A stretch of 64,000 nt of DNA, from NCBI GenBank assembly GCA_004138175.2, contig RYFE02000003.1, forward strand, positions 186,001 to 250,000, written 5' to 3'. The position numbers and the translations under genes were made by a program. Positions 1-64,000 of this stretch are shown piece after piece. The notes below the pieces were generated by a model, which made no database searches, had not been told where the DNA came from, and saw only the letters and a program-made list of their open reading frames with translations. This stretch comes from Chloroflexales bacterium ZM16-3. Lineage in GTDB: Bacteria; Chloroflexota; Chloroflexia; Chloroflexales; Chloroflexaceae. How positions within the stretch are numbered: the stretch's first letter is position 1; each line of letters opens with the position of its first letter.

Positions 1-1
1 G

Positions 2-151
2 GCCGCCGGGTTTGCTGAGCTGATGCGCCGCGACCCCGGTCGCTGGCGGAAGCTTACGGCCGAGCAGCCGGTTGGCGCGCTGGCCGAGCAGATCGCGCAG
101 GAGGTTGATCCGGTGCTGAAGCGTGTGACGCGCCTGGGGGCAGATGCATGA
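2..151 (+). CDS. tmk: Thymidylate kinase, C-terminal end (partial)
   Basis: Only the last 49 residues lie in the window; the frame is open from base 2 and ends at TGA 149-151. The segment FAELMRRDPGRWRKL followed by an amphipathic helix resembles the C-terminal helix region of dTMP kinases, which phosphorylate dTMP to dTDP in the cytoplasm. No catalytic motif is visible because the P-loop lies upstream. The stop overlaps the start of the next gene (ATGA), so the two are probably co-translated. The order tmk then c-di-AMP receptor is conserved in many Gram-positive bacteria and is the main support for the call; from sequence alone this is a short match. Confidence 0.6.
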   Translation, partial: AAGFAELMRRDPGRWRKLTAEQPVGALAEQIAQEVDPVLKRVTRLGADA

Positions 152-474
152 AGCTGATCCTTGCGGTGGTACAACATCAGGACTCCAGCACCCTTGTGGA
201 TGCGCTCACTGAGCAGAGCTTTCGGGTGACGAGGCTGAGCAGCCAGGGCGGATTCCTCCGTGAGGGGAATATCACGCTGATGCTGAGTGTTGAGGACGCC
301 CATGTGAATGCGGTGATTAAGACGGTGCGGGAGCACTGCTCGACACGCACGCGCTATGTCTCGCCGATGCCGCCAATCGCCGAGTCCGGCGAGTTTTATC
401 CGCCGGCACCGCTTGAGGTGCAGGTGGGTGGGGCGACGGTGTTTGTGTTGAAGGCGGAGACGGCGAGGCTATAG
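148..474 (+). CDS. darA: Cyclic-di-AMP receptor, PstA/DarA family (DUF970)
   Basis: The 108-residue product is a small PII-like protein. The N-terminus MKLILAVVQHQDS, the stretch FRVTRLSSQGGFLREGNIT and the later VEDAHV block match the family of trimeric PII-like proteins that bind cyclic di-AMP (YaaQ, PstA, DarA). The length is normal for the family. It overlaps tmk by four bases, the usual neighbour. Its presence suggests the organism makes c-di-AMP, although no cyclase of that type lies in the window. The downstream target of DarA proteins is not generally known. Confidence 0.9.
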   Translation: MKLILAVVQHQDSSTLVDALTEQSFRVTRLSSQGGFLREGNITLMLSVEDAHVNAVIKTVREHCSTRTRYVSPMPPIAESGEFYPPAPLEVQVGGATVFVLKAETARL

Positions 475-476
475 TC

Positions 477-510
477 GGGGGTTGGGGGTTGGGGGTTGGG
501 GGTTGGGGGG
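477..510 (+). repeat. Period-7 tandem repeat (GGGGGTT)n
   Basis: Four full copies of GGGGGTT and a run of G follow directly after the darA stop codon. The reverse complement of the same heptamer recurs inside the gene at 56693-58756 (bases 58171-58208). The strand has several G runs and could form a quadruplex, but this is only a possibility. Confidence 0.85.
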
Positions 511-557
511 CTCGTGAGCCTTCACTCGGCTGCCCGCGTTCGACCTACTGAGGTTTC

Positions 558-1076
558 ATGGAAGCTATTCAGAATTTTCTCGCGAATCTGGTGCCCATCC
601 TCCAGGTTCTCGGCGTCTTTCTCGGGGCCTACCTGGTGCTGCTCTGGGCAGCGTCGGTGCTGTGGACGTACCGCGACATTCGCAGGCGCAGCGAGGATGT
701 GTCGGTGCAGGTGCTGGCGGTTGGCCTGGTGCTGCTGCTGCCCTTTGTGGGCATCCCCCTACACCTGATCCTGCGCCCCCCGCAGACGCTCGCCGAGAGG
801 TATGAGCGCTCCCTTGAGGAGGAGTACCTGCGTAACGATATTGAGGAGAAGTTCGTCTGCCCTGAGTGCCAGCGGCCGATTGAGCCGGACTTCATTCTTT
901 GCCCCCACTGCAATACGTCGCTGCGCCGCCACTGTGAGGGCTGCTCGCGGGTGGTCGATCTGACCTGGAGCGTCTGCCCGTACTGTGGCGATGATGGCAC
1001 TGCCGCTTCGCGCCGGGCGGCCACGGTGCAGGCTGCTAACTACCGCCCCCCGCACTCTCAGGAAGTGGTGCGCTAG
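558..1076 (+). CDS. Membrane protein with double zinc ribbon
   Basis: The 172-residue product has two hydrophobic segments near the N-terminus (about residues 10-37 and 50-72) and then a cytoplasmic-looking tail with four zinc knuckles: Cys101/104, Cys115/118, Cys126/129 and Cys140/143. This is the DZANK/zinc-ribbon arrangement, likely two zinc sites. No enzymatic motif is visible and I do not recognise a named family. The start ATG follows GAGGTTTC closely, an acceptable ribosome site. It stands between darA and a terminator, so it could be the last gene of the tmk-darA transcript, though 83 bases and a G-rich repeat separate them. Confidence 0.75.
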   Translation: MEAIQNFLANLVPILQVLGVFLGAYLVLLWAASVLWTYRDIRRRSEDVSVQVLAVGLVLLLPFVGIPLHLILRPPQTLAERYERSLEEEYLRNDIEEKFVCPECQRPIEPDFILCPHCNTSLRRHCEGCSRVVDLTWSVCPYCGDDGTAASRRAATVQAANYRPPHSQEVVR

Positions 1077-1105
1077 AACACTGAAGCACTGAGGCACTGA
1101 GCGGC

Positions 1106-1143
1106 ATATGACAAGGTGATAATCGTCACCTTGTCATATTTTT
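1106..1143 (+). terminator. Intrinsic terminator
   Basis: A perfect 14-bp stem (arms 1106-1119 and 1126-1139, loop TAATCG) is followed by a run of five T. It ends the transcript of the zinc-ribbon gene. Confidence 0.85.
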
Positions 1144-1162
1144 GTTATGAAGGGGTTATGCG

Positions 1163-2134
1163 ATGACGCCAATGATCACCGATGTGTCGGGCATTCTGAT
1201 CGGCCACGCCGAGAACCGCGAGGCGCTGACCGGGGTGACGGTTGTGCTCTGCCCGGAGGGTACGGTGGGCGGGGTGGATGTGCGCGGCGGCGCTCCTGGC
1301 ACGCGCGAGACTGATCTGCTGAACCCGGTGAATATGGTCCAGGAGGTTCACGCCATCGCCCTATGTGGCGGCAGCGCGCTGGGGCTGGCGGCCGCCAGCG
1401 GGGTTGCGCAGTGGCTCCACGAGCGCGGCCACGGCTTTGATGTGGGCGTCACGCGGGTGCCGATCGTGCCGGCAGCGGTGATCTTCGACCTGGCCTTTGG
1501 CTCGCCGGTCTGGCCGGATGCGGCCATGGGCTACGCGGCCTGCGAGGTTGCTGGCCCGACCACCGCCGAGGGCTGCGTCGGCGTTGGGATCGGTGCGACG
1601 GTGGGGAAGATCCTCGGCCCGGCCCAGGCGATGAAGAGCGGGGTGGGCACCTGGAGCGAGGCGCTGCCCGACGGCACGACGGTGGGCGCGCTGGTGGTGG
1701 TGAATGCCTTCGGCGATGTCTGGGAGGAGCACGGCGGGATTATCGCCGGGGCGCGGGCAGCGGGTGGGGGATTTGTCGATGCCACGCGGGCGCTGCGCGA
1801 CCCGGCCCTGCTGGCGGCTTTCGGCGGCGGGCGCGCCGACGAGGTGAGCAATACGACCCTGGCGATTGTGGCGACCGACGCGCGCCTGACGAAGGCTGAG
1901 GCGACGAAGCTGGCCCAGATGGCGCAGGACGGGCTGGCCCGCACGATCCAGCCTATCCATACGCCCTTCGATGGGGATACCGTCTTCGCGCTGGCCACGG
2001 GCGTGCGGCAGGGGCCGCCGATGGTGGTGCTGGGCAGTATCGCCGCCGATGTGCTGGCGAGGGCGGTGGAGCGGGCCGTGCGGGCCGCCGTAGGGATGGG
2101 CGGCCTGCCCGGCGCGGGGGATCTCGCGGGCTAG
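1163..2134 (+). CDS. P1/S58 family peptidase (DmpA-like autoprocessing hydrolase)
   Basis: The 323-residue product matches the DmpA/P1 family of N-terminal nucleophile hydrolases, which include aminopeptidases and related amide hydrolases. Visible hallmarks are the N-terminal VSGILIGHAEN and GVTVVLCPEG strands, the glycine-rich LCGGSALGLAAASG block (68-80), NAFGDV (181-186) and the self-cleavage site SNTTLAIV, where Thr231 would become the N-terminal nucleophile after cleavage behind Asn230. No signal peptide is seen, so it is likely cytoplasmic. The substrate cannot be told from sequence. GAAGGGG sits seven bases before the ATG. The gene is monocistronic, bounded by terminators on both sides. 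Confidence 0.88.
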   Translation: MTPMITDVSGILIGHAENREALTGVTVVLCPEGTVGGVDVRGGAPGTRETDLLNPVNMVQEVHAIALCGGSALGLAAASGVAQWLHERGHGFDVGVTRVPIVPAAVIFDLAFGSPVWPDAAMGYAACEVAGPTTAEGCVGVGIGATVGKILGPAQAMKSGVGTWSEALPDGTTVGALVVVNAFGDVWEEHGGIIAGARAAGGGFVDATRALRDPALLAAFGGGRADEVSNTTLAIVATDARLTKAEATKLAQMAQDGLARTIQPIHTPFDGDTVFALATGVRQGPPMVVLGSIAADVLARAVERAVRAAVGMGGLPGAGDLAG

Positions 2135-2186
2135 CACCCGCTGGCTGAGATCGAGCGCCTGCGGCAGCGTGGAAGACCTTCTCTTT

Positions 2187-2231
2187 ATATGCTCGCATTG
2201 GTGCGCTTGCGGCGCACCAATGTGAGCATAT
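2187..2231. terminator. Bidirectional hairpin between convergent genes
   Basis: A 20-bp stem with one G:T pair (arms 2187-2206 and 2212-2231, five-base loop) lies between two gene ends that face each other. T-rich and A-rich flanks suit termination on either strand. Confidence 0.75.
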
Positions 2232-2240
2232 GAAGATCTT

Positions 2241-5435
<3,195 letters not shown>

Positions 5436-5546
5436 TCTTGTAACCTGATTTATACTATGGAGGGCCGAGGACGCATCTACAGAGCGCCGATGCGCGGCGC
5501 ACCGCGCTCCTCCGGCTGCCCTACAGGCTTCTGTGGCTTTGCACAT

Positions 5547-5816
5547 GGCACGTTCGTGTAGTATACCGGGGAGCTATGGCTCGGTCAAACGAGAGAAGAA
5601 TTGGGGTGTGCGGCGTAACATTTTGGGCGACCGACCCGCCCGGCGGCTGAAGCCGCGGGCTCCATACGGCGAAGCCGCCCTGCGGCGGCTCATGCAGGCC
5701 GCGCAGGCGGCCTTCGTCAAACAAGCGCCGAGGGCTTCAGCCCCACGGCGATTCGCTGGCCCGAAACGATACGTCACACCTAAGCATTGTGTCACCTATA
5801 AGGATAACCACACCGT
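5547..5816. repeat. Intergenic region with dispersed palindromic repeat
   Basis: No gene is seen. Bases 5639-5749 carry hairpins with the core GGCTGAAGCC and, at the far end, GAGGGCTTCAGCCCC, separated by a GCCGC-rich centre. A closely related copy lies at 55354-55443. AAGGA near 5802 is the ribosome site of the next gene. Confidence 0.65.
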
Positions 5817-7637
5817 ATGCGATCACTACGACATATCATCGCCGCTGGGGCGCTGCTGGGGCTGATAGCTTGCCAGCTTGAGGGCGGGGTGGCGCGGCCG
5901 ACGGCGGCGCTTGATACGAGCCCGATCAGTGTCGAGGCGAGTACCCCGGTCGACTCCCCATCGTCGCCAAGCGCCCCGGCGGTAGTCTCGCCGGCCCCCT
6001 CCTCTTCCGATGGCAGTCTGCGGCTCGGCCTGATCGCGGAGCCGGGCGACCTGCTGCCCTACCACAGCGATAGCGCGGATGAGCGGATCACCGCGCCGAT
6101 CAGCGAGCTGCTCTTCCCTTCGCCGCTGCTGGCCCTGAGCTATACCTACACCACCACCGGGGTGCTGGATCGCGTGCCGAGCGAGCAGAACGGCGATGTG
6201 AGCATCAGCATGGTCGATGTCTTCCTCGACTCGGTCGGCGTGATCACCACCACCAACACCGGGGTGATCACCCAGGTGCAGCAGCTGAGCGTGACCTACC
6301 GCTGGAACCCGGAGCTAAGCTGGGCCGACGGCACCCCGGTGACGGCGGACGACTCGCTGTTCGCCTACGAGCTGGCCCAGAAGGTGAGCCTCGGCCAGGA
6401 CGCCGATAGTCGGCTGGCCCTGCTTGATCGCTACGAGCAGGTGGACGCGCACACTACGCGGGCGGTGCTGAAGCCGGACTTCACCGACCCGGCCTATATT
6501 ACGAGCTACTGGACGCCGCTGCCGCGCCATCTCCTGAAGGATATCGACCCGGCCACCTTCGCCACGGGCGAGTTTGCGTTGCTGCCGATGGGCTACGGCC
6601 CGTACACCGTTGATCGGCGCGACCAGGGCAACCTGCGGCTGAAGCTCAACCCACATTGGCTAGGTTCCGAGCCAGCCGCAGCGGTGAGCTTCATCTTTCG
6701 CGATAACGTCGAGTTGCTGCGTGGCGCGGTGGCGGGCGGGAGTCTGGACGCGGCTAGCTTCGAGCTTCCCGCTCCCGATGAGGCCGCCGCGCTGAAGGCG
6801 GATGCGGCCAGCGGATCGCTGAGTATGGCGACCATGCCTAGCCCGATCTGGGAGCATATCGACTTTAACCTGGACGTGCCGCTGCTTCAGGATATCCGGG
6901 TGCGCCGGGCCGTGGCCCAGGCGATTGATCGCCAGAAGATCATAGACACGCTGCTGGGTGGCTATGGCAGCGTACTAGAGAGCTGGATCGTGCCTGGCCA
7001 GTGGGCATCGGCGCCGCTCGACCAGCTTACGCGCTACCCCTATAGCCCCGACGATGCTCGGCGGCTGCTGGACGAGGTCGGGTACATCGATAGCGACGGC
7101 GACGGTCTACGTGAGCTCGATGGCATGCCGCTCACGATCAGCCTGGTGACAACAGCCGGATCGCCGCTGCGAAAGGATGTGGCCGACCAGATCACCGCCG
7201 ACCTCGCGGCGGTCGGGGTGACGCTGGATGTGAGCATGGTGCCGGCCACCGAGCTATACGGCAGTGATGGCCCGCTCTACCGACGCAACTTCGAGATGGC
7301 CCTCTTCGCATGGATCGCTGGCCCCGACCCGCGCGGTTGGGAGCGCTGGAGTTGCGCCGGTGTGCCAAGCGAGGCGAACCGCTGGACGGGGAATAACTTC
7401 CCTGGCTGGTGCTTCTTCGAGGCCGACAAGGCGATCCGCACCGCCACCACGGCGACCGATATTAGCGAGCGGGGGGCGGCCTACCTGCGCCAGCAGCAGC
7501 TCTTCACCCAGGAGCTACCGGTGCTGCCGCTCTTCCAGCGGGTCGATGTAGTGATCAGCAGCCCGACGATTGCGGGTGTGCAGCCCGATCCGACAGCTCC
7601 GTTCACATGGAACCTGGGCGCATGGTCGCGCCGATAG
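5817..7637 (+). CDS. ABC transporter substrate-binding lipoprotein, family 5
   Basis: The 606-residue product starts with a lipoprotein signal ending in LIAC, with Cys19 as the lipidated residue, followed by a Ser/Pro-rich linker. The rest matches SBP_bac_5 proteins, which bind peptides, nickel or sugars outside the membrane: early LRLGLIAEPGDLLPY, the WADGTPVTADD block typical of the family, RRAVAQAIDRQKI, and YSPDDARRLLDEVGY. No permease or ATPase gene is adjacent, so it either serves a transporter encoded elsewhere or acts alone. AAGGAT precedes the ATG. The ligand cannot be assigned. Confidence 0.9.
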   Translation: MRSLRHIIAAGALLGLIACQLEGGVARPTAALDTSPISVEASTPVDSPSSPSAPAVVSPAPSSSDGSLRLGLIAEPGDLLPYHSDSADERITAPISELLFPSPLLALSYTYTTTGVLDRVPSEQNGDVSISMVDVFLDSVGVITTTNTGVITQVQQLSVTYRWNPELSWADGTPVTADDSLFAYELAQKVSLGQDADSRLALLDRYEQVDAHTTRAVLKPDFTDPAYITSYWTPLPRHLLKDIDPATFATGEFALLPMGYGPYTVDRRDQGNLRLKLNPHWLGSEPAAAVSFIFRDNVELLRGAVAGGSLDAASFELPAPDEAAALKADAASGSLSMATMPSPIWEHIDFNLDVPLLQDIRVRRAVAQAIDRQKIIDTLLGGYGSVLESWIVPGQWASAPLDQLTRYPYSPDDARRLLDEVGYIDSDGDGLRELDGMPLTISLVTTAGSPLRKDVADQITADLAAVGVTLDVSMVPATELYGSDGPLYRRNFEMALFAWIAGPDPRGWERWSCAGVPSEANRWTGNNFPGWCFFEADKAIRTATTATDISERGAAYLRQQQLFTQELPVLPLFQRVDVVISSPTIAGVQPDPTAPFTWNLGAWSRR

Positions 7638-7642
7638 ACGGG

Positions 7643-7671
7643 TTGACCGGGAATCCTAGTCGGGGTACACT
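7643..7671 (+). promoter_or_regulatory. Sigma-70 type promoter for the CBS gene
   Basis: TTGACC (7643-7648) and TACACT (7666-7671) are separated by 17 bases. The predicted start of transcription is near 7679, about 40 bases before the CBS-protein ATG. Confidence 0.65.
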
Positions 7672-7720
7672 CGTTATATTGCAAAGATACACCTTGTCTT
7701 GGTTGTGAAAGGATATCCTG

Positions 7721-8122
7721 ATGGATCGGATGGTCGGTGAAGTTATGCATCGCGGCGTGCTGACGTGTCAGCGGGAGACGCCTATTCAGGATATCGCCCG
7801 GCAGATGTCGGAGCAGGACATTAGCGCCTTGGTTGTTGTGGACCAGAATAGCACCATGATCGGCCTGATCTCACGGACTGATCTGGTGAACGCGCGTCTG
7901 TACGAGCAGTACTGGAAGCACTGGCGCGGCCTCACCGCTGGCCATATTATGGTCACTGATGTGGTCTCGGTGAAGGCCGGGGACTCGCTTCAGCATGCGA
8001 GCAAGCTGATGATGGATCGGCATTTCCACCGGGTGGTGGTGGTCGAGGAGGGGGAGAAGGGTCTGTGCCCTGTGGGTGTCCTGTCGATCACCGATCTGGT
8101 GCGCGATATCGCCCGCGAGTAG
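7721..8122 (+). CDS. CBS domain pair protein
   Basis: This 133-residue protein consists of two CBS domains and nothing else: VGEVMHRGVLTCQ to LISRTDLVNAR, then AGHIMVTDVVSVK to VLSITDLVRDI. The GLISRTDL and VLSITDL segments are the standard end of each domain. Stand-alone CBS pairs bind adenine nucleotides or SAM and usually act as energy or redox sensors on partner proteins. AAAGGAT lies before the start and a good promoter is present upstream, so it is probably transcribed alone. The partner is not evident from neighbours. Confidence 0.9.
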   Translation: MDRMVGEVMHRGVLTCQRETPIQDIARQMSEQDISALVVVDQNSTMIGLISRTDLVNARLYEQYWKHWRGLTAGHIMVTDVVSVKAGDSLQHASKLMMDRHFHRVVVVEEGEKGLCPVGVLSITDLVRDIARE

Positions 8123-8142
8123 AGCACTGAGGCACTGAGGCG

Positions 8143-8280
8143 CATGCCCGGCCCGTAGACGGGCGGGCTACGGTCTGCGAAGGCCGCCTGCGCGGGCTGG
8201 CCGAGGCCGCGCAGGCCGACGCCCGGCGCAACGCGCCCCGTCGGCGCGACTTCCAGTCGCTAGCCGTGGGGCGCTCATGC
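8143..8280. repeat. Dispersed GC-rich repeat at a convergent junction
   Basis: The stretch includes CCCGTAGACGGGCGGGCTACGG and GGCCGCCTGCGCGG-like segments that recur in altered form inside the element at 58793-58922. It lies between the CBS gene and the oppositely directed ABC ATPase gene; no gene is seen in it. Confidence 0.5.
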
Positions 8281-8287
8281 CTTTACA

Positions 8288-9232
8288 TCAGCCCTGGCCT
8301 GCCGCCTGCTGGCGTACCAGGGTGACAAACACATCTTCAAGCGACGGGTCGATCTGCTCCACTCGCCCGCCCTCGACACCCGCCGCGCCCAGCGCCGCCG
8401 CGATCTGGGGGCCGCGCAGCCCGGCATCATCGACAATCGCGTGGAGCCGCGCACCGTGCGGGGCGACCTCGCGCACGCCGGGGTGGGCCGCCACCAGGTC
8501 ACGGGCCTGATCCTGCGGCGAGCCCTCGATCTCCAGCACCTCGCCGTCGATTGTGCCCTGCTTGAGGGCGGCCGGCGTATCGAGCGCCACCAGCTTGCCG
8601 CCATACATCAGCCCGATCCGGTTACAGTGCTCGGCCTCGTCCATGTAGTGCGTGGTCACAAACACCGTCACACCCTGCTGGGCCAGATCGTAGATCAGCT
8701 CCCAGAATGCCCGGCGGGCCTCGGGGTCCACCCCGCCGGTCGGCTCATCTAAAAACAGCATGCGCGGGCGGTGGACAATCGCGCATGCCAGGGCCAGCCG
8801 CTGCTTCCAGCCGCCCGAGAGGTTTGCGGTCAGCTCGCCCTCGCGCCCGCTGAGGCCAGCCATCTCGATCAGCTCGGCCATACGCGCCGCCCGCTCGCGT
8901 CGCCCCACCCCGTAGACATCGGCGTAGAAGGCCAGGTTCTCGCGCACCTTCAGGTCGGGGTAGAGGCTGAACTTCTGCGACATGTAGCCGATCCGGGCCT
9001 TAATCGCCTCGCTCTCGCGCCCGATATCGAAGCCCAGCACGCGCCCGCTGCCCGCGCTCGGCGAGATCAGGCCGCAGAGCATGCGGATCGTCGTGGTCTT
9101 GCCCGATCCGTTCGGGCCGAGGAACCCGAAGACCTCGCCCGGCTCAACCTGAAGCGTCACCTTGTCCACCGCGACAAAGTCGCCAAAGCGGCGAGTCAGC
9201 TCCTCGGTCTCGACAGCGTAGGCTGTTCCCAT
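8288..9232 (-). CDS. ABC-2 type exporter ATP-binding protein (second ATPase)
   Basis: The 314-residue ATPase has Walker A GPNGSGKTT (39-47), signature LSGGWKQRLALA, Walker B MLFLDEPTGGVDP and the H-loop VTTHYMDEAEH. The C-terminal extension after residue 230 (ALKQG, LEI, DVFVTLVR) is typical of drug-exporter ATPases of the CcmA/YbhF type. It is the last gene of a four-gene operon with a permease, a membrane-fusion protein and another ATPase, and GAGGTG precedes its ATG. The miniature element at 9268-9381 separates it from the previous gene. Two ATPases probably pair as a heterodimer, as in the two fused halves of YbhF. The cargo is unknown. Confidence 0.9.
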   Translation of the reverse strand: MGTAYAVETEELTRRFGDFVAVDKVTLQVEPGEVFGFLGPNGSGKTTTIRMLCGLISPSAGSGRVLGFDIGRESEAIKARIGYMSQKFSLYPDLKVRENLAFYADVYGVGRRERAARMAELIEMAGLSGREGELTANLSGGWKQRLALACAIVHRPRMLFLDEPTGGVDPEARRAFWELIYDLAQQGVTVFVTTHYMDEAEHCNRIGLMYGGKLVALDTPAALKQGTIDGEVLEIEGSPQDQARDLVAAHPGVREVAPHGARLHAIVDDAGLRGPQIAAALGAAGVEGGRVEQIDPSLEDVFVTLVRQQAAGQG

Positions 9233-9267
9233 GCGATCACCTCAGATCTCGCCTTTTGCCTTTTGCC

Positions 9268-9381
9268 GCAATACCGCATAAGTGGCGCTGTGGGAGAGCT
9301 TGTCATTCTGAGCGAAGCGAAGAATCCCGGCCGGGACCCTTCGCTTCGCTCAGGGTGACAGCGTTACTTCTGCGGTATTGC
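9268..9381. mobile_element. Miniature inverted-repeat element, copy 1
   Basis: Ends are GCAATACCGC and GCGGTATTGC. CTTTTGCC flanks both sides as a direct repeat (9260-9267 and 9382-9389), although the flanks are themselves heptamer repeats of CTTTTGC. The interior is a long palindrome around CGGCCGGGAC with arms related to CTTCGCTTCGCTCAG. It has no coding capacity. Related copies lie at 47043-47204, 48336-48451 and 58793-58922. Confidence 0.75.
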
Positions 9382-9395
9382 CTTTTGCCTTTTGC

Positions 9396-10319
9396 CTACC
9401 CCGCCGTGCGCTGGAGGTACATAAAGACCTCCTCCATCGTCGGCTGGATCTGGCGGATGCTGACGAGTGTCACCTCGGAGTCGGCCAGCTGGCGGCGCGC
9501 AGCCTCCTCGGGGAGCGGGCCGTCGGCGATCACATGCAGCCGGTCGCCGAAGACCTGCACCCCGCGCACGCTGGGGAGCGCCCGCAGCAGCTCCTGGGCG
9601 GCGTGGTAGGGGCGGGCCTGCACCTCTAGCACGACGCCGGGCACCAGCGCCTGAAGCTCGCGCGGCGTGCCGCTGGCCATCAGCGCGCCGGCGCGCATAA
9701 AGCCAACCGAGTGGCAGCGGTCGGCCTCGTCCATATACGGCGTCGAGACCAGCACCGTCATGCCGTCCTGGATGACCGCATCGCGCAGGATGTCCCAGAA
9801 CTCGCGCCGCGAGACCGGGTCGACGCCGGTGGTCGGCTCGTCGAGCATCAGCACATCGGGCCGGTGGATGAGCGCACAGGCCAGGGCCAGCTTCTGCTTC
9901 ATGCCGCCGGAGAGCGCCTCGGCGCGGCGGCTCTGGAAGGGGCCGAGGCGGCTGAAGTCAAGTAGCCGCTGGAGCAGCGGCCCGCGCACGGCGCGCGGCA
10001 CGCCGTACACCTCGGCGAAGAAGACCATATTCTCAAGCACCGTCAGGTCGCCGTACAGGCTGAAGCGCTGCGGCATATAGCCGATCCGCCGCCGCACGCC
10101 CTCAGGGTCGCGGGCCACGTCGATGCCCATCACCGTGGCCTGGCCGCCGTCGGGGAGGAGCGCGCCGCACAGGATGCGCAGTGTGGTCGTCTTGCCAGCG
10201 CCGTCCGGCCCAACCAGGCCATAGATCTGCCCGGTAGGGACGCGCAGGTTCAGCCCCGCCACGGCGCGGATCTTCCCGAAGGAGCGGGCCAGCTCGGTTG
10301 TAATGATCGCGTCGCTCAT
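9396..10319 (-). CDS. ABC-2 type exporter ATP-binding protein (first ATPase)
   Basis: The 307-residue ATPase carries Walker A GPDGAGKTTT (38-47), signature LSGGMKQKLALA, Walker B VLMLDEPTTGVDP and the switch segment VSTPYMDEADR, in which the usual His of the H-loop is replaced by Pro (STPYMDE rather than TTHYMDE). The paired ATPase downstream keeps the His, which suggests an asymmetric heterodimer with one degenerate site. Residue counts and C-terminal extension match drug-exporter ATPases. It is third in the minus-strand efflux operon, after the membrane-fusion gene. Confidence 0.9.
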   Translation of the reverse strand: MSDAIITTELARSFGKIRAVAGLNLRVPTGQIYGLVGPDGAGKTTTLRILCGALLPDGGQATVMGIDVARDPEGVRRRIGYMPQRFSLYGDLTVLENMVFFAEVYGVPRAVRGPLLQRLLDFSRLGPFQSRRAEALSGGMKQKLALACALIHRPDVLMLDEPTTGVDPVSRREFWDILRDAVIQDGMTVLVSTPYMDEADRCHSVGFMRAGALMASGTPRELQALVPGVVLEVQARPYHAAQELLRALPSVRGVQVFGDRLHVIADGPLPEEAARRQLADSEVTLVSIRQIQPTMEEVFMYLQRTAG

Positions 10320-10324
10320 TGCTT

Positions 10325-10393
10325 ATTTCCGGGGGCCTGCGGCCCCCAATCCTCCGCTGAGTGAGTGTTCAGGTTGCGTAGCAACCTGGACAC
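10325..10393 (-). repeat. Two adjacent hairpins within the efflux operon
   Basis: One hairpin has arms GGGGGCC and GGCCCCC around TGC. The second pairs GAGTGAGTGTTCAGGTTGC with a near-perfect complement ending at the HlyD stop codon. They sit between the adaptor and the ATPase genes and may reduce or stabilise the downstream transcript; no T run follows. Confidence 0.55.
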
Positions 10394-11944
10394 TCACTCA
10401 ACCAGAGTCCCGTCGGCGGGCATGCCGGGCTTCAGGACGTGGTCGGGGTTGGCCAGCTCGATGCGCACAGCGAAGACCGTGGTGGCCCGCTCGTCCTGAG
10501 TCTGCACATTGCGCGGCGTAAACTCGGCCTCTCCCGCGATGTAGGTGACGACGCCGTCGAAGACCCGGCCAGGGAAGCTATCGACGGTGACGTGGGCCTG
10601 CTGGCCCTGGCGCACCCGCCCGATGTCCGGCTCGCCGATGTAGATAGTCAGCCGCGCCGGGTCGAGCGTGCCGATCGTCATTAGCACCGTGCCGGGGCTG
10701 GCCTGCTCGCCCTCGTGGATCGGTCGGCTGAGGATGAGCCCGGCGCGCGGGGCGGTCAGGGTCGCCTTGGCGAGCTGCACCTCGATCTGGCGCTGGTTGG
10801 CCTGGGCCTGGGCCAGCTGGGCCTCGGCGGCCTGCACCTGCTCGGGCCGGGCGCCGGCCTGGGCCAGCGCCAGCCGCGACTGGGCCTGATCGAGCTGGGC
10901 CTGGGCCGCGTCGAGCTGGGCCTTCGTCGCATCGGCGGCGGCGCGCAGCTGCTGCGGGTCGTTACGCATGGCCGTGGCCTGGTCGAGCACGCGCTGGGCG
11001 TTGGCCAGGGCCGTCTGGGCGGCGGAGACATCGACCTGCCTGGCCCCGTTGCTCAGCTTGGTGAGCGTCGCGCTGGCCGCATCCACCTGGCCCTGCGCCG
11101 CCTGCACGCCGCTCACCTCGGCCTGGCGGGCGTTCTCCATCGCCACCTGAGACTGCGCCAGCGATTCGTTCCCGTTCTCGACGGCGCGCAGCGCGGCCGC
11201 CTCGGCGTCGATCCGGGCCTGCGGCAGGTCGCCGGGCAGCGACTCAAGCTCGCGGTTGTCCCAGTAGATCTTGCTATAGGCGTCCTGGGCATTGCGCAGG
11301 TTGTTGGCCGCCTGAGCCACCGCGCTCTCGGCCTGGGTCTTGGTCGCCGCGAGGCGGTCTCTGGTCGTCTGGAGGTTAGCCTGGGCCTGGGAGAGGGCCG
11401 CCTCGGCGGCGGCGATATCCTCGGGGCGGCTGCCGGCCCGCACCTGGTCGAGCGCACGCTTGGCCGAGTCACGGGCGGCCTGGGCCTGGATCACCTGGGC
11501 GTCGAGCTGCTGCGGGTCCTGGAGCGCAGCCGTGGCATTCTCGTAGGCGGCCGATGCGCCATCGCGGGCGGCCTGCGCCTGGGCCACCGCGCCCTCGGCG
11601 GTGGCGATATCCTCGGGGCGGCTGCCGGCCCGCAGCAGGGCCAGGTTCGCCTCGGCCACCGCCACAGCCGCGGCGGCCTGGTCGCGCTGGGCCTCCAGCA
11701 GCGCCGGGTCGAGCTTCGCCAGAACCGCGCCCGCCGTCGTCTCATCGCCCTCATCGACCAGCAGCTGCTGGACGCGCCCGGACACCTCGCTGCTGATCAG
11801 CACCTCCTCGGCCTCGATCGTGCCCGAGCCAGTGAGCGTCGATCCGCCGGCCGCGACGGCGCGCTGATTCCACCACCAGTACCCGCCGCCGATGATCGCA
11901 GCCAGCAAGAGTATCGGAATAATAATACGTGCGCGCTGTTCCAT
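10394..11944 (-). CDS. HlyD/EmrA-type membrane-fusion protein of ABC exporter
   Basis: The chosen start gives 516 residues: a short cytoplasmic tail, one membrane segment (about 7-25, IIIPILLLAAIIGGGYWWW), a biotinyl-lipoyl-like half (EEVLISSEVSGRVQQLLVDEGDE), a long Ala/Gln-rich coiled coil, the second lipoyl half (KATLTAPRAGLI) and a beta-barrel domain. The coiled coil is unusually long and internally duplicated: AGSRPEDIA occurs twice and AGARPEQVQ once. A longer frame begins at 11974, but its first ten residues come from a CCTCAG-type repeat and the start at 11944 has GAGAG upstream. It links the permease to export across the envelope. Confidence 0.88.
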   Translation of the reverse strand: MEQRARIIIPILLLAAIIGGGYWWWNQRAVAAGGSTLTGSGTIEAEEVLISSEVSGRVQQLLVDEGDETTAGAVLAKLDPALLEAQRDQAAAAVAVAEANLALLRAGSRPEDIATAEGAVAQAQAARDGASAAYENATAALQDPQQLDAQVIQAQAARDSAKRALDQVRAGSRPEDIAAAEAALSQAQANLQTTRDRLAATKTQAESAVAQAANNLRNAQDAYSKIYWDNRELESLPGDLPQARIDAEAAALRAVENGNESLAQSQVAMENARQAEVSGVQAAQGQVDAASATLTKLSNGARQVDVSAAQTALANAQRVLDQATAMRNDPQQLRAAADATKAQLDAAQAQLDQAQSRLALAQAGARPEQVQAAEAQLAQAQANQRQIEVQLAKATLTAPRAGLILSRPIHEGEQASPGTVLMTIGTLDPARLTIYIGEPDIGRVRQGQQAHVTVDSFPGRVFDGVVTYIAGEAEFTPRNVQTQDERATTVFAVRIELANPDHVLKPGMPADGTLVE

Positions 11945-12007
11945 ATGGTTTCTCTCTTCTCGTGGGCGAGACACCTCAGCGTCTCCGTGCCTCAGCGCCT
12001 CAGTGAT

Positions 12008-13138
12008 CTAATCCAGCCGCTTGCGGAAGCGCATCGACGCAAGCACGATCAGCGCCGTGCCGAAGATGGTCAGCGCGAAGATCTGGGGTGTCAGGGAGGA
12101 GATTCCGACGCCCTTCACAACAATGCCGCGCACAACCACCAGAAAGTAGGTGAGCGGGATGAAGCCGCTAAAAAACTGGAGCAACTTCGGCATCGCGGCG
12201 ATCGGGTAGATGAAGCCGGAGAGAAAGATCGACGGCAGCAGGGTCAGGAAGGTCAGCAGAAACGCCTCCTGCTGGGTCTGGGCGATGGTTGAGATCAGCA
12301 GCCCGATGCCGAGCGCCGAGACGAGGAATAGGCAGGAGATGCCGAGCAGCAGCAGCAGGCTGCCACGGATCGGCACGCCGAACCAGAAGGTGCCGATCAC
12401 GAGCACCTCCACGGTGATTAGCAGGGCCACCAGGGCGAAGGGCAGAATCTTGCCGACCATCAGCTCCCATGGGCGGATGGGGGTGACAATCAGCTGCTCA
12501 ATCGTCCCGCGCTCACGCTCACGCACGATCGCCGAGGCGGTCAGCAGGGTGGCCTGGAGCTGTAAGATCATGCCGATCAGCGCGGGCACCATAAAGTAGG
12601 CGCTGGCCATGTCCGGGTTGTACCAGACCCGTGTGCGCACCTCGACCGGCGCAATCAGCGAGATGTTCCCGCCGCGCCGGGCCAGCGCCTGCTGCTGGAT
12701 TGTCGTCGCCTCGACCTGGCCGATTAGCCGGGCCGATGAGAGGGACGAGGAGGCGACGGTAGGGTCCGATCCGTCGATCACAAAGGCCGCCTGGGCGCTG
12801 CGCCCGCTGATCAGGTCGTCGGCGTAGGAAGGCGGGATAATCAGCCCGGCCCGGACAAGGCCGGCGTCAACCAGGCGGGCCAGATCCTGCTCGCTCGTCG
12901 CGACTTGTGTGACCGCGAACTGCCCCGATGCGACAAATGCCTCGACCAGCGCGCGGCTCTGGGGCGTGCGGCTCTGGTCGTAGACAGCCAGCGGAACATT
13001 GCGCACATCCGAGGTGGCGGCGTAGCCTAGCAGGATGAGCTGCATCAGCGGCATGAAGAACATCACCCCCAGGGTGCGCGGGTCGCGGATGATGTGGATA
13101 AACTCTTTGCGGATGATCGGCAGCAGATGCGACGCCAT
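12008..13138 (-). CDS. ABC-2 type exporter permease
   Basis: The 376-residue product has the ABC-2 permease form: one N-terminal membrane segment (LGVMFFMPLMQLILLGYAA), a large outer loop of about 150 residues, then five C-terminal segments beginning at MVPALIGMILQLQATLLTASAIV and containing the conserved REREHGT-like signature RERERGTIEQLIVTPI. It resembles YbhS/YbhR. Only one permease gene is present, so the transporter is a homodimer or its partner is elsewhere. The frame is open to 13234, but the promoter and operator at 13171-13196 lie inside that extension, so ATG 13138 is preferred. It is the first gene of the operon. Confidence 0.88.
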   Translation of the reverse strand: MASHLLPIIRKEFIHIIRDPRTLGVMFFMPLMQLILLGYAATSDVRNVPLAVYDQSRTPQSRALVEAFVASGQFAVTQVATSEQDLARLVDAGLVRAGLIIPPSYADDLISGRSAQAAFVIDGSDPTVASSSLSSARLIGQVEATTIQQQALARRGGNISLIAPVEVRTRVWYNPDMASAYFMVPALIGMILQLQATLLTASAIVRERERGTIEQLIVTPIRPWELMVGKILPFALVALLITVEVLVIGTFWFGVPIRGSLLLLLGISCLFLVSALGIGLLISTIAQTQQEAFLLTFLTLLPSIFLSGFIYPIAAMPKLLQFFSGFIPLTYFLVVVRGIVVKGVGISSLTPQIFALTIFGTALIVLASMRFRKRLD

Positions 13139-13170
13139 GCTGTGCTCGCTTGCCCGCAGCGGGCTGTTGT

Positions 13171-13196
13171 TGATTGACCAGTCAATCAGTATTATA
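13171..13196 (-). promoter_or_regulatory. Efflux operon promoter with TetR-type operator
   Basis: On the minus strand TATAAT (13191-13196) is followed directly by TGATTGAC, two bases, GTCAATCA (13171-13188), an 8+2+8 inverted repeat placed over the expected transcription start. The -35 box is weak. Such palindromes are typical operators of TetR-family repressors, which often control drug exporters. No tetR gene lies in the window. Confidence 0.65.
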
Positions 13197-13281
13197 GCAC
13201 CGCATGCGGCCAGCGAAGAGATCTTTTGTGACATGTACTGGCGAACCGATAACGAGAAGGCAAGGCTTCAGGCGGATTTCA

Positions 13282-13388
13282 CTTTACAGTCTCGTATGAG
13301 ACCCTCACCCCCGCCGCTGGCGCGGCACCCCCTCTCCCTTAAAGGGAGAGGGGGCAGGGGGTGAGGGTTGCCCGGCGGCAACTGTAAC
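13282..13388. repeat. Dispersed inverted repeat
   Basis: Nested inverted arms: TTACAGT with ACTGTAA, ACCCTCACCCCC (13301-13312) with its complement (13357-13368), and CCCCTCTCCCTT with AAGGGAGAGGGG at the centre. The outer arms are interrupted by unpaired bases. It lies between the FHA gene end and the efflux promoter and may act as terminator. No gene is seen in it. Confidence 0.7.
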
Positions 13389-13421
13389 GCATTTGTAGAC
13401 GAAACGCGGCGAAGGGGCATG

Positions 13422-13877
13422 TCATGCGGCGCGCGTGGAGTGCTGCTCATACCGCAGTGTCGTCTCGCCAATAACAATCGTATCGCCGGGGCGCAGGGTT
13501 GTCGGCCCGGCGATCATGTGGCCGTTGACGAGGGTGCCGTGGCTGCTGCCCATATCGGCGATCTGCGCGCGGCCGCCGAGGAAGGTCAGGCGCGCGTGGG
13601 CGCGCGAGATCAGCGAGTCGCCGGAGATCGTCACCGTCGCATCCTCGGAGCGACCGACCACCACGCTCGGCGTCACCAGAGGGTGATCGTCCGCCGTCGC
13701 CCCGCCTCGGATCACCAGCAGCCGCCCCCAGGCGGCCCCCTCCACCACCAGCGTGTCGCCAATGTTTGGCGAAATACATCCGTAGAGACGCCCCGGCGGG
13801 GCGTCTCTGAGACGCCCCGCCGGGGCGTCTCTACGGGGGCCGTCGGGCGGCGACGCCTCCGCGATAGGCCCGCCCAC
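13422..13877 (-). CDS. FHA domain protein (probably the detached end of the lipoprotein gene)
   Basis: The frame encodes an FHA domain, which binds phosphothreonine: VVVGRSEDATVTI, SLISRAHARLTF, DMGSSHGTLVNG, LRPGDTIVIGETTLRYE. The conserved Arg of GRS, the SRAHA and the GTLVNG elements are present. The first 40 or so residues are encoded by a palindrome (13780-13836) and its flank and are not FHA. There is no convincing ribosome site. The frame immediately upstream encodes a lipoprotein with a membrane segment whose cytoplasmic tail would naturally continue into this domain. I infer one ancestral gene split by the palindrome; the alternative is independent translation from an internal start. 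Confidence 0.7.
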   Translation of the reverse strand: MGGPIAEASPPDGPRRDAPAGRLRDAPPGRLYGCISPNIGDTLVVEGAAWGRLLVIRGGATADDHPLVTPSVVVGRSEDATVTISGDSLISRAHARLTFLGGRAQIADMGSSHGTLVNGHMIAGPTTLRPGDTIVIGETTLRYEQHSTRAA

Positions 13878-14344
13878 GCCAGGGTGCCAATCAACAGGAT
13901 CACCCCCATCGCCCCCAGGCCGATCACGGTCAGGATGCGCCCGCCGGGCGCATCCGCCGCGCCGCCCAGGGCCGCGCAGGCGTCGATGCGCCCGCTGCCC
14001 AGCAGGCGCAGCCGCCGGTAGTACGAGGGCATGTTCGGGTAGATATCGGTGGCCGAAGCCGTGATCGCCTCCGTCACCTGGGCGGTCGGCCCGTTGTTCT
14101 CGGCCACGCTATAGGCGGCGTCGCGCAGCTCAAGCGAGCTGACCATGCCGAGGTAGCTGCGCAGCTCGGGGCCAGTCTCCGCGCGCCAGTCGCTCGGCTC
14201 CAGCAGGTCGATGATCGCGCTGGCGTCGCGGGCCTCCAGGGCGGCCACAAAGCGGCGGGCGGCGTCGGCGGGGCCGGAGTCGTCCGGCCGCGCGGCGCAG
14301 CCCGCCAGCACAATCACGGCGAGAAGGACGAGCATCCACTTCAT
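13712..14344 (-). CDS. Lipoprotein with C-terminal membrane segment
   Basis: From ATG 14344 the product starts MKWMLVLLAVIVLAGC, a lipoprotein signal with Cys16. An extracytoplasmic domain of about 110 residues (ADAARRFVAALEARDASAIIDLLEPSDW resembles DUF4878/NTF2-like folds) is followed by a membrane segment ILTVIGLGAMGVILLIGTL and a basic SRRRRR stop-transfer. The last 35 or so residues (VETPRRGVS twice) come from the palindrome at 13780-13836 and then from FHA coding sequence read in another frame. The natural continuation is the FHA domain in the shifted frame. Upstream sequence before 14344 is a terminator-like repeat, so this start is secure. Confidence 0.7.
   Translation of the reverse strand: MKWMLVLLAVIVLAGCAARPDDSGPADAARRFVAALEARDASAIIDLLEPSDWRAETGPELRSYLGMVSSLELRDAAYSVAENNGPTAQVTEAITASATDIYPNMPSYYRRLRLLGSGRIDACAALGGAADAPGGRILTVIGLGAMGVILLIGTLAWAGLSRRRRRPTAPVETPRRGVSETPRRGVSTDVFRQTLATRWWWRGPPGGGCW
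13780..13836. repeat. 57-bp perfect palindrome
   Basis: Two 28-bp arms flank a single T. Each arm is itself nearly self-complementary around CGCCCCGGCGGGGCG. The ends are CCGTAGAGACG and CGTCTCTACGG. A half-size relative lies at 56712-56740. It is placed where the lipoprotein frame and the FHA frame part. Confidence 0.9.
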
Positions 14345-14358
14345 CTGCCGGTGGGGGT

Positions 14359-14435
14359 GTGGGGGCGGCGAAGCCGCCCCCACGATATTTTTTTGTTGGG
14401 CTTGGGCGGCTGCGCCGCCCAAGCCCAACAAAAAA
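14359..14435. repeat. Composite two-hairpin element, copy 1
   Basis: Hairpin A has arms 14359-14369 and 14373-14383 around GAA. Hairpin B has 22-bp arms 14389-14410 and 14414-14435 beginning with a T run and ending with an A run. The linker reads CGATATTT. The same arrangement, with different but still complementary arm bases, lies in reverse orientation at 28021-28096. Here it would terminate the phosphoesterase transcript on the minus strand. Confidence 0.85.
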
Positions 14436-14444
14436 GACGTGGCC

Positions 14445-15254
14445 CTACTTGCTGCGCGGGAAGGTGTGCTCGGCCACCGGCACGAAGCGGCCTGCGTCCT
14501 CCATGTAGAGCAGCTGGCTGATGCGGATGGCGTTGTCCTCGACCTCAATCAGGTTGCAGGAGTTCTTGCCCTGCTCGCGGCCGTAGCCTCGGCGCGAGGT
14601 GGTGGTGCCGCTCTGGCAGATGATCGTGCCCTGGCGCAGGCCGTGGGCCACGTCGAGCGTGTTGCCCACATAGGAGACGTGGACGTGGCCGCAGAGCAGC
14701 AGCTCGGCACCGCACTCGTCGAGCAGGGCCATCGCCGCGTCGGCGGCGTCCATCGTGCGGTTCCGGTGGATGCCGAGCGGCGTGAGCACTGGGTGGTGCC
14801 AGACGACCACCTTGCAGGTGTCGGGGCCGTAGCGAGCGAGCGTCTTCCGCAGCGTGTCGGCCTGCCTCTTGCTGAGCCGCCCGCCGTCGAGGGTGAGGCC
14901 GTGGGCGGTGCATGCGCCGACGACCACCAGGCCGGGCAGCTCAAAGATCGGGTTGAGGTCGCGGCTGATATAGCGGCGGTAGCGGCCGAGCGGGTTGAGC
15001 AGGCGCAGGTGGGCGTTAAAGAGCGGCACATCGTGGTTGCCGGGCACCACCAGCTGCGGGGAGGGCAGGGCGGCGCGTAGCTCCTGGGCGGCCCGCCACT
15101 GGTCGGCGAAGTCGGCGCGCTGCACAAAGTCGCCCGAGATCACCAGCAGGTCGGGCCTGATCTCGTGGGCCTGGGCGATCAGCTTCTGGGCGATCTCGGG
15201 GCGGTGGGGCGGGCCGACGTGGACGTCGGAGATATGCAGGATGCGGTGGCGCAC
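14445..15254 (-). CDS. Calcineurin-like metallophosphoesterase
   Basis: With a GTG start at 15254 the protein has 269 residues. AGGAG lies ten bases upstream, inside the end of the small gene before it. The five metallophosphoesterase motifs are present in order: DVHVG (Asp10, His12), SGDFV, GNHD, WHHP and GHVH, so a two-metal active site is intact. It resembles Icc/CpdA-type phosphodiesterases. A role as SbcD is unlikely because the SbcD capping domain is absent. The gene is transcribed with the small membrane protein upstream. Substrate unknown; cyclic nucleotides are one possibility. Confidence 0.85.
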   Translation of the reverse strand: MRHRILHISDVHVGPPHRPEIAQKLIAQAHEIRPDLLVISGDFVQRADFADQWRAAQELRAALPSPQLVVPGNHDVPLFNAHLRLLNPLGRYRRYISRDLNPIFELPGLVVVGACTAHGLTLDGGRLSKRQADTLRKTLARYGPDTCKVVVWHHPVLTPLGIHRNRTMDAADAAMALLDECGAELLLCGHVHVSYVGNTLDVAHGLRQGTIICQSGTTTSRRGYGREQGKNSCNLIEVEDNAIRISQLLYMEDAGRFVPVAEHTFPRSK

Positions 15255-15261
15255 GGGGGGC

Positions 15262-15399
15262 TTACTCCTGGGCTGGCGCGGGCTCGGCGGGGCGGGCCTT
15301 CTCCAGGGCCAGGCGGAACAGCGACCGTCCAACCAGGGCGGCCTCGACGACTAGGACAGCGGCGAACCCGTACCGCAACACGGCGAGAACAATATCCAT
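15262..15399 (-). CDS. Small single-span membrane protein, 45 residues
   Basis: A short frame, ATG 15399 to TAA 15264-15262, encodes 45 residues: an N-terminal hydrophobic helix (about 2-24, IVLAVLRYGFAAVLVVEAAL), a basic amphipathic stretch and a Pro/Ala/Glu tail. GCGGAG lies nine bases before the ATG. Its end carries the AGGAG ribosome site for the phosphoesterase gene, whose GTG starts seven bases after the stop. The tight spacing and ribosome site argue that it is a real gene translated with the phosphoesterase. No family is recognised; it could anchor or modulate its neighbour. Confidence 0.55.
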   Translation of the reverse strand: MDIVLAVLRYGFAAVLVVEAALVGRSLFRLALEKARPAEPAPAQE

Positions 15400-15462
15400 G
15401 GCTGGCGCTCCGCTTCTTGCTTGCTAATAGGCGATTTTCGCCTCAATTGTAGCATACGCAGT

Positions 15463-15861
15463 TCACCTGTTATCTTGCTCCCAGCGCTCAATCGCGTTTC
15501 TCATCAGCGTGCTGCGGCTTGCGCCTGGTGCCTTTCGGGCCTCGAACTGGATGAGTCGCTCGGCTGTTTCCCTATTCCCGCGCACCTTTCTCAGCAGCGC
15601 CTTATGGAGCTGCTCCTCCGGGTCAGCCGCCCCGGCGGGGCTGGCTGGCGGCGCGGTGGGCCTGCGGGGTGTCGGGGCGTGATCTGGCCTCGGCGCGGCC
15701 TGGGGCTGGGCCGGCCTCGCTTTCTGCTCCGTCGGAATGGCGGGCCTGGGCGCTGCTTTCGGGCGCGGTCGTGCGGATCGCCTAGCGAGTGCATAAGCCC
15801 CGGCCGCGATCACGACGACCAGGATGATCACGCCCAAGGTTCCAATCAGCGCACTGTCCAT
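15463..15861 (-). CDS. Membrane-anchored protein with Pro/Ala-rich linker
   Basis: The 132-residue product has an N-terminal membrane segment (LIGTLGVIILVVVIAAGAYAL, about 5-25), a linker of about 50 residues rich in Arg, Pro, Ala and Gln, and a C-terminal helical domain (DPEEQLHKALLRKVRGNRETAERLIQFEARK). GGAGG lies six bases before the ATG, so the start is secure. It directly follows the large TPR-Hsp70-protease gene, 27 bases away on the same strand, and is likely in its operon. I do not recognise the family. Confidence 0.7.
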   Translation of the reverse strand: MDSALIGTLGVIILVVVIAAGAYALARRSARPRPKAAPRPAIPTEQKARPAQPQAAPRPDHAPTPRRPTAPPASPAGAADPEEQLHKALLRKVRGNRETAERLIQFEARKAPGASRSTLMRNAIERWEQDNR

Positions 15862-15888
15862 GCCAACCTCCGGATCATCTACTATACG

Positions 15889-18800
15889 CTATGGTCGCAC
15901 ATACTTCTCAAGCAGGTGCGCGGGCAGCGCCACCGGCTGATTCTCAACCATCGCCACCCCCTGCTCGTGCTGGATCTGCTCATACTGGACGAGGGTGACG
16001 ATGCCAATGACCTCGCCCAGATCATTGATCAGCGGGCCGCCGCTCATGCCCTGCCGGGCTTTCGTGTCGATGAAGATCACCCGCTCGGGCGAGCTGTCGA
16101 TCTTCCTGATCGCGTTGATGATACCCTGCGACACATAGATGTTCTCGCTATGATCGCTGGATCGTGGGGCGGCAAACCCGACGGCTAAAACCTGCTCGCC
16201 TGGCTCTACAAAGCGATGTTCGCCCAATATCAGTGGCGTCAGATCGTCGCTCACCTGAAGGATGGCGATGTCGTTGATCGGGTCGAGCTCCAGATGCGTG
16301 ACCTGATAGGTTGCGCGCTTGCCGATGACGTTGATGCTCTGCTGGCGCATGCGCTCAACCACGTGGCGGTTGGTAGCGATATGGTGCGGGTCGATGCAGA
16401 AGCCACTCCCCGAGATCAGCGCATTGTGCTCATCAATGCCCTGGATCATAAAGATAGAATCGCTGACAACCTTCATGATGTAGTCATTCAGCTGGTTGAA
16501 GCTCGGGTAGATCCTTTCGAATAGCGCGCCGAACCGTCTGTGCGTGTCTCGATACGCTTCTCTCATGCCGAGCGAGACATAGCAGCGCAGAAGCGTCTGA
16601 AACCCCTCGCTCGTCAGGCCCTCTGGGCTCGACGCAAGCGACTCAAGAATCGCCTGGGCCTGCGCCGCTCTCCCGGCCGCCAGATGGTAGCGGGCGAGCT
16701 CAAGCGGCCCCATCTGCTCTGTGGCTGGCTCTAGCGACTCTAGGATCTGACGCCAGCGCCGCAGCGGTGCCGCAACCTGCTCCTCCACGGATGCGATGGT
16801 GCGTCTGAGTACCTGCGTGTAGTGTGACAGCGTAGCGATCCGCTGCTTGATCTGCGAGGCAATAGCGCTGTCGCTGTAGTCCAGATGCCGCGTCTCAGCC
16901 TGCCTGATATTGTTGCAGGCCGAGACAAACTGGTCGTTGTACTGCGGGATGCCGTGGAAAAACTGATCTTTCTGGAGAAACATGTCCTGGATATCGGCGA
17001 CCTGCTCGGGGCTCGTCCGGTAGTGCTGCGGGTTGACCTCGATCTGCTCGTGGAACAGCTTGATGAAATCCTCGCTCGCCCGCTCGGCGGCCCTGATCGC
17101 CTGCTCACAGGTTAGCGTCAGCGCGCTGATCTCGCCTCGCGTCTGCTCAAGCTCCTTTTCGAGCGCGTACACCTGCTCGCGCTGGGTGAAGTACGTGCTT
17201 AGGCGCTGCTTCTCCTGAGGCGACAGCCCAACCGCCCGCTCGATCCGTACAGAGCGCTGGTTGCCGGTGGCCTTGTCGGTCGCGGTGACCATCAGGATGC
17301 AGTCGATGCCAATGTCGAACACAACCTCGATCTGTGGCGTCTGCCCAGGCGCGGGCGGGATGCCATCAAGAATAAAATCGCCCAGGAAGTAGTTCTTCTG
17401 CGGCTCTGTAGATTCGCCCTGGTACACTTTGATGTGTACATTCTGCTGATTGTCATCTTTTGTGGTGAATGTTTCTGCCTTCGTGATCGGGATGTGCGTA
17501 TTCTTCTCGATCAGCTTGACGAAGCGCTCTTCTTTGCTTGCGGCATTGATAGCTGAGATACCGAGGCTGTAGGGGACGAGATCCAGCAGGGCGATCTGCT
17601 TGATCGCGCCATGCAGGATCGCGCCCTGCAACGCCGCCCCCATCGCCACGACCGTCCCCGCATCGAAGCCCTTGAGCTGTCGGGCGGCGATCAGCTGCGC
17701 TGCCAGCCTGCCGACCGCCGGCATCTTGGTCGCATTGCCCACCAGGATGAAGCTATCTAGCTTTGCGCCATAGCCTTTGATCGTCTTGGTGATCGCATGG
17801 CCAAGCCGATCAAGGATTGGCTTGGCCAGATCCTCTAGCTCCGCCCTGGTCATGCTACATGTATACCTGGGCCGGTTGAGAAAGTGGACGAGCTCCATCG
17901 TGCTGCGTTCCGTTGAGGACAGATTGATCTTTAGCAGCTCACAGGCATCTCGCAGGCGCATGATCTCGCTTGGGTGGGTCTTCTGGCTCAGTGTGATGCC
18001 CCAGAGGCTGCTGATGTTATCGATCACATGCTGGAGCATGATCGTATCGATGTCGCTGCCGCCCAGCTTCGGGTCGCCGCCAACCGCCCGCACATCATCG
18101 ACCCCCTCGCTGATCTCGACGATAGAGATATCTAAGGTTCCGCCGCCAAGATCGATCACCGCCAATGTGCCTGCGTACGACTTCTGGTAGCTATATGCCA
18201 GCGCAGCTGCCGTCGGCTCGTGCAGGAGGCGGCGCACGCGCAGCCCGGCGATCTCAGCGGCATCGCGGGTGGCCCGCTTCTGGTTGTCATTGAAGTAGGC
18301 GGGGACGGAGAGCACGATCTCGTTGAGCTGGATGCCGCTCGTCTGCCGGGCGAGGAAGCCCCGCAGCATCTCAGCGGGGAACCGCAGATCGCGGCGGCTC
18401 AAGAGCGCGAGGAACTCGGCTTCGACCTTGGCACGCAGGTACGCCTCGGCGTTTGCGCGCAGCTGGCGCAGGAAGCTGGCGACAATCTCCTCGCAGCTGT
18501 AGCGTCGCCCATAGATCGGGAAGGACTTCTGCTTGCCGAGGCTCCGCTTCACCCGAGAGACGACGCTTTCGGGGGCGGTGAGCGACCGCAGCCGGGCCGC
18601 CTCGCCGAAGATCGGGCGGCTCTGATCATCGAGCCCGAAGAAGGACGGCTCAAACTCATCGCCCCGCGCCGTCAGGATGATCTCTGCGCGCTTGCTCTGC
18701 GTATTGAAGATGGCGGCGACAGAGTTGGTGGTGCCAAAATCAATCCCGATCAGCGGGACGTACCTGCCAATGACATCGTCTCGCGCGATGGTGAAGCACT

Positions 18801-20361
18801 GGTCAAGATCCTGCACGTTGCTCATGCCGAGCGCCGCCATCTTCTCTTTGATCACCCTGATCTGGCTGTGTAGCTTATGCGCTGTGGCGACCGACAGCGC
18901 CCGCTCTAGGTCGGCGAAGCCTCCCGGCCGCATCAGGATCTCGACCACCTGCTCAAATGCTCCGGCGCTGGCGTACAGCTGCATGAGCACCTCTGGGTCG
19001 GGGTTCGAGACGTTCAGGTAGCATTTGATCGCCTTGTCGTATTGCCGTATGCGCTCGTATAAGGCGAATGCCTTCTCGTACTGGGCTGCCGACTCGTAGA
19101 GCTGGGCGGCGCTGGCCAGGTTGCCCCCTCTCTCGTGCAGCTCAGCCAGCCTGATCTGGGCGACATGCGGCTCGGCCTGCCCTGCGCCGTGCATGGCGGC
19201 CGTCTCAATCGCCCGATTGAACAGATTCGCCTTCTCATACAGCCGGCTCGCCAGTTCCAGATCGCCCAGGATATCTGCGGCGATCATCCCAGCCTCGGCG
19301 AAGTGCCCGGCCCGCTCCTCAAGCGCCACGCTGTCGCGGTAGATCGCCTGGATCTCGGCGGGCGACGTGGCAGTGGCGAGGCGACCCGTGGCGTACTGGC
19401 GGGCCAGCGCCAGCATCTCCTCCCTAGCGTCGGGCGGGTACTCGGCGATATCGGCCAGATCAAATGCGCCGATGAAGTCCTGCGCCCGTATGCGCGCTTC
19501 CACCTGTTGCCTTGCCTGGTCTCTGATCTGGTCGAAATACATGTGCGGCGACTCCATGCCGACGGCACATGTGCGCGCCTCAGCGAGCCGCCCTAGCCGG
19601 ATGAGCAGCGTGATCCTGCGGGCCGGGCTCAGCGCGCGCTCCAGGGCCGTCTCCAGATCTCCCATGGCCTCGGCGGCGCGCGAGGCCCCCTCGCGATCGC
19701 CGATAGCCTCGTAGATCTTGTACGCCGCCAGATGATCGTCGGCCTGCTCATAGCAGTGCGCCGCGTCGACGAGGCTCCCCTGCGCGGCATAGGCATCGGC
19801 GGCAGCCTGATACTGGCCGATAATTTCCCTGACCCGCGGGTTGTCGGGGATGCACTCCGGCGCAACTGCCGCGATGTTGACGAGCATGGCGGCCATTGTC
19901 GGGCTCCGCCGGATGTCGTTGTTATGGGTCTCCCATGCTCGGACAGCCAGATCCAGGGCGGCACCGTCTACATTGTCACCGTGTGCGACACGCATGATCA
20001 GCTCGTTCGCCTGGCCGCGCCGGGCGAGCAGATCGATGGCGCCGGCGGCGTATCCGGCGTAGTCGTAGAGTAGGATCGCGGCGGAGTCGTGCTGGGCCTC
20101 TTCCAGCAGACTGAGGGCCTGTCTGATCTGGTCGGCGGGGATCTGCGCCTCTAGCGGGGGCATCGCCGCGATCTGGGGGCCGTAGGTGAGGATGATGTCG
20201 GCGAGGTGCTGCGCGCTCTGTTGCTCTAGCCGGAGACTGAGCGCTCTACAGAAGAGGGCGAACGCTCGTGGCTGACCAGGTGTCGCGACGGCCCGCTGTA
20301 GCTCTCGCTCAAGCTTTGTCGCTGCCTTCTCGGTCGAGAAGAACCTTTTGAAGAAGCCCAT
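15889..20361 (-). CDS. TPR repeats - Hsp70 (DnaK-like) - trypsin-like protease fusion
   Basis: This 1,490-residue protein joins three parts. Residues 1-520 are helical repeats of TPR/clathrin-repeat type (for example AADAYAAQGSLVDAAHCYEQA, AAQLYESAAQYEKAFALYERI). From about 536 an Hsp70 follows: IDFGTTNSVAAIF (540 on), VPAYFNDNQKRATRDAAEIAGL, HEPTAAALAY, VIDLGGGTLDISIV, then a substrate-domain-like stretch and a helical region. Residues 1292-1490 are a trypsin fold with an intact triad: His1333 (TNRHVV), Asp1364 (NDIAIL) and Ser1440 (GMSGGP). No signal peptide or membrane segment is seen, so it is likely cytoplasmic. AGGAG precedes the ATG by seven bases. A canonical dnaK is separate (63500). 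A role in protein quality control or in a conflict/defence pathway is inference. Confidence 0.9.
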   Translation of the reverse strand: MGFFKRFFSTEKAATKLERELQRAVATPGQPRAFALFCRALSLRLEQQSAQHLADIILTYGPQIAAMPPLEAQIPADQIRQALSLLEEAQHDSAAILLYDYAGYAAGAIDLLARRGQANELIMRVAHGDNVDGAALDLAVRAWETHNNDIRRSPTMAAMLVNIAAVAPECIPDNPRVREIIGQYQAAADAYAAQGSLVDAAHCYEQADDHLAAYKIYEAIGDREGASRAAEAMGDLETALERALSPARRITLLIRLGRLAEARTCAVGMESPHMYFDQIRDQARQQVEARIRAQDFIGAFDLADIAEYPPDAREEMLALARQYATGRLATATSPAEIQAIYRDSVALEERAGHFAEAGMIAADILGDLELASRLYEKANLFNRAIETAAMHGAGQAEPHVAQIRLAELHERGGNLASAAQLYESAAQYEKAFALYERIRQYDKAIKCYLNVSNPDPEVLMQLYASAGAFEQVVEILMRPGGFADLERALSVATAHKLHSQIRVIKEKMAALGMSNVQDLDQCFTIARDDVIGRYVPLIGIDFGTTNSVAAIFNTQSKRAEIILTARGDEFEPSFFGLDDQSRPIFGEAARLRSLTAPESVVSRVKRSLGKQKSFPIYGRRYSCEEIVASFLRQLRANAEAYLRAKVEAEFLALLSRRDLRFPAEMLRGFLARQTSGIQLNEIVLSVPAYFNDNQKRATRDAAEIAGLRVRRLLHEPTAAALAYSYQKSYAGTLAVIDLGGGTLDISIVEISEGVDDVRAVGGDPKLGGSDIDTIMLQHVIDNISSLWGITLSQKTHPSEIMRLRDACELLKINLSSTERSTMELVHFLNRPRYTCSMTRAELEDLAKPILDRLGHAITKTIKGYGAKLDSFILVGNATKMPAVGRLAAQLIAARQLKGFDAGTVVAMGAALQGAILHGAIKQIALLDLVPYSLGISAINAASKEERFVKLIEKNTHIPITKAETFTTKDDNQQNVHIKVYQGESTEPQKNYFLGDFILDGIPPAPGQTPQIEVVFDIGIDCILMVTATDKATGNQRSVRIERAVGLSPQEKQRLSTYFTQREQVYALEKELEQTRGEISALTLTCEQAIRAAERASEDFIKLFHEQIEVNPQHYRTSPEQVADIQDMFLQKDQFFHGIPQYNDQFVSACNNIRQAETRHLDYSDSAIASQIKQRIATLSHYTQVLRRTIASVEEQVAAPLRRWRQILESLEPATEQMGPLELARYHLAAGRAAQAQAILESLASSPEGLTSEGFQTLLRCYVSLGMREAYRDTHRRFGALFERIYPSFNQLNDYIMKVVSDSIFMIQGIDEHNALISGSGFCIDPHHIATNRHVVERMRQQSINVIGKRATYQVTHLELDPINDIAILQVSDDLTPLILGEHRFVEPGEQVLAVGFAAPRSSDHSENIYVSQGIINAIRKIDSSPERVIFIDTKARQGMSGGPLINDLGEVIGIVTLVQYEQIQHEQGVAMVENQPVALPAHLLEKYVRP

Positions 20362-20600
20362 AGGCGAACTCCTGCATACGCTCGACCCTGCGTGGTCTTT
20401 GTTACCTCGATCTGGGCGGGGAAGCCCTCTTCAGCTCTCCAAACATGCGAATGGGTGGATTAATATTATGGTTGTATTCTGGGAAAATAAAGCGCAATTA
20501 TAGTTATATTGTAGCAACTGCTGAAACCTCTAGTCGCTCCGGTGCATCTCAAGATGCGGATAACACCTCTATTAGCGCAGCATAGTTGAAGGAGTGGACG
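20362..20600. promoter_or_regulatory. AT-rich divergent intergenic region
   Basis: The region between the divergent Hsp70-fusion and transporter genes contains an AT-rich core (20456-20515). On the minus strand TATAAT occurs at 20497-20502; on the plus strand TATATT and TTATAG lie close together. -35 boxes are poor, so the promoters are placed only roughly. Confidence 0.4.
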
Positions 20601-21602
20601 ATGTGGAAGGCGCTCGCATTCTTGCAGAAGCACCTGGTGTGGAGCATCCCGGCGGCGATGGTTCTGGGCCTGGTGTACGGCTCGTGGGCTAACCCCGCTC
20701 CCTTGCGCAGCTTAATCACCCCGCTGACCTTCCTGATGGTCTACCCGATGATGGTGACGCTCAACCTCAAGCAGGTCTTCACCGGCGGCGATACCCGGCT
20801 CCAGCTGGCCACTCAGCTACTCAACTTTGCTGTCATCCCCTTCGTTGGCTTTGCGATGGGCAAGCTTCTCTTCGCCGACCGGCCGCTGATCGCCGTGGGC
20901 CTGCTGCTCACCTCGCTGCTCCCGACCTCGGGCATGACCATCTCGTGGACTGGCTTTGCCAAGGGCAACGTGCTGTCGGCAGTCAAGATGACCGTGATCG
21001 GGCTGGTGATCGGCTCGGTGGCCACCCCGCTCTACCTGAAGATGCTGATGGGCACGGCGATCGACGTGCCCCTGTCCGACATCTTCAGCCAGATCATCCT
21101 GATCGTGTTCCTGCCGATGGCGGCGGGCTACGCCACCCAGCGCGGGCTGATCAAGATCTACGGGGTGGATCGCTACAATGTCCAGGTCAAGGGGCGCTTC
21201 CCCATGATCTCGACCCTGGGCGTGGTCGGGATCGTCTTCACGGCGATCGCCCTGAAGGCGACGACGATCATCAGCAGCCCCGCCCTGCTGCTGCGGCTGG
21301 TGCTGCCGCTGCTGCTGCTCTACGGGCTCAACTTCCTGCTGAGCACGCTGGTCGGCAAGCTGTTCTTCTCCCGTGGTGACGCCATCGCGCTCGTCTACGG
21401 CAGCGTGATGCGGAACCTCTCGATCGCCCTAGCGGTGGCGATGACCGCATTCGGCAAGGATGGCTCAGAGATCGCGCTGATCATCGCCCTGGCCTACATC
21501 ATCCAGGTTCAGGCGGCGGCCTGGTACGTCAAGTTCACCGACCGGATCTTCGGCAATGCCGCCGAGAAGGTGCCGACGGCTCAGCCAGCGAAGGTGGGGT
21601 AG
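20601..21602 (+). CDS. Bile acid:sodium symporter / ACR3-like transporter
   Basis: From ATG 20601, six bases behind GAAGGAG, the protein has 333 residues and about ten membrane segments. It fits the BART superfamily: MVYPMMVTLNLKQ, LLTSLLPTSGMTISWTGFAKGN, and VYGSVMRNLSIALAVA near the end. Arsenite exporters of the ACR3 type have a conserved Cys in the segment equivalent to LLPTSGM; here no Cys is present, so arsenite transport is doubtful and an organic anion or other substrate is more likely. The frame could also begin at TTG 20586, which would overlap the ribosome site. No regulator such as ArsR is adjacent. Confidence 0.8.
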   Translation: MWKALAFLQKHLVWSIPAAMVLGLVYGSWANPAPLRSLITPLTFLMVYPMMVTLNLKQVFTGGDTRLQLATQLLNFAVIPFVGFAMGKLLFADRPLIAVGLLLTSLLPTSGMTISWTGFAKGNVLSAVKMTVIGLVIGSVATPLYLKMLMGTAIDVPLSDIFSQIILIVFLPMAAGYATQRGLIKIYGVDRYNVQVKGRFPMISTLGVVGIVFTAIALKATTIISSPALLLRLVLPLLLLYGLNFLLSTLVGKLFFSRGDAIALVYGSVMRNLSIALAVAMTAFGKDGSEIALIIALAYIIQVQAAAWYVKFTDRIFGNAAEKVPTAQPAKVG

Positions 21603-21608
21603 GGTTAG

Positions 21609-21660
21609 CTTGAGGCTGAGGCTGGGCGGCATTGCCGCCCAGCCTCAGCCTCAAGATATT
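21609..21660. terminator. Convergent terminator hairpin
   Basis: A perfect 22-bp stem (21609-21630 and 21634-21655, loop ATT) followed by ATATTTT lies between the ends of the transporter and sbcC genes. Confidence 0.85.
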
Positions 21661-21681
21661 TTGGGGGAGCCGCAGCCATCC

Positions 21682-24600
21682 CTAGCGCAGCTCCCAGCGT
21701 GACCCCGCAGGCGTTTTGGTTACTTCAATTTGGGCTGGAAACCTATCCTTCAGCTCGTCGATGTGGGTGATCACAATGATGCGGCGGAAGTCGTCCTGGA
21801 CGCCGGTGATCGCCTCGACCATGCGCTCGCGGCCGAGGGCGTCGAGCGCGCCGAAGCCCTCGTCGATCACGAGCGTCTCCAGGCGGGCTCCGGCGCGGCG
21901 GGCCAGCAGGCGCGAGAGGGCGATGCGCACGGCGAAGTTGGCGCGCATGGCCTCGCCGCCGCTGAAGGCGTCGTAGACGCGGGTGCCCAGGGCGTCGGCG
22001 ATCTTGATCTCCAGGGTCTCGACGGTGTCGCCCTTCTTGGTGTCGCGCTGCATCTCGAAGCTGAGGTGCATCTGGTTGTCGGTCATGCGGCCGAGCAGGC
22101 GGTTGGCCTCGTCCTCGATCTGGGGGATGGCCAGCTCGATCAGCATGGCCTGCACGCCCTTCTTGCCGAATGCCTCGCCGAGGTCGGCGAAGAGGCCCTG
22201 GCGCTGGGCCAGGGCGCGCTCGTTGGCGCGCTCGCGCTCAAGCTGCTCGGCGGCGTCCTGGGCGGTCTTCAGGTAGCCGCGCTTCTCGCCGAGGTCGTTC
22301 TGGGCCGCCTGGAGCGCGCCTCGGGCGCGCTTGAGATCATCGGCCTTGGCCTTCGCCTCGCCCTCGGCCTGGGGCAGCCCGCGCAGCTCCTGCTCTAGCA
22401 GGGCGTCCTCGCGGGTGAGCCGCTCGACCTCGATAGAGTCCCTGGCCCGCAGCTCATCGGCCTTTTCTAGCAGTGCGTGGTCGGCCTCAAGCCGCTGCTC
22501 GGCCAGCATCAGGTCGCGCTCCTCCTGGGTCCAGCGCTCCAGGCCACGGGCCAGCTCGCGGGCGGCGGCGTGCTCCTCGGGGCTGTAGCCGATCTGCCCG
22601 ATCCGGCATGTCACTTGGCGGCCTCGGTTGCGCACCTCGTGGGCGAAGTCGCCGGTGTCGATCCGCTGCTGGATCGCGGTGAGCTCGGCCTCGGCGGCGG
22701 GCAGCGCCTCGGCCTCGGCCTGCACGGCGGCGAGCTCTTTCTGGAGCGAGGCGAGCGTGCCCTCGGCGCGTCCCCGTCCCTGGAGCCGCTTGTCCAGCTC
22801 GCGCAGGCGTTTGTCCGCCTGTGTGCGGGACTGGCTCAGCTCGGCCTGGTCGCCCAGGGTGCCAATCTCAACATCGAGCGTGGCCAGCTCGGCCTGGGCG
22901 GCCGGCTCGAACTCGCGCGCCGCGATCTGGGCTGCGGCGCTGTCGTGGGCTGCCTGGGCTTCGGCCCGCTTGGCCCGCCACGCATCGGCCTGGTGAATCT
23001 TGTCCTCAAGCGGCTCGACCTGCGCGGCTGCGCGGCGCAGCTCGGTCAGCTGGCGCTCAAGCGCGGCTGCGGCGGCGCGGGCCTGCTTCAGCCCGGCATC
23101 GCCCGCGTCGGCCTGGCGCTTGGCCTGCGCGTAGGCGTCGCGCAGCTCGGCCAGCTCCTGCTCGTAGTGGGCATGGACGTGGGCGACCCCGGACTCGCCA
23201 AGCTCGCTGCGGCAGACCGGGCACGCCCCGCCGGCGTCGGCGAGGATCTTCTGGTTGGCCTTGAGCTTGTCGGCGGCGGCCTTGAGCCGGGTACACTCGG
23301 CGCGCTGGTGGCTGACCGTGTCCACATCGGCCTGCTCCTGGGCGCGCATCTCGGCCAGGCGTGACTCTTCCTGCTGAAGCTGCGCGCCAGCGGCGCGGGC
23401 GGCGGCGAGATCTTGTATCCAGCGCGGCTCGTCGGCCAGCTGCTTGTCGAGCGTGTGCAGGGCGCGCTGATTCTCCTCGCGCACGGCCACCAGCGAGTCC
23501 TGGCGCTTCTCGATCAGCGCGGCCAGCTCGCCCCGGCGCAGGCGCAGCGCCGATAGGCGGTCGAGGCGCTGCTCGATCTCGGCCCGCTGCCGATCAAGCT
23601 GATCGCGCTCATCGCCGAGCGGCGCAAGATCAGCGATCTGAAGCTCCACGCTGGCGATCTGCTTGTGCAAGGGGTCGATCTTCGCGGCGCGCTCGGCCAG
23701 CGTGTCGCGGCGGCTGGTCAGGCGGGCCTGCTCAGCCCGCAGCTCGCCAAGGGCCTCCTTGAGCTGGAGCTGAAGCTCGCGGCGTCGGTCGTCGAGCTCC
23801 TGGTGCTGGCCGCGCAGCCCCTCCAGCCGCTCAAGCTCCGTGCGGGCGGCGGCCAGGTCGGCCACCCCGCGCGCGATCTCCGCGCGGCGGGAGACAAGCA
23901 GATTGGCGGCGGCGATGCGTGTGCGCAGGGCGGCGATCTCCTGCTCGCGGGCGGCCTGCTGCTTGCGCAGGGCGTCAAGCTCGCGCAGCAGCGCCTTGCG
24001 CCGCTCGGCCTGCTCCTGGAACTTGCGCAGCAGCGTGGCGGCCTGCTCCTGGCTCTGCTCGGCCTGAGCCACCTGCGCGCCCATGCGCTCGGCCTGCTCC
24101 TCGGCCTCCTGCACGCTTCTCGCCCAGAAGGGCAGCTTCTCGGCGCTCTCCTCAAGCTGCTCCATCCTGCCGCGCAGCCCCTTGAGCTGGTCGGCGAGAC
24201 CCTTCGCCCGCTCCTTCGCCCGCTCCTCCAGATCCTGATACTCTTGCAGGTCGAGGATGTCGGCCAACACCTGCTTGCGCTCGGCGGGCGTGCGCGAGGT
24301 GAACTCGTCGGCGCGGCCCTGGAGCAGGAAGGAGGCGTTGATGAAGGTTCGGTACGACATGCGCAGCAGGTCGTCGATGCGGGCCTGAGTCTCGCGCACG
24401 CCCGCCTCAGCGATCGGCTTCCAGCCCGCCGCGTCCTGCACATGCAGGTCGAGGAAGGTCTTGCCGCTAGAGGTGCCGCCGCGCTTGCCGGTCTTGCCGC
24501 GCTGGCGGCGGCGGGCCACGCGGTACTGCTGGTCGCCGAGCTGAAAGACCAGCTCAACCAGCATCTCGCTCTCGCCCTGGGCGATCAGGTCGTCGTCGGG

Positions 24601-24780
24601 GGTGCGGGCCTCGCCCCAGAGCGCCCAGGTGATCGCGTCGAGCAGGGCCGACTTGCCGGCACCATTCTCGCCGGACAGGCAGACGACGTGCAGGCCGTCG
24701 AGGTTGAGCCCCATGGGCGCGCCGTCGCTGTCGGCGCGGTAGCACATGAAGTTTTGGATGGTCAGGGTTTGGGGGATCAT
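21682..24780 (-). CDS. sbcC: SbcC/Rad50-type SMC-like ATPase
   Basis: The protein (1,032 residues from ATG 24780) has the Rad50 layout: Walker A GENGAGKS (37-44), a long coiled coil, a zinc hook CPVC near 517, a second coiled coil, and a C-terminal ATPase half with the signature region FSGGEAMRANFAVRIALSRLLA and Walker B TLVIDEGFGALD near 968. SbcC with SbcD processes DNA ends and hairpins. No sbcD gene is adjacent. An open frame extends to 24843, but the extra residues (SIQHSAFSIQHSA) are encoded by a heptamer repeat, so the later ATG is preferred although no clear ribosome site precedes it. This palindrome-rich genome would give such a nuclease ample substrate. Confidence 0.9.
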   Translation of the reverse strand: MIPQTLTIQNFMCYRADSDGAPMGLNLDGLHVVCLSGENGAGKSALLDAITWALWGEARTPDDDLIAQGESEMLVELVFQLGDQQYRVARRRQRGKTGKRGGTSSGKTFLDLHVQDAAGWKPIAEAGVRETQARIDDLLRMSYRTFINASFLLQGRADEFTSRTPAERKQVLADILDLQEYQDLEERAKERAKGLADQLKGLRGRMEQLEESAEKLPFWARSVQEAEEQAERMGAQVAQAEQSQEQAATLLRKFQEQAERRKALLRELDALRKQQAAREQEIAALRTRIAAANLLVSRRAEIARGVADLAAARTELERLEGLRGQHQELDDRRRELQLQLKEALGELRAEQARLTSRRDTLAERAAKIDPLHKQIASVELQIADLAPLGDERDQLDRQRAEIEQRLDRLSALRLRRGELAALIEKRQDSLVAVREENQRALHTLDKQLADEPRWIQDLAAARAAGAQLQQEESRLAEMRAQEQADVDTVSHQRAECTRLKAAADKLKANQKILADAGGACPVCRSELGESGVAHVHAHYEQELAELRDAYAQAKRQADAGDAGLKQARAAAAALERQLTELRRAAAQVEPLEDKIHQADAWRAKRAEAQAAHDSAAAQIAAREFEPAAQAELATLDVEIGTLGDQAELSQSRTQADKRLRELDKRLQGRGRAEGTLASLQKELAAVQAEAEALPAAEAELTAIQQRIDTGDFAHEVRNRGRQVTCRIGQIGYSPEEHAAARELARGLERWTQEERDLMLAEQRLEADHALLEKADELRARDSIEVERLTREDALLEQELRGLPQAEGEAKAKADDLKRARGALQAAQNDLGEKRGYLKTAQDAAEQLERERANERALAQRQGLFADLGEAFGKKGVQAMLIELAIPQIEDEANRLLGRMTDNQMHLSFEMQRDTKKGDTVETLEIKIADALGTRVYDAFSGGEAMRANFAVRIALSRLLARRAGARLETLVIDEGFGALDALGRERMVEAITGVQDDFRRIIVITHIDELKDRFPAQIEVTKTPAGSRWELR

Positions 24781-24784
24781 AGGT

Positions 24785-24826
24785 AATGCTGAATGCTGAA
24801 TGCTGAATGCTGAATGCTGAATGCTG
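24785..24826. repeat. Period-7 tandem repeat (AATGCTG)6
   Basis: Six exact copies lie directly upstream of the sbcC start and would be part of its 5' untranslated RNA. A shorter run of CAACATT-type units lies at 24895-24910, just before the IscB element. Confidence 0.9.
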
Positions 24827-24940
24827 CGTTGAGGATAACACAAGTTTTCGCGAAAGACATCTTTGACACGCTATAGGCTACTGCGGTACTATAATTCAAC
24901 ATTCAACATTATCGTACGATCAGCGCTACGCAAAGGAGCT

Positions 24941-25196
24941 GGCGGTCAGTAACCGCAGGGGTTAAAACCCTGCGGCTTGTGGAGTAATCAACAAGCCTGT
25001 GCTGACCAGACTCAGCCCTTCACGGGGCTACGCACAACGGGTCACGACACCTTCCGGTGCGTTGCCAGCCGGTCGCGCTGTCGTCGGTGATCACACCCAC
25101 CTGGGGTAAGGGTGGGAGGTCGCAGGCACGACAAGCCCGCTGTGCATTGTCGAGGCGAACCTTACCCGCGCAAGCGGAGCTGGAGTAATCCAAACC
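24941..25196 (+). ncRNA. Omega RNA (guide scaffold) of IscB
   Basis: The 250 bases directly before iscB hold no gene but are rich in nested pairs. GGTCAG (24944-24949) pairs with CTGACC (25002-25007) and encloses two hairpins: CCGCAGGG with CCCTGCGG (24953-24960, 24968-24975) and CTTGT with ACAAG (24976-24980, 24991-24995). Further pairs are AGCCC with GGGCT (25014-25018, 25025-25029) and CCCACC with GGTGGG (25096-25101, 25111-25116). Known omega RNAs lie at this position, carry the guide at the 5' end and continue up to the nuclease gene. The guide should therefore lie just before about 24941. Exact ends cannot be set by eye. Confidence 0.75.
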
Positions 25197-26477
25197 ATGT
25201 CGCTTGTCTTTGTCCTCAGCAGCGACGGCCAGCCGCTCGACCCGTGCCACCCAGCGCGGGCGCGGCGGCTGCTCGATCACGGCAAGGCAGCCGTGTGGCG
25301 GCGCTACCCGTTCACGATCCGGCTCAACGCGCGAACCGCAGCCGCGAGCGTTACCCACCCGCACCGGCTCAAGCTCGACCCTGGAAGCAAGACCACGGGC
25401 ATCGCGGTGGTGGCCGAGGCGAGCGGGCGCGTCGTCTGGGCGGGCGAGCTGACCCATCGGGGGCAGGCTATCCGCGACGCCCTGCTCAGTCGGCGGGTCA
25501 GCCGGCGCAGCCGGCGGCAGCGCAAGACCCGCTACCGCCAGCCCCGCTTCCGCAACCGGCGCAGGCCCGAGGGCTGGCTGGCTCCGAGCCTCCAACACCG
25601 GGTCGATACGACCCGCACCTGGGTCAACAGGCTGCGGCGGTTCGTGCCGGTCACGGCCATCAGCGCCGAACTGGTGCGCTTCGACACGCAGTTGCTAGAG
25701 AACGCCGAGATCAGCGGCGTGGCGTACCAGCAGGGCACGCTGGCGGGCTACGAGGTGCGCGAATATATCTTGGAAAAGTGGGGCCGCCGCTGCGCCTACT
25801 GCGGCGCGAAGGATACCCCGCTGCAAATCGAGCACATCGTCCCGCGTGCACGGGGCGGCTCAGACCGCATCAGTAACCTTACCCTCGCCTGTGCGCAGTG
25901 CAATCAGCAGAAAGGCATGCAAACCGCTGAGGAGTTCGGCCATTCCGACATCCAGGCGCAGGCCCGCCGCCCGCTCAAGGACGCGGCGGCGGTCAACACG
26001 ACTCGCTGGGCACTCTATCAGCAGCTCATCGCCACCGGCATGCCCGTCGAGGTCGGCACGGGAGGCATGACGAAGTTCAACCGCATGCGGCTGGGGCTGG
26101 AGAAGTCCCACTGGCATGATGCGGCCTGTGTCGGGGCCAGTACGCCCGATGCGCTGGACGTGCGCGGCGTGCGCCCACTGCTGCTGCGGGCGATGGGGCA
26201 CGGCACACGTCAGATGTGCCGGATGAACGCCTTTGGATTCCCGCGCACCGGCCCGAAGGGTGCGCGCGTTGTGAAGGGCTTCAAGACCGGCGACATGGTG
26301 CGCGCCATCGTCACGACCGGCACGAAGCAAGGCGTCTATGTCGGACGGGTCGCCGTGCGAACAGTTGGCAGCTTCAACATCACGACCACTACCGGCACGA
26401 CCCAAGGACTCCACCATCGGTTCTTTCGCGCCATCCAACGAGCAGATGGTTATAACTACGCGTACGAGGTTGCCTGA
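25197..26477 (+). CDS. iscB: IscB RNA-guided nuclease (RRXRR-RuvC-HNH)
   Basis: The 426-residue protein is a complete IscB, the family ancestral to Cas9. The N-terminal PLMP/RRXRR region (residues 1-45) holds RARRLLDHGKAAVWRR. RuvC-I is LKLDPGSKTTGIAVV with Asp61; the arginine-rich bridge helix follows (RRVSRRSRRQRKTRYRQ, 99-115); RuvC-II is SAELVRFD with Glu158; the HNH insert has zinc pairs Cys199/202 and Cys232/235 with catalytic EHI at 212-214 and Asn227; RuvC-III is WHDAACVG with His307 and Asp308. A C-terminal domain of about 110 residues recognises the target-adjacent motif in relatives. All catalytic residues are present, so it may be active. It lies directly behind its RNA. Confidence 0.95.
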   Translation: MSLVFVLSSDGQPLDPCHPARARRLLDHGKAAVWRRYPFTIRLNARTAAASVTHPHRLKLDPGSKTTGIAVVAEASGRVVWAGELTHRGQAIRDALLSRRVSRRSRRQRKTRYRQPRFRNRRRPEGWLAPSLQHRVDTTRTWVNRLRRFVPVTAISAELVRFDTQLLENAEISGVAYQQGTLAGYEVREYILEKWGRRCAYCGAKDTPLQIEHIVPRARGGSDRISNLTLACAQCNQQKGMQTAEEFGHSDIQAQARRPLKDAAAVNTTRWALYQQLIATGMPVEVGTGGMTKFNRMRLGLEKSHWHDAACVGASTPDALDVRGVRPLLLRAMGHGTRQMCRMNAFGFPRTGPKGARVVKGFKTGDMVRAIVTTGTKQGVYVGRVAVRTVGSFNITTTTGTTQGLHHRFFRAIQRADGYNYAYEVA

Positions 26478-26598
26478 TGCACGACCATACCAGTTGTTCG
26501 CGGCGCGCATATCCGAAGTGTGAGTCCTCCAGGTGCCGCGCCCGCGTTTCCTCTGCTGGGGCTGAAGCCCCGCAGTTTCCACGCGAGAGGGCAGTTCG

Positions 26599-27084
26599 AT
26601 GAGCGAGCCCCGCGCCGACGACTCTGGCGGGCCGAACGCCCTGGCCACACTGGCGACCTTTCTCTCGGTAGACGGATGGCGACCGCAGCGGATCGCCGGT
26701 CGGCGGGCCTTTGCGCTGACCTACGGCGGGGCGAGCGGCAGCTTCGCCTGCCTGGCCGAGCTGCGCTCGGAGGCGCGGCAGCTGATCTGCTACGCGCTGG
26801 CCCCGATCAGTGCGCCGCCCGCCCGCCTGCCCGCCGTGGCCGAGTTTATCACGCGGGCCAACGACGGCACCTACATCGGCAACTTCGAGCTGAGCTACAG
26901 CAGCGGCGAGGTGCGCTGTAAGTCGAGCATCGACTTCGAGGGTGAGGCGCTCAGCGAGCGGCTCATCCGCAACACGCTCTACCCCGCCGCGCGCCTGATG
27001 GACACCTACCTCCCCGGCCTCACGCAGGTGATCGCCCACGGCGTCGCCCCGCGCGAGGCAATTGATCAGATTGAGCAGCCATGA
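26599..27084 (+). CDS. YbjN-domain protein
   Basis: The 161-residue product matches the YbjN/type III secretion chaperone-like fold: LATFLSVDGWRPQRI, AYGGASGSFACLAEL-like strands, LICYALAPISAP, FITRANDGTYIGNFELSYSSGEVRCKSSIDFEG, and a C-terminal LYPAARLMDTYLPGL. YbjN proteins are small cytoplasmic proteins linked to stress and motility phenotypes; their molecular role is not settled. GAGAGGG lies before the ATG. The stop overlaps the next start (ATGA), so it is co-translated with the hydratase genes. Confidence 0.75.
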   Translation: MSEPRADDSGGPNALATLATFLSVDGWRPQRIAGRRAFALTYGGASGSFACLAELRSEARQLICYALAPISAPPARLPAVAEFITRANDGTYIGNFELSYSSGEVRCKSSIDFEGEALSERLIRNTLYPAARLMDTYLPGLTQVIAHGVAPREAIDQIEQP

Positions 27085-27533
27085 TCAGCGCTGATGCCCT
27101 GGGCCGCAGCTTCGGCCCCTACACCTACCACGTCGAGCGCGGGAGGGTCAGCCAGCTGGCCGCCGCCGTCGGCGAGCACGCCCCTGTCTTCCACGACCCC
27201 GCCGCCGCGCAGGCCGCCGGGCTGGCCGACCTGCCCGCCCCGCCGACCCTGGCCACCTGCTACGGGCTGTGGGCCAACCTGGCCCTGCTGGATGAGCTGG
27301 CCGCCATCGGCGCGCCGCTGCCGCGCCTGCTGCACGGCGAGCAGTCCTACGCCTACCACGCGCCGGTGCTCGCCGGTGACACGCTGACATCCACCACGAC
27401 AATCGTCGGCCTGGAGCAGAAGCGCGGCCAGAGCGGCCCCTTCGAGCTGCTGACCCTGGAGGCGCGGCTGGTCAACCAGCGCGGCGAGCTGGCGATCATC
27501 GACCGGCTGGTGGTGGTGGTGCGGGGGGAGTAG
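27081..27533 (+). CDS. FAS1-like / MaoC N-terminal dehydratase subunit
   Basis: The 150-residue protein resembles the non-catalytic hot-dog subunit of split (R)-hydratases (HadA-like): FGPYTYHVERGRVSQLAAAVGEHAPVFHD, PPTLATCYGL, and HGEQSYAYHAPVLAGDTLTSTTTIVG. These partner with a MaoC subunit to hydrate enoyl-CoA or enoyl-acyl carrier substrates. The catalytic Asp/His motif is expected in the next gene, not here. It overlaps the YbjN gene by four bases. The exact acyl substrate is unknown; in this phylum related pairs also act on C4 or C5 CoA intermediates. Confidence 0.8.
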   Translation: MISADALGRSFGPYTYHVERGRVSQLAAAVGEHAPVFHDPAAAQAAGLADLPAPPTLATCYGLWANLALLDELAAIGAPLPRLLHGEQSYAYHAPVLAGDTLTSTTTIVGLEQKRGQSGPFELLTLEARLVNQRGELAIIDRLVVVVRGE

Positions 27534-27563
27534 TGTTGAGTATTGAAATGTTGAGTGAACACT

Positions 27564-27986
27564 ATGCGTTACTATGATGATATCCATGTGGGCGAGGCGC
27601 TGCCCGAGCTGGAGGTGTCGGCCCTGGTCGCCGACGACTTTGTGCGCTACGCCGATGCCTCCGACGACCACAACCCGCTGCATGTGGACGATGCCCACGC
27701 CCGATCGACCGGCCTCGACGGCGTGATCGCCCACGGCATGCTGGTGATGGGCCAGCTCGGTCGGGTGGCCGTCGAGCTGGCTGGCCCCACGGGGCTGCGC
27801 TCGCTCAGTACCCGCTTCCGCGACAAGACCCGCCCCGGCGACGAGCTGCGCTGCGGCGGGACGATCACCGCCGCGTATGAGCGGGACGGCCAGGGGATCG
27901 TTGAGGCCGAGCTGTGGGCCAGAGGCATCGACGGCTCGCTCAAGGCGAGCGGCGCGCTGGTGGCGGCCCTGCCCCGTCGGCAGTGA
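27564..27986 (+). CDS. MaoC-like (R)-hydratase catalytic subunit
   Basis: The 140-residue product has the MaoC hydratase signature: VADDFVRYADASDDHNPLHVDDAHA, where Asp and His of the D(x)4-5H motif form the active site, then GLDGVIAHGMLVMGQ and FRDKTRPGDELRCGG. It is the expected partner of the preceding subunit. A GTG at 27555 could add three residues; the ATG at 27564 is chosen by comparison with the family. Neither start has a good ribosome site, and the 30-base gap contains TTGAGTG-type repeat sequence, so translation may depend on coupling. Confidence 0.85.
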   Translation: MRYYDDIHVGEALPELEVSALVADDFVRYADASDDHNPLHVDDAHARSTGLDGVIAHGMLVMGQLGRVAVELAGPTGLRSLSTRFRDKTRPGDELRCGGTITAAYERDGQGIVEAELWARGIDGSLKASGALVAALPRRQ

Positions 27987-28020
27987 TTCCATGCACGCTG
28001 AGGCTGCGCCCCAGACCTAG

Positions 28021-28096
28021 TTTTTGTTGGTCTTTGGCGGCAGAGCCGCCAAAGACCAACAAAAAAATATCGCAGGGGCGGCGAAGCCGCCCCTGC
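28021..28096. repeat. Composite two-hairpin element, copy 2
   Basis: Hairpin B has 21-bp arms (28021-28041, 28045-28065); hairpin A has 11-bp arms (28072-28082, 28086-28096) around GAA; the linker is AAATATCG. It is the same design as 14359-14435 with paired base changes in both hairpins. It follows the hydratase gene and may terminate it. Confidence 0.85.
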
Positions 28097-28113
28097 ACTC
28101 CACCGGAGGCGCG

Positions 28114-28614
28114 ATGACCATCAATCTGATCCAGGGCGGCGAGAGCCGCCTGACCCTGCGCTACGTCCCGCTGCTGGCCTGGTCCTTCATCTGCCTGACG
28201 CTCTACGGGGTCGGGACGCTTGTCGCCGAGGTGCTTGCCGGGGCGCGGGCGATGGACAACGGGACGATGATCGGGCTGGCCGCCCTGATCACGCTGGTGC
28301 TGCTGGCCGCCGTCACCGCCGGGCAGTTTGTGGTCTGTAGCTTCGACCGGGGCGGCGACGAGGTGCGGGTCGCCAGCTACGGCCTGCACGGGCGGGCCGT
28401 ACAGACCCGCCCACTGAGCGAGGTGGTAGGCGTAGACGTGCGGGTGCTGCGGCGGGCCCAGCACCGGCTTGAGCTGCGGCTGCGCTCGGGCGAGCGACTG
28501 CCGCTCACGCCCTACTACGTGGTGGCCTTTGGCACCAGCGGCATCGAGCGGATTGGCACCATGATCGGCGTCGAGCCAGTGACGATCATGCAGTCGGCCA
28601 GCCTGCGGCGCTAG
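28114..28614 (+). CDS. Two-span membrane protein of unknown function
   Basis: The 166-residue product has two hydrophobic helices (about 20-43 VPLLAWSFICLTLYGVGTLVAEVL and 51-75 TMIGLAALITLVLLAAVTAGQFVV) followed by a beta-rich cytoplasmic tail (VCSFDRGGDEVRVASYGLHGR, LELRLRSGERLPLTPYY) that looks like a PH-like domain. GGAGG lies five bases upstream of the ATG. A longer open frame runs back through the hairpin element and is rejected. No named family is recognised. It is followed 47 bases later by a LysR regulator. Confidence 0.7.
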   Translation: MTINLIQGGESRLTLRYVPLLAWSFICLTLYGVGTLVAEVLAGARAMDNGTMIGLAALITLVLLAAVTAGQFVVCSFDRGGDEVRVASYGLHGRAVQTRPLSEVVGVDVRVLRRAQHRLELRLRSGERLPLTPYYVVAFGTSGIERIGTMIGVEPVTIMQSASLRR

Positions 28615-28617
28615 GAT

Positions 28618-28638
28618 GATTGCAGATTGCAGATTGCG
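28618..28638. repeat. Period-7 tandem repeat (GATTGCA)3
   Basis: Three copies, the last with one change, lie between the membrane protein and the LysR regulator. Confidence 0.75.
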
Positions 28639-28661
28639 CCTCAGACGTATTGTGCCTTGAT

Positions 28662-29594
28662 ATGCTCAGCACCTTCCACCTCAGAACCTTCCTTGCAGTT
28701 GTCGACGAGGGCAGCTACTCGGCGGCGGCCCAGAAGCTGCACATGTCGCAGCCGGCGGTGAGCCAGCAGATCCGCGCCCTTGAGGATCAGCTCGGCGATG
28801 TGCGGCTGTTCCGGCGGGTCGGACAGCGCATGGTGCCGACCCACGCCGGCGAGGAGTTGCTGCCCAGCGCGCGCGATCTGGTATCCCTCGCCGAGCGGGC
28901 GGCGCAGGGCATCATGGCTCTGCGCGGCCAGGTGACGGGGCGGGTGGTCGTCGGCTGCACGCCGAGCAGTGGCGAGCGGCTGCTGCCGCGCCTGCTGGCC
29001 GCCTTCCACGAGCAGTTCCCCGCCGTGAGTGTGGAGCTGGAGGTTGCCCAATCCGACGCCCTGATCGACGGGGTGGGCGAGCGCCGCCTGTCGCTGCTGC
29101 TGCTAGAGGAGCAGCAGCGCCGTCGCGGCCTGGAGTCGCTGGCCCTCGGCGCAGAGGTGCTGGCCCTCGTGGCCCCCAACGGACACCCGCTGCTCAAGCA
29201 GGAGCAGGTGCCGCCCGGCGTGCTGCGCGAGCACGGCCTGGTGCTGCCGCGCGCCGGCGCGCCCCTGCGACGGCTGATCGAGGATGGGCTGCGCCGCCGG
29301 GGCGTGGCCTCCGCCGATCTGCGGGTGTCCCTGGAGGCCGATAGCATGACCGCGATCCTGCAAGGGGCGCGGGCGGGCCTCGGCCTGGCCTTTGTGCCGA
29401 AGAGCTGCATGCCCGGTCGCGGCGAGGGGCTTAGCTCGGTTGACTTGGCCGGCCAGCCCCTTCAGCAGGAGTGGTACCTGGTGCGCGCCCGCGAGCGCGG
29501 CCTGCCCCGCGCCGTCCAGTCGCTCTACGACTTCCTCTCTGGGCCGCAGTGCCGCGCCCTGCTGAACAAGGCAGGCATCCTCGCGCCAGCATGA
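28662..29594 (+). CDS. LysR-family transcriptional regulator
   Basis: The 310-residue protein has the LysR winged helix-turn-helix at 1-65 (LRTFLAVVDEGSYSAAAQKLHMSQPAVSQQIRALEDQLG) and a periplasmic-binding-like effector domain from about 90 (TGRVVVGCTPSSGERLLPRLLAAFHEQFPAVSVELEV). The ATG at 28662 is chosen because it starts just before the DNA-binding helices; an upstream frame from 28620 is encoded partly by the heptamer repeat. No strong ribosome site is seen. Unlike most LysR genes it has no divergently oriented neighbour, so its target is not clear. Confidence 0.88.
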   Translation: MLSTFHLRTFLAVVDEGSYSAAAQKLHMSQPAVSQQIRALEDQLGDVRLFRRVGQRMVPTHAGEELLPSARDLVSLAERAAQGIMALRGQVTGRVVVGCTPSSGERLLPRLLAAFHEQFPAVSVELEVAQSDALIDGVGERRLSLLLLEEQQRRRGLESLALGAEVLALVAPNGHPLLKQEQVPPGVLREHGLVLPRAGAPLRRLIEDGLRRRGVASADLRVSLEADSMTAILQGARAGLGLAFVPKSCMPGRGEGLSSVDLAGQPLQQEWYLVRARERGLPRAVQSLYDFLSGPQCRALLNKAGILAPA

Positions 29595-29765
29595 GGACGA
29601 TGCTCTTCCCCCAACTTCAGTGCCTCAGTGGCTCAAGCATTCTGCTCAGTACTATAGCCCTGGGCAGGCCAGGGCTGACTGCCTACCGCTGTAGGTTTCA
29701 GTGTACAATAGGAGCACCGCCCGAATTTTGCGCTGCTGCGCGCATCAGCACCGGAGCTACTGAGG
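29595..29765 (+). promoter_or_regulatory. Terminator-like hairpin and extended -10 promoter for moxR
   Basis: AGCCCTGG and CCAGGGCT form a hairpin (29656-29676) behind the LysR gene. CCTAC and GTAGG flank four bases (29682-29695) just before TGTACAAT (29702-29709), an extended -10 box. The short inverted repeat could be an operator. The MoxR ATG is 57 bases beyond. Confidence 0.45.
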
Positions 29766-30662
29766 ATGACCTTCGCCACGATCGATGAGCTACAGGCGGC
29801 CCTGGCCGAGAACGCCTATATCGCTGATCGCTCGCTCTCCACCGCGATCTTCCTGGCCCTCAGCATGGATAAGCCCCTGCTTTTGGAGGGCGAGGCCGGT
29901 GTCGGCAAGACGGAGATCGCCAAAACCCTCTCCCGTATGCTCGACCGCCACCTCATCCGGCTCCAGTGCTACGAGGGCCTCGATGTTAGCACCACGATCT
30001 ACGAGTGGAACTATGCCCGCCAGATGCTCCAGATCCGCCTGATGGAGGCCCAGGGTGTGGCGGCCCAAGGCGGCGATGCGATCAAGAATATCTTTGGCCC
30101 CGAGTTCCTGATCAAGCGGCCCCTGCTTCAGGCGATTGAGGAGAGCATGGTGCGCCCGCCGATCTTGCTGATCGACGAGATCGACCGCGCCGATGAGGAG
30201 TTCGAGGCGTTCCTGCTGGAGCTGCTCTCCGACTGGCAGATCAGCATCCCTGAGATCGGCACCGTGCGCGCCGCCAACCCGCCCACGGTGATCATCACCT
30301 CTAACCGCACCCGCGAGGTCCACGACGCGCTCAAGCGCCGCTGCCTCTTCTACTGGGTCGATTACCCCACCCTCGACAAGGAGCTGGAGATCGTGCGCGC
30401 CCGCATCCCTCAGGCCAGCGAGGCGCTCTCCCGCCAGGTGGTGATGTTTGTCCAGGAGCTGCGGCGCATGGACCTCTACAAGCTGCCCGGCGTCGCCGAG
30501 ACGCTGGACTGGGTGACGGCACTGGTGCGCCTCGACCAGACATCCCTGGCCCAGGGCGTGGTCGAGGACACCCTCGGGGCCATCCTCAAGTACCAGGATG
30601 ATATCGCCCAGGTGCGCGGCAAGGTGGTGACGGAGCTAATGAAGAAGGCGGCGGCGGGGTGA
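29766..30662 (+). CDS. MoxR-family AAA+ ATPase
   Basis: The 298-residue ATPase has Walker A GEAGVGKT (42-49), Walker B ILLIDEIDRAD near 133-143, sensor 1 TVIITSNRTRE and the sensor/arginine-finger segment ALKRRCLFYWVDYP. It belongs to the CoxD-like branch of MoxR ATPases, which act as chaperones that insert metals or assemble enzyme complexes with a von Willebrand A partner. No VWA gene is adjacent, which is unusual for the family. It precedes a glycosyltransferase operon but is separated from it by a heptamer repeat. Confidence 0.9.
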   Translation: MTFATIDELQAALAENAYIADRSLSTAIFLALSMDKPLLLEGEAGVGKTEIAKTLSRMLDRHLIRLQCYEGLDVSTTIYEWNYARQMLQIRLMEAQGVAAQGGDAIKNIFGPEFLIKRPLLQAIEESMVRPPILLIDEIDRADEEFEAFLLELLSDWQISIPEIGTVRAANPPTVIITSNRTREVHDALKRRCLFYWVDYPTLDKELEIVRARIPQASEALSRQVVMFVQELRRMDLYKLPGVAETLDWVTALVRLDQTSLAQGVVEDTLGAILKYQDDIAQVRGKVVTELMKKAAAG

Positions 30663-30664
30663 AT

Positions 30665-30699
30665 AATGTTGAATGTTGAATGTTGAATGTTGAATGTTG
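30665..30699. repeat. Period-7 tandem repeat (AATGTTG)5
   Basis: Five exact copies lie three bases upstream of the next start codon, where a ribosome site would normally be. Confidence 0.9.
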
Positions 30700-30702
30700 C
30701 GT

Positions 30703-31476
30703 ATGAGCCAGAATCCTGAAGAATTGGATGTCTCTGCGATCCTCGACGCGCTGCGGGCCGAGGTGCGCGCGAGGCGGGCTGCTGAGGGCGAGGGCGGGAC
30801 GGGCACGCCGCTGAGCGCGGTTGAGCGCGAGCTGCACCGCTGCGCCGAGCAGCTAGAGATCACCCGCGTGGTCAGCGCCCACTGGCCGCTTGAGGGGCGC
30901 AGCCTCTACGAGCGCGGCTGGGCGCTGGTGCATAAGCTGGTGCGCCGCTACCTGCGCTGGTACATCAACCCGATCGTCGAGCAGCAGAACGCCTTCAACG
31001 ATGCCGGCGCGCGCGCGATCCGGCTGCTGATCGAGGCCAACGCTGAGCTGCGCGACCAGCTGGCCGACCTGCGGCGTCAGATCGAGCAGGCCCCGCTCAC
31101 CGGCACTGCCCCTGGCCAGGTTGGGCCATCGCCAGCTGATGTACCGCCCACCGCCGAGATCCAGCAGCTTGTCGAGCGCGGCGGGGCCACCGAGCCCACC
31201 GCCGCCCTACCCGACCTCGCCCTGCGCCCGCTGCCCGCCCAGGCCGCCGAGCGGGCCACCGTGCTCGCCCACTGGGATCTGCCCGCCGACACACTGCTCG
31301 TCAGGGCGCGATCCCTTGCGCAGAAGGGCGTTCGCCAGTACCTGCGCTGGATGATCAACCCGATCGTCGAGCAGCAAAATGGCGCGAATGCAGCCATCGC
31401 CGAGTCGCTGCCCCACCTGCTCGCCGCCGACGCCGAGCTGCGGGCGCAGGTCGCGGCGCTGCGCGCCCAGCGATGA
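30703..31476 (+). CDS. Protein with duplicated YLRWxINPIVEQQN domain
   Basis: The 257-residue protein contains two copies of a segment of about 67 residues. Copy 1 (from about 60) has LVRRYLRWYINPIVEQQN; copy 2 (from about 185) has GVRQYLRWMINPIVEQQN. Each is followed by a helix ending in AELRDQLADLRRQ or AELRAQVAALRAQ. A Pro/Thr/Ala linker joins them. No membrane segment or enzyme motif is visible. The start at 30703 is just behind the heptamer repeat; ATG 30694 inside the repeat is possible. The stop overlaps the next gene (ATGA), so it is translated with two glycosyltransferases and may be a scaffold or localisation factor for them. That role is inference. Confidence 0.75.
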   Translation: MSQNPEELDVSAILDALRAEVRARRAAEGEGGTGTPLSAVERELHRCAEQLEITRVVSAHWPLEGRSLYERGWALVHKLVRRYLRWYINPIVEQQNAFNDAGARAIRLLIEANAELRDQLADLRRQIEQAPLTGTAPGQVGPSPADVPPTAEIQQLVERGGATEPTAALPDLALRPLPAQAAERATVLAHWDLPADTLLVRARSLAQKGVRQYLRWMINPIVEQQNGANAAIAESLPHLLAADAELRAQVAALRAQR

Positions 31477-32699
31477 TCACCCTCGTCCTCCCCTGGTTTG
31501 GCCCCGACAGCGCTGGCGGCGCAGAGGCGCAGGCTCGCGACCTCGCCCGCACCCTTCACGCGGCAGGCTACCCGGTGCGCGTCTGGGCCAGCACCGGGCG
31601 CGACTCGTTCCAGCCCGGCGAGCCCGGCCAGCCCAATGGCACCCGCCCGCACTACCCGTCCGGCCACAGCGATCTGGACGGCCTGCCGGTCTGGCGCTTC
31701 CGGCCCGCGCCCGCCGGCCCCGATCACCTACCGCGCTTCTTCGCCGAGCGGCCCGAGCTGCTGCCGCCGCTTGATGCCTTTGCCCCGCACGAGCTGGCCC
31801 TGCTTGGCTCGCTGCTCGGCAGCGACGAGCTGTACGCGGCGATCTGGGCCGCCCGCGACGATGCGGACAACCGCTTCGTCTTCCTGCCCTACCCCTTCCC
31901 GACCACCTTCTGGGGCACGCTGCTGGCCCCGCAGCGCAGCTACCTGCTGGCCTGCCTGCACGATGAGCCCTACGCCCGCTACGCCACCTACCGACATATG
32001 TTCGGGCTGGCCCACGGCATGCTCGCCAACAGCCACCCCGAGGCCGAGCTGGCCCGCGCGCTCTACGGCCTGCCCGCCGCCCGCATCTGCGTGGCCGGCG
32101 AAGGTGTTGACCTGACGCCCCGCGGTGACGGCGAGCGCTTCCGGCGCAAGCACGGCCTGGGCGACACGCCGCTGCTGCTCTACGCCGGGCGGCGCGACGA
32201 GGGCAAGAATATCCCGCTGCTGCTGGCCTACGCCCGCGAGTACTGGGCGCGGCGCGGCGGCCCCCTCCGCCTGGCCCTCATGGGCGCGGGCAGCCTCGAC
32301 CTCGCCGCCGCCGGGTATACGCCCAGCATGGCCGACCTGGTGCTCGACCTCGGCTTCCAGGGAGATCAGGACAAGCACGATGCCTACGCCGCCGCCGATG
32401 TCTTCATCCAGCCCTCGCTCTACGAGAGCTTTAGCATTGTGCTGATGGAGGCATGGCTCCAGGGCGCGCCCGCCCTGGTCCACGCTGGCTGCGCGGTGAC
32501 GGCCGACCACGCCCGGCGCAGCGGCGGCGGCCTGGCCTTCGGCTCCTTCGGCGAGTTCGCCGCCGCCCTTGACCTGCTGCTCGACCGCCCCGCCATGCGC
32601 CGCACCCTCGGCGCGCGCGGCCGGGCCTATGTCCTAGAGACCTGTGACTGGGAGACCGTCGCCCGCCGCACGGCGGGCTTTGTGCTGAGCGACACATGA
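31473..32699 (+). CDS. Glycosyltransferase family 4 protein
   Basis: The 408-residue GT-B enzyme begins with the Rossmann segment ITLVLPWFGPDSAGGAEAQARDLA. The C-terminal nucleotide-sugar domain shows LLLYAGRRDEGKNIPLLLAYA, LALMGAGSLDLA, and the donor-binding EX7E-like region QPSLYESFSIVLMEAWLQGAP. It transfers a sugar from a nucleotide donor, likely to an envelope glycan or lipid carrier. It overlaps both neighbours by four bases. The acceptor is unknown. Confidence 0.9.
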   Translation: MITLVLPWFGPDSAGGAEAQARDLARTLHAAGYPVRVWASTGRDSFQPGEPGQPNGTRPHYPSGHSDLDGLPVWRFRPAPAGPDHLPRFFAERPELLPPLDAFAPHELALLGSLLGSDELYAAIWAARDDADNRFVFLPYPFPTTFWGTLLAPQRSYLLACLHDEPYARYATYRHMFGLAHGMLANSHPEAELARALYGLPAARICVAGEGVDLTPRGDGERFRRKHGLGDTPLLLYAGRRDEGKNIPLLLAYAREYWARRGGPLRLALMGAGSLDLAAAGYTPSMADLVLDLGFQGDQDKHDAYAAADVFIQPSLYESFSIVLMEAWLQGAPALVHAGCAVTADHARRSGGGLAFGSFGEFAAALDLLLDRPAMRRTLGARGRAYVLETCDWETVARRTAGFVLSDT

Positions 32700-33742
32700 C
32701 AGCTAGGCGTATTCTGATCTGTACGGCCCAGGTGCCCTTTGTGCGCGGCGGGGCCGAGTACCTGGTCGAGGGGCTGCGCGACGCCCTGCGCGAGCGCGGC
32801 CACACCGTGGACGTGGTGGCCCTGCCCTACCAGTGGAGCCCGGTCGAGCGCATCCCCGAGAGCGCCCTGGCCTGGCGCATGCTCGACATCACACAGTTTA
32901 ATAATCAGCCGGTCGACCAGGTGATCTGCACGAAGTTCCCCTCGTACCTGGTGCGCCACCCGCATAAGGTAGTCTGGCTAGTCCACCAGCACCGCCAAGC
33001 ATACGACTGGTACGGCACGCCGCTGAGCGATTTTAACAACAACATCCCCGAGCACCGCCAGGTGCGCGACGCGATCTTCCGCATGGACCGCAGCGGCATG
33101 GGCGAGTGCCATGCCCGCTACACGATCTCGCGCAATGTGAGCGCCCGCCTGCGGCGCTTCAACAACATCGAGAGCGAGGCGCTCTACCCGCCCAGCCGCT
33201 ACGCCACGCAACTGCGGGCCGGGCCATATGGCGACTACATCCTCTCCTCGTCACGCATGGATCGAGCCAAGCGGCTGGATCTGCTGCTAGAGGCCGCCGC
33301 GCGCATGCGCTCGTCGACGCCGCTGCTGCTCGCCGGGGCTGGCCCCGACCGCGAGCGCCTGGAGAAGCTCGCAGCAAAGCTCGGCCTCGGCGAGCGGGCG
33401 CGCTTCCTCGGCTTTGTCAGCGACGCCGAGCTGGTCGATCTCTACGCCGGCGCCCGCGCGGTCTACTACGCCCCGGTGGACGAGGACTATGGCTTCGCAA
33501 CGGTCGAGGCATTCGGTGCCGCCCGCCCGGTGGTGACGACCCACGACGCCGGCGGGGTACTTGAGTTCGTCGAGGACGGGGTCAGCGGGCTGATCTGCGC
33601 CCCCGAGGCTGCGGCGCTCGCCCGCGCCCTCGACACGCTGGCCGCTGACCCGGCCATGGCCGAGCGCATGGGCCGCGCCGGTCGGCCTATGGTAGACGAA
33701 ATCACCTGGGACAAAGTCGTGGAGGCGCTGGTCATTCCGTAG
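32696..33742 (+). CDS. Glycosyltransferase family 4 protein
   Basis: The 348-residue GT-B enzyme starts RRILICTAQVPFVRGGAEYLVEGL and has the donor domain YILSSSRMDRAKRLDLLLEAA, LLLAGAGPDRERLEKLA, RARFLGFVSDAELVDLYAGARAVYYAPVDEDYGFATVEAFGAARPVV. The last is a clear EX7E-type motif. Co-translation with the previous glycosyltransferase and the duplicated-domain protein points to one glycan pathway. Its TAG stop is provided by the palindrome at 33739-33780. Confidence 0.9.
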   Translation: MTARRILICTAQVPFVRGGAEYLVEGLRDALRERGHTVDVVALPYQWSPVERIPESALAWRMLDITQFNNQPVDQVICTKFPSYLVRHPHKVVWLVHQHRQAYDWYGTPLSDFNNNIPEHRQVRDAIFRMDRSGMGECHARYTISRNVSARLRRFNNIESEALYPPSRYATQLRAGPYGDYILSSSRMDRAKRLDLLLEAAARMRSSTPLLLAGAGPDRERLEKLAAKLGLGERARFLGFVSDAELVDLYAGARAVYYAPVDEDYGFATVEAFGAARPVVTTHDAGGVLEFVEDGVSGLICAPEAAALARALDTLAADPAMAERMGRAGRPMVDEITWDKVVEALVIP

Positions 33743-33780
33743 GGGCGCAGCACGAAGGGCGCATCACGATGCGCCCCTAC
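33739..33780. terminator. GTAGGGGC palindrome at convergent junction
   Basis: GTAGGGGCGCA (33739-33749) pairs with TGCGCCCCTAC (33770-33780), with a further small inverted pair in the loop. The TAG inside the left arm is the stop codon of the glycosyltransferase, and the right end overlaps the last codon of the opposing gene. Confidence 0.75.
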
Positions 33781-34613
33781 GATTTCACCTCGGCCCGGTA
33801 CACCTCAAGCTCGGCCTTCGCCGCCACACCGATCTGCCCCAGCGTCTCCATCCAGCCGTCCTTATACCCGCGCAGGGTCTCCACGATTGTGCTGGCCACC
33901 GCGTAGTTACGAAACCACTTGCGGTCGGCCGGCACAATATGCCAGGGCGCGTGCTCAGTGCTGCACTTACCCAGCGCGTCGTCGTAGGCCACCATATATT
34001 TATCCCACAGCTCGCGCTCGCGCCAGTCGCCCGCCGCGAGCTTCCACGCCTTCTCCGTCTCCTGCTCGCGCTCCAGCAGCCGCTGCTCCTGCTCCTCGCG
34101 CGAGATGTTCAGGAAGAACTTGAGGATGATCGTGCCGCTGTCCGCCAGCAGCTGCTCAAAGTTGTTGATCTGCTTGTAGCGCGCCTTCCAGACCTTCTCG
34201 GGCACGTAGCCGTGAACCCGCACCACCAGCACATCCTCGTAGTGCGAGCGGTTGAAGATCCCGATTTGGCCCTTGCGCGGCGTCACCTTATGCACCCGCC
34301 AGAGGAAGTCGTGGGCCAGCTCATCCTCAGTGGGCACCTTGAAGGGCGCCACGTAGCTGCCCAGCGGCGAGACCTTGCCGAACACCGTGCGCACGGTGCT
34401 ATCCTTGCCGCTGGTGTCCATGCCCTGCATCACCACCAGCAGGCTGTGGGTGCCTGCGCCGTAGAGCAGCTCCTGCAGATCGTCCAGCTCCGTGGTCAGC
34501 TTCTCCAGCTCGTCCTCGGCGTCCTTCCGCTTCACCTTACCCTCGTAGCGCGGGTCATAGTCGCTCAGGCTGATCTTGCTGCCCGGCTCTACCTTATGGG
34601 TCAGTGATGACAT
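33777..34613 (-). CDS. ppk2: Polyphosphate kinase 2 family protein
   Basis: From ATG 34613, with AGGAG six bases upstream, the protein has 278 residues. The PPK2 fold is evident: Walker A MQGMDTSGKDST (62-73), the segment FNRSHYEDVLVVRVHG (the lid and Walker B region), and the C-terminal WHIVPADRKWFRNYAVASTIVETL. PPK2 enzymes use polyphosphate to phosphorylate nucleoside mono- or diphosphates, or the reverse. The single-domain size suits class I or III; I cannot assign the nucleotide. It is divergent from the ketopantoate reductase gene; TACAAT boxes occur on both strands in the 73-base gap. Confidence 0.92.
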   Translation of the reverse strand: MSSLTHKVEPGSKISLSDYDPRYEGKVKRKDAEDELEKLTTELDDLQELLYGAGTHSLLVVMQGMDTSGKDSTVRTVFGKVSPLGSYVAPFKVPTEDELAHDFLWRVHKVTPRKGQIGIFNRSHYEDVLVVRVHGYVPEKVWKARYKQINNFEQLLADSGTIILKFFLNISREEQEQRLLEREQETEKAWKLAAGDWRERELWDKYMVAYDDALGKCSTEHAPWHIVPADRKWFRNYAVASTIVETLRGYKDGWMETLGQIGVAAKAELEVYRAEVKS

Positions 34614-34686
34614 CGCTGTCTCCTGGTACAATGGCCTCGGGGTGCCCGCATTGTAGCACGCGCCCCGCCAGATCGAAGGAGTCCCC

Positions 34687-35727
34687 ATGTCGATCGTCGT
34701 CGTTGGCGGCGGGGCCATCGGCCTGCTGGTGTCCGGTCGCCTAGCCATCGCCGGGCGCGATCCCGTCACCCTGCTGGCCCGCTCGAGCAGCGTGGAGGCG
34801 CTCGCCGCCCGCCCGCTCAGCATCTCGCTCAAGGGTGCCGCCGCAATACCCGTGCCACAGCTGCGCGTCGCCGCTAGCGTCGCCGACCTTACCGCCGACT
34901 GTCGCCAGCCCGACCTGGCCATCCTCTGCGTGAAGGGCTACGACACGCCCGGGGCCATCGCCACCCTGCGCGATCTGGGCGCGGCCCACGTCCTCACCCT
35001 CCAGAACGGCATCGGCAACGAGGAGGTTCTCGCCGAGGCGCTCGGCCCCGAGCATGTCATCTCCGGGGCGATCACCACATCGGTCGATCTGGCCGACCCC
35101 ACCGAGATCATCATCACCAAAGAGGGCGGGATCGGGCTGGCACCCTTCGGGCGGACACCGGCGCTGGCCCCCTGGGTAGCCGCTCTGACGGCGGCCGGCT
35201 TTCGTACAAATACCTACAATAACCATCGGTCTATGAAGTGGTCGAAGGCGCTGCTAAACATGCTAGGCAACGCCAGCGCGGCCATCCTGGCCATGCCCGT
35301 CGCCGAGGTCTACGCCGACAGCCGTCTGGTGGCCATGGAGCGGCGGGCCTTCCGCGAGGCCCTGTCCGTCATGGCCCGCATCGGCGCGAAGCCGATCGAT
35401 CTGCCCAGCTACCCGGCGGCCCTACTCTCACGAGCCATGGTCTGGCTGCCCGCGCCCCTGCTCTTCCCCGTGCTGCGCAACGTGGTGGCCGGCGGTCGCG
35501 GCGGCAAGGACCCCTCGCTGCTGCGCGATCTGCGGGCGGGCCGACGGCGATCCGAAGGCGAGTTCCTCTACGGGGCCATCGCCGCCGAGGCCGCCCGCGT
35601 CGGCCTGCCCGCCCCGGTCAACGCCGGGCTCTGGCGCACCCTCGACGGCATCGCGGCGGGCGACATCCCCTGGGAGGACTATCGAGGCCAACCAGACAAA
35701 CTCTTATCCGCCGTAGGCATGGCGTAG
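34687..35727 (+). CDS. panE: 2-dehydropantoate 2-reductase
   Basis: The 346-residue protein has the N-terminal NADP-binding segment IVVVGGGAIGLLVSGRLA (residues 3-20) and the ketopantoate reductase features LCVKGYDT, LTLQNGIGNEE, and NNHRSMKWSKALLNMLGNA, in which the Lys of KWSKAL is the catalytic residue type of the family. It reduces 2-dehydropantoate to pantoate for coenzyme A. Family members of this size may also act on other keto acids. AAGGAG precedes the ATG by five bases. The TAG stop lies inside the first palindrome of the following repeat. Confidence 0.85.
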   Translation: MSIVVVGGGAIGLLVSGRLAIAGRDPVTLLARSSSVEALAARPLSISLKGAAAIPVPQLRVAASVADLTADCRQPDLAILCVKGYDTPGAIATLRDLGAAHVLTLQNGIGNEEVLAEALGPEHVISGAITTSVDLADPTEIIITKEGGIGLAPFGRTPALAPWVAALTAAGFRTNTYNNHRSMKWSKALLNMLGNASAAILAMPVAEVYADSRLVAMERRAFREALSVMARIGAKPIDLPSYPAALLSRAMVWLPAPLLFPVLRNVVAGGRGGKDPSLLRDLRAGRRRSEGEFLYGAIAAEAARVGLPAPVNAGLWRTLDGIAAGDIPWEDYRGQPDKLLSAVGMA

Positions 35728-35830
35728 GGGCGCGTCGCGACGCGCCCCTCCCTACGCCCGACGTAGGGGCGCGTCGCGACGCGCCCCTCCCTACGCCCGA
35801 CGTAGGGGCGCGTCGCGACGCGCCCCTACA
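35723..35830. repeat. Tandem 39-bp palindromic units between convergent genes
   Basis: Units start at 35723, 35762 and 35801, the last truncated. Each carries CGTAGGGGCG followed by a perfect palindrome centred on TCGCGA and closing with CGCCCCT. The first TAG is the panE stop codon. Confidence 0.9.
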
Positions 35831-35838
35831 CATGCACA

Positions 35839-36486
35839 TCACCCCACCCGCCTGATCCTCGCCACAAACTCGCTGAGCACAATCGCCGTCGCCCCCCAGA
35901 CCTTCTGGCCCTCAAGGGCGAAGAAGGGCACCTGCATCTTCATGCCGCCCATGTCCCACTCCTCCGTCACCACTGTGGCCGGGTCGAGCAGCTGGCGCAG
36001 GGGCACGCTGAAGGCCAGCTCAACCTCGCCGGGGTGCGGGCGCAGCTCGGGGGCCGCCGCGCTCAGCCCGACCACCGGCGTGATCATAAACCCGCTCGGC
36101 GGGATATAGAAGCTGCTCAGGGTGCCCAGCACCTCCACGCTCTCCGGCGGAATGCCCAGCTCCTCCTCGGCCTCGCGCAGCGCCGTGGCCGCCGGCCCAT
36201 CGTCCCCCGGATCGGTCGAGCCGCCGGGCAGCGCGACTTGGCCCTTATGGGTGGGCAGATGACCGGCGCGCACCGTCAGCGGCAGGTGCAGCTCGCCTGC
36301 CTGCGGGTAGAGCAGCAGTAGGACGGCGGCGGGACGGGGCGTGGCGTCAGGCGGCGGCTCAATGCGGGCCAGACGGCCCGCCACATCGCGCACCAGCAGC
36401 AGCTCATCAAACGTCACCGCACCGCCTGCCCTCATGGCCCGCCGTACCTGCTCGACCTGAGAGTGCCAGGGCTGTAGGGTCATCAT
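35839..36486 (-). CDS. Nudix hydrolase, CoA pyrophosphatase type
   Basis: The 215-residue protein has the Nudix box PGGSTDPGDDGPAATALREAEEELGI and, in front of it, LPLTVRAGHLPTHKGQVALPGG, the UPF0035 signature of coenzyme A diphosphatases (NudL/PCD1 type). These cleave CoA to phosphopantetheine and 3',5'-ADP. The spacing in the Nudix box (Asp instead of the first Glu) is normal for this subfamily. The gene ends four bases before the GAF gene ends its own reading in the same direction, so it is downstream of that gene and probably co-transcribed. It sits next to panE, another CoA-related gene, but on the other strand. Confidence 0.88.
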   Translation of the reverse strand: MMTLQPWHSQVEQVRRAMRAGGAVTFDELLLVRDVAGRLARIEPPPDATPRPAAVLLLLYPQAGELHLPLTVRAGHLPTHKGQVALPGGSTDPGDDGPAATALREAEEELGIPPESVEVLGTLSSFYIPPSGFMITPVVGLSAAAPELRPHPGEVELAFSVPLRQLLDPATVVTEEWDMGGMKMQVPFFALEGQKVWGATAIVLSEFVARIRRVG

Positions 36487-36489
36487 ATG

Positions 36490-37572
36490 TTAGACCGAAA
36501 GGCCGGCAACATCACGCATCACACGCTGGTCGGCGGCAAGCTGCCCGATCAGGTTCTGCATCCTATCAAGAGCGGAGGCATCGCCAGCGCGCGCCTCAGC
36601 GAGGGCCGTCTCCAGATCGCGGATCGCGCAGCTAAGCGTGTCGCTCATACGGGCCAGGCAAGAGTCGGCGCTAGCGGCGTGGATGGCCAGCGAGATATGA
36701 CAGGCCACCAGCTCCAGCAGGTTCAGCTGGGGCGTGCCGAAGAGATGGGTCTGCGTGGTCGTCACCGTCAGCGCGCCAAGGAGTCGGTCGCCCCAGACCA
36801 GCGGCACAGCCATGGCGCAGCGGGTGGGCGCGTCGTGCTCGCGTGCCCGCAGGGCCAGCCAGCGCCGGTCGGTCTCGGTCTCATCAATGATCACCGGCAC
36901 CCGCGAGCTGAACACCAGCCCGGCCAGGCCGCTGTCGCGCACCTCGCGGGCGCGCTCGGCGCTGGCGAAGGTGCCGTTGCTCAGGGCCAGCACCGGCGTG
37001 TCGGGAGCATCGTCGGGGATCAGCAGTAAGCTGGCCCGCTCACCTGTGACCATCTCAGGAACCTGCGTTACCAGAGCCAGGGCGAGGTGCTGCGAGTCGG
37101 CGGCGGCGCTCACCACGAGCCGCCCGAAGCCAAGCAGACGGTCGAGCGTGTCGGCGTTGGCCTGAGACTCGTGGTAGTGCTGGTCAAGCTGGCTTTGCTG
37201 CGCCGAGTGTTCCAGGACAGCACCGATGATCTGCCCAAGGGCTCCGAGCAGGGCGCGATCATCCTCATCGAAGGGACGGCCACGTCGGGCCTCGATCCGT
37301 CCGATCGTCCGTCGGCCAATTAAGACCGGCCCGAAGATCATCCCCGGATCATCAGTGCGAAGGACACTCGTGCCCGCCGGCACCATGATCTCCAGACGCT
37401 CAGCGTTCAGCCAGTCCGCGGCCAGATCGCGCAGCGTGGGTAGTGGGTCGGCCTCACGACGCCCGGCGGCAAAGAAGGCGCCGAAGCCGGACAGCGCCTC
37501 GCGCAGGCGGCGGCTCTGGTTGTTGGGCGATCCGAGCAACATGCTGTTCATTGGGGTGGGCATTGATGTCAC
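36490..37572 (-). CDS. GAF-domain sensor protein
   Basis: The 360-residue protein has two GAF-like regions: residues about 40-125 (LRDLAADWLNAERLEIMVPAG to ALLGALGQIIGAVLEH) and about 155-310 (LALALVTQVPEMVTGERASLLLIPD, SGLAGLVFSSRVPVIIDETETDRRW, AMAVPLVWGDRLLGALTVTTTQTH). A helical tail follows. No kinase, cyclase or output domain is attached, so it probably passes its signal to a partner. The start is GTG 37572 or ATG 37563; GAGAAG precedes both. It is upstream of the Nudix gene on the same strand. Ligand unknown. Confidence 0.8.
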   Translation of the reverse strand: MTSMPTPMNSMLLGSPNNQSRRLREALSGFGAFFAAGRREADPLPTLRDLAADWLNAERLEIMVPAGTSVLRTDDPGMIFGPVLIGRRTIGRIEARRGRPFDEDDRALLGALGQIIGAVLEHSAQQSQLDQHYHESQANADTLDRLLGFGRLVVSAAADSQHLALALVTQVPEMVTGERASLLLIPDDAPDTPVLALSNGTFASAERAREVRDSGLAGLVFSSRVPVIIDETETDRRWLALRAREHDAPTRCAMAVPLVWGDRLLGALTVTTTQTHLFGTPQLNLLELVACHISLAIHAASADSCLARMSDTLSCAIRDLETALAEARAGDASALDRMQNLIGQLAADQRVMRDVAGLSV

Positions 37573-37782
37573 ATTCTTCTCTGTTTGGATGTAATGCTGT
37601 GACTCCTCTTACCGGGAGGCTCGTGCGGTTTAGCATACCGCAGTTCTCTTACTTGTCTAGTATGCTATGATCCTACTCCTACGTAGGAATATCGCAGAAA
37701 AAGTGGCATTGGAATGAGGAATACCCCGATTATGACTGTTTTGCAATCTATCATGTGAAGCAATCTTTACCTTGATTTAACC
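37573..37782 (-). promoter_or_regulatory. Regulatory region of the GAF gene
   Basis: TAGCATAC (37631-37638) and GTATGCTA (37660-37667) form an inverted pair 21 bases apart. A 12-bp palindrome TCCTACGTAGGA lies at 37677-37688. On the minus strand TAGACA and TATGCT, 16 bases apart, overlap the inverted pair and may be the promoter. The remaining bases to 37782 are AT-rich and show no gene. Confidence 0.45.
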
Positions 37783-37826
37783 AAAAAGAGGGGTTTGAGC
37801 AGAATAGCTTCTGCCCAAACCCCTCT
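37783..37826 (-). terminator. Intrinsic terminator of clpC
   Basis: Read on the minus strand, an 18-bp stem with one mismatch (37787-37804, 37809-37826) is followed by five T. Confidence 0.9.
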
Positions 37827-37844
37827 CAACAACAACGGGCCACG

Positions 37845-40328
<2,484 letters not shown>

Positions 40329-40533
40329 CTCGTTTTCCTCGCTCGTTATCTTTGCTACCGATCTCAGGGCGACGCTGGCCGGGGCGGGGTGGAGTGGTGT
40401 GATAGCGATGACCGGACGCCGCTGCCGCTCATCGGAGATGGTGCGACAACCGGCAGACGGAATAAGTATAGCATAACGGGTTTGGGGATTACGGCCCGCA
40501 GTGTAAGAGTTGTGCATGTGCGGGCAACCCCGA

Positions 40534-40562
40534 TTGACGCCGCAGGGCGCCTATGCTACCAT
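40534..40562 (+). promoter_or_regulatory. Promoter of the thiamine transport operon
   Basis: TTGACG (40534-40539), 17 bases, TACCAT (40557-40562). Transcription would start about 16-20 bases before the riboswitch. Confidence 0.65.
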
Positions 40563-40585
40563 AGCGCGCATCACAGACGAATACT

Positions 40586-40678
40586 GCTCGGGGTGCCGGG
40601 GCTAGCCCGGCTGAGATTGCGGCCACATACGCCGCTGACCCGTGGAACCTGACCTGGGTTATTCCAGCGTAGGGAAGC
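40586..40678 (+). ncRNA. TPP riboswitch (THI element)
   Basis: The conserved core is present: GGGGTGCC, CTGAGATTGCGG, TGACCCGTGGAACCTGACC, GGTTATTCCAGCGTAGGGAAGC. These match the pyrimidine-sensing CTGAGA helix and the pyrophosphate-sensing GAACCTGA...CAGCG...GGGA side of TPP aptamers. It lies before a thiamine-type binding protein and is followed by an intrinsic terminator, so high TPP should stop transcription. Confidence 0.95.
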
Positions 40679-40694
40679 GCCAGCAGCTTGCATA

Positions 40695-40730
40695 AGCCGC
40701 CGACTCCTACACAGGTCGGCGGCTTTTTTT
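40695..40730 (+). terminator. Riboswitch-controlled terminator
   Basis: A 10-bp stem (40695-40704 with 40715-40724) is followed by seven T, 20 bases before the ribosome site of the binding protein gene. It is the probable expression platform of the TPP riboswitch. Confidence 0.9.
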
Positions 40731-40755
40731 GTGTGACATAGACAAGGAGCGCCCA

Positions 40756-41829
40756 ATGAAACGCCTGATCCCACTTATCTTCACCGCCCTGCTGCTCGCC
40801 GCCTGCGGCCAGCCCGCCGCCAGCGAGCCCACCGCCGCGCCCGCCGCCGGGCAGACCCTGACCGTTATGGCGCACGACAGCTTCAGCGTGAGCGAAGGTG
40901 TCCTGGCCGCCTTCGAGGCGCAGAGCGGTGCGAAGGTGCAGGTGCTCAAGGCCGGCGACGCCGGCTCGGCGCTGAACCAGGCCATCCTCAGCAAGTCCGC
41001 CCCCCTGGCCGATGTCTTCTTCGGCGTCGATAACACCTTCCTCAGCCGCGCCCTGGCCGCCGACATCTTCATGCCCTACGAGTCGCCCGCCCTGGCCGAC
41101 ATCCCCGCCGAGCTGCGGCTCGACCCGAGCAACAGCCTGCTGCCGGTGGACTTCGGCTATGTGAATATCAACTACGACAAGGCGACGCTGACCAAGGACG
41201 GGCTGACCCCGCCCGCCTCGCTTGAGGAGCTGACTAAGCCGGAGTGGAAGGGCAAGCTGGTGGTGGAGAACCCGGCCACCTCATCGCCGGGGCTGGCCTT
41301 CCTGCTGGCCACGATCGACCACTTCGGCGAGACGGGCGCCTACACATGGAAGGACTACTGGCGCGATCTGCGGGTCAACGAGGTGTTCGTGAGCAACGAC
41401 TGGAGCGACGCCTACTACACGCAGTTCAGCGGCAGCAGCGGCGCCGGCCCCTACCCGCTGGTGGTGAGCTACGCCACCAGCCCAGCCGCCGAGGTCTACT
41501 TTAGCGAGGGCAAGCTGACTGAGCCGCCCACCGGCAACCTGCTGCCGCCGGGCGGCAGCTTCCGCCAGGTGGAGTTCGTGGGCATCCTGAAGGGCACAAA
41601 GAACGAGGCGCTGGCCAAGCAGTTCGTGGACTTCATGCTGGGCGCACAGTTCCAGGCCGACATCCCGCTACAGATGTTTGTCTACTCGGCGCTGCCGGCC
41701 GCGCCCCAGCCCGAGCTGTTCGCGCAGTTCGCCGAGGTGCCCGCCCAGAGCGTCGGCCTGACGCCAGCGCAGATCGAGGCCGGGCGAGAGGGCTGGATCA
41801 CGGCGTGGACAGAGGTTGTGCTTCGCTAA
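40756..41829 (+). CDS. thiB: Thiamine ABC transporter substrate-binding lipoprotein
   Basis: From ATG 40756, with AAGGAG six bases upstream, the protein has 357 residues. It has a lipoprotein signal ending in LLAAC (Cys17). The mature part fits ThiB/TbpA-type proteins: [74 protein letters not shown], and [27 protein letters not shown]. It would bind thiamine or a phosphate ester outside the membrane. The TPP riboswitch in front gives strong functional support. The permease follows; the ATPase gene is not nearby. Confidence 0.93.
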
Positions 41830-41961
41830 TGTTGAATGTTGAATGCTGAATGCTGAATGACAGCGGCAATCTACCATCTACAGACGATCCCCGCCTGAAG
41901 CAACGGGCGAGGCGTGGCAGCCTGCCTCAATTCAACATTCAACATTCAACATTCAGCATTC
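41828..41961. repeat. Inverted pair of heptamer repeats at thiP start
   Basis: (AATGTTG/AATGCTG)4 at 41828-41860 and the complementary CAACATT/CAGCATT run at 41927-41961 face each other across 66 bases. The right run is translated as the N-terminus of the permease. Confidence 0.85.
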
Positions 41962-43628
41962 CAATCATCTTCATCGCCCTGTTCTTCCTCTACCCCATGG
42001 CGGCCATCCTGCGCCTGAGCTTCGCCGATGGGCTGAGCGGGCTTATGGCGGTGCTGGCCGACGGCTACACCTGGCGGGTGCTGGGGTTTAGCGCGGGGCA
42101 GGCGGCGCTCTCGACGCTGCTGACGCTGGCGGCGGGGCTGCCGGGGGCCTATGTCTTCGCGCGCTACGAGTTCCCCGGCAAGGCGCTGCTGCGGGCGCTG
42201 GCCGGGGTGCCCTTCGTCATGCCGACGGTGGTGGTGGCGGCGGCGCTGGGCGCGCTGCTCGGCCCGCGCGGGCTGGTGAACACCGGGCTCCAGACGCTGC
42301 TGGGGCTGGCGGGGCCGCCGATCCGCATCCCGAATGGCCTGGGGCTGGTGCTGCTGGCCCACGTCTTCTACAACTACACCGTGGTGCTGCGCATGGTCGG
42401 CGGCTTCTGGGCCAACCTCGACCCACGGCTGGAGCAGGCGGCGGCGCTGCTGGGCGCCTCGCGGCGGCGGGCGCTCTGGGAGGTGACGCTGCCGCTGCTG
42501 GCACCCGCCATCGGCGCGGCGGCCCTGCTGGTCTTCATCTTTAGCTTTACCAGCTTCGGGGTAGTGGTCATCCTCGGCGGGCCGCGCATGGCCACGCTTG
42601 AGGTGGAGATCTACCGGCAGACGGCCCAGCTGCTGCGGCTGGATGTGGCGGCGACCCTGGCGCTGCTCCAGGCGGCATGCACCCTGGCCATGAGCCTCGC
42701 CTACACCCGGCTGGCCGCGCGCAGCGCCGTGCCGCTCGACCAACTGCCGCGCTCGGCGGTGGCCCGGCGGCCGCGCGGGGCGGGCCAGCGGCTGCTGCTG
42801 GAAGCGAACGCGCTGCTCATCCTGCTGCTGCTTGGCGCGCCCCTCGCCGCACTGGCCCTACGCTCACTGATCGGCCCCGACGGGCTGGGCCTGGGCTACT
42901 ACCTGGCCCTCGGAGAGAACCGCAGCGGCTCAGCCTTCTTCGTGCCGCCCACGGTGGCCCTGGCCAACTCCCTACGCATCGCCGCAGCGACGGCGGCCAT
43001 CGCCCTGACCGTGGGCGTGCCGGCAGCGTATATGCTGGCTGCGCCAGCAAGGGGACAGGGGACAGGGGACAGGGCACAGTCGAACTCTGTCCCCTGTCCC
43101 CTGTCCCCTGTCCCCTTCCTCGACGCTCTCTTTATGCTGCCCCTGGGCACAAGCGCCGTCACGCTGGGGCTAGGCTACCTTGTGGCCCTCAGCACGCCAG
43201 CCCTGGCCGGGCTACGCAGCTCGCCCTGGCTGATCCCGCTGGCCCACAGCCTGGTGGCCATGCCCTTCGTCATCCGCAGCCTGCTGCCCACGCTACGCGG
43301 GCGCCGACCGCGCCTCGGCGAGGCCGCCGCCCTGCTGGGCGCGGGCCCCTGGCGGGCATGGCTCTATGTCGAACTACCGCTAATCGCCCCGGCCATCATC
43401 ACCGGGGCGGTATTCGCCTTCACCGTATCGCTGGGCGAGTTCGGCGCATCGCTGCTGCTCGCCCGCCCCGACGCGCCCACCTTGCCGGTAATGATCTTCC
43501 GCTACCTCGGCCAGCCCGGAGCCGTCAACTATGGCCAGGCCATGGCCATGAGCAGCCTGCTCATGCTCACCACCGCCCTGAGCTTCCTGGCGCTGGAGCG
43601 CATCAGACCGCCGGGCGGCGAGTTTTAG
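41850..43628 (+). CDS. thiP: Thiamine-type ABC transporter permease (two fused domains)
   Basis: The 592-residue protein has two six-span permease halves, each with an EAA loop: EQAAALLGASRRRALWEVTLPLLAPAI and GEAAALLGAGPWRAWLYVELPLIAPAI. This is the FbpB/ThiP arrangement. Its first 37 or so residues are unusual: they are encoded by heptamer repeats (FNIQHSTFSI) and the true start is uncertain. Between the halves an in-frame inverted repeat of GGGGACA units adds QGTGDRAQSNSVPCPLSP. It works with the preceding binding protein. A ThiQ-type ATPase is absent from the neighbourhood and must be supplied in trans. Confidence 0.88.
   Translation: MLNDSGNLPSTDDPRLKQRARRGSLPQFNIQHSTFSIPIIFIALFFLYPMAAILRLSFADGLSGLMAVLADGYTWRVLGFSAGQAALSTLLTLAAGLPGAYVFARYEFPGKALLRALAGVPFVMPTVVVAAALGALLGPRGLVNTGLQTLLGLAGPPIRIPNGLGLVLLAHVFYNYTVVLRMVGGFWANLDPRLEQAAALLGASRRRALWEVTLPLLAPAIGAAALLVFIFSFTSFGVVVILGGPRMATLEVEIYRQTAQLLRLDVAATLALLQAACTLAMSLAYTRLAARSAVPLDQLPRSAVARRPRGAGQRLLLEANALLILLLLGAPLAALALRSLIGPDGLGLGYYLALGENRSGSAFFVPPTVALANSLRIAAATAAIALTVGVPAAYMLAAPARGQGTGDRAQSNSVPCPLSPVPFLDALFMLPLGTSAVTLGLGYLVALSTPALAGLRSSPWLIPLAHSLVAMPFVIRSLLPTLRGRRPRLGEAAALLGAGPWRAWLYVELPLIAPAIITGAVFAFTVSLGEFGASLLLARPDAPTLPVMIFRYLGQPGAVNYGQAMAMSSLLMLTTALSFLALERIRPPGGEF
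43051..43115. repeat. In-frame inverted heptamer repeat inside thiP
   Basis: GGGGACA copies (43051-43079) and complementary CTGTCCC copies (43087-43115) form a potential 28-bp hairpin. They encode a hydrophilic insertion in a loop of the permease without breaking the frame. Confidence 0.9.
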
Positions 43629-43738
43629 GGCGCGGCAGGGCCAGGGGATGTGCTACAATCTCTAACACCCCCCACCCCCGACTTACACCGAGATCTTCGC
43701 TATTTGCGCCTGCCACTAAGCGAAGGGAAGGAGGCAAC

Positions 43739-44572
43739 ATGTCTGGTTTCACCCTCAAGTCGCGCAGCTGGGTGCGGAAGCACCCGAACCCACGCCGAGT
43801 GATCGAGTTCTACGGCGGCGAGGCAATCGGCGTGACGCCACATCTCTCTTATGGTGCGCTGTTCGACTACCTCTACGCGACAGAGCAAACCGTGATCGCG
43901 ATGCCAGTGCCGATCGGCCCCAACCACGAAGAGATCGCCCGCGTCCTGCTTGAGGAGCGCCGCCTGATCCGCAAGTGGCTGGGCTACGACCCAGAGCAGA
44001 TGCCGTATTGCATGGTGGGCCACAGCATCGGCGGCCAGATGATCGCGCTGCTCGCAAGCCTCACCGATATCAAGACGAACACGATCACGATCCAGGACGA
44101 TCAGTTCAAGGGCCTGATGGGTACGCCGCTGCTCTTTATGGCACCCTACATTGGCGACTTCGATGCCCCTAGCTGGGCCAGTTGGCTGGTCAAAGCCCTC
44201 GGCCTCAGCTTTAAGCCGACGATGAAGGATCTCATAGCGATGTTCGAAAGCGAGCAGGCCCAGCTCTTCGCCAAGGCCGGACTGCTCTCCTTCGCGGGCG
44301 ACACGGTTGCCGGGAATGTAGCTTCCTGCCCCGAGCCGATCGCGCCGACGTGCCAGATGAGCATCCCCTGGTTCCATCACTTCCTGAAGAAGCATCCCTG
44401 CAGCGAGATCCCGGGCGATCACTTTACGCCGATGGGCACCCTGATCGGCGATAGGGTCTACCGGCTGAGCCTCAATGACTTCAGCGAGCCGTTCCCACGC
44501 AAGGTCGACACAGAGCTTGTCAGCCTACTCGATAAGCTGAACCCGAGCGGGGCGGCAGCGCCGCCCAACTAG
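43739..44572 (+). CDS. DUF1350 family alpha/beta hydrolase
   Basis: The 277-residue protein starts at ATG 43739, five bases behind AAGGAGG. It shows a DUF1350-type alpha/beta hydrolase: RRVIEFYGGEAIGVTPHLSYGALFDYLYATEQTVIAMPVP, the nucleophile elbow GHSIGG, and a late acidic and His region (IPGDHFTPMG). This family is best known in cyanobacteria and plastids and its substrate is unknown. TGCTACAAT at 43651-43659 is a likely extended -10 box, so it need not belong to the thiamine operon. Confidence 0.82.
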   Translation: MSGFTLKSRSWVRKHPNPRRVIEFYGGEAIGVTPHLSYGALFDYLYATEQTVIAMPVPIGPNHEEIARVLLEERRLIRKWLGYDPEQMPYCMVGHSIGGQMIALLASLTDIKTNTITIQDDQFKGLMGTPLLFMAPYIGDFDAPSWASWLVKALGLSFKPTMKDLIAMFESEQAQLFAKAGLLSFAGDTVAGNVASCPEPIAPTCQMSIPWFHHFLKKHPCSEIPGDHFTPMGTLIGDRVYRLSLNDFSEPFPRKVDTELVSLLDKLNPSGAAAPPN

Positions 44573-44575
44573 AGC

Positions 44576-44612
44576 TACAGCAATGGGCCGGCGAAGCCGG
44601 CCCATTGCTGTA
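44576..44612. terminator. Convergent terminator hairpin
   Basis: A perfect 17-bp stem (44576-44592, 44596-44612) with GAA loop lies between the hydrolase and mutase genes, whose ends face each other. Confidence 0.8.
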
Positions 44613-44633
44613 ACTGTCTTGGCATAGCGCCGC

Positions 44634-46307
44634 TTAAACGACGACCGTCTCCTGGTAGACCCCAAACACCTCGCGCAGCACGTCGCACATCTCGCCGACG
44701 GTGCAGTAGGCCCGCACGCAGTTGAGGATGGCCGGCATGGTGTTGGCCTCGCCCTGGGCAGCCTCGCGCAGCTCGGCCAGGCGCTGGCTGGCGAGATCCT
44801 TATCGCGCTCGGCGCGCACCCGGCTGAGCCGATCCAGATGCTTACGCTCGCCCTCGGGGTCCATCGCCAGAATAGGGATGGAGATCGGCTCCTTCACCGT
44901 GTAGGCGTTCACGCCGACGATCTTGCGCTCGCCGCCGTCGATCTCCTGCTGGTAGCGATAGGCCGCGTCGGCGATCTCGCGCTGGAAGAATCCGTCGCGG
45001 ATGGCCGCGACCACCCCGCCGTGCTCGGCGATGGCCTGGAAGTAGGCATTCGCCTCGCGCTCCATGCGGTCGGTCAGCGCCTCAACGAAGTAGCTGCCGC
45101 CCAGCGGGTCTACGGTGTTGGTCACGCCGCTCTCGCTGGCGATCACCTGCTGGGTGCGCAGGGCGATGGTGACGGCCTTCTCGGAGGGTAGGGCCAGCGC
45201 CTCGTCCATGCTGTTGGTGTGCAGGCTCTGCGTGCCGCCCATCACGGCGGCCAGCGCCTGGACAGCAGTGCGGACGATATTCACCTCGGGCTGCTGGGCG
45301 GTCAGCGAGGCCCCAGCGGTTTGCGAGTGGAAGCGCAGCCACAGCGAGCGATCCTTCTTCGCGCCGTACTTCTCGCGCATAAGCCTGGCCCAGATCCGGC
45401 GGGCCGCGCGGTACTTGGCGATCTCCTCAAAGAAGTCGTTGTGGGCGTTGAAGAAGAAGGAGATGCGCGGGGCAAAGTCATCCACGTCCAGCCCACGGGC
45501 GATCGCCGCCTCCACATAGGCCGCGCCATCGGCCAGGGTGAAGGCCAGCTCCTGGGCCGCTGTGCTGCCAGCCTCGCGGATGTGGTAGCCGCTCACACTA
45601 ACCGGGTTCCACTGCGGCACATGCTGGCTGCCAAACTCGATGGTGTCCACCACCAGGCGCATGCTCGGCTCGGGCGGGAAGATATACTCGTTCTGGGCGA
45701 TGTACTCCTTCAGAATGTCGTTCTGAAGCGTGCCGCGCAGCTTGGCCCAGGGCACGCCGCGCTTCTCGGCCACCACCAGGTACATGGCCCAGACCATGGC
45801 CGCAGGCGAGTTGATCGTCATCGAGGTGGAGATCTGGTCGAGCGGCAGGCCATCGAGCAGGATCTCCATATCGGCCAGAGAAGAGATCGCCACGCCGCAC
45901 TTGCCAAACTCACCCTCGACCAGGGGGTGGTCGGTGTCACGCCCGTAGAGCGTGGGCATATCGAAGGCCACCGAGAGGCCAGTCTGCCCTTGGCCGAGCA
46001 GGTACCTAAAGCGGGCGTTGGTCTCCTCGGCGGTGCCAAAGCCAGCGAACATACGCATCGTCCAGACCTTACCCCGGTAGCCGGTGGGGTGGACGCCACG
46101 GGTGTAGGGGTACTCGCCAGGGTGGGCGATGTCGCGGGTGTACGCGCTATCGCCCAGGTCAAGCGGGGTATAGAGGCGCTCGACCGGCGCGCTGCTGGTG
46201 GTCATAAAGCGCACATCGCGCTCGGGTGCCTTCTGAAGGGCGGGCCAGAGGCACTGCTGCTCCCAGAGCTTCTGAGCCGCCTGTACCTCGTCTTTTGTCT
46301 CGAACAT
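44634..46307 (-). CDS. Methylmalonyl-CoA mutase, catalytic (large) subunit
   Basis: The 557-residue protein contains the TIM-barrel catalytic part of methylmalonyl-CoA mutase: [96 protein letters not shown], and [17 protein letters not shown]. The B12-binding domain is missing, so this is the long subunit of a split mutase whose short subunit is encoded elsewhere. It interconverts (R)-methylmalonyl-CoA and succinyl-CoA, in propionate or 3-hydroxypropionate metabolism. GGAGG precedes the ATG. It is monocistronic. Confidence 0.95.
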
Positions 46308-46363
46308 CGTCGTTCCTCCTACATAGTATCTGTGAGCGGGAGAGGGTCAGGGTGAGGACATTT

Positions 46364-47533
46364 TTACAATTGTATCATCTCCTGCCCCGGCACCAACGAC
46401 TCTTGCTCCACAATCTCTGTCTCTGTTGGGGCAGTGTCATGTGTCTGATTTGCTTCTTTCCAATCAAACATGACCGCCGGGGCCTGTGCCGACTTGCTGC
46501 CTGTACCAAGCTTGGGGTAAAGTTTAGCAAGTTGCGGAATAGCCTTCTCGGCAATCGCGTAATAGTGCTCGTCAAGCTCTACCCCTACACTTTCATATCC
46601 GATAGCTTCAGCAGCAGCGATAGTTGAGCCAGCGCCCAAGAAGGGATCGAGTATACGCCCCTTGCCCAAGGGCAGCGCAGCACATACGATCTGGCGCATG
46701 AAACGTTGTGGCTTGAGTGAGGGATGATCGGCGATCTTACGCTCTTGGCGTGGGGTTCGCTCGCTTGGGATTACGTCTGTAAACGGGCGTTCATCAGACT
46801 CTCGACGCAATCCACCAGTATTCCAACGGCGCAAGTTGTCTTGTACCCGTCCATCAAGCGGCTTGCGAAAGATGCCCCAAGGCTCCCACGCTGAGCGTGG
46901 CATCACTGCGACACCGGGGAATTCCCCCTCTGCATTCTTGGGCCGATCACCGCCTTTCAGCGTCTGCACAAGGCGTACAATTTCACCCCGCTTTTCCCAC
47001 CCAGCCGCTCTGAGTGCTGCATAGAGCACGTCAGACAAAAAAGGCAATACCGCAGAAGTAACCCTGTCACCCATGTCACGCTGAGCGCAGCGAAGCGTCC
47101 CGGCCGGGATTCTTCGCTTCGCTCAGAATGACAGGACGCTTCACAGGGTTACTTCTGCGGTATTGCGACAGAACACTTCACAGGGTTACTTCTGCGGTAT
47201 TGCCAAAAAAGGATTGGTTGCAATCATCAAGTGCGCGCCCGGCACCGCGACCCGTAATACCTTACGACCCCAGAGCATAAAGAAGCTGTCAAGATCCTCA
47301 AGATCGCGTTTGGTGAGTACGGTAAAACGGGGTAGGGGGGCGCGCGTTGACCCATTGAGAGTTGGAGGTATACGCCAAATGCCGCCCTTATTGCCGTTGC
47401 GCAGCTTGGACTTTTCCTTGTCTGTAAACTCTTTCAGCCCATAGGGCGGATCAGTGACGATCGCCTCAAAGCTGTTCTCCGGCTGAGCGTCAAGCCATTC
47501 AAGGCAATCGGCATGGTGAAGCGTATAGTTCAT
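46364..47533 (-). pseudogene. DNA amino-methyltransferase split by a miniature element
   Basis: The upstream part (from ATG 47533, GAGG five bases before) has the catalytic DPPYG and ends at MIATNPFLAIPQK, where AIPQK and the stop come from the inserted element 47043-47204. The downstream part resumes with FLSDVLYAALRAAGWEKR and carries HPSLKPQRFMRQIV and DPFLGAGST, the SAM site. Removing the element and one target copy restores a frame of 333 residues: ATNPFLSDVLYAAL. The order DPPY before FxGxG is the beta group (N4-cytosine or N6-adenine). A start codon inside the element at 47074 could allow the second half to be made separately. No restriction enzyme gene is adjacent. Confidence 0.85.
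47043..47204. mobile_element. Miniature inverted-repeat element, copy 2
   Basis: The 162-bp element has 25-bp perfect terminal inverted repeats beginning GGCAATACCGCAGAAGTAAC. AAAAAA flanks both sides (47037-47042, 47205-47210) as a target duplication. The right end carries a second nested copy of the terminal repeat. The centre is a palindrome around CGGCCGGGAT with CTTCGCTTCGCTCAG arms. It has no coding capacity of its own. Confidence 0.9.
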
Positions 47534-47619
47534 CAAAGCCTCATCGTTACATTGGGCGTGGTGGTGTGTCGGCAGCATAACAGACCGTTCGCAACATATT
47601 GTAGCGCAAGGGCGTGATC

Positions 47620-48276
47620 TCAGTTCGGGGCTTTCGCATCAGGTGCCAGCGAGCGGGCGATCGCCACGGCGCGCACCTCGCGGGTGCCGGCGGCGCGCAG
47701 GGCGTCGGCGCAGGCGGCCAGGGTGGCCCCGGTGGTGAGCACGTCGTCTACGAGCAGGACGCGGGCCGGTGGTACGGCGTGGACGGCCCAGACGAAGGCG
47801 GCCTCGATGTTCGCCTTGCGGGCGCGTCGGCCCAGGCTGGCCTGGTGGCCGGTGTCGCGGCAGCGCAGCAGGCCGGGAACCAGCGGCAGTCCCGTGCGGC
47901 GGGCGAGGCGGGCGGCGAGCTCCTCGCTCTGGTTAAAGCCGCGCTCGGCCATGCGCCCGGCGTGCAGCGGCACCGACATCAGCGCGTCGGCGGGCTGCGG
48001 GTGGGCCAGCAGATGATCGGCCAGCAGGTCGCCCAGGGGCGCGGCCACCCGGCGCATGCGGCTGTACTTCATACGGTGGATGGCCTTGCGGACGACGCCA
48101 TCGTAGAGGCATGCCACGGCCACGCCGTCCAGGCCATCGGGCGGTGCCTCGGGCGGGTAGGGCCGCAGCCCCGAGCGGCAGCGCTCGCAGAGCAGCGCGC
48201 CCGCGCGCCCGCAGGCCACGCAGCGGTCGGGGAAGAGCAGGTCGAGCAGGCGTTCGAACAGGTCGCGGATGATCAT
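47620..48276 (-). CDS. comF: ComF family protein
   Basis: From ATG 48276 the protein has 218 residues. A zinc ribbon at the start (DRCVACGRAGALLCERC) and the phosphoribosyltransferase motif VLLVDDVLTTGATLAAC near the end are the ComF features, together with HRMKYSRM and RGFNQSEELAARLA. ComF proteins are needed for DNA uptake in several bacteria and for recombination; the enzyme reaction is not known. A longer frame to 48363 is encoded by ATAGCCG repeats and is rejected. A comEA gene lies 1.2 kb away, so competence functions are loosely grouped. Confidence 0.9.
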   Translation of the reverse strand: MIIRDLFERLLDLLFPDRCVACGRAGALLCERCRSGLRPYPPEAPPDGLDGVAVACLYDGVVRKAIHRMKYSRMRRVAAPLGDLLADHLLAHPQPADALMSVPLHAGRMAERGFNQSEELAARLARRTGLPLVPGLLRCRDTGHQASLGRRARKANIEAAFVWAVHAVPPARVLLVDDVLTTGATLAACADALRAAGTREVRAVAIARSLAPDAKAPN

Positions 48277-48335
48277 GGCGATGCCCCTGAAATAGCCGAT
48301 AGCCGATAGCCGATAGCCGGAGGCTATGCTCATTA

Positions 48336-48451
48336 GGCAATAGAGCATAAGTAACGCTGTCACCCTGAGCGAAGCGAAGGGTCCCGGCCGGGATTCTTCG
48401 CTTCGCTCAGAATGACAGGACGCCTCACAGCGTTACTTCTGCGGTATTGCC
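48336..48451. mobile_element. Miniature inverted-repeat element, copy 3
   Basis: The 116-bp element runs from GGCAATA to GGTATTGCC and is flanked by TCATTA on both sides (48330-48335, 48452-48457). The centre repeats the palindrome of the other copies. The left terminal repeat has degenerated after eight bases. Confidence 0.85.
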
Positions 48452-48533
48452 TCATTAGGTATACCGCAGGGGAGGCGCGCGGGGATGCGGGGGAGCATCC
48501 TTCATCCTCACGATCCGCGCCAGACACCGTATC

Positions 48534-48542
48534 TGCTATAAT
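48534..48542 (+). promoter_or_regulatory. Extended -10 promoter for nfo
   Basis: TGCTATAAT lies 53 bases before the nfo start codon. No good -35 box is seen, as expected for extended -10 promoters. Confidence 0.55.
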
Positions 48543-48594
48543 TAGAAGACTACCCGGATCACAGCAGACCCCCGCGCGGGGCGTGGAGAGATCA

Positions 48595-49458
48595 ATGCCG
48601 TTTGGTGCCCATATGTCGATCTCAGGCGGCGTCTCCAAGGCGTTCGCCCGCGGCGCGCAGGTGAGCTGCGAGGCCATGCAGATCTTCAGCAAGAGCGAGC
48701 GCCAGTGGGCCGCCAAGCCCATCCCCCCCGAGGAGGTTGCGGCGTTTAAGGCCGAGCAGGAGCGCACGGGGATCGGCCCGGTGATCGTCCACGACTCCTA
48801 CCTGATCAACCTGGCCGCCCCCGCCGATGAGCTCTGGGAGAAGTCGATCGCCGCCTTCAGCCACGAGCTTGAGCGCTGTGACCTGCTGGGCATCCCCTAT
48901 ATCGTCACCCACCCCGGCGCCCACACCGGCAGCGGCGAGGATGTCGGGCTGGAGCGCGAGGCCGTCGCCCTCAATCGGATCTTCGAGTCCGGCGTGGGCG
49001 GCAGCACCACGGTGCTGCTGGAGACGACGGCTGGCCAGGGCAGCGCCCTCGGCAACCGCTTCGAGCACCTGGCCCGCCTCTTCGAGCTGGTGCCCCACCA
49101 CGACCGCATGGCCGTCTGCGTGGACACCTGCCACATCTTCGCGGCCGGCTACGATATCCGCGACGAGGCGAGCTACCAGGCCACCTTCGCCGAGTTCGAC
49201 CGGATCGTCGGCGTCGAGCGGATCAAGTGCTTCCACCTGAACGACTCGCAGAAAGATCTGGGCAGCCGGGTTGACCGGCACAGCCCCATCGGCCAGGGCT
49301 GCATCGGCCTTGAGGGCTTCCGGCTCCTGGTGAACGACCCGCGCTTCGTCGGCATCCCGATGATTATCGAGACGCCGAAGGGCGATGATATGGCTGAGGA
49401 TGTGGAGAATCTATCGTTGTTACGCTCGCTAGTTGGTAAGGTGAGCGGCCCTGCCTAG
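48595..49458 (+). CDS. nfo: Endonuclease IV
   Basis: The 287-residue protein is an AP-endonuclease of the EndoIV family: GAHMSISGGVSKAF (residues 4-17, first metal His), FSKSERQW, VHDSYLINLA, THPGAHTG, LETTAGQG, VCVDTCHIFAAGYD, FHLNDSQKDLGSRVDRHSPIGQG and IIETPKGDD. All metal-binding segments for the three-zinc site are present. It cleaves DNA at abasic sites in base-excision repair. GGAGAG lies before the ATG. The frame extends upstream to 48412 through repeat DNA, which is not used as the start. Confidence 0.96.
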   Translation: MPFGAHMSISGGVSKAFARGAQVSCEAMQIFSKSERQWAAKPIPPEEVAAFKAEQERTGIGPVIVHDSYLINLAAPADELWEKSIAAFSHELERCDLLGIPYIVTHPGAHTGSGEDVGLEREAVALNRIFESGVGGSTTVLLETTAGQGSALGNRFEHLARLFELVPHHDRMAVCVDTCHIFAAGYDIRDEASYQATFAEFDRIVGVERIKCFHLNDSQKDLGSRVDRHSPIGQGCIGLEGFRLLVNDPRFVGIPMIIETPKGDDMAEDVENLSLLRSLVGKVSGPA

Positions 49459-49497
49459 TAGCGGGATGTACCCGCTGCGGTTTGGAGGAGTCTACGT

Positions 49498-50172
49498 ATG
49501 TTTCGGCCCCGCAGACTTATCTGGCTCGTGCTGGTCGCTGGGATCAGCTACTCAATCTGGCGCTGGCGCCAGAGTCAGACCACGGATCTGAGCGTCCCGG
49601 CTATGTCCCCAGCCACACCGCCGTCGCCCGCACGTAAGGCTGCGCCCGCAGACGCGCCCGCGCCTGCCGACAGCCCGCGCCGGATCGTCACCCGCGTCCA
49701 TCGCGGATCGCCGCCGTCTGCCCCGATCAGCCCCGCTCCCGCCGCAGCGCCCGCCGCCGCCCCGGCAGCAGCGCCCGAGGAGCCGCCGCCCGCCCCGTCA
49801 GCGCCGGCGGCTGCCGCCGAGCAGTCCCTTGCCCCGCTCACCCCCGAGGAGGTCGTCAGCTCGCACGCCGAGCCGGAGCCGGCGGCTGCCGCTGAGCAGT
49901 CCCTCGCCCCGCTCACCCCCGAGGAGGCCGTTAGCGCCCCCGAGGAGACCCTGGGCGCATCCGAGGAGTCGGCCGAAGCCATCCAGGTCAACATCAACAC
50001 CGCCGACCTACAGACCCTGATCGACCTCCCTGGCATCGGGCGGGCCATCGCGTCCCGGATCGTCTCCCACCGCGAGCAGAACGGCCCCTTCGCCGCAGTC
50101 GATGAGCTCGTGGACATCCAGGGCATCGGCCCCGTCAGCCTCAACGAGTTCCGCCACCTCATCACCGTGTAA
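49498..50172 (+). CDS. ComEA-like helix-hairpin-helix protein
   Basis: The 224-residue protein has an N-terminal membrane anchor (LIWLVLVAGISYSIW), a Pro/Ala-rich linker of about 125 residues with a duplicated unit (AAAEQSLAPLTPEE, twice), and a C-terminal ComEA domain (VNINTADLQTLIDLPGIGRAIASRIVSHRE then DIQGIGPVSLNEFRHLI) with two helix-hairpin-helix motifs. ComEA binds incoming DNA at the cell surface in competence. GGAGGAG lies seven bases before the ATG. Together with ComF it suggests a DNA-uptake apparatus. Confidence 0.85.
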   Translation: MFRPRRLIWLVLVAGISYSIWRWRQSQTTDLSVPAMSPATPPSPARKAAPADAPAPADSPRRIVTRVHRGSPPSAPISPAPAAAPAAAPAAAPEEPPPAPSAPAAAAEQSLAPLTPEEVVSSHAEPEPAAAAEQSLAPLTPEEAVSAPEETLGASEESAEAIQVNINTADLQTLIDLPGIGRAIASRIVSHREQNGPFAAVDELVDIQGIGPVSLNEFRHLITV

Positions 50173-50175
50173 GTA

Positions 50176-50237
50176 GGGCTGAGGGCTGAGGGCTGAGGGC
50201 TGATTCGGGCCCTCAGCCCTCAGCCCTCAGCCTTTAG
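50176..50237. repeat. Inverted heptamer repeat (GGGCTGA)n
   Basis: Four copies of GGGCTGA face complementary copies (CCCTCAG) across a short centre and can form a hairpin of about 25 bp directly behind comEA. It could serve as terminator; the right arm also lies just before the next ATG. Confidence 0.9.
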
Positions 50238-50244
50238 CCTTTAT

Positions 50245-51030
50245 ATGACCGACCCCTTCTTCTTCCACGGCGGCCCGAGCGGCTGCCTGCTGATTCATGG
50301 CTTCACCGGCGGCCCCGACGAGATACAGGGCTTGGGCGAGCACCTGGCCAGCGCCGGGCACACCGTCCTCGGCCTGCGCCTGCCCGGCCACCACGGCCCG
50401 CCCGATGATCTCGCCTCCGTGCGCTGGGCCGACTGGCTGGCCGCCGTCTCCGATGGCCTGGCCTCCCTGCGCGCCCGCTGCGCCACCGTGAGCCTGGTCG
50501 GCTTCTCGCTGGGCGGCGCCCTGGCCCTGCTCGCCGCCGCCGACCAGCACGTCGATCGGCTGGCCCTCATCGCCACGCCCATGTACCTCCACGGCGGCTG
50601 GCCGGTACACACGCTGGCCCTGGGCCGCCACGTGATGCCCTGGTACTACCCCCTGGCCAAGGCCAGCTTCGCCGACCCCGAGCTGCGTGCGCAGATCATG
50701 CGCCGCGCCCCCGACGCGGATATCGACGACCCTCAGGTGCAATCGCGGCTGCGCGGCGAGGTGCGCATCTCGATCGCCGCGCTCGACGAGCTGCGCATGG
50801 CCCTGATCCACGCCCGCCGGGCGCTGCGCCGCGTGCGCGCGCCCATCCTGGTGATGCACGGCCGCGCCGACGAGGTCGCCCCGCTCAGCAGCCCCCAGAT
50901 CATCCTGCGCGGCGTCGCCAGCCCGCGCCGCGAGCTCGTCTGGTGGGACGGCACCGGCCACCAGTTGCTCATCCACGGGCCGCACCGCCAGGCGATCTAT
51001 CGCCGGGTAGAGACGTTTCTCGCAATGTAG
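50245..51030 (+). CDS. Alpha/beta hydrolase (carboxylesterase-like)
   Basis: The 261-residue protein resembles monoacylglycerol lipase/EstA-type carboxylesterases: CLLIHGFTGGPDEIQGLGEHLASAGHTVLGLRLPGHHG, nucleophile elbow VGFSLGGALAL, the Asp-bearing ILVMHGRADEVAP and the His-bearing WDGTGHQLLIHGP. The catalytic Ser-Asp-His set is therefore complete. No signal peptide is seen. The heptamer repeat occupies the usual ribosome-site position. The TAG stop lies in the palindrome that follows. Confidence 0.88.
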   Translation: MTDPFFFHGGPSGCLLIHGFTGGPDEIQGLGEHLASAGHTVLGLRLPGHHGPPDDLASVRWADWLAAVSDGLASLRARCATVSLVGFSLGGALALLAAADQHVDRLALIATPMYLHGGWPVHTLALGRHVMPWYYPLAKASFADPELRAQIMRRAPDADIDDPQVQSRLRGEVRISIAALDELRMALIHARRALRRVRAPILVMHGRADEVAPLSSPQIILRGVASPRRELVWWDGTGHQLLIHGPHRQAIYRRVETFLAM

Positions 51031-51054
51031 GGGCGGCTCGCGAGCCGCCCCTAC
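51027..51054. terminator. GTAGGGGC palindrome at convergent junction
   Basis: A perfect 28-bp palindrome centred on TCGCGA with ends GTAGGGGC and GCCCCTAC. Its first TAG is the hydrolase stop codon. The opposing gene ends at 51069. Confidence 0.8.
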
Positions 51055-51068
51055 GCGCCGCCGCCCCC

Positions 51069-54000
51069 CTACGCCGCAACGATCATCTGCTCGATCTGCG
51101 CGATCAGATCGGCAAGGCGCGGAGGATCGGCGGCGTCGATGAAGGCGGGGATGGTGGGCAGCGAGGCATGGGTGGGGGGGACGACACCAGTGAGCCGGAT
51201 GGCCCTGGCCCGGTTGTGCGCAGTGGGCAGGGCTGCCGCCAGCGCCGCGTAGGTTGCCCCGGCGGCAAGGCGATCCACCTCCCGACCAGGGTCAATCTGC
51301 CAGATCGCATAGTGGATGGCCGCCCGCTCGCTCTGGCTGAACCAGTCCTCGTCCAGCTCGATAAGCGGTATGATCGCCGACTCGGTCGGCTCCTCGCCAA
51401 GCAGCACGCGCAGCCGGACGCCCAGCAGGGTGGCATGGAGCTGCATCGCCTTGTTGCTGCCGAGCCTGCGCGCCGTCTGAAGAGCCGCGTCGTTCAGGGC
51501 GGCGGCCTCGGCGTAGCGCCCCTGAGCTGCCAGCAGCTGGGCGTAGTCGTGGCGGAACTCGCAGGCCCAGTAGGGCAGATTGATCGCGTCGCAGAGCGAG
51601 ATCGCCAGATCGCTCACCCGCTCGGCCATACGATGCTTGCCCAGGCGGGCGTAGGCATAAGCTAGGTAGCCCAGGCCGATCGCCAGGTCGCGCCGCTCGC
51701 CCAGATCCAGGGCGATGGCGAGCTGCCGGGCGTAGCAGCTCATTCCGGCGCTGACCTCGCCATAGAGCGTGTGGGCCCGGCCGATCTCGTGGGTGATCCG
51801 GGCCACCGCCCAGCGGTCGCCGATCTCCACCGCGCGCAGCAGCAGCTCGTGAAAGATCTCCAGGGCGTCGAGCAGCTGGCTCTGGTTCAGGTAGATCGAC
51901 CCGATGCTCTCGCGTGACCGCGCCAGCAGGCCCCAGTCGCCCAGGCGCGCGGCCATCTCGGCGCTGCGCTCCAGGCAGTAGAGCGCCATCTCGTAGTCGC
52001 TGATGTCCATATAGACCACGCCCATCGCGCTGATCGAGCGGGCGATCAGGGTCTGGTCGTCTAGACGCACGGCGATCTCGTGGGCGTGCTCGATCGAGCG
52101 CAGGCCACGGGTGTAGAAGCCTGTGTCGATCATAATCGAGCCAAAGATGCGCAGCGCCTCGTAGTGGCCCGCCAGGTCGCCCAGTCGCTCCCACGTCGGG
52201 ATGGACACATCGAGGATCGCCAGGGCCGCCTCATAGTCGCCGCGAGCGGCCAGCAGCTCGGCGGTGGCGTTCTGACAGTGAGCGGCGGCGGCAACATCGC
52301 CGGCGGCCTCGGCGATGGCCTGCGCCTGCCCAAAGGCATCCTCGGCCTCGGCCCAGCGCCCCACCAGCTGGAGCACCTCGCCAATCCGCTGGAGCACCGG
52401 CACCTGGCCCGGCGGTTCGAGCAGCGGCAGCAGGCGGCGGTAGTAGACGAGCGCAGTATCGTTGGCGTAGGAAGCCTGAGCCGCCTGGCCCGCTAGGCTG
52501 AAGTAGTGACGCTGCCGCCCTTGGTTCTCGCTGCGCCCATAGTGGTAGGCCAGCATGTCCAGGTAGCGCTCAAACTGATCAGCGAAGCGGCTCTCGATAT
52601 AGTCGCCCACCTGCTCGTGCAGCATCGCGCGGGTGGCGTAGGCTAGGCTCTCGTAGGCCACCTCCTGGGTCATCATATGCTTAAACAGATACTCCAGCTC
52701 GGGCTCGGCCTTCTCCATCGGCGTCAGGTCGAGGTGGCTGAGCCGGTCGAGGTTGGCCCGCACCTGCTCGGGCCGCCCGATCTGCGGGTAGATCCCCCAC
52801 AGCCAGCTGGCCCGGAAGACCCGGCCGATCACGCTGGCCACCTTGAGGGTGATCTGCTCATGCTCGCTGAGTCGGTCGATGCGGCTGATGATCAGCGAGC
52901 GCAGGCTGTCGGGCAGGCGCACCATCTCCAGGGCGTGGGAGTCCGCCGGGCTGATCCCCTGGTCCTGAATGTAGTTGATCATCTGGTCGATATAGAAGGG
53001 GTTGCCCTGCGAGCGCGTGGTGATCCGCTCGACGAAGCTGGTTGGAAGGACGCCGCGCGCGCCGAAGAGGTAGCCGAACTTCAGCCCGATCAGCCACTCG
53101 GTCTCGCGCAGGCTAAACTCGCGCAGCAGCAGCTCGCGGAAGTGGGGCATGCGCGCCACGCGCAGGCGGGCGTGCTCGTGCTCGGGCGGTCGATAGGCCA
53201 GCAGGATCATCACCGGCAGGCCCACGATACCGCGAGCCACCACCTCAAGCAGGTCGTGCGAGAGCGGGTCGATCCAGTGACAGTCCTCGATCACCAGCAG
53301 CAGCCCGCCGCCCGGCCCCCGGCTGATCGCGATAGCCCGCAGGCACTCCAGCACCGTCGTCTCCAGGACATCCTTGCGCACCCGCGCGTCGAGCGCACGG
53401 GTCTGGTCGGTCTCATCAACGGGCAGGTTCATCGCCCCGGCAAGCACCGGCAGACGGCGCAGCACCTGCGGGCACATGGCGGCCACCCGCTCATGGAGGT
53501 GGCGCAGCTGGGTGTCCTTGGGCCATGTCAGGTCGATGGTGAAGATCCCGAGCAGCAGGCTGCTCCAGGGCAGGTAGCTGGTGCTGCCGCCGTGCGAGAG
53601 GCACTCGCCAGAGTGGACGACCATGTTGCGGCGGGCGGCCATGCGGATCGCCTCGGCCACCAGGCGCGACTTGCCCATCCCGGCCTCGGCGCAGATGCCC
53701 ACCACCTGGCCGCGCCCGCCCCTGGCCAGCTCAAGGCGCTCCTCCAGGGACAGCATCTCATCCTCGCGGCCCACCATTGGCAGCTTGTACGAGGGCTCCT
53801 GGTGGCGGCTGGCCCGCTGCTGCTCCTGCTCCAGCCGGTAGACAGGCACCGCCCGCGAGCGCCCCTTCACCGGCAAGGTCTCCAGCGGCGTCCAGAGAAA
53901 CTGGTCGGCCACGGGCCGATGGGCGCCGCTGGCGGCGATCACCTCGCCCGGCACGGCGGCCTGCATCAGCCGGGCCGCCAGATTCACCGTGTCGCCCATC

Positions 54001-55181
54001 ACCGTGTACTCGCGGCGCATCTCCGCACCCACGAGCCCGCAGTAGACCAGGCCCGAGGCGATGCCGATGCGGATGCTAAATGTTGAGTGTTGAGTGTTGA
54101 ATGTTGAATTGGAGGATACTTCCTGAGATCCGACATCCGGCATGCTCAATTCATCATTCGCTATTCGCAGCTCGCGCAGCGCCAGAGCGCAGCGCATCGC
54201 CCGCTCAGGATCGTTCTCGTGGGAGATCGGCGCGCCGAAGATCACCACCAGCTTGCTGCCCTTATCGCCCATGTCGATCTTATTCAGGTCGCCATCGTAG
54301 CGCTCGACGATCAGCGCCACCTGAGCGATATATGCCTGGAGCCGCGCCCCAACCTGCGGGTCGCTGTCGTAGTCGAAGCCGCTAAACCCGACAAAGAGCA
54401 CCGTCACATTGCGGTGCTCATTCACAAAGCCAGCCTGTCCATCGAGCAGGCGCCGGGCGAGCGAGGGGTGAAGGAATGCGCTGAGCGTAGGTAGCAGCGA
54501 CTCATCGGCGGCGGGCAGGGGAGGCAGCGGCGTATAGGATGGCAGCCCGACCAGATCAGCGACCAGCCCGTAGTCGCCGCGATCCTCGGAGACGACGATC
54601 TCGGGCGCGAGGTTGCACAGATCGCGGTGGACAACCACATCGCCGCTGTGGGCAAGGTGCTCGGCCTGCGCCGCCTGCTCCAGAGGCAGGCCAGCGATCA
54701 TGCTCTGTAGGCGCACCGCCCGGTCGCCCACCACCGTGGACAGCACCGGCCCGACGGCCAGGCCGATCTTGATCTCTAGGCTGAAGCGGCCGGCCCGCGT
54801 CTCGATATTCTGATAGGGCGACATGAGCAGCTGCATGTCGAGGGCGCAGCGCACAGCCCGCGCCGCCACATCTCTAGCCGCAGCCCCTCCCCCGGTCGGG
54901 AAGAGCGCGGAGAGCGAGTCGCCGCCGAAGGAGGCCACCACCCCACCGTAGGAAGCGATCAGGTCGATCATCACCGCGAAGTAGTCGTTGAGCAGGGTCG
55001 TCAGATCTTCAGTGCCATCTTGCCCATAGCGGCTCAGGGCCTCGCTCATCGGCGTGAAGCCCGAGACATCGGCGAACAGAGTCACCACATGATCGCGGTG
55101 GGTGCGCCCGACTATGTCATCGGCTCCACCGATGAGATCGGAGGCTATCTGATAGGGCAGGTGTGCGAGGAGTTGTCTCAT
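51069..55181 (-). CDS. Tandem class III cyclase - AAA ATPase - TPR protein
   Basis: This 1,370-residue protein has two nucleotide-cyclase domains, an ATPase and TPR repeats. Domain 1 keeps both metal-binding Asp: Asp38 (LFADVSGF) and Asp88 (GGDSLSALF). Domain 2 (from about 260, VTVLFVGFSGFD) has Gly where the first metal Asp should be, so the pair may form one working and one degenerate site, as in the soluble adenylyl cyclase ADCY10, which shares the whole layout. A P-loop CAEAGMGKS follows near 497, then helical repeats to the end. A heptamer repeat (54081-54108) is translated inside domain 2 as NSTFNTQHSTFS. It may make cAMP or act as a signal-responsive scaffold. No ribosome site is obvious. 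Confidence 0.88.
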   Translation of the reverse strand: MRQLLAHLPYQIASDLIGGADDIVGRTHRDHVVTLFADVSGFTPMSEALSRYGQDGTEDLTTLLNDYFAVMIDLIASYGGVVASFGGDSLSALFPTGGGAAARDVAARAVRCALDMQLLMSPYQNIETRAGRFSLEIKIGLAVGPVLSTVVGDRAVRLQSMIAGLPLEQAAQAEHLAHSGDVVVHRDLCNLAPEIVVSEDRGDYGLVADLVGLPSYTPLPPLPAADESLLPTLSAFLHPSLARRLLDGQAGFVNEHRNVTVLFVGFSGFDYDSDPQVGARLQAYIAQVALIVERYDGDLNKIDMGDKGSKLVVIFGAPISHENDPERAMRCALALRELRIANDELSMPDVGSQEVSSNSTFNTQHSTFSIRIGIASGLVYCGLVGAEMRREYTVMGDTVNLAARLMQAAVPGEVIAASGAHRPVADQFLWTPLETLPVKGRSRAVPVYRLEQEQQRASRHQEPSYKLPMVGREDEMLSLEERLELARGGRGQVVGICAEAGMGKSRLVAEAIRMAARRNMVVHSGECLSHGGSTSYLPWSSLLLGIFTIDLTWPKDTQLRHLHERVAAMCPQVLRRLPVLAGAMNLPVDETDQTRALDARVRKDVLETTVLECLRAIAISRGPGGGLLLVIEDCHWIDPLSHDLLEVVARGIVGLPVMILLAYRPPEHEHARLRVARMPHFRELLLREFSLRETEWLIGLKFGYLFGARGVLPTSFVERITTRSQGNPFYIDQMINYIQDQGISPADSHALEMVRLPDSLRSLIISRIDRLSEHEQITLKVASVIGRVFRASWLWGIYPQIGRPEQVRANLDRLSHLDLTPMEKAEPELEYLFKHMMTQEVAYESLAYATRAMLHEQVGDYIESRFADQFERYLDMLAYHYGRSENQGRQRHYFSLAGQAAQASYANDTALVYYRRLLPLLEPPGQVPVLQRIGEVLQLVGRWAEAEDAFGQAQAIAEAAGDVAAAAHCQNATAELLAARGDYEAALAILDVSIPTWERLGDLAGHYEALRIFGSIMIDTGFYTRGLRSIEHAHEIAVRLDDQTLIARSISAMGVVYMDISDYEMALYCLERSAEMAARLGDWGLLARSRESIGSIYLNQSQLLDALEIFHELLLRAVEIGDRWAVARITHEIGRAHTLYGEVSAGMSCYARQLAIALDLGERRDLAIGLGYLAYAYARLGKHRMAERVSDLAISLCDAINLPYWACEFRHDYAQLLAAQGRYAEAAALNDAALQTARRLGSNKAMQLHATLLGVRLRVLLGEEPTESAIIPLIELDEDWFSQSERAAIHYAIWQIDPGREVDRLAAGATYAALAAALPTAHNRARAIRLTGVVPPTHASLPTIPAFIDAADPPRLADLIAQIEQMIVAA
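54081..54108. repeat. In-frame heptamer repeat inside the cyclase gene
   Basis: Four copies of TGTTGAG/TGTTGAA are read through by the cyclase gene, producing an insertion of roughly 20 residues just before the strand RIGIASGLVYCG of the second cyclase domain. Confidence 0.9.
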
Positions 55182-55662
55182 CGTCTGTATGCCATATGCC
55201 TTGGTTAGAAGGCGACCGCTGTCGCCGCTAGGGATGAATCGCCTGATTCACTAGACATGAACGGGTCTATTAAAAGCCGCTAACTATCACCACAAGTGTA
55301 CCACCGCTACGCGCCACGGAAGTTGGGCCGAAGCGCATGGCCCCCTCTCTGCGCCCGGCGGCTGAAGCCGCGGGCCATGGTCTGCGAAGGCCGCGTAGGC
55401 GGCCTTCGCAAAAAAAGAGCCGAGGGCTTCAGCCCCACGGCGGCGGCAATGGACGACAATGACATAGCCCTGCGCATACGTCGGCCCTACTTGCGTGGGC
55501 CGAAGGCATCTGCTATAGTTCGCCCTCGGTGTGCCCGCCCGTACCCTGTGCCATGATGGAATGGAAAAGACCGAGTGCGAATTCCGGTGCTCGGCGGTCT
55601 ACCTGGCCACTCAGGTAAGATCGCCCGCATGGTGTACAGAGGGTGACGCGCACAAAAAACCT
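55182..55662. other. Intergenic region with dispersed repeat
   Basis: Bases 55354-55443 repeat the GGCTGAAGCC...GGGCTTCAGCCCC element of 5639-5749, here with an A run in the centre. TGCTATAGT at 55511-55519 is a possible extended -10 box for the methyltransferase operon. No gene is seen, although the frame of the next gene is open from 55531. Confidence 0.55.
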
Positions 55663-56286
55663 ATGACAACTACAGCCACCGACAACCTGCTCGACCGGCT
55701 CAGCACCGCGCCGAGGCTCTGGAACATGCTGCGCTGGATCGTCGAGGCCGGGTTCCACGGCGAACGGCTGGCCATCGCCCGCGAGCTGCGGCCATGGGTC
55801 GGCGACATGCGGCGCTTCCTCGACTTTGGCTGCGGCACCGGCGAGTTCGCCGGCGAGTTCCCGCCCGGTCGCTACGTCGGGATCGACCTCTCCACCACCT
55901 ACCTGCGCTTCGCCGGGAGCCACCGGTCCGGCAGCTACCTGGCCAGCAGCGGCGCGGGCCTGGCCCTGGCCGACGGCAGCCTCGACGCAGCGCTCATCCT
56001 GGGTGTGCTGCACCACCTGCCCGACGATATCGCCGCCACAGCCATGGCCGAGCTCCACCGCGCCCTGCGGCCTGGGGCCACCGTCCTGGTGATGGAGGAC
56101 ATCCCTCCGCCCGACCCGTGGAACATCGCTGGACACCTGATGCACTGGCTCGACCGCGGCGGCCACATCCGCAGCGAGGCCGACTACCGCACGATCTTTG
56201 GGGGCGACTTCGCCGTGGAGCGCTTCTACCCTATGCGCTCCGGCATCTGCGACTACGCTGTCTATGTGCTCAGGCGCAACCCATGA
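55663..56286 (+). CDS. SAM-dependent methyltransferase
   Basis: The 207-residue enzyme is a class I methyltransferase: motif I FLDFGCGTGEFAGEF, YVGIDLSTTYL, GLALADGSLDAALILGVLHHLPDD, and RALRPGATVLVMEDIPPPDPW. ATG 55663 is chosen by family length; no good ribosome site is seen and the frame extends to 55531. It overlaps the next gene by ATGA, placing it in an operon with an SMR-type transporter and a GT-C-like membrane protein. Methylation of a lipid-linked sugar or polyprenyl intermediate is a reasonable inference from that context. Confidence 0.85.
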   Translation: MTTTATDNLLDRLSTAPRLWNMLRWIVEAGFHGERLAIARELRPWVGDMRRFLDFGCGTGEFAGEFPPGRYVGIDLSTTYLRFAGSHRSGSYLASSGAGLALADGSLDAALILGVLHHLPDDIAATAMAELHRALRPGATVLVMEDIPPPDPWNIAGHLMHWLDRGGHIRSEADYRTIFGGDFAVERFYPMRSGICDYAVYVLRRNP

Positions 56287-56696
56287 CCAGCCAGCACCCT
56301 ACCGCCAAAGAGAAACGCTCTATGCTCCTCGTCTACGGCCTGCTCTTCACCGCCTGCGTCCTGACCGTCATCGGCGAGGTGATGCTTAAGCTCGGGGTCA
56401 GCCACGTCTCCGAGCGCGTCGGAGCCTTCTCGCTCTCGCCCAGCGTGCTGATCTCCACCTTCACCGACTGGCGGGTGATTCTGGGCTTCGCCCTGGTGTT
56501 CGGCGGATCGCTCTTCTGGCTCGGCGTGATCTCGCGCGTCGAGCTGTCCTTCGCCTATCCGCTGCTCGCCCTGAACTATGTGATTCTGCTCGTCCCCTCG
56601 CGATTCCTGCTGCACGAGACGATCACCCCCGCCCGCATCATCGGTGCCTTCATCGTCGTGGCCGGCGTGATCGTCATCACCTGGGGCCAAAAATGA
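56283..56696 (+). CDS. SMR/EamA-type four-span membrane protein
   Basis: The 137-residue protein has four membrane helices: LLVYGLLFTACVLTVIGEVML, VILGFALVFGGSLFWLGVIS, FAYPLLALNYVILLVPSRF and IIGAFIVVAGVIVITWG. The Glu in VIGEVMLKLG matches the essential Glu of EmrE-type proteins, and the overall form is like ArnE/ArnF flippases and multidrug SMR pumps. Overlaps of four bases with both neighbours favour a flippase role for a lipid-linked sugar over drug export. That role is inference. Confidence 0.8.
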   Translation: MTSQHPTAKEKRSMLLVYGLLFTACVLTVIGEVMLKLGVSHVSERVGAFSLSPSVLISTFTDWRVILGFALVFGGSLFWLGVISRVELSFAYPLLALNYVILLVPSRFLLHETITPARIIGAFIVVAGVIVITWGQK

Positions 56697-58756
56697 GAGG
56701 AGAGGGAGGGTACAGACGCCCCGCCGGGGCGTCTCTACTGATTGCCTGCTTCCTGCTCCCTCTCCTGCTCTGGGTTCTCGCCTATCAGGTGCCCACCCAC
56801 ATCACCTTGCACGTCGGCGGGGATGTGACGAGCCAGCGCCGCCTCGACGACGCCCCCTTCCTGAGCCAGATCAACGACTCGGAGCCGCCGAGCCGATCCG
56901 CATGCCCCGATGACGCCACACAACAGTGCGAGTGGTGGCAGCTGCTCGCCCCCGGCGAGCGCCCCTACCGCTGGACAAGCGGCGATACCCTGGCGACGAT
57001 CCCCGGCATCGGCGGTGGCCCCTACGCGGTCGAGATCGCGGCCAGGGGCCAGCCCGGCGACGCGCCCACGCCCAGCGACTGGCAGATTGGAACCAGCCTC
57101 TCGATCTCGGTCGAACTGCCGCCCAGCCAGATGCGGCGCTATCGTATCCTCGCCCCCACCGACCCATCGGGCGATCTGCACATCTCCATGCGGACGCAGC
57201 CGCTGGACGCGCCGGGCGACCCGCGTGAGCTGGGGTTTGTGCTCTACGAGCTGCGGGCCGCCCAGACCGGCGGCGGGCCGCGCGCCCCCGCGTGGCCGCA
57301 GATCGGCTGGATGGCACTGGCCATCGCCGCAGCCTATGCCACACAGCGCGCCCTGAGCGTCGGCCCGCGCCTCAGCGCCGCACTCGTCATAGCTATGGGT
57401 GTGGCACTGGCAATCGCCCTGGCCCTCGCCCGCCCCGAGATCACCATCTTCACGCCGACGCTGGCAGGCATGGGTCTGGCTTCCGTGCTGATCGCCGCCG
57501 TGGCATGGGCGGCGACCCACAGGCTTGGCACCAGCACACCCTTCGCCCGCCAGGTGATCGCGCTCACGCTGCTGGCCCTCGCCCTACGGGTGGGCGGCAT
57601 GTTCCACCCCCACGCTATCTACTCCGACTCGCGGTTCCACGCCAACAAGCTCTACACCCTAAGCCTCGGCTACGTCTACCAGCTGGCCGGGCTGCCCAGC
57701 GAGACCGGCGGCGGCCAGGCACCCTACCCGACCGGTGCCTACATGCTGCTGCTACCCGGCCAGTTGCTCCTGGACGGGGATCAGCGCGTGGCCCTGGTAC
57801 AGGTCGGCACAGCCCTCCTCGACAGCCTGCTCGTGCCGATGATCTCCCTGCTGATTGTCCGCGCTGGACTGGGGCGGCGCGCGGCCCTGCTGGGCGCGGC
57901 CTGCTACCTGCTGCCGATCACCGCCCTCGAGTCATTCGCGATCGGCGAACTGGCCAACATCGGCGGCCAGAGCATCGCCATGGGATTCGTGGCCCTGCTG
58001 GCAGGTGGCAGGTGGCAGGTGACAGGTGGCAGGTGGCAGATCGCCGCCCTCGCCACCGCCGCCCTGGCCGCCGGGCTGCTCGCCCACTCAGGCGTCACCC
58101 TCTCGCTCGGCGCATTCACCGCCGCCGCCTGGCTGATCACCCTGACACAGCACATCCTTAGACGCCGCTCCCCAACCCCCAACCCCCAACCCCCAACCCC
58201 CAACCCCTGGCTCCTCACCATCATCGCCGCAGCAGCACTCAGCATCGCCTTGCTGATCTACTACAGCGCGCCGATCTATATGGAGAACATCCTGGGGCGG
58301 GTGGGAGGCGCGGGCGAGGGCAACAGCGGGCCTCGGACAGGGCTCTCGCCCCTGACGATTATCGGCGAGACGGGGGCGGGCGTCCTCGGACTGATTCCGC
58401 CACGCGCGCGGCCCCACGCCCTACCGCCGCTGCTCGGTACCCTGGCGCTGGGCGGACTCGGCCTGCTCTGGGCGCGGCGGCGGGAGCAGCCAGCGGCGGC
58501 GGGGCTGCGGATCACCCTGGCCGCCCTCTGGCTGGGCGCGCTGATCACCCAGGCCATCTTGCTCGTGGCCGACCAGGGCGTGCGCTGGTCGCTCTTCCTC
58601 TACCCGGCCCTCTGCCTGAGCGCTGGCCCCCTGCTCGACGCCCTCTATCGGCGCGGGAGGGCCGGCAAGACTGTGGCCCTGGCCGCCCTCGGCAGCACCT
58701 TCGCCTACGGGATGCTCATCTGGATCGTGCAGATCCGCGACTACCTCCACACATAG
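56693..58756 (+). CDS. Polytopic membrane protein, GT-C glycosyltransferase-like
   Basis: The 687-residue protein has one N-terminal membrane helix, an extracytoplasmic beta-rich region of about 180 residues, and then at least eight further helices. The loop HPHAIYSDSRFHANKLYTLSLGYVYQLAGLPS, after a helix, resembles the first outer loop of GT-C enzymes, where acidic residues act in sugar transfer. N-terminal YRRPAGASL is encoded by a palindrome at 56712-56740. Two heptamer repeats are read in frame: GGRWQVTGGRWQ (58001-58039) and PTPNPQPPTPNP (58171-58208), both in loops. Operon context with a flippase-like protein supports use of a lipid-linked sugar donor. Confidence 0.7.
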   Translation: MRGEGGYRRPAGASLLIACFLLPLLLWVLAYQVPTHITLHVGGDVTSQRRLDDAPFLSQINDSEPPSRSACPDDATQQCEWWQLLAPGERPYRWTSGDTLATIPGIGGGPYAVEIAARGQPGDAPTPSDWQIGTSLSISVELPPSQMRRYRILAPTDPSGDLHISMRTQPLDAPGDPRELGFVLYELRAAQTGGGPRAPAWPQIGWMALAIAAAYATQRALSVGPRLSAALVIAMGVALAIALALARPEITIFTPTLAGMGLASVLIAAVAWAATHRLGTSTPFARQVIALTLLALALRVGGMFHPHAIYSDSRFHANKLYTLSLGYVYQLAGLPSETGGGQAPYPTGAYMLLLPGQLLLDGDQRVALVQVGTALLDSLLVPMISLLIVRAGLGRRAALLGAACYLLPITALESFAIGELANIGGQSIAMGFVALLAGGRWQVTGGRWQIAALATAALAAGLLAHSGVTLSLGAFTAAAWLITLTQHILRRRSPTPNPQPPTPNPWLLTIIAAAALSIALLIYYSAPIYMENILGRVGGAGEGNSGPRTGLSPLTIIGETGAGVLGLIPPRARPHALPPLLGTLALGGLGLLWARRREQPAAAGLRITLAALWLGALITQAILLVADQGVRWSLFLYPALCLSAGPLLDALYRRGRAGKTVALAALGSTFAYGMLIWIVQIRDYLHT

Positions 58757-59073
58757 GGCGAGGCGCGAGCCTCAGCAGCTCAGTGCCTCTGTGGCAATAC
58801 CACATAGAAACGCTGTCACCTTGCGCGCCTGGCCCGTACACGGGCGGGCTACGATTCGGCAAAGGCCGCCTGCGCCGCCTCGGCTAGCCCACCTTCGCGG
58901 GCGGATGGCTAAAGGTATTGCCGACGCGGTTTTAACTGTCTGCATGCGCTTGGCAGCCTACAAGGCTTTCCGTAACATCCCTACGCCTCTAGCCCCTTGC
59001 CCAAGCCGCCGATCTCAGGTATCCTTCAGAAAGCAAATATTTGATAAGTCAGATAAGCAGGGGAGAGCCAGCG
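58757..59073. other. Intergenic region with degenerate miniature element
   Basis: Bases 58793-58922 have terminal GGCAATACC and GGTATTGCC but no target duplication, and the interior resembles the repeat of 8143-8280 instead of the usual centre. From 58923 to 59073 the sequence shows no gene; it probably holds the promoter of the exporter operon. Confidence 0.6.
58793..58922. mobile_element. Miniature inverted-repeat element, copy 4 (degenerate)
   Basis: Terminal nonamers match the other copies, followed on the left by ACGCTGTCACC as in copy 3. The interior is a different GC-rich repeat with GCCCGTACACGGGC. Confidence 0.6.
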
Positions 59074-59163
59074 ATGGTTCCACCCTCGCTGATGCCCTCG
59101 CTTTGGTACAGGATCACGCAGAGAGGGCAACGGCCCTCTCTGCGTGATCCTGCAAGCGAGTAG
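59074..59163 (+). CDS. Candidate leader peptide, 29 residues
   Basis: A short frame starts at ATG 59074 behind AGGGGAGAG and ends at TAG 59161-59163, 29 bases before the exporter GTG. The product begins MVPPSLMPSLWYRITQRG and is arginine- and proline-rich. Its second half is encoded by the two arms of the large hairpin 59109-59152, so a ribosome on the peptide would open the hairpin. This is the arrangement of leader peptides that control resistance genes by attenuation. Whether it is translated is not known; the hairpin alone could explain the frame. Confidence 0.4.
   Translation: MVPPSLMPSLWYRITQRGQRPSLRDPASE
59109..59152 (+). promoter_or_regulatory. 20-bp hairpin in the exporter leader
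   Basis: Perfect arms 59109-59128 and 59133-59152 around AACG, extended outward by CTCGCTT and AAGCGAG. No T run follows, so it is not a standard terminator in this conformation. Confidence 0.8.
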
Positions 59164-59192
59164 CGCCAGGCAGCACATGTAAGGAGTGCAGT

Positions 59193-60701
59193 GTGACACG
59201 TCAGCGGGTAGTGCTGATCACCATTGGGGTGATGATGAGCCTGTTCATGGCCTCGATGGAGAGCACGGTGATCGCCACGGCGATGCCGACGATCGTCAGC
59301 CAGCTCGGCGGGCTGGCTAGTTATAGCTGGGTCTTTGCGATCTACATGCTCACCTCGACGACGGCGGGGCCGATCTTCGGCAAGCTCTCGGACATCTACG
59401 GGCGGCGGCCGATCTACATGGCGGCGATCGCCTTGTTCCTGGCCGGCTCGCTGCTCTGCGGCGTCTCCACCAGCATGCCGATGCTGATCGGGGCGCGGGC
59501 GCTCCAGGGCCTCGGCGCGGGCGGCCTGATGCCCATGGCCTTCATCATCGTCGGCGACATCTTCACCTTCGAGCAGCGCGCCAAGATGCAGGGGCTCTTC
59601 TCGGGCGTCTGGGGCGTCAGCTCGGTGATCGGCCCGCTGATCGGCGGCTTTCTGGTTGACCAGATCTCGTGGCACTGGGTCTTCCTGATCAACGTCCCGC
59701 CGGGGCTGATCGCGGCGGCCCTGGTGTGGACGGCGTGGCAGGACCCGGCGCGCGGCGAGGCGAAGCGCCCGGCGATTGACTACGCGGGCGCGGCGCTGCT
59801 GAGCGTGGGCGTGGTGACGCTGCTGCTCGGCCTGAGCGACCTGAGCTCGCCGCTGAGCTGGGTCCTGCTGGCGGTGGCGGCTGCTTCCACGGCGGCCCTG
59901 ATTGTGGTGGAGCTGCGGGCGGCCGCGCCCATCCTGCCGGTGCGGCTGCTCATGCGCGACCGCATGTTCGCCGTGTCCTGCGCCCACGGCGTGCTGGCCG
60001 GCTGGGTGCTCTTCGGCAGCATGTCCTACGTGCCGCTGTTCGTTCAGGGCGTGCTGGGCACCAGCGCCACGCAGGCCGGATCGACCCTGACGCCGATGCT
60101 GCTGGGCTGGGTGATCACCAGCATTGTGGGCAGCCGATTGCTGCTGCGCTTCAGCTACCGCACCATGGCTATCGGCGGCATGTCCGGCTTTGTGCTGGGC
60201 ACCTTCCTACTCTCGCGGGTGCGCCCCGACATGAGCCAGCTGGAGCTTGTGGTGGCCCTGGCCCTGATGGGCTTCGGCATGGGTTCATCCATTCCGGCCT
60301 TCCTGATCGCCGTGCAGAGCAGCGTGACCCGCAGCGAGCTCGGCTCGGCCACGGCCACCGTGCAGTTCAGCCGGACGATTGGCGGCACCTTTGGGGTGGC
60401 TGTGCTCGGGGTCATTCTGGCCGCCTCGCTGAACGCGGCGCTTCAGGCCGCCGGGATCGCCCCCGACGCGGTGCCCCTGGGCGACCTGATCGGCGGCACC
60501 GCGAGCAGCGCGGCGTCGCTGGAGGGCGGCGCGCGGGCGGCCCTGGCCATCGCCCTCTCGCACACCTTCGGCTCAACCCTCTGGATCGCCGTGTTCGCCC
60601 TGGCCGTCACCTTCCTGGCCCCCAAGGGCAACGTGGCCGACCTGCGTAACCGCCGGGCCGCCGAGGACGCGGCCGCAGCCGAGGCGATTGGCGTACATTA
60701 G
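59193..60701 (+). CDS. MFS drug exporter, DHA2 (EmrB/QacA) family
   Basis: The 502-residue protein has 14 membrane helices. DHA2 motifs are present: D/E-bearing helix 1 (MASMESTVIATAMPTIVSQLGG), motif A GKLSDIYGRRP, GARALQGLGAGGLMP, and motif C GVSSVIGPLIGGFLVD. GTG 59193 is the start, six bases behind AAGGAG. Members export lipophilic drugs, dyes or metabolites in exchange for protons. No regulator gene is adjacent. The leader frame and hairpin upstream suggest post-initiation control. Confidence 0.93.
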   Translation: MTRQRVVLITIGVMMSLFMASMESTVIATAMPTIVSQLGGLASYSWVFAIYMLTSTTAGPIFGKLSDIYGRRPIYMAAIALFLAGSLLCGVSTSMPMLIGARALQGLGAGGLMPMAFIIVGDIFTFEQRAKMQGLFSGVWGVSSVIGPLIGGFLVDQISWHWVFLINVPPGLIAAALVWTAWQDPARGEAKRPAIDYAGAALLSVGVVTLLLGLSDLSSPLSWVLLAVAAASTAALIVVELRAAAPILPVRLLMRDRMFAVSCAHGVLAGWVLFGSMSYVPLFVQGVLGTSATQAGSTLTPMLLGWVITSIVGSRLLLRFSYRTMAIGGMSGFVLGTFLLSRVRPDMSQLELVVALALMGFGMGSSIPAFLIAVQSSVTRSELGSATATVQFSRTIGGTFGVAVLGVILAASLNAALQAAGIAPDAVPLGDLIGGTASSAASLEGGARAALAIALSHTFGSTLWIAVFALAVTFLAPKGNVADLRNRRAAEDAAAAEAIGVH

Positions 60702-60720
60702 GGCGATTGCCGATTGCAGC

Positions 60721-60747
60721 TTGGCTGTAGCGCGTCCGCGTTACAAT
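60721..60747 (+). promoter_or_regulatory. Possible promoter of the amine oxidase gene
   Basis: TTGGCT (60721-60726) and TACAAT (60742-60747) are separated by 15 bases, one or two fewer than ideal. Confidence 0.45.
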
Positions 60748-60790
60748 AGGGGAAATCTGCCTTCCGTAGAGCACAGGACAGGTGATCCCT

Positions 60791-62030
60791 ATGTACGACG
60801 CGATCATTATCGGCGCAGGCGTGGCCGGGCTGGCCGCCGGGCAGCGCCTGCGCGCCTCAGGGCGGCCAGCGATCATTCTGGAGGCCCGCGACCGCATCGG
60901 CGGGCGCATCGAAACTGACCGCACCCACGGGCCGGTCGAGCTGGGCGCCGAGTTCATCCACGGCGCGCGCATCGCCACCTGGGAGTACGCGCGCGCCGCT
61001 GGCCTGACGACCACTGGCTGGACGCCTGAGGCCCGGCGCTTCGCCAGGGGCGGCGCGATCTTGTCCGCCAATGACCCGCTGGTCAAGCGCATTCAGGCGC
61101 TCTTCGATGCCGCCACCAGCTACGATGGCCCGGATATCTCGGTGGCCGCGCTGATCGAGGGTATGGCTGCGCCCGATGACCCGGCCCGCGACTACGCACT
61201 GCGCTGGCTGGCCAATGTCGAGTCCGCCGACACCGCGCCTGAGCGCCCTCGCCCTCACCCGCGAGCGCCGGGATGCGACCAATGACGATGTTAACTTCCA
61301 CATCCTCGACGGCTACGACCGGCTGGTCGAGCAGATGGCCGAGGGGCTGGACATCCGCCTGGGCCATGCCGTGGAACGTGTGGCATGGGGCGAGGCAGGC
61401 GTCACCCTCACCCTGGCTGGCGGCGAGGTGCTGGAGGCCCACCGTGTGATCATCACCGTGCCGGTCGGCGTGCTCCAGGCTGGCAAGCCAGGCTTTGATC
61501 CGCCGCTCCCCGAGGCGAAGCAGACGGCCATCGACACCATCGCCGTGGGCCATGTGATCAAGCTCATGCTCTGGTTCGACCACCAGCTCTGGCCCGACTT
61601 TGTGGTGCTCCGCACCGACGGGCGTATCGTCACCTGGTGGGTCGTGGAGAGTGCGGCTACGCCCACGGTGATGGGCTACGTTGGCGGCCCGGCCGCCCTG
61701 GAGCTATCCGCCCTCGGTGAGCAGGAGGTGATCAACCTGGGGCTCGCCGAGCTGTCGCAGCTCTTCGGGGCCGACGCGGCGGATGCCTGCCTGGGCGGCC
61801 GGATGTCCAGCTGGTCGGAGGACCCCTGGAGCCTCGGTGGCTACACCTACTCGCCCGTGGGCATGGGCGACGCGCGCGAGGCCCTTGCCGCGCCGCTCGG
61901 CCCGCTGCACTTCGCCGGCGAGGCCACCCTCACCAACGGCCACATCGCCACCGTCCACGGCGCGATCGAGAGCGGCTGGCGCGCGGCCGACGAGGTGATC
62001 GCCGCCCCAGTTCGACAGTCCATCCATTAG
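60791..62030 (+). pseudogene. Flavin amine oxidase, frameshifted
   Basis: Two overlapping frames together make one flavin monoamine oxidase. The first part has the FAD-binding YDAIIIGAGVAGLAAGQRL and LEARDRIGGRIETD; the second has ILDGYDRLVEQMAEGL, ITVPVGVLQAG, WSEDPWSLGGYTYSPVG and the C-terminal LHFAGEATLTNGHIATVHGAIESGWRAADEV. The frame changes between about 61220 and 61250 in a GC-rich stretch; the total length is one base more than a multiple of three. The rest of both frames is well preserved, so the break is recent or a sequencing error. The enzyme would oxidise amines or polyamines. Confidence 0.85.
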
Positions 62031-62075
62031 GGAGTGCCGCCAGCGTAAAACGGGCGCGCTCAAAATGAGGCATAA

Positions 62076-62116
62076 CACAGCGCCCGCTGCTCGCTTGGCG
62101 AGCAGCGGGCGCTGTG
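62076..62116. terminator. Convergent terminator hairpin
   Basis: A 19-bp perfect stem (62076-62094, 62098-62116) with core GCGCCCGCTGCTCGC. The same core recurs at 62887-62921 on the other side of the toxin-antitoxin pair. Confidence 0.85.
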
Positions 62117-62142
62117 CTCTATGCAAGGCGTGCGATACGCCG

Positions 62143-62490
62143 CTAAAGTTCAAGCAGGATGCGCAGCCGATCCGCGACCGCATCCATTGTCTCATCGGAG
62201 ACCCGCCCCTGGGGGCGAGCGCCCAGGCGATCGCGCGAGATCGCGCGCACGCCGTCACAGAGCAGGTAGGAGCGGGCCGAGAGCCCGCCCTCAGGCGGAT
62301 CGACCGCCACGTGCATCGGGATACCTCGGCCGGTGCGGGTGATCGGCACGACGATCACCATGTCGGCCGGGCCGTGGTTGAACAGGTCGGTGGACACGAT
62401 CAGCACTGGCCGCTCGCCAGCCTGCTCGTGCCCACGCACCGGGTTAAGATTCGCCGTCCAGATATCGCCTCGGGATGGTTGAGTTCCCAT
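62143..62490 (-). CDS. mazF: MazF/PemK-type toxin (endoribonuclease)
   Basis: The 115-residue protein fits the MazF/PemK family: PSRGDIWTANLNPVRGHEQAGERPVLIVSTDLFN, VVPITRTGRGIPMHVAVDPPEGGLSARSYLLCDGVRAISRDRL, and a C-terminal helix. The RP of GERPVLIVS and the Ser/Thr of VVPITRT are the catalytic region in relatives. MazF enzymes cleave mRNA or other RNA at short sequences when the antitoxin is lost. The start lies inside the antitoxin gene, which it overlaps by 47 bases. A chromosomal stress or stabilisation role is typical. Confidence 0.93.
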   Translation of the reverse strand: MGTQPSRGDIWTANLNPVRGHEQAGERPVLIVSTDLFNHGPADMVIVVPITRTGRGIPMHVAVDPPEGGLSARSYLLCDGVRAISRDRLGARPQGRVSDETMDAVADRLRILLEL

Positions 62491-62749
62491 CGTTCATCGT
62501 TCTTTCATCTATAAACCCGTCCCCAACCGTGCCCTCCCAGACGGCGCGCTCGTCCTGCAGCTCCTGCCACGCGGCGGGATCGGTGCGCAGCGCCGCATAG
62601 GCCGCGTTCGTTGCCTGTAGCAACTGCTGACGACGATAGAGCTCTACTGCTGCATCGATAAGATCAGTCATCGAAGCTTGCTGCTCCTGAGCTAGCACCG
62701 TGAGGGTGCGGTGGGTCTTTTTTGAGACCCGAATGGTTGTTGTGGTCAT
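62444..62749 (-). CDS. Ribbon-helix-helix antitoxin
   Basis: From ATG 62749 the protein has 101 residues. The N-terminus TTTIRVSKKTHRTLTVLAQEQQASMTDLIDAAVELYRR is a ribbon-helix-helix DNA-binding domain; the acidic C-terminal part (ALRTDPAAWQELQDERAVWEGTVGDG) would neutralise the toxin. GGAGG lies nine bases upstream. It precedes and overlaps mazF, the usual order. A palindromic operator just before the gene supports autoregulation. A longer frame upstream crosses the promoter and is rejected. Confidence 0.88.
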   Translation of the reverse strand: MTTTTIRVSKKTHRTLTVLAQEQQASMTDLIDAAVELYRRQQLLQATNAAYAALRTDPAAWQELQDERAVWEGTVGDGFIDERTMNDGNSTIPRRYLDGES

Positions 62750-62774
62750 GGTGGGCGGCCTCCGCTTTGTGCCC

Positions 62775-62833
62775 ATGTAGATAAATATGTCTACATATAA
62801 GTGATAGTGTAGCACGGGCCAGCGTGGCGTCAA
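62775..62833 (-). promoter_or_regulatory. Promoter and operator of the toxin-antitoxin pair
   Basis: On the minus strand TTGACG (62828-62833) and TACACT (62806-62811) are 16 bases apart. Downstream lies the inverted repeat ATGTAGA (62790-62796 read on minus) with its complement at 62775-62781, eight bases apart, centred near the transcription start. It is the likely binding site of the antitoxin. Confidence 0.75.
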
Positions 62834-62886
62834 TACCACGTTCGTCACTGGCCGGGTGTGATGCTACCAAGCTGAGATACACTAAA

Positions 62887-62921
62887 AGCGCCCGCTGCTC
62901 GTTTGGCGAGCAGCGGGCGCT
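62887..62921. terminator. Hairpin upstream of the toxin-antitoxin pair
   Basis: A 15-bp perfect stem (62887-62901, 62907-62921) nearly identical to 62076-62116. It would end the transcript of the small gene 62989-63177 before the TA promoter. Confidence 0.8.
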
Positions 62922-62988
62922 CCTTCATCTCACCCTCTACGTCGCAATGCGGAGCGGGGGCTGCGCTGGCGGTTGTGCTGAGACGCCC

Positions 62989-63177
62989 TCAGGCGGCCTG
63001 CACACCGCGCGGCCCGCTGCCTCGGCGCCCCCGCATCTCGTCCAGCCTGACCAATAACGCACCAATCTTCTCTGGGGCCATGCGTGTATCAAGCGCGTTG
63101 AGGGTGCGACTCACGCTGGGCATGTCATTGCAGACCATCGCGATGGACAGGGCGGCGATCAGTTCTGATGTACTCAT
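62989..63177 (-). CDS. Small hypothetical protein, 62 residues
   Basis: ATG 63177 is preceded by GGAGG at six bases, a strong ribosome site. The product (MSTSELIAALSIAMVCNDMP at the start) is mostly helical with a basic Arg/Gly-rich end and no membrane segment. It is not a shadow of another gene, since no other frame here looks coding. Two -10-like boxes (TACAAT, TATAAC) lie upstream on the minus strand. No family is recognised. Its helical first part could be a dimerisation or regulatory domain. Confidence 0.5.
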   Translation of the reverse strand: MSTSELIAALSIAMVCNDMPSVSRTLNALDTRMAPEKIGALLVRLDEMRGRRGSGPRGVQAA

Positions 63178-63499
63178 GGTGGCCCTCCAGAATCCTCGGT
63201 TTCTGGTCGGTTATAGGTAGCCATATTGTAGAACGATGAGCGCCATCGCTATCTCACAGCTAGCTTTTGTTCATCCCTCCAGACCCTTCCCGTTGCCTTC
63301 CCGTGTCCGCAGCGTCCCATCGCGCCCCAGATTCATACACAGCTCTAACACCGCGCTAGTGTGAACCATGCGAAAAGCCAGTACACTGAGCACAGGAGTT
63401 ATGCGTGTTGAGTGTTGAGTGTTGAGTGACTGCAACATGGCAGCTCTTACGCACAAACTCAACACTCAACACTCAACACTCAAGATTACGGAGGCCATA
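63178..63499. other. Intergenic region upstream of dnaK
   Basis: It contains TACACT at 63382-63387 with a weak -35 (TGTGAA, 17 bases upstream), and two facing heptamer runs: GTGTTGA copies at 63405-63429 and complementary CTCAACA copies at 63458-63484, which can pair into a hairpin of about 24 bp in the dnaK leader. No CIRCE element is seen. No gene is seen. Confidence 0.6.
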
Positions 63500-64000
63500 A
63501 TGGGTAAAATTGTAGGAATCGACCTGGGGACGACCAACTCGTGCGTGGCGGTGATGGAGGCCGGCGATGCCGTTGTCATCCCTAACGCTGAGGGCAATCG
63601 GACGACCCCGTCGGTCATCGCCTTCGCCAAGAATGGCGAGCGCCTTGTCGGGCAGACCGCCAAGCGCCAGGCGACGATCAACCCTGAGAATACGCTCTAC
63701 TCGGTCAAGCGCTTCATCGGCCGCGACTTCGACGACACCCCCAGCGAGCGCGAGATCGTATCCTTTAAGGTTGCCAAGGGTGCTCGCGGCGACGTGCGGA
63801 TCGGCGTCCCGCAGACGGGTAAGGACTACGCGCCTCAGGAGATCTCGGCCATGGTGCTCCAGAAGCTCAAGGCCGACGCTGAGGCGTATCTGGGCGAGCC
63901 GGTAACGCAGGCGGTGATCACTGTCCCGGCCTACTTCAACGACGCCCAGCGTCAGGCCACCAAGGACGCTGGTAAGATCGCTGGCCTTGAGGTGATGCGG
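63500..64000 (+). CDS. dnaK: Chaperone protein DnaK, N-terminal part (partial)
   Basis: The gene starts at ATG 63500 behind GGAGG and runs out of the window after 167 codons. The sequence is canonical Dna[59 protein letters not shown], and [22 protein letters not shown]. It has ATPase-driven chaperone activity with DnaJ and GrpE. This authentic DnaK shows that the Hsp70 fused to a protease at 15889-20361 is an additional, specialised protein. Confidence 0.97.

Follow-up and report, generated by a model that had tools for sequence, protein, structure and literature searches.

Why would a bacterium join a helical repeat array, an Hsp70 and a trypsin-like protease in one chain? The question is raised by a gene of Chloroflexales bacterium ZM16-3 that lies in a window of 64,000 nt (the whole stretch of DNA analyzed here), whose features are collected in Table 1. 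The initial annotation had placed all three parts in a single polypeptide, and the gene bears this out: its reading frame begins with ATG, runs for 1490 aa with no internal stop in the ORF list and translation, and matches the Pfam families HSP70 (E 5e-115, 385 bits against a cut-off of 20.6) and Trypsin_2 (residues 1318–1454, the entire profile 1–144; 90 bits against a cut-off of 27.6, E 2.6e-25). By hydropathy, applied here in place of a signal-peptide predictor, the protein has no membrane-like segment (the 19-residue peak is 1.48 and falls within the Hsp70 part), so its protease is most likely cytosolic.

Table 1. Coordinates of the fusion gene, its predicted parts and the block that carries it (positions in the window; residues of the 1490-aa protein)
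Feature	Coordinates	Strand	Basis
TPR-like solenoid–Hsp70–trypsin fusion gene, 1490 aa	15889..20361	-	ORF, translation, Pfam, full-length homologues
Predicted N-terminal helical repeat solenoid, residues 1-534	18760..20361	-	AlphaFold2, Foldseek, VIA
Hsp70 NBD + SBDbeta, residues 535-1045	17227..18759	-	Pfam HSP70, phmmer vs DnaK 2kho, ATPase positions
Fusion-family NBD insert, ~33 residues (about 644-676)	18334..18432	-	Hsp70 domain comparison
Predicted helical linker, residues 1046-1296	16474..17226	-	Predicted helices in residues 530-1490 model
Putative trypsin-fold serine protease, residues 1297-1490	15892..16473	-	Pfam Trypsin_2; alignment to MucD/HtrA2/DegP-like chains
Triad codons H1333; D1364; S1440	16363-16365; 16270-16272; 16042-16044	-	
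132-aa protein	15463..15861	-	ORF, hydropathy; start codon 27 bp downstream of fusion stop
Inserted block, 5,073 bp	15424..20496	.	blastn of window vs congener G004:C106

The same domain order, searched for across genomes, recurred in two MAGs of another phylum, Omnitrophota, and more distantly on a megaplasmid of Embleya sp. NBC_00896. The Omnitrophota loci were confirmed on genome contigs (15 pattern matches) and share 49% and 48% identity (best segment) with the window protein over residues 1–1488. The Embleya homologue, aligned over query residues 284–1395 at 27.5% identity, was, among the best 10 of 445 plasmid records, the sole match not confined to the Hsp70 region and its margins; its ORF encodes HSP70 and then Trypsin_2, behind some 580 N-terminal residues that match no Pfam family at E 0.01. 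All four fusions have their parts in identical order. The family has at least four members, a count that comes from best-candidate or pattern-based searches; the scan of named genomes used six exact peptide patterns, which members as distant as Embleya would escape. The start codon of the Embleya fusion, TTG, is uncertain.

Several other candidates were set aside. A third Omnitrophota match (G441, a 490-aa ORF) proved by its sequence to be a plain TPR protein without an Hsp70, and at a locus in genome G016 (L064) a long ORF runs into the start of an Hsp70 and is followed by a separate Hsp70 ORF, a different architecture. A phage or viral origin was rejected as well: no relative was found in viral contigs with either the protein or a three-row alignment as the query (22 pattern matches for the alignment, none a relative), and a phage search returned no match to the N-terminal part. 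With a homologue as the query, 52 phage records matched; none of the 52 covered 80% of the query, and the best 10 lay within the Hsp70 part.

Within its own lineage the fusion is rare. A full-length copy was found in one of 61 near genomes, one of 158 of the class and one of 400 of the phylum, each time the window's own genome, and in two of 384 Omnitrophota genomes, in searches that scored a handful of top-ranking candidates in each genome (up to 9 for the near genomes, 3 for the class and for Omnitrophota, 3 or 2 for the phylum) and may overlook divergent copies beside strong DnaK matches. The worry raised in the initial annotation, that genes separate in close relatives had been joined here by an assembly error, could be dismissed: the close relatives searched yielded no full-length copy, and independent genomes of another phylum have the same fusion. 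The single occurrence in the class searched might in principle reflect an assembly artefact or a functionless chance fusion, but we regard this as exceedingly improbable given three further genomes with the same fusion, an open frame of 1490 codons and constraint on all parts (see below).

The gene sits in a block that a close relative lacks. Congener G004 has an empty site, with window positions 14454–15423 (95%) and 20497–21594 (93%) aligned and 87 bp between them; both flanks occur together in this one congener of five, the flank with the SBF gene being unaligned in loci from the other four. The exact ends of the block are uncertain since the 87 bp have no clear match to them. Among the repeat pairs listed, the 21st direct and 26th inverted excepted, no terminal repeats clearly frame the block, and short diverged repeats are present inside it. 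Once overlapping frames are set aside, the block has two ORFs of at least 80 aa, the fusion and a 132-aa ORF, and a promoter and terminator scan gave counts near the shuffled expectation (1 vs 1.5 and 4 vs 2.8). Set against seven other window genes, the fusion ranks lowest in both GC (0.62) and GC3 (0.80); among the genes measured, only the co-inserted 132-aa ORF is lower in GC3 (0.75). This small ORF, missing from the empty site of G004, encodes a putative N-terminal membrane helix (hydropathy 2.71, residues 4–22), a Pro-rich linker and a short C-terminal module. Of 60 relatives, one (G057, E 6e-10) had a match to residues 81–131, located in another small membrane protein; weak matches confined to the membrane and Pro-rich part came from G041 and from a further site in the window genome.

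We compared the Hsp70 domains of the four fusions with 49 others. Most of these were DnaKs from the phylum to which the window belongs; two came from Omnitrophota and six from plasmids. Positions D541, K605, E715, D737 and T742, which we take from the Hsc70/DnaK literature to be the catalytic residues, were invariant in all 53 domains, in keeping with the intact nucleotide motifs noted earlier. The spacing between Y641 and P687 was 46–47 residues in all four fusions, compared with 14 residues in 48 of the other 49 and 16 in the remaining one, and position 714 was His in every fusion and Asn in every other Hsp70. Because the common insert of ~33 residues and the N-to-H change are absent from the 49 other Hsp70s, the four fusions are, on sequence grounds, one distinct Hsp70 family. 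The window fusion is like DnaK in its conserved ATPase positions and its nearest solved structures (phmmer aligns it to DnaK 2kho over the NBD and SBD, including the NBD–SBD junction); it differs from DnaK in its NBD insert, its long linker from SBD to protease and its far lower equivalog score, which falls below the cut-off (NCBIfam prok_dnaK TIGR02350, 406.4 vs 822.55 bits). The authentic dnaK is encoded separately, as had been proposed, with standalone full-profile Hsp70s of the window genome at G000:C51:249509–251296 (start at window position 63509) and on contig C90.

In a careful tree of 22 Hsp70 domains, the phylogeny that the initial annotation had suggested, the window and Omnitrophota fusions formed a clade (support 100/99), and a topology that joined the Omnitrophota fusions to DnaKs from the genomes that carry them was rejected (p-AU 9e-57). 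Taken together, these two results indicate that the fusion gene has moved horizontally. The placement of the Embleya fusion had support of 81/97 in this tree, its grouping with actinobacterial DnaKs being not rejected (p-AU 0.134), and support of 100 in a quick tree that carried long-branch warnings. Compared by hhalign with the other three fusions, the Embleya protein matched in the N-terminus (E 1.8e-9, with a profile that generic TPR proteins also match) and in the protease (E 6.6e-13) and did not match in the linker (E 0.08). We include it in the family on account of the shared NBD insert, His714 and the same order of parts.

The N-terminal third had been described as 500 residues of TPR-like repeats, a label that calls for qualification. 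No Pfam TPR model exceeded its cut-off in the window protein, and in an Omnitrophota homologue (P0003) TPR_7 did so barely (28.7 vs 27.9 bits over the whole protein, no individual repeat being significant). Modeled with AlphaFold2 given three homologues, residues 1–560 formed an all-helical solenoid (mean pLDDT 80.4, pTM 0.45) with 33 helices of at least four residues up to residue 538. Foldseek matches to the model were mostly TPR-class solenoids (E 5.8e-7 for the best, to 5e-5), with the TPR proteins LGN and Ctr9 and also IFT-A at the top and clathrin further down; their TM-scores were low (≤0.28) and their rmsd large. Matches in VIA, limited to the families on its list, had Z ≤10 and rmsd of 5 to 37, in the range usual for helical repeats. 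In light of these TM-scores, rmsd and Z values, we claim for the N-terminal third the class of fold alone, a predicted TPR-like helical solenoid.

Long helices were predicted in the linker at about 1048–1109, 1118–1157 and 1164–1208, with shorter ones to about 1302 (block pLDDT 42–84, mostly 60–84 mid-linker). They come from a model of residues 530–1490 that was poor overall (mean pLDDT 54.6) and from which the geometry of the protease triad is not readable. At the level of the alignment the His/Asp/Ser triad is complete, as first described: H1333, D1364 and S1440 align by phmmer with the HtrA-type motifs of the solved protease MucD (8k2y), and HtrA-type quality-control proteases, the HtrA/DegP group, are the closest solved structures to the domain. 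The fusion differs from that group in being joined to an Hsp70, in having no secretion or membrane segment by hydropathy and in having no PDZ family among Pfam matches at E up to 1; its score for the NCBIfam family degP_htrA_DO was 71.8 bits, below the cut-off of 416.2. Since the trypsin domain scored about the same with defense proteases (PADLOC RT-Protease_XI, 71.3 bits) as with HtrA, it does not by itself point to defense.

Is the protease active? The triad is kept in the window and both Omnitrophota fusions, and in the Embleya copy Asn replaces the catalytic Asp. The latter substitution would fit a peptide-binding or regulatory pseudoprotease in a fusion that served as a scaffold or decoy, which we consider improbable: three of the four copies retain the triad, and the protease belongs to the better-conserved portion of the protein. 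Identity between the window and Omnitrophota proteins is 56% in the protease, compared with 41%–42% in the N-terminus, 56%–58% in the NBD, 61%–62% in SBDbeta and 39%–41% in the linker. Between the two Omnitrophota copies, pS was 0.68–0.80 (near saturation) and pN 0.06–0.14 across all parts, with the protease second lowest of the five (0.08) after SBDbeta (0.06). An exact dN/dS is not meaningful at such depth, but the combination of low pN and near-saturated pS, seen throughout, indicates that all parts of the fusion are under constraint between these copies.

Both Omnitrophota copies, two of the four loci in all, lie among defense genes. At one (L009), the gene directly upstream of the fusion is a PDC-S18 candidate-defense gene that matches no Pfam family, and a type III R-M pair (Mod/Res) also precedes the fusion. 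At the other (L010), a BREX setting, genes for PglZ and BrxL lie upstream together with those for a metallophosphatase and an SMC-like ATPase. The last gene before the fusion, ending 14 bp upstream of it, encodes a HARE-HTH protein that matches PDDEXK_5 weakly; the locus stops 126 bp past the fusion gene. The upstream neighbours of the two copies are unlike each other. The single REase_III match of genome G424 ends 1.1 kb from the fusion and the single BrxL match of genome G425 ends 4.9 kb from it, distances that give a sense of scale and are not a test, both families having been picked after viewing the loci; the window genome has neither match.

The other two copies have different surroundings. 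Nearby ORFs of the window copy belong to metallophosphatase, SBF, SbcC-like, ABC transporter and HlyD families, with the SBF transporter upstream of the fusion and divergent from it. PADLOC found no specific defense neighbour among ten nearby proteins, where its matches were partial or generic: LmuB aligned over part of its profile with residues 52–456 of the SbcC-like ATPase (112 bits), mad3 with two ABC ATPases (84 and 102 bits), PDC-S10 with the metallophosphatase (31 bits) and PtuB with the HNH part of an IscB-like ORF (38.5 bits). All five congeners had matches to DNA of the SbcC-like gene, and the fusion was seen in none of them. The window and L010 copies thus each have an SMC-type ATPase close by. 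We draw nothing from this, and note it because Lamassu (LmuA), according to the excerpts of PMC12799240, is among the systems with a fused trypsin-like protease. Among ten neighbours in Embleya, PADLOC likewise found no specific defense gene, with weak matches on a response regulator only; the neighbours include a two-component pair, GH20, an alcohol dehydrogenase and an MBL-fold ORF (Lactamase_B_2) 2.3 kb downstream, and a 201-aa membrane-anchored, Pro-rich protein is encoded just upstream of the fusion.

That protein and the 132-aa protein 27 bp downstream of the window fusion both have a Pro-rich stretch besides a membrane helix at the N-terminus, which raises the possibility of a host signaling protease for stress or development, one that would cleave a co-encoded membrane-anchored protein upon misfolding rather than respond to phage. 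We find this unlikely, if marginally less so than a pseudoprotease: the two small proteins are alike in layout only, no comparable membrane helix occurs in the ORFs flanking the Omnitrophota fusions (both sides at L009, upstream at L010), and the gene has spread horizontally.

The notion of a conflict system, put forward in the initial annotation, was supported in part. It gains from the defense islands at both Omnitrophota copies, from mobility and from sporadic distribution; the absence of a specific defense neighbour at the window and Embleya copies counts against it. We favor this reading, with confidence a little short of even, namely that the fusion is a conflict protein, rare and spreading horizontally, whose role is most likely antiphage. 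The main rival of this reading is a quality-control machine in which the Hsp70 would pass unfolded clients on to its fused protease; the protein would then be a degradative chaperone in a single chain, with no role in defense. The alignment of SBDbeta and the NBD–SBD junction with DnaK, the HtrA-type structures closest to the protease and the lack of specific defense neighbours in the window and Embleya would all suit such a machine. The sporadic occurrence and horizontal spread of the gene count against it, as do the defense islands at both Omnitrophota copies and the presence of an ordinary DnaK as well in the three genomes checked; we judge it rather unlikely, though clearly ahead of the other alternatives.

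How might a conflict protein of this kind work? By analogy with the trypsin-protease defense systems described in the excerpts of PMC12799240, we infer a possible sequence of events. The solenoid, with the SBD, would recognize a protein or complex related to infection. With the aid of a host J-protein and GrpE, the ATP cycle of the Hsp70 would alter the conformation or oligomer of the fusion and so release or concentrate the protease, which would cleave a single partner or a few. Among possible partners are, in Omnitrophota, the nuclease-like proteins encoded next door and, in the window, the co-inserted, membrane-anchored 132-aa protein; that they differ between loci weakens any single choice. 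Cleavage would lead to growth arrest or cell death and thereby limit the phage. More tentative than the conflict role itself is the idea that the Hsp70 cycle acts as the switch in a new mobile antiviral family, with solenoid and SBD reading an infection signal and the ATP state turning the protease on. With the same reserve, the chaperone might then sit where STAND, AAA+ or helicase modules sit in known defense proteins. Hsp70s are studied as general chaperones; an interphylum Hsp70–protease family in defense islands would, if this is true, show the Hsp70 cycle as an immune switch, and the fusion would offer a single-chain object for direct measurement of Hsp70 control over an enzyme.

The initial annotation knew of no characterized example with this order of domains, and our literature search agreed: no TPR–Hsp70–trypsin protein was described in the papers searched, most subscription papers and all of bioRxiv being outside its scope. 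We rate the fusion as a putative conflict protein of modular repeat–NTPase–protease type in which Hsp70 would be the switch, undescribed in the searchable literature. The available excerpts of two papers on bacterial Hsp70 paralogues (PMC11019930, PMC8265645) hold no passage on such a fusion. Hsp70-containing, GTPase-centered conflict systems and MoxR–vWA systems with trypsin domains (Kaur et al. 2020, PMC7159879) resemble it in using chaperone-type NTPases as switches and in having, within one class of systems, trypsin-like peptidases as well as TPR repeats. In the excerpts of that paper, however, HSP70, GrpE and DnaJ/TPR parts are separate genes beside GTPases, trypsins occur on other cores, and no TPR–Hsp70–trypsin polypeptide appears; in the excerpts of a 2021 follow-up (PMC8195603), HSP70 is mentioned solely within a gene expansion of C. 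virginica. The GAP1-N2/HSP70 neighbours of those systems (GTPase, GrpE and DnaJ/FNIII genes) were absent among the nearby window ORFs scanned.

TPR-CHAT/Craspase (PMC9729208, in excerpt) is like the fusion in carrying TPR repeats and a protease in one chain, gated by a sensing partner, and differs in its caspase-like CHAT protease, its CRISPR RNA-guided partner and its lack of an Hsp70. Comparable, too, are the nuclease–protease pairs of Hachiman, AVAST, Lamassu and DRT (Tuck et al. 2025, PMC12799240), in which, according to the excerpts of that paper, a sensing component carries a fused trypsin-like protease whose cutting unlocks a pro-nuclease, in a process that involves ATP hydrolysis and oligomerization. 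They share with the fusion a trypsin-like protease joined to a sensing or ATPase defense component, and the nuclease-like gene directly upstream at the two Omnitrophota loci is a further likeness. Their partner is an upstream MBL-fold pro-nuclease, whereas none of the four fusions has an MBL-fold upstream neighbour; and their protease is N-terminal, whereas that of the fusion is C-terminal and its ATPase is an Hsp70.

We observed that the distant homologue of the fusion on the Embleya sp. NBC_00896 plasmid is directly adjoined upstream by a 201-aa protein with a membrane helix at its N-terminus and a Pro/Thr-rich stretch, a layout resembling that of the 132-aa protein beside the window's fusion. 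A PADLOC scan of the 201-aa protein gave no match, and a Pfam search with the 132-aa protein (E up to 1) returned no family. The 132-aa protein and a second small membrane protein, at locus L067, have in common a C-terminal module of ∼50 residues with the end RWE.DN; outside the module, the two differ.

A further Hsp70 was found within a conflict-type locus of G016, a relative from the window's family. There, a 906-aa ORF with a SIR2-like/STAND-type look continues into the Hsp70 NBD and is followed by a 372-aa ORF that forms the Hsp70 remainder and then by a SIR2-CHAT-like-looking ORF; the Hsp70 frame is interrupted by a stop. Apart from Hsp70, domain names at this locus were assigned by eye and not by profile search.

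The window also contains an IscB/OMEGA-like locus and a large cyclase-ATPase ORF.

Coordinates of the features described
Feature	Location	Strand	Remark
201-aa protein	L041 8293-8898
132-aa protein	window 15463-15861	-
Second module-bearing protein	L067 1135-1659
Hsp70 conflict-type locus	L064 1214-7030
IscB/OMEGA-like locus	window 24945-26477
HEARO (omega) RNA	window 24945-25165	+	125 bits
RRXRR+HNH ORF	window 25197-26477	+	directly preceded by HEARO (omega) RNA
1370-aa ORF	window 51069-55181	-	guanylate cyclase, AAA_16 ATPase, TPR repeats
Nostoc plasmid genes	L090 1-5271

On a 40 kb plasmid of Nostoc sp. UHCC 0302, genes annotated as TPR protein, DnaJ-domain protein, GrpE, Hsp70 family protein and TPR protein follow one another in operon-like order. 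The ingredients are comparable to those of the window's fusion and on this plasmid are distinct genes.
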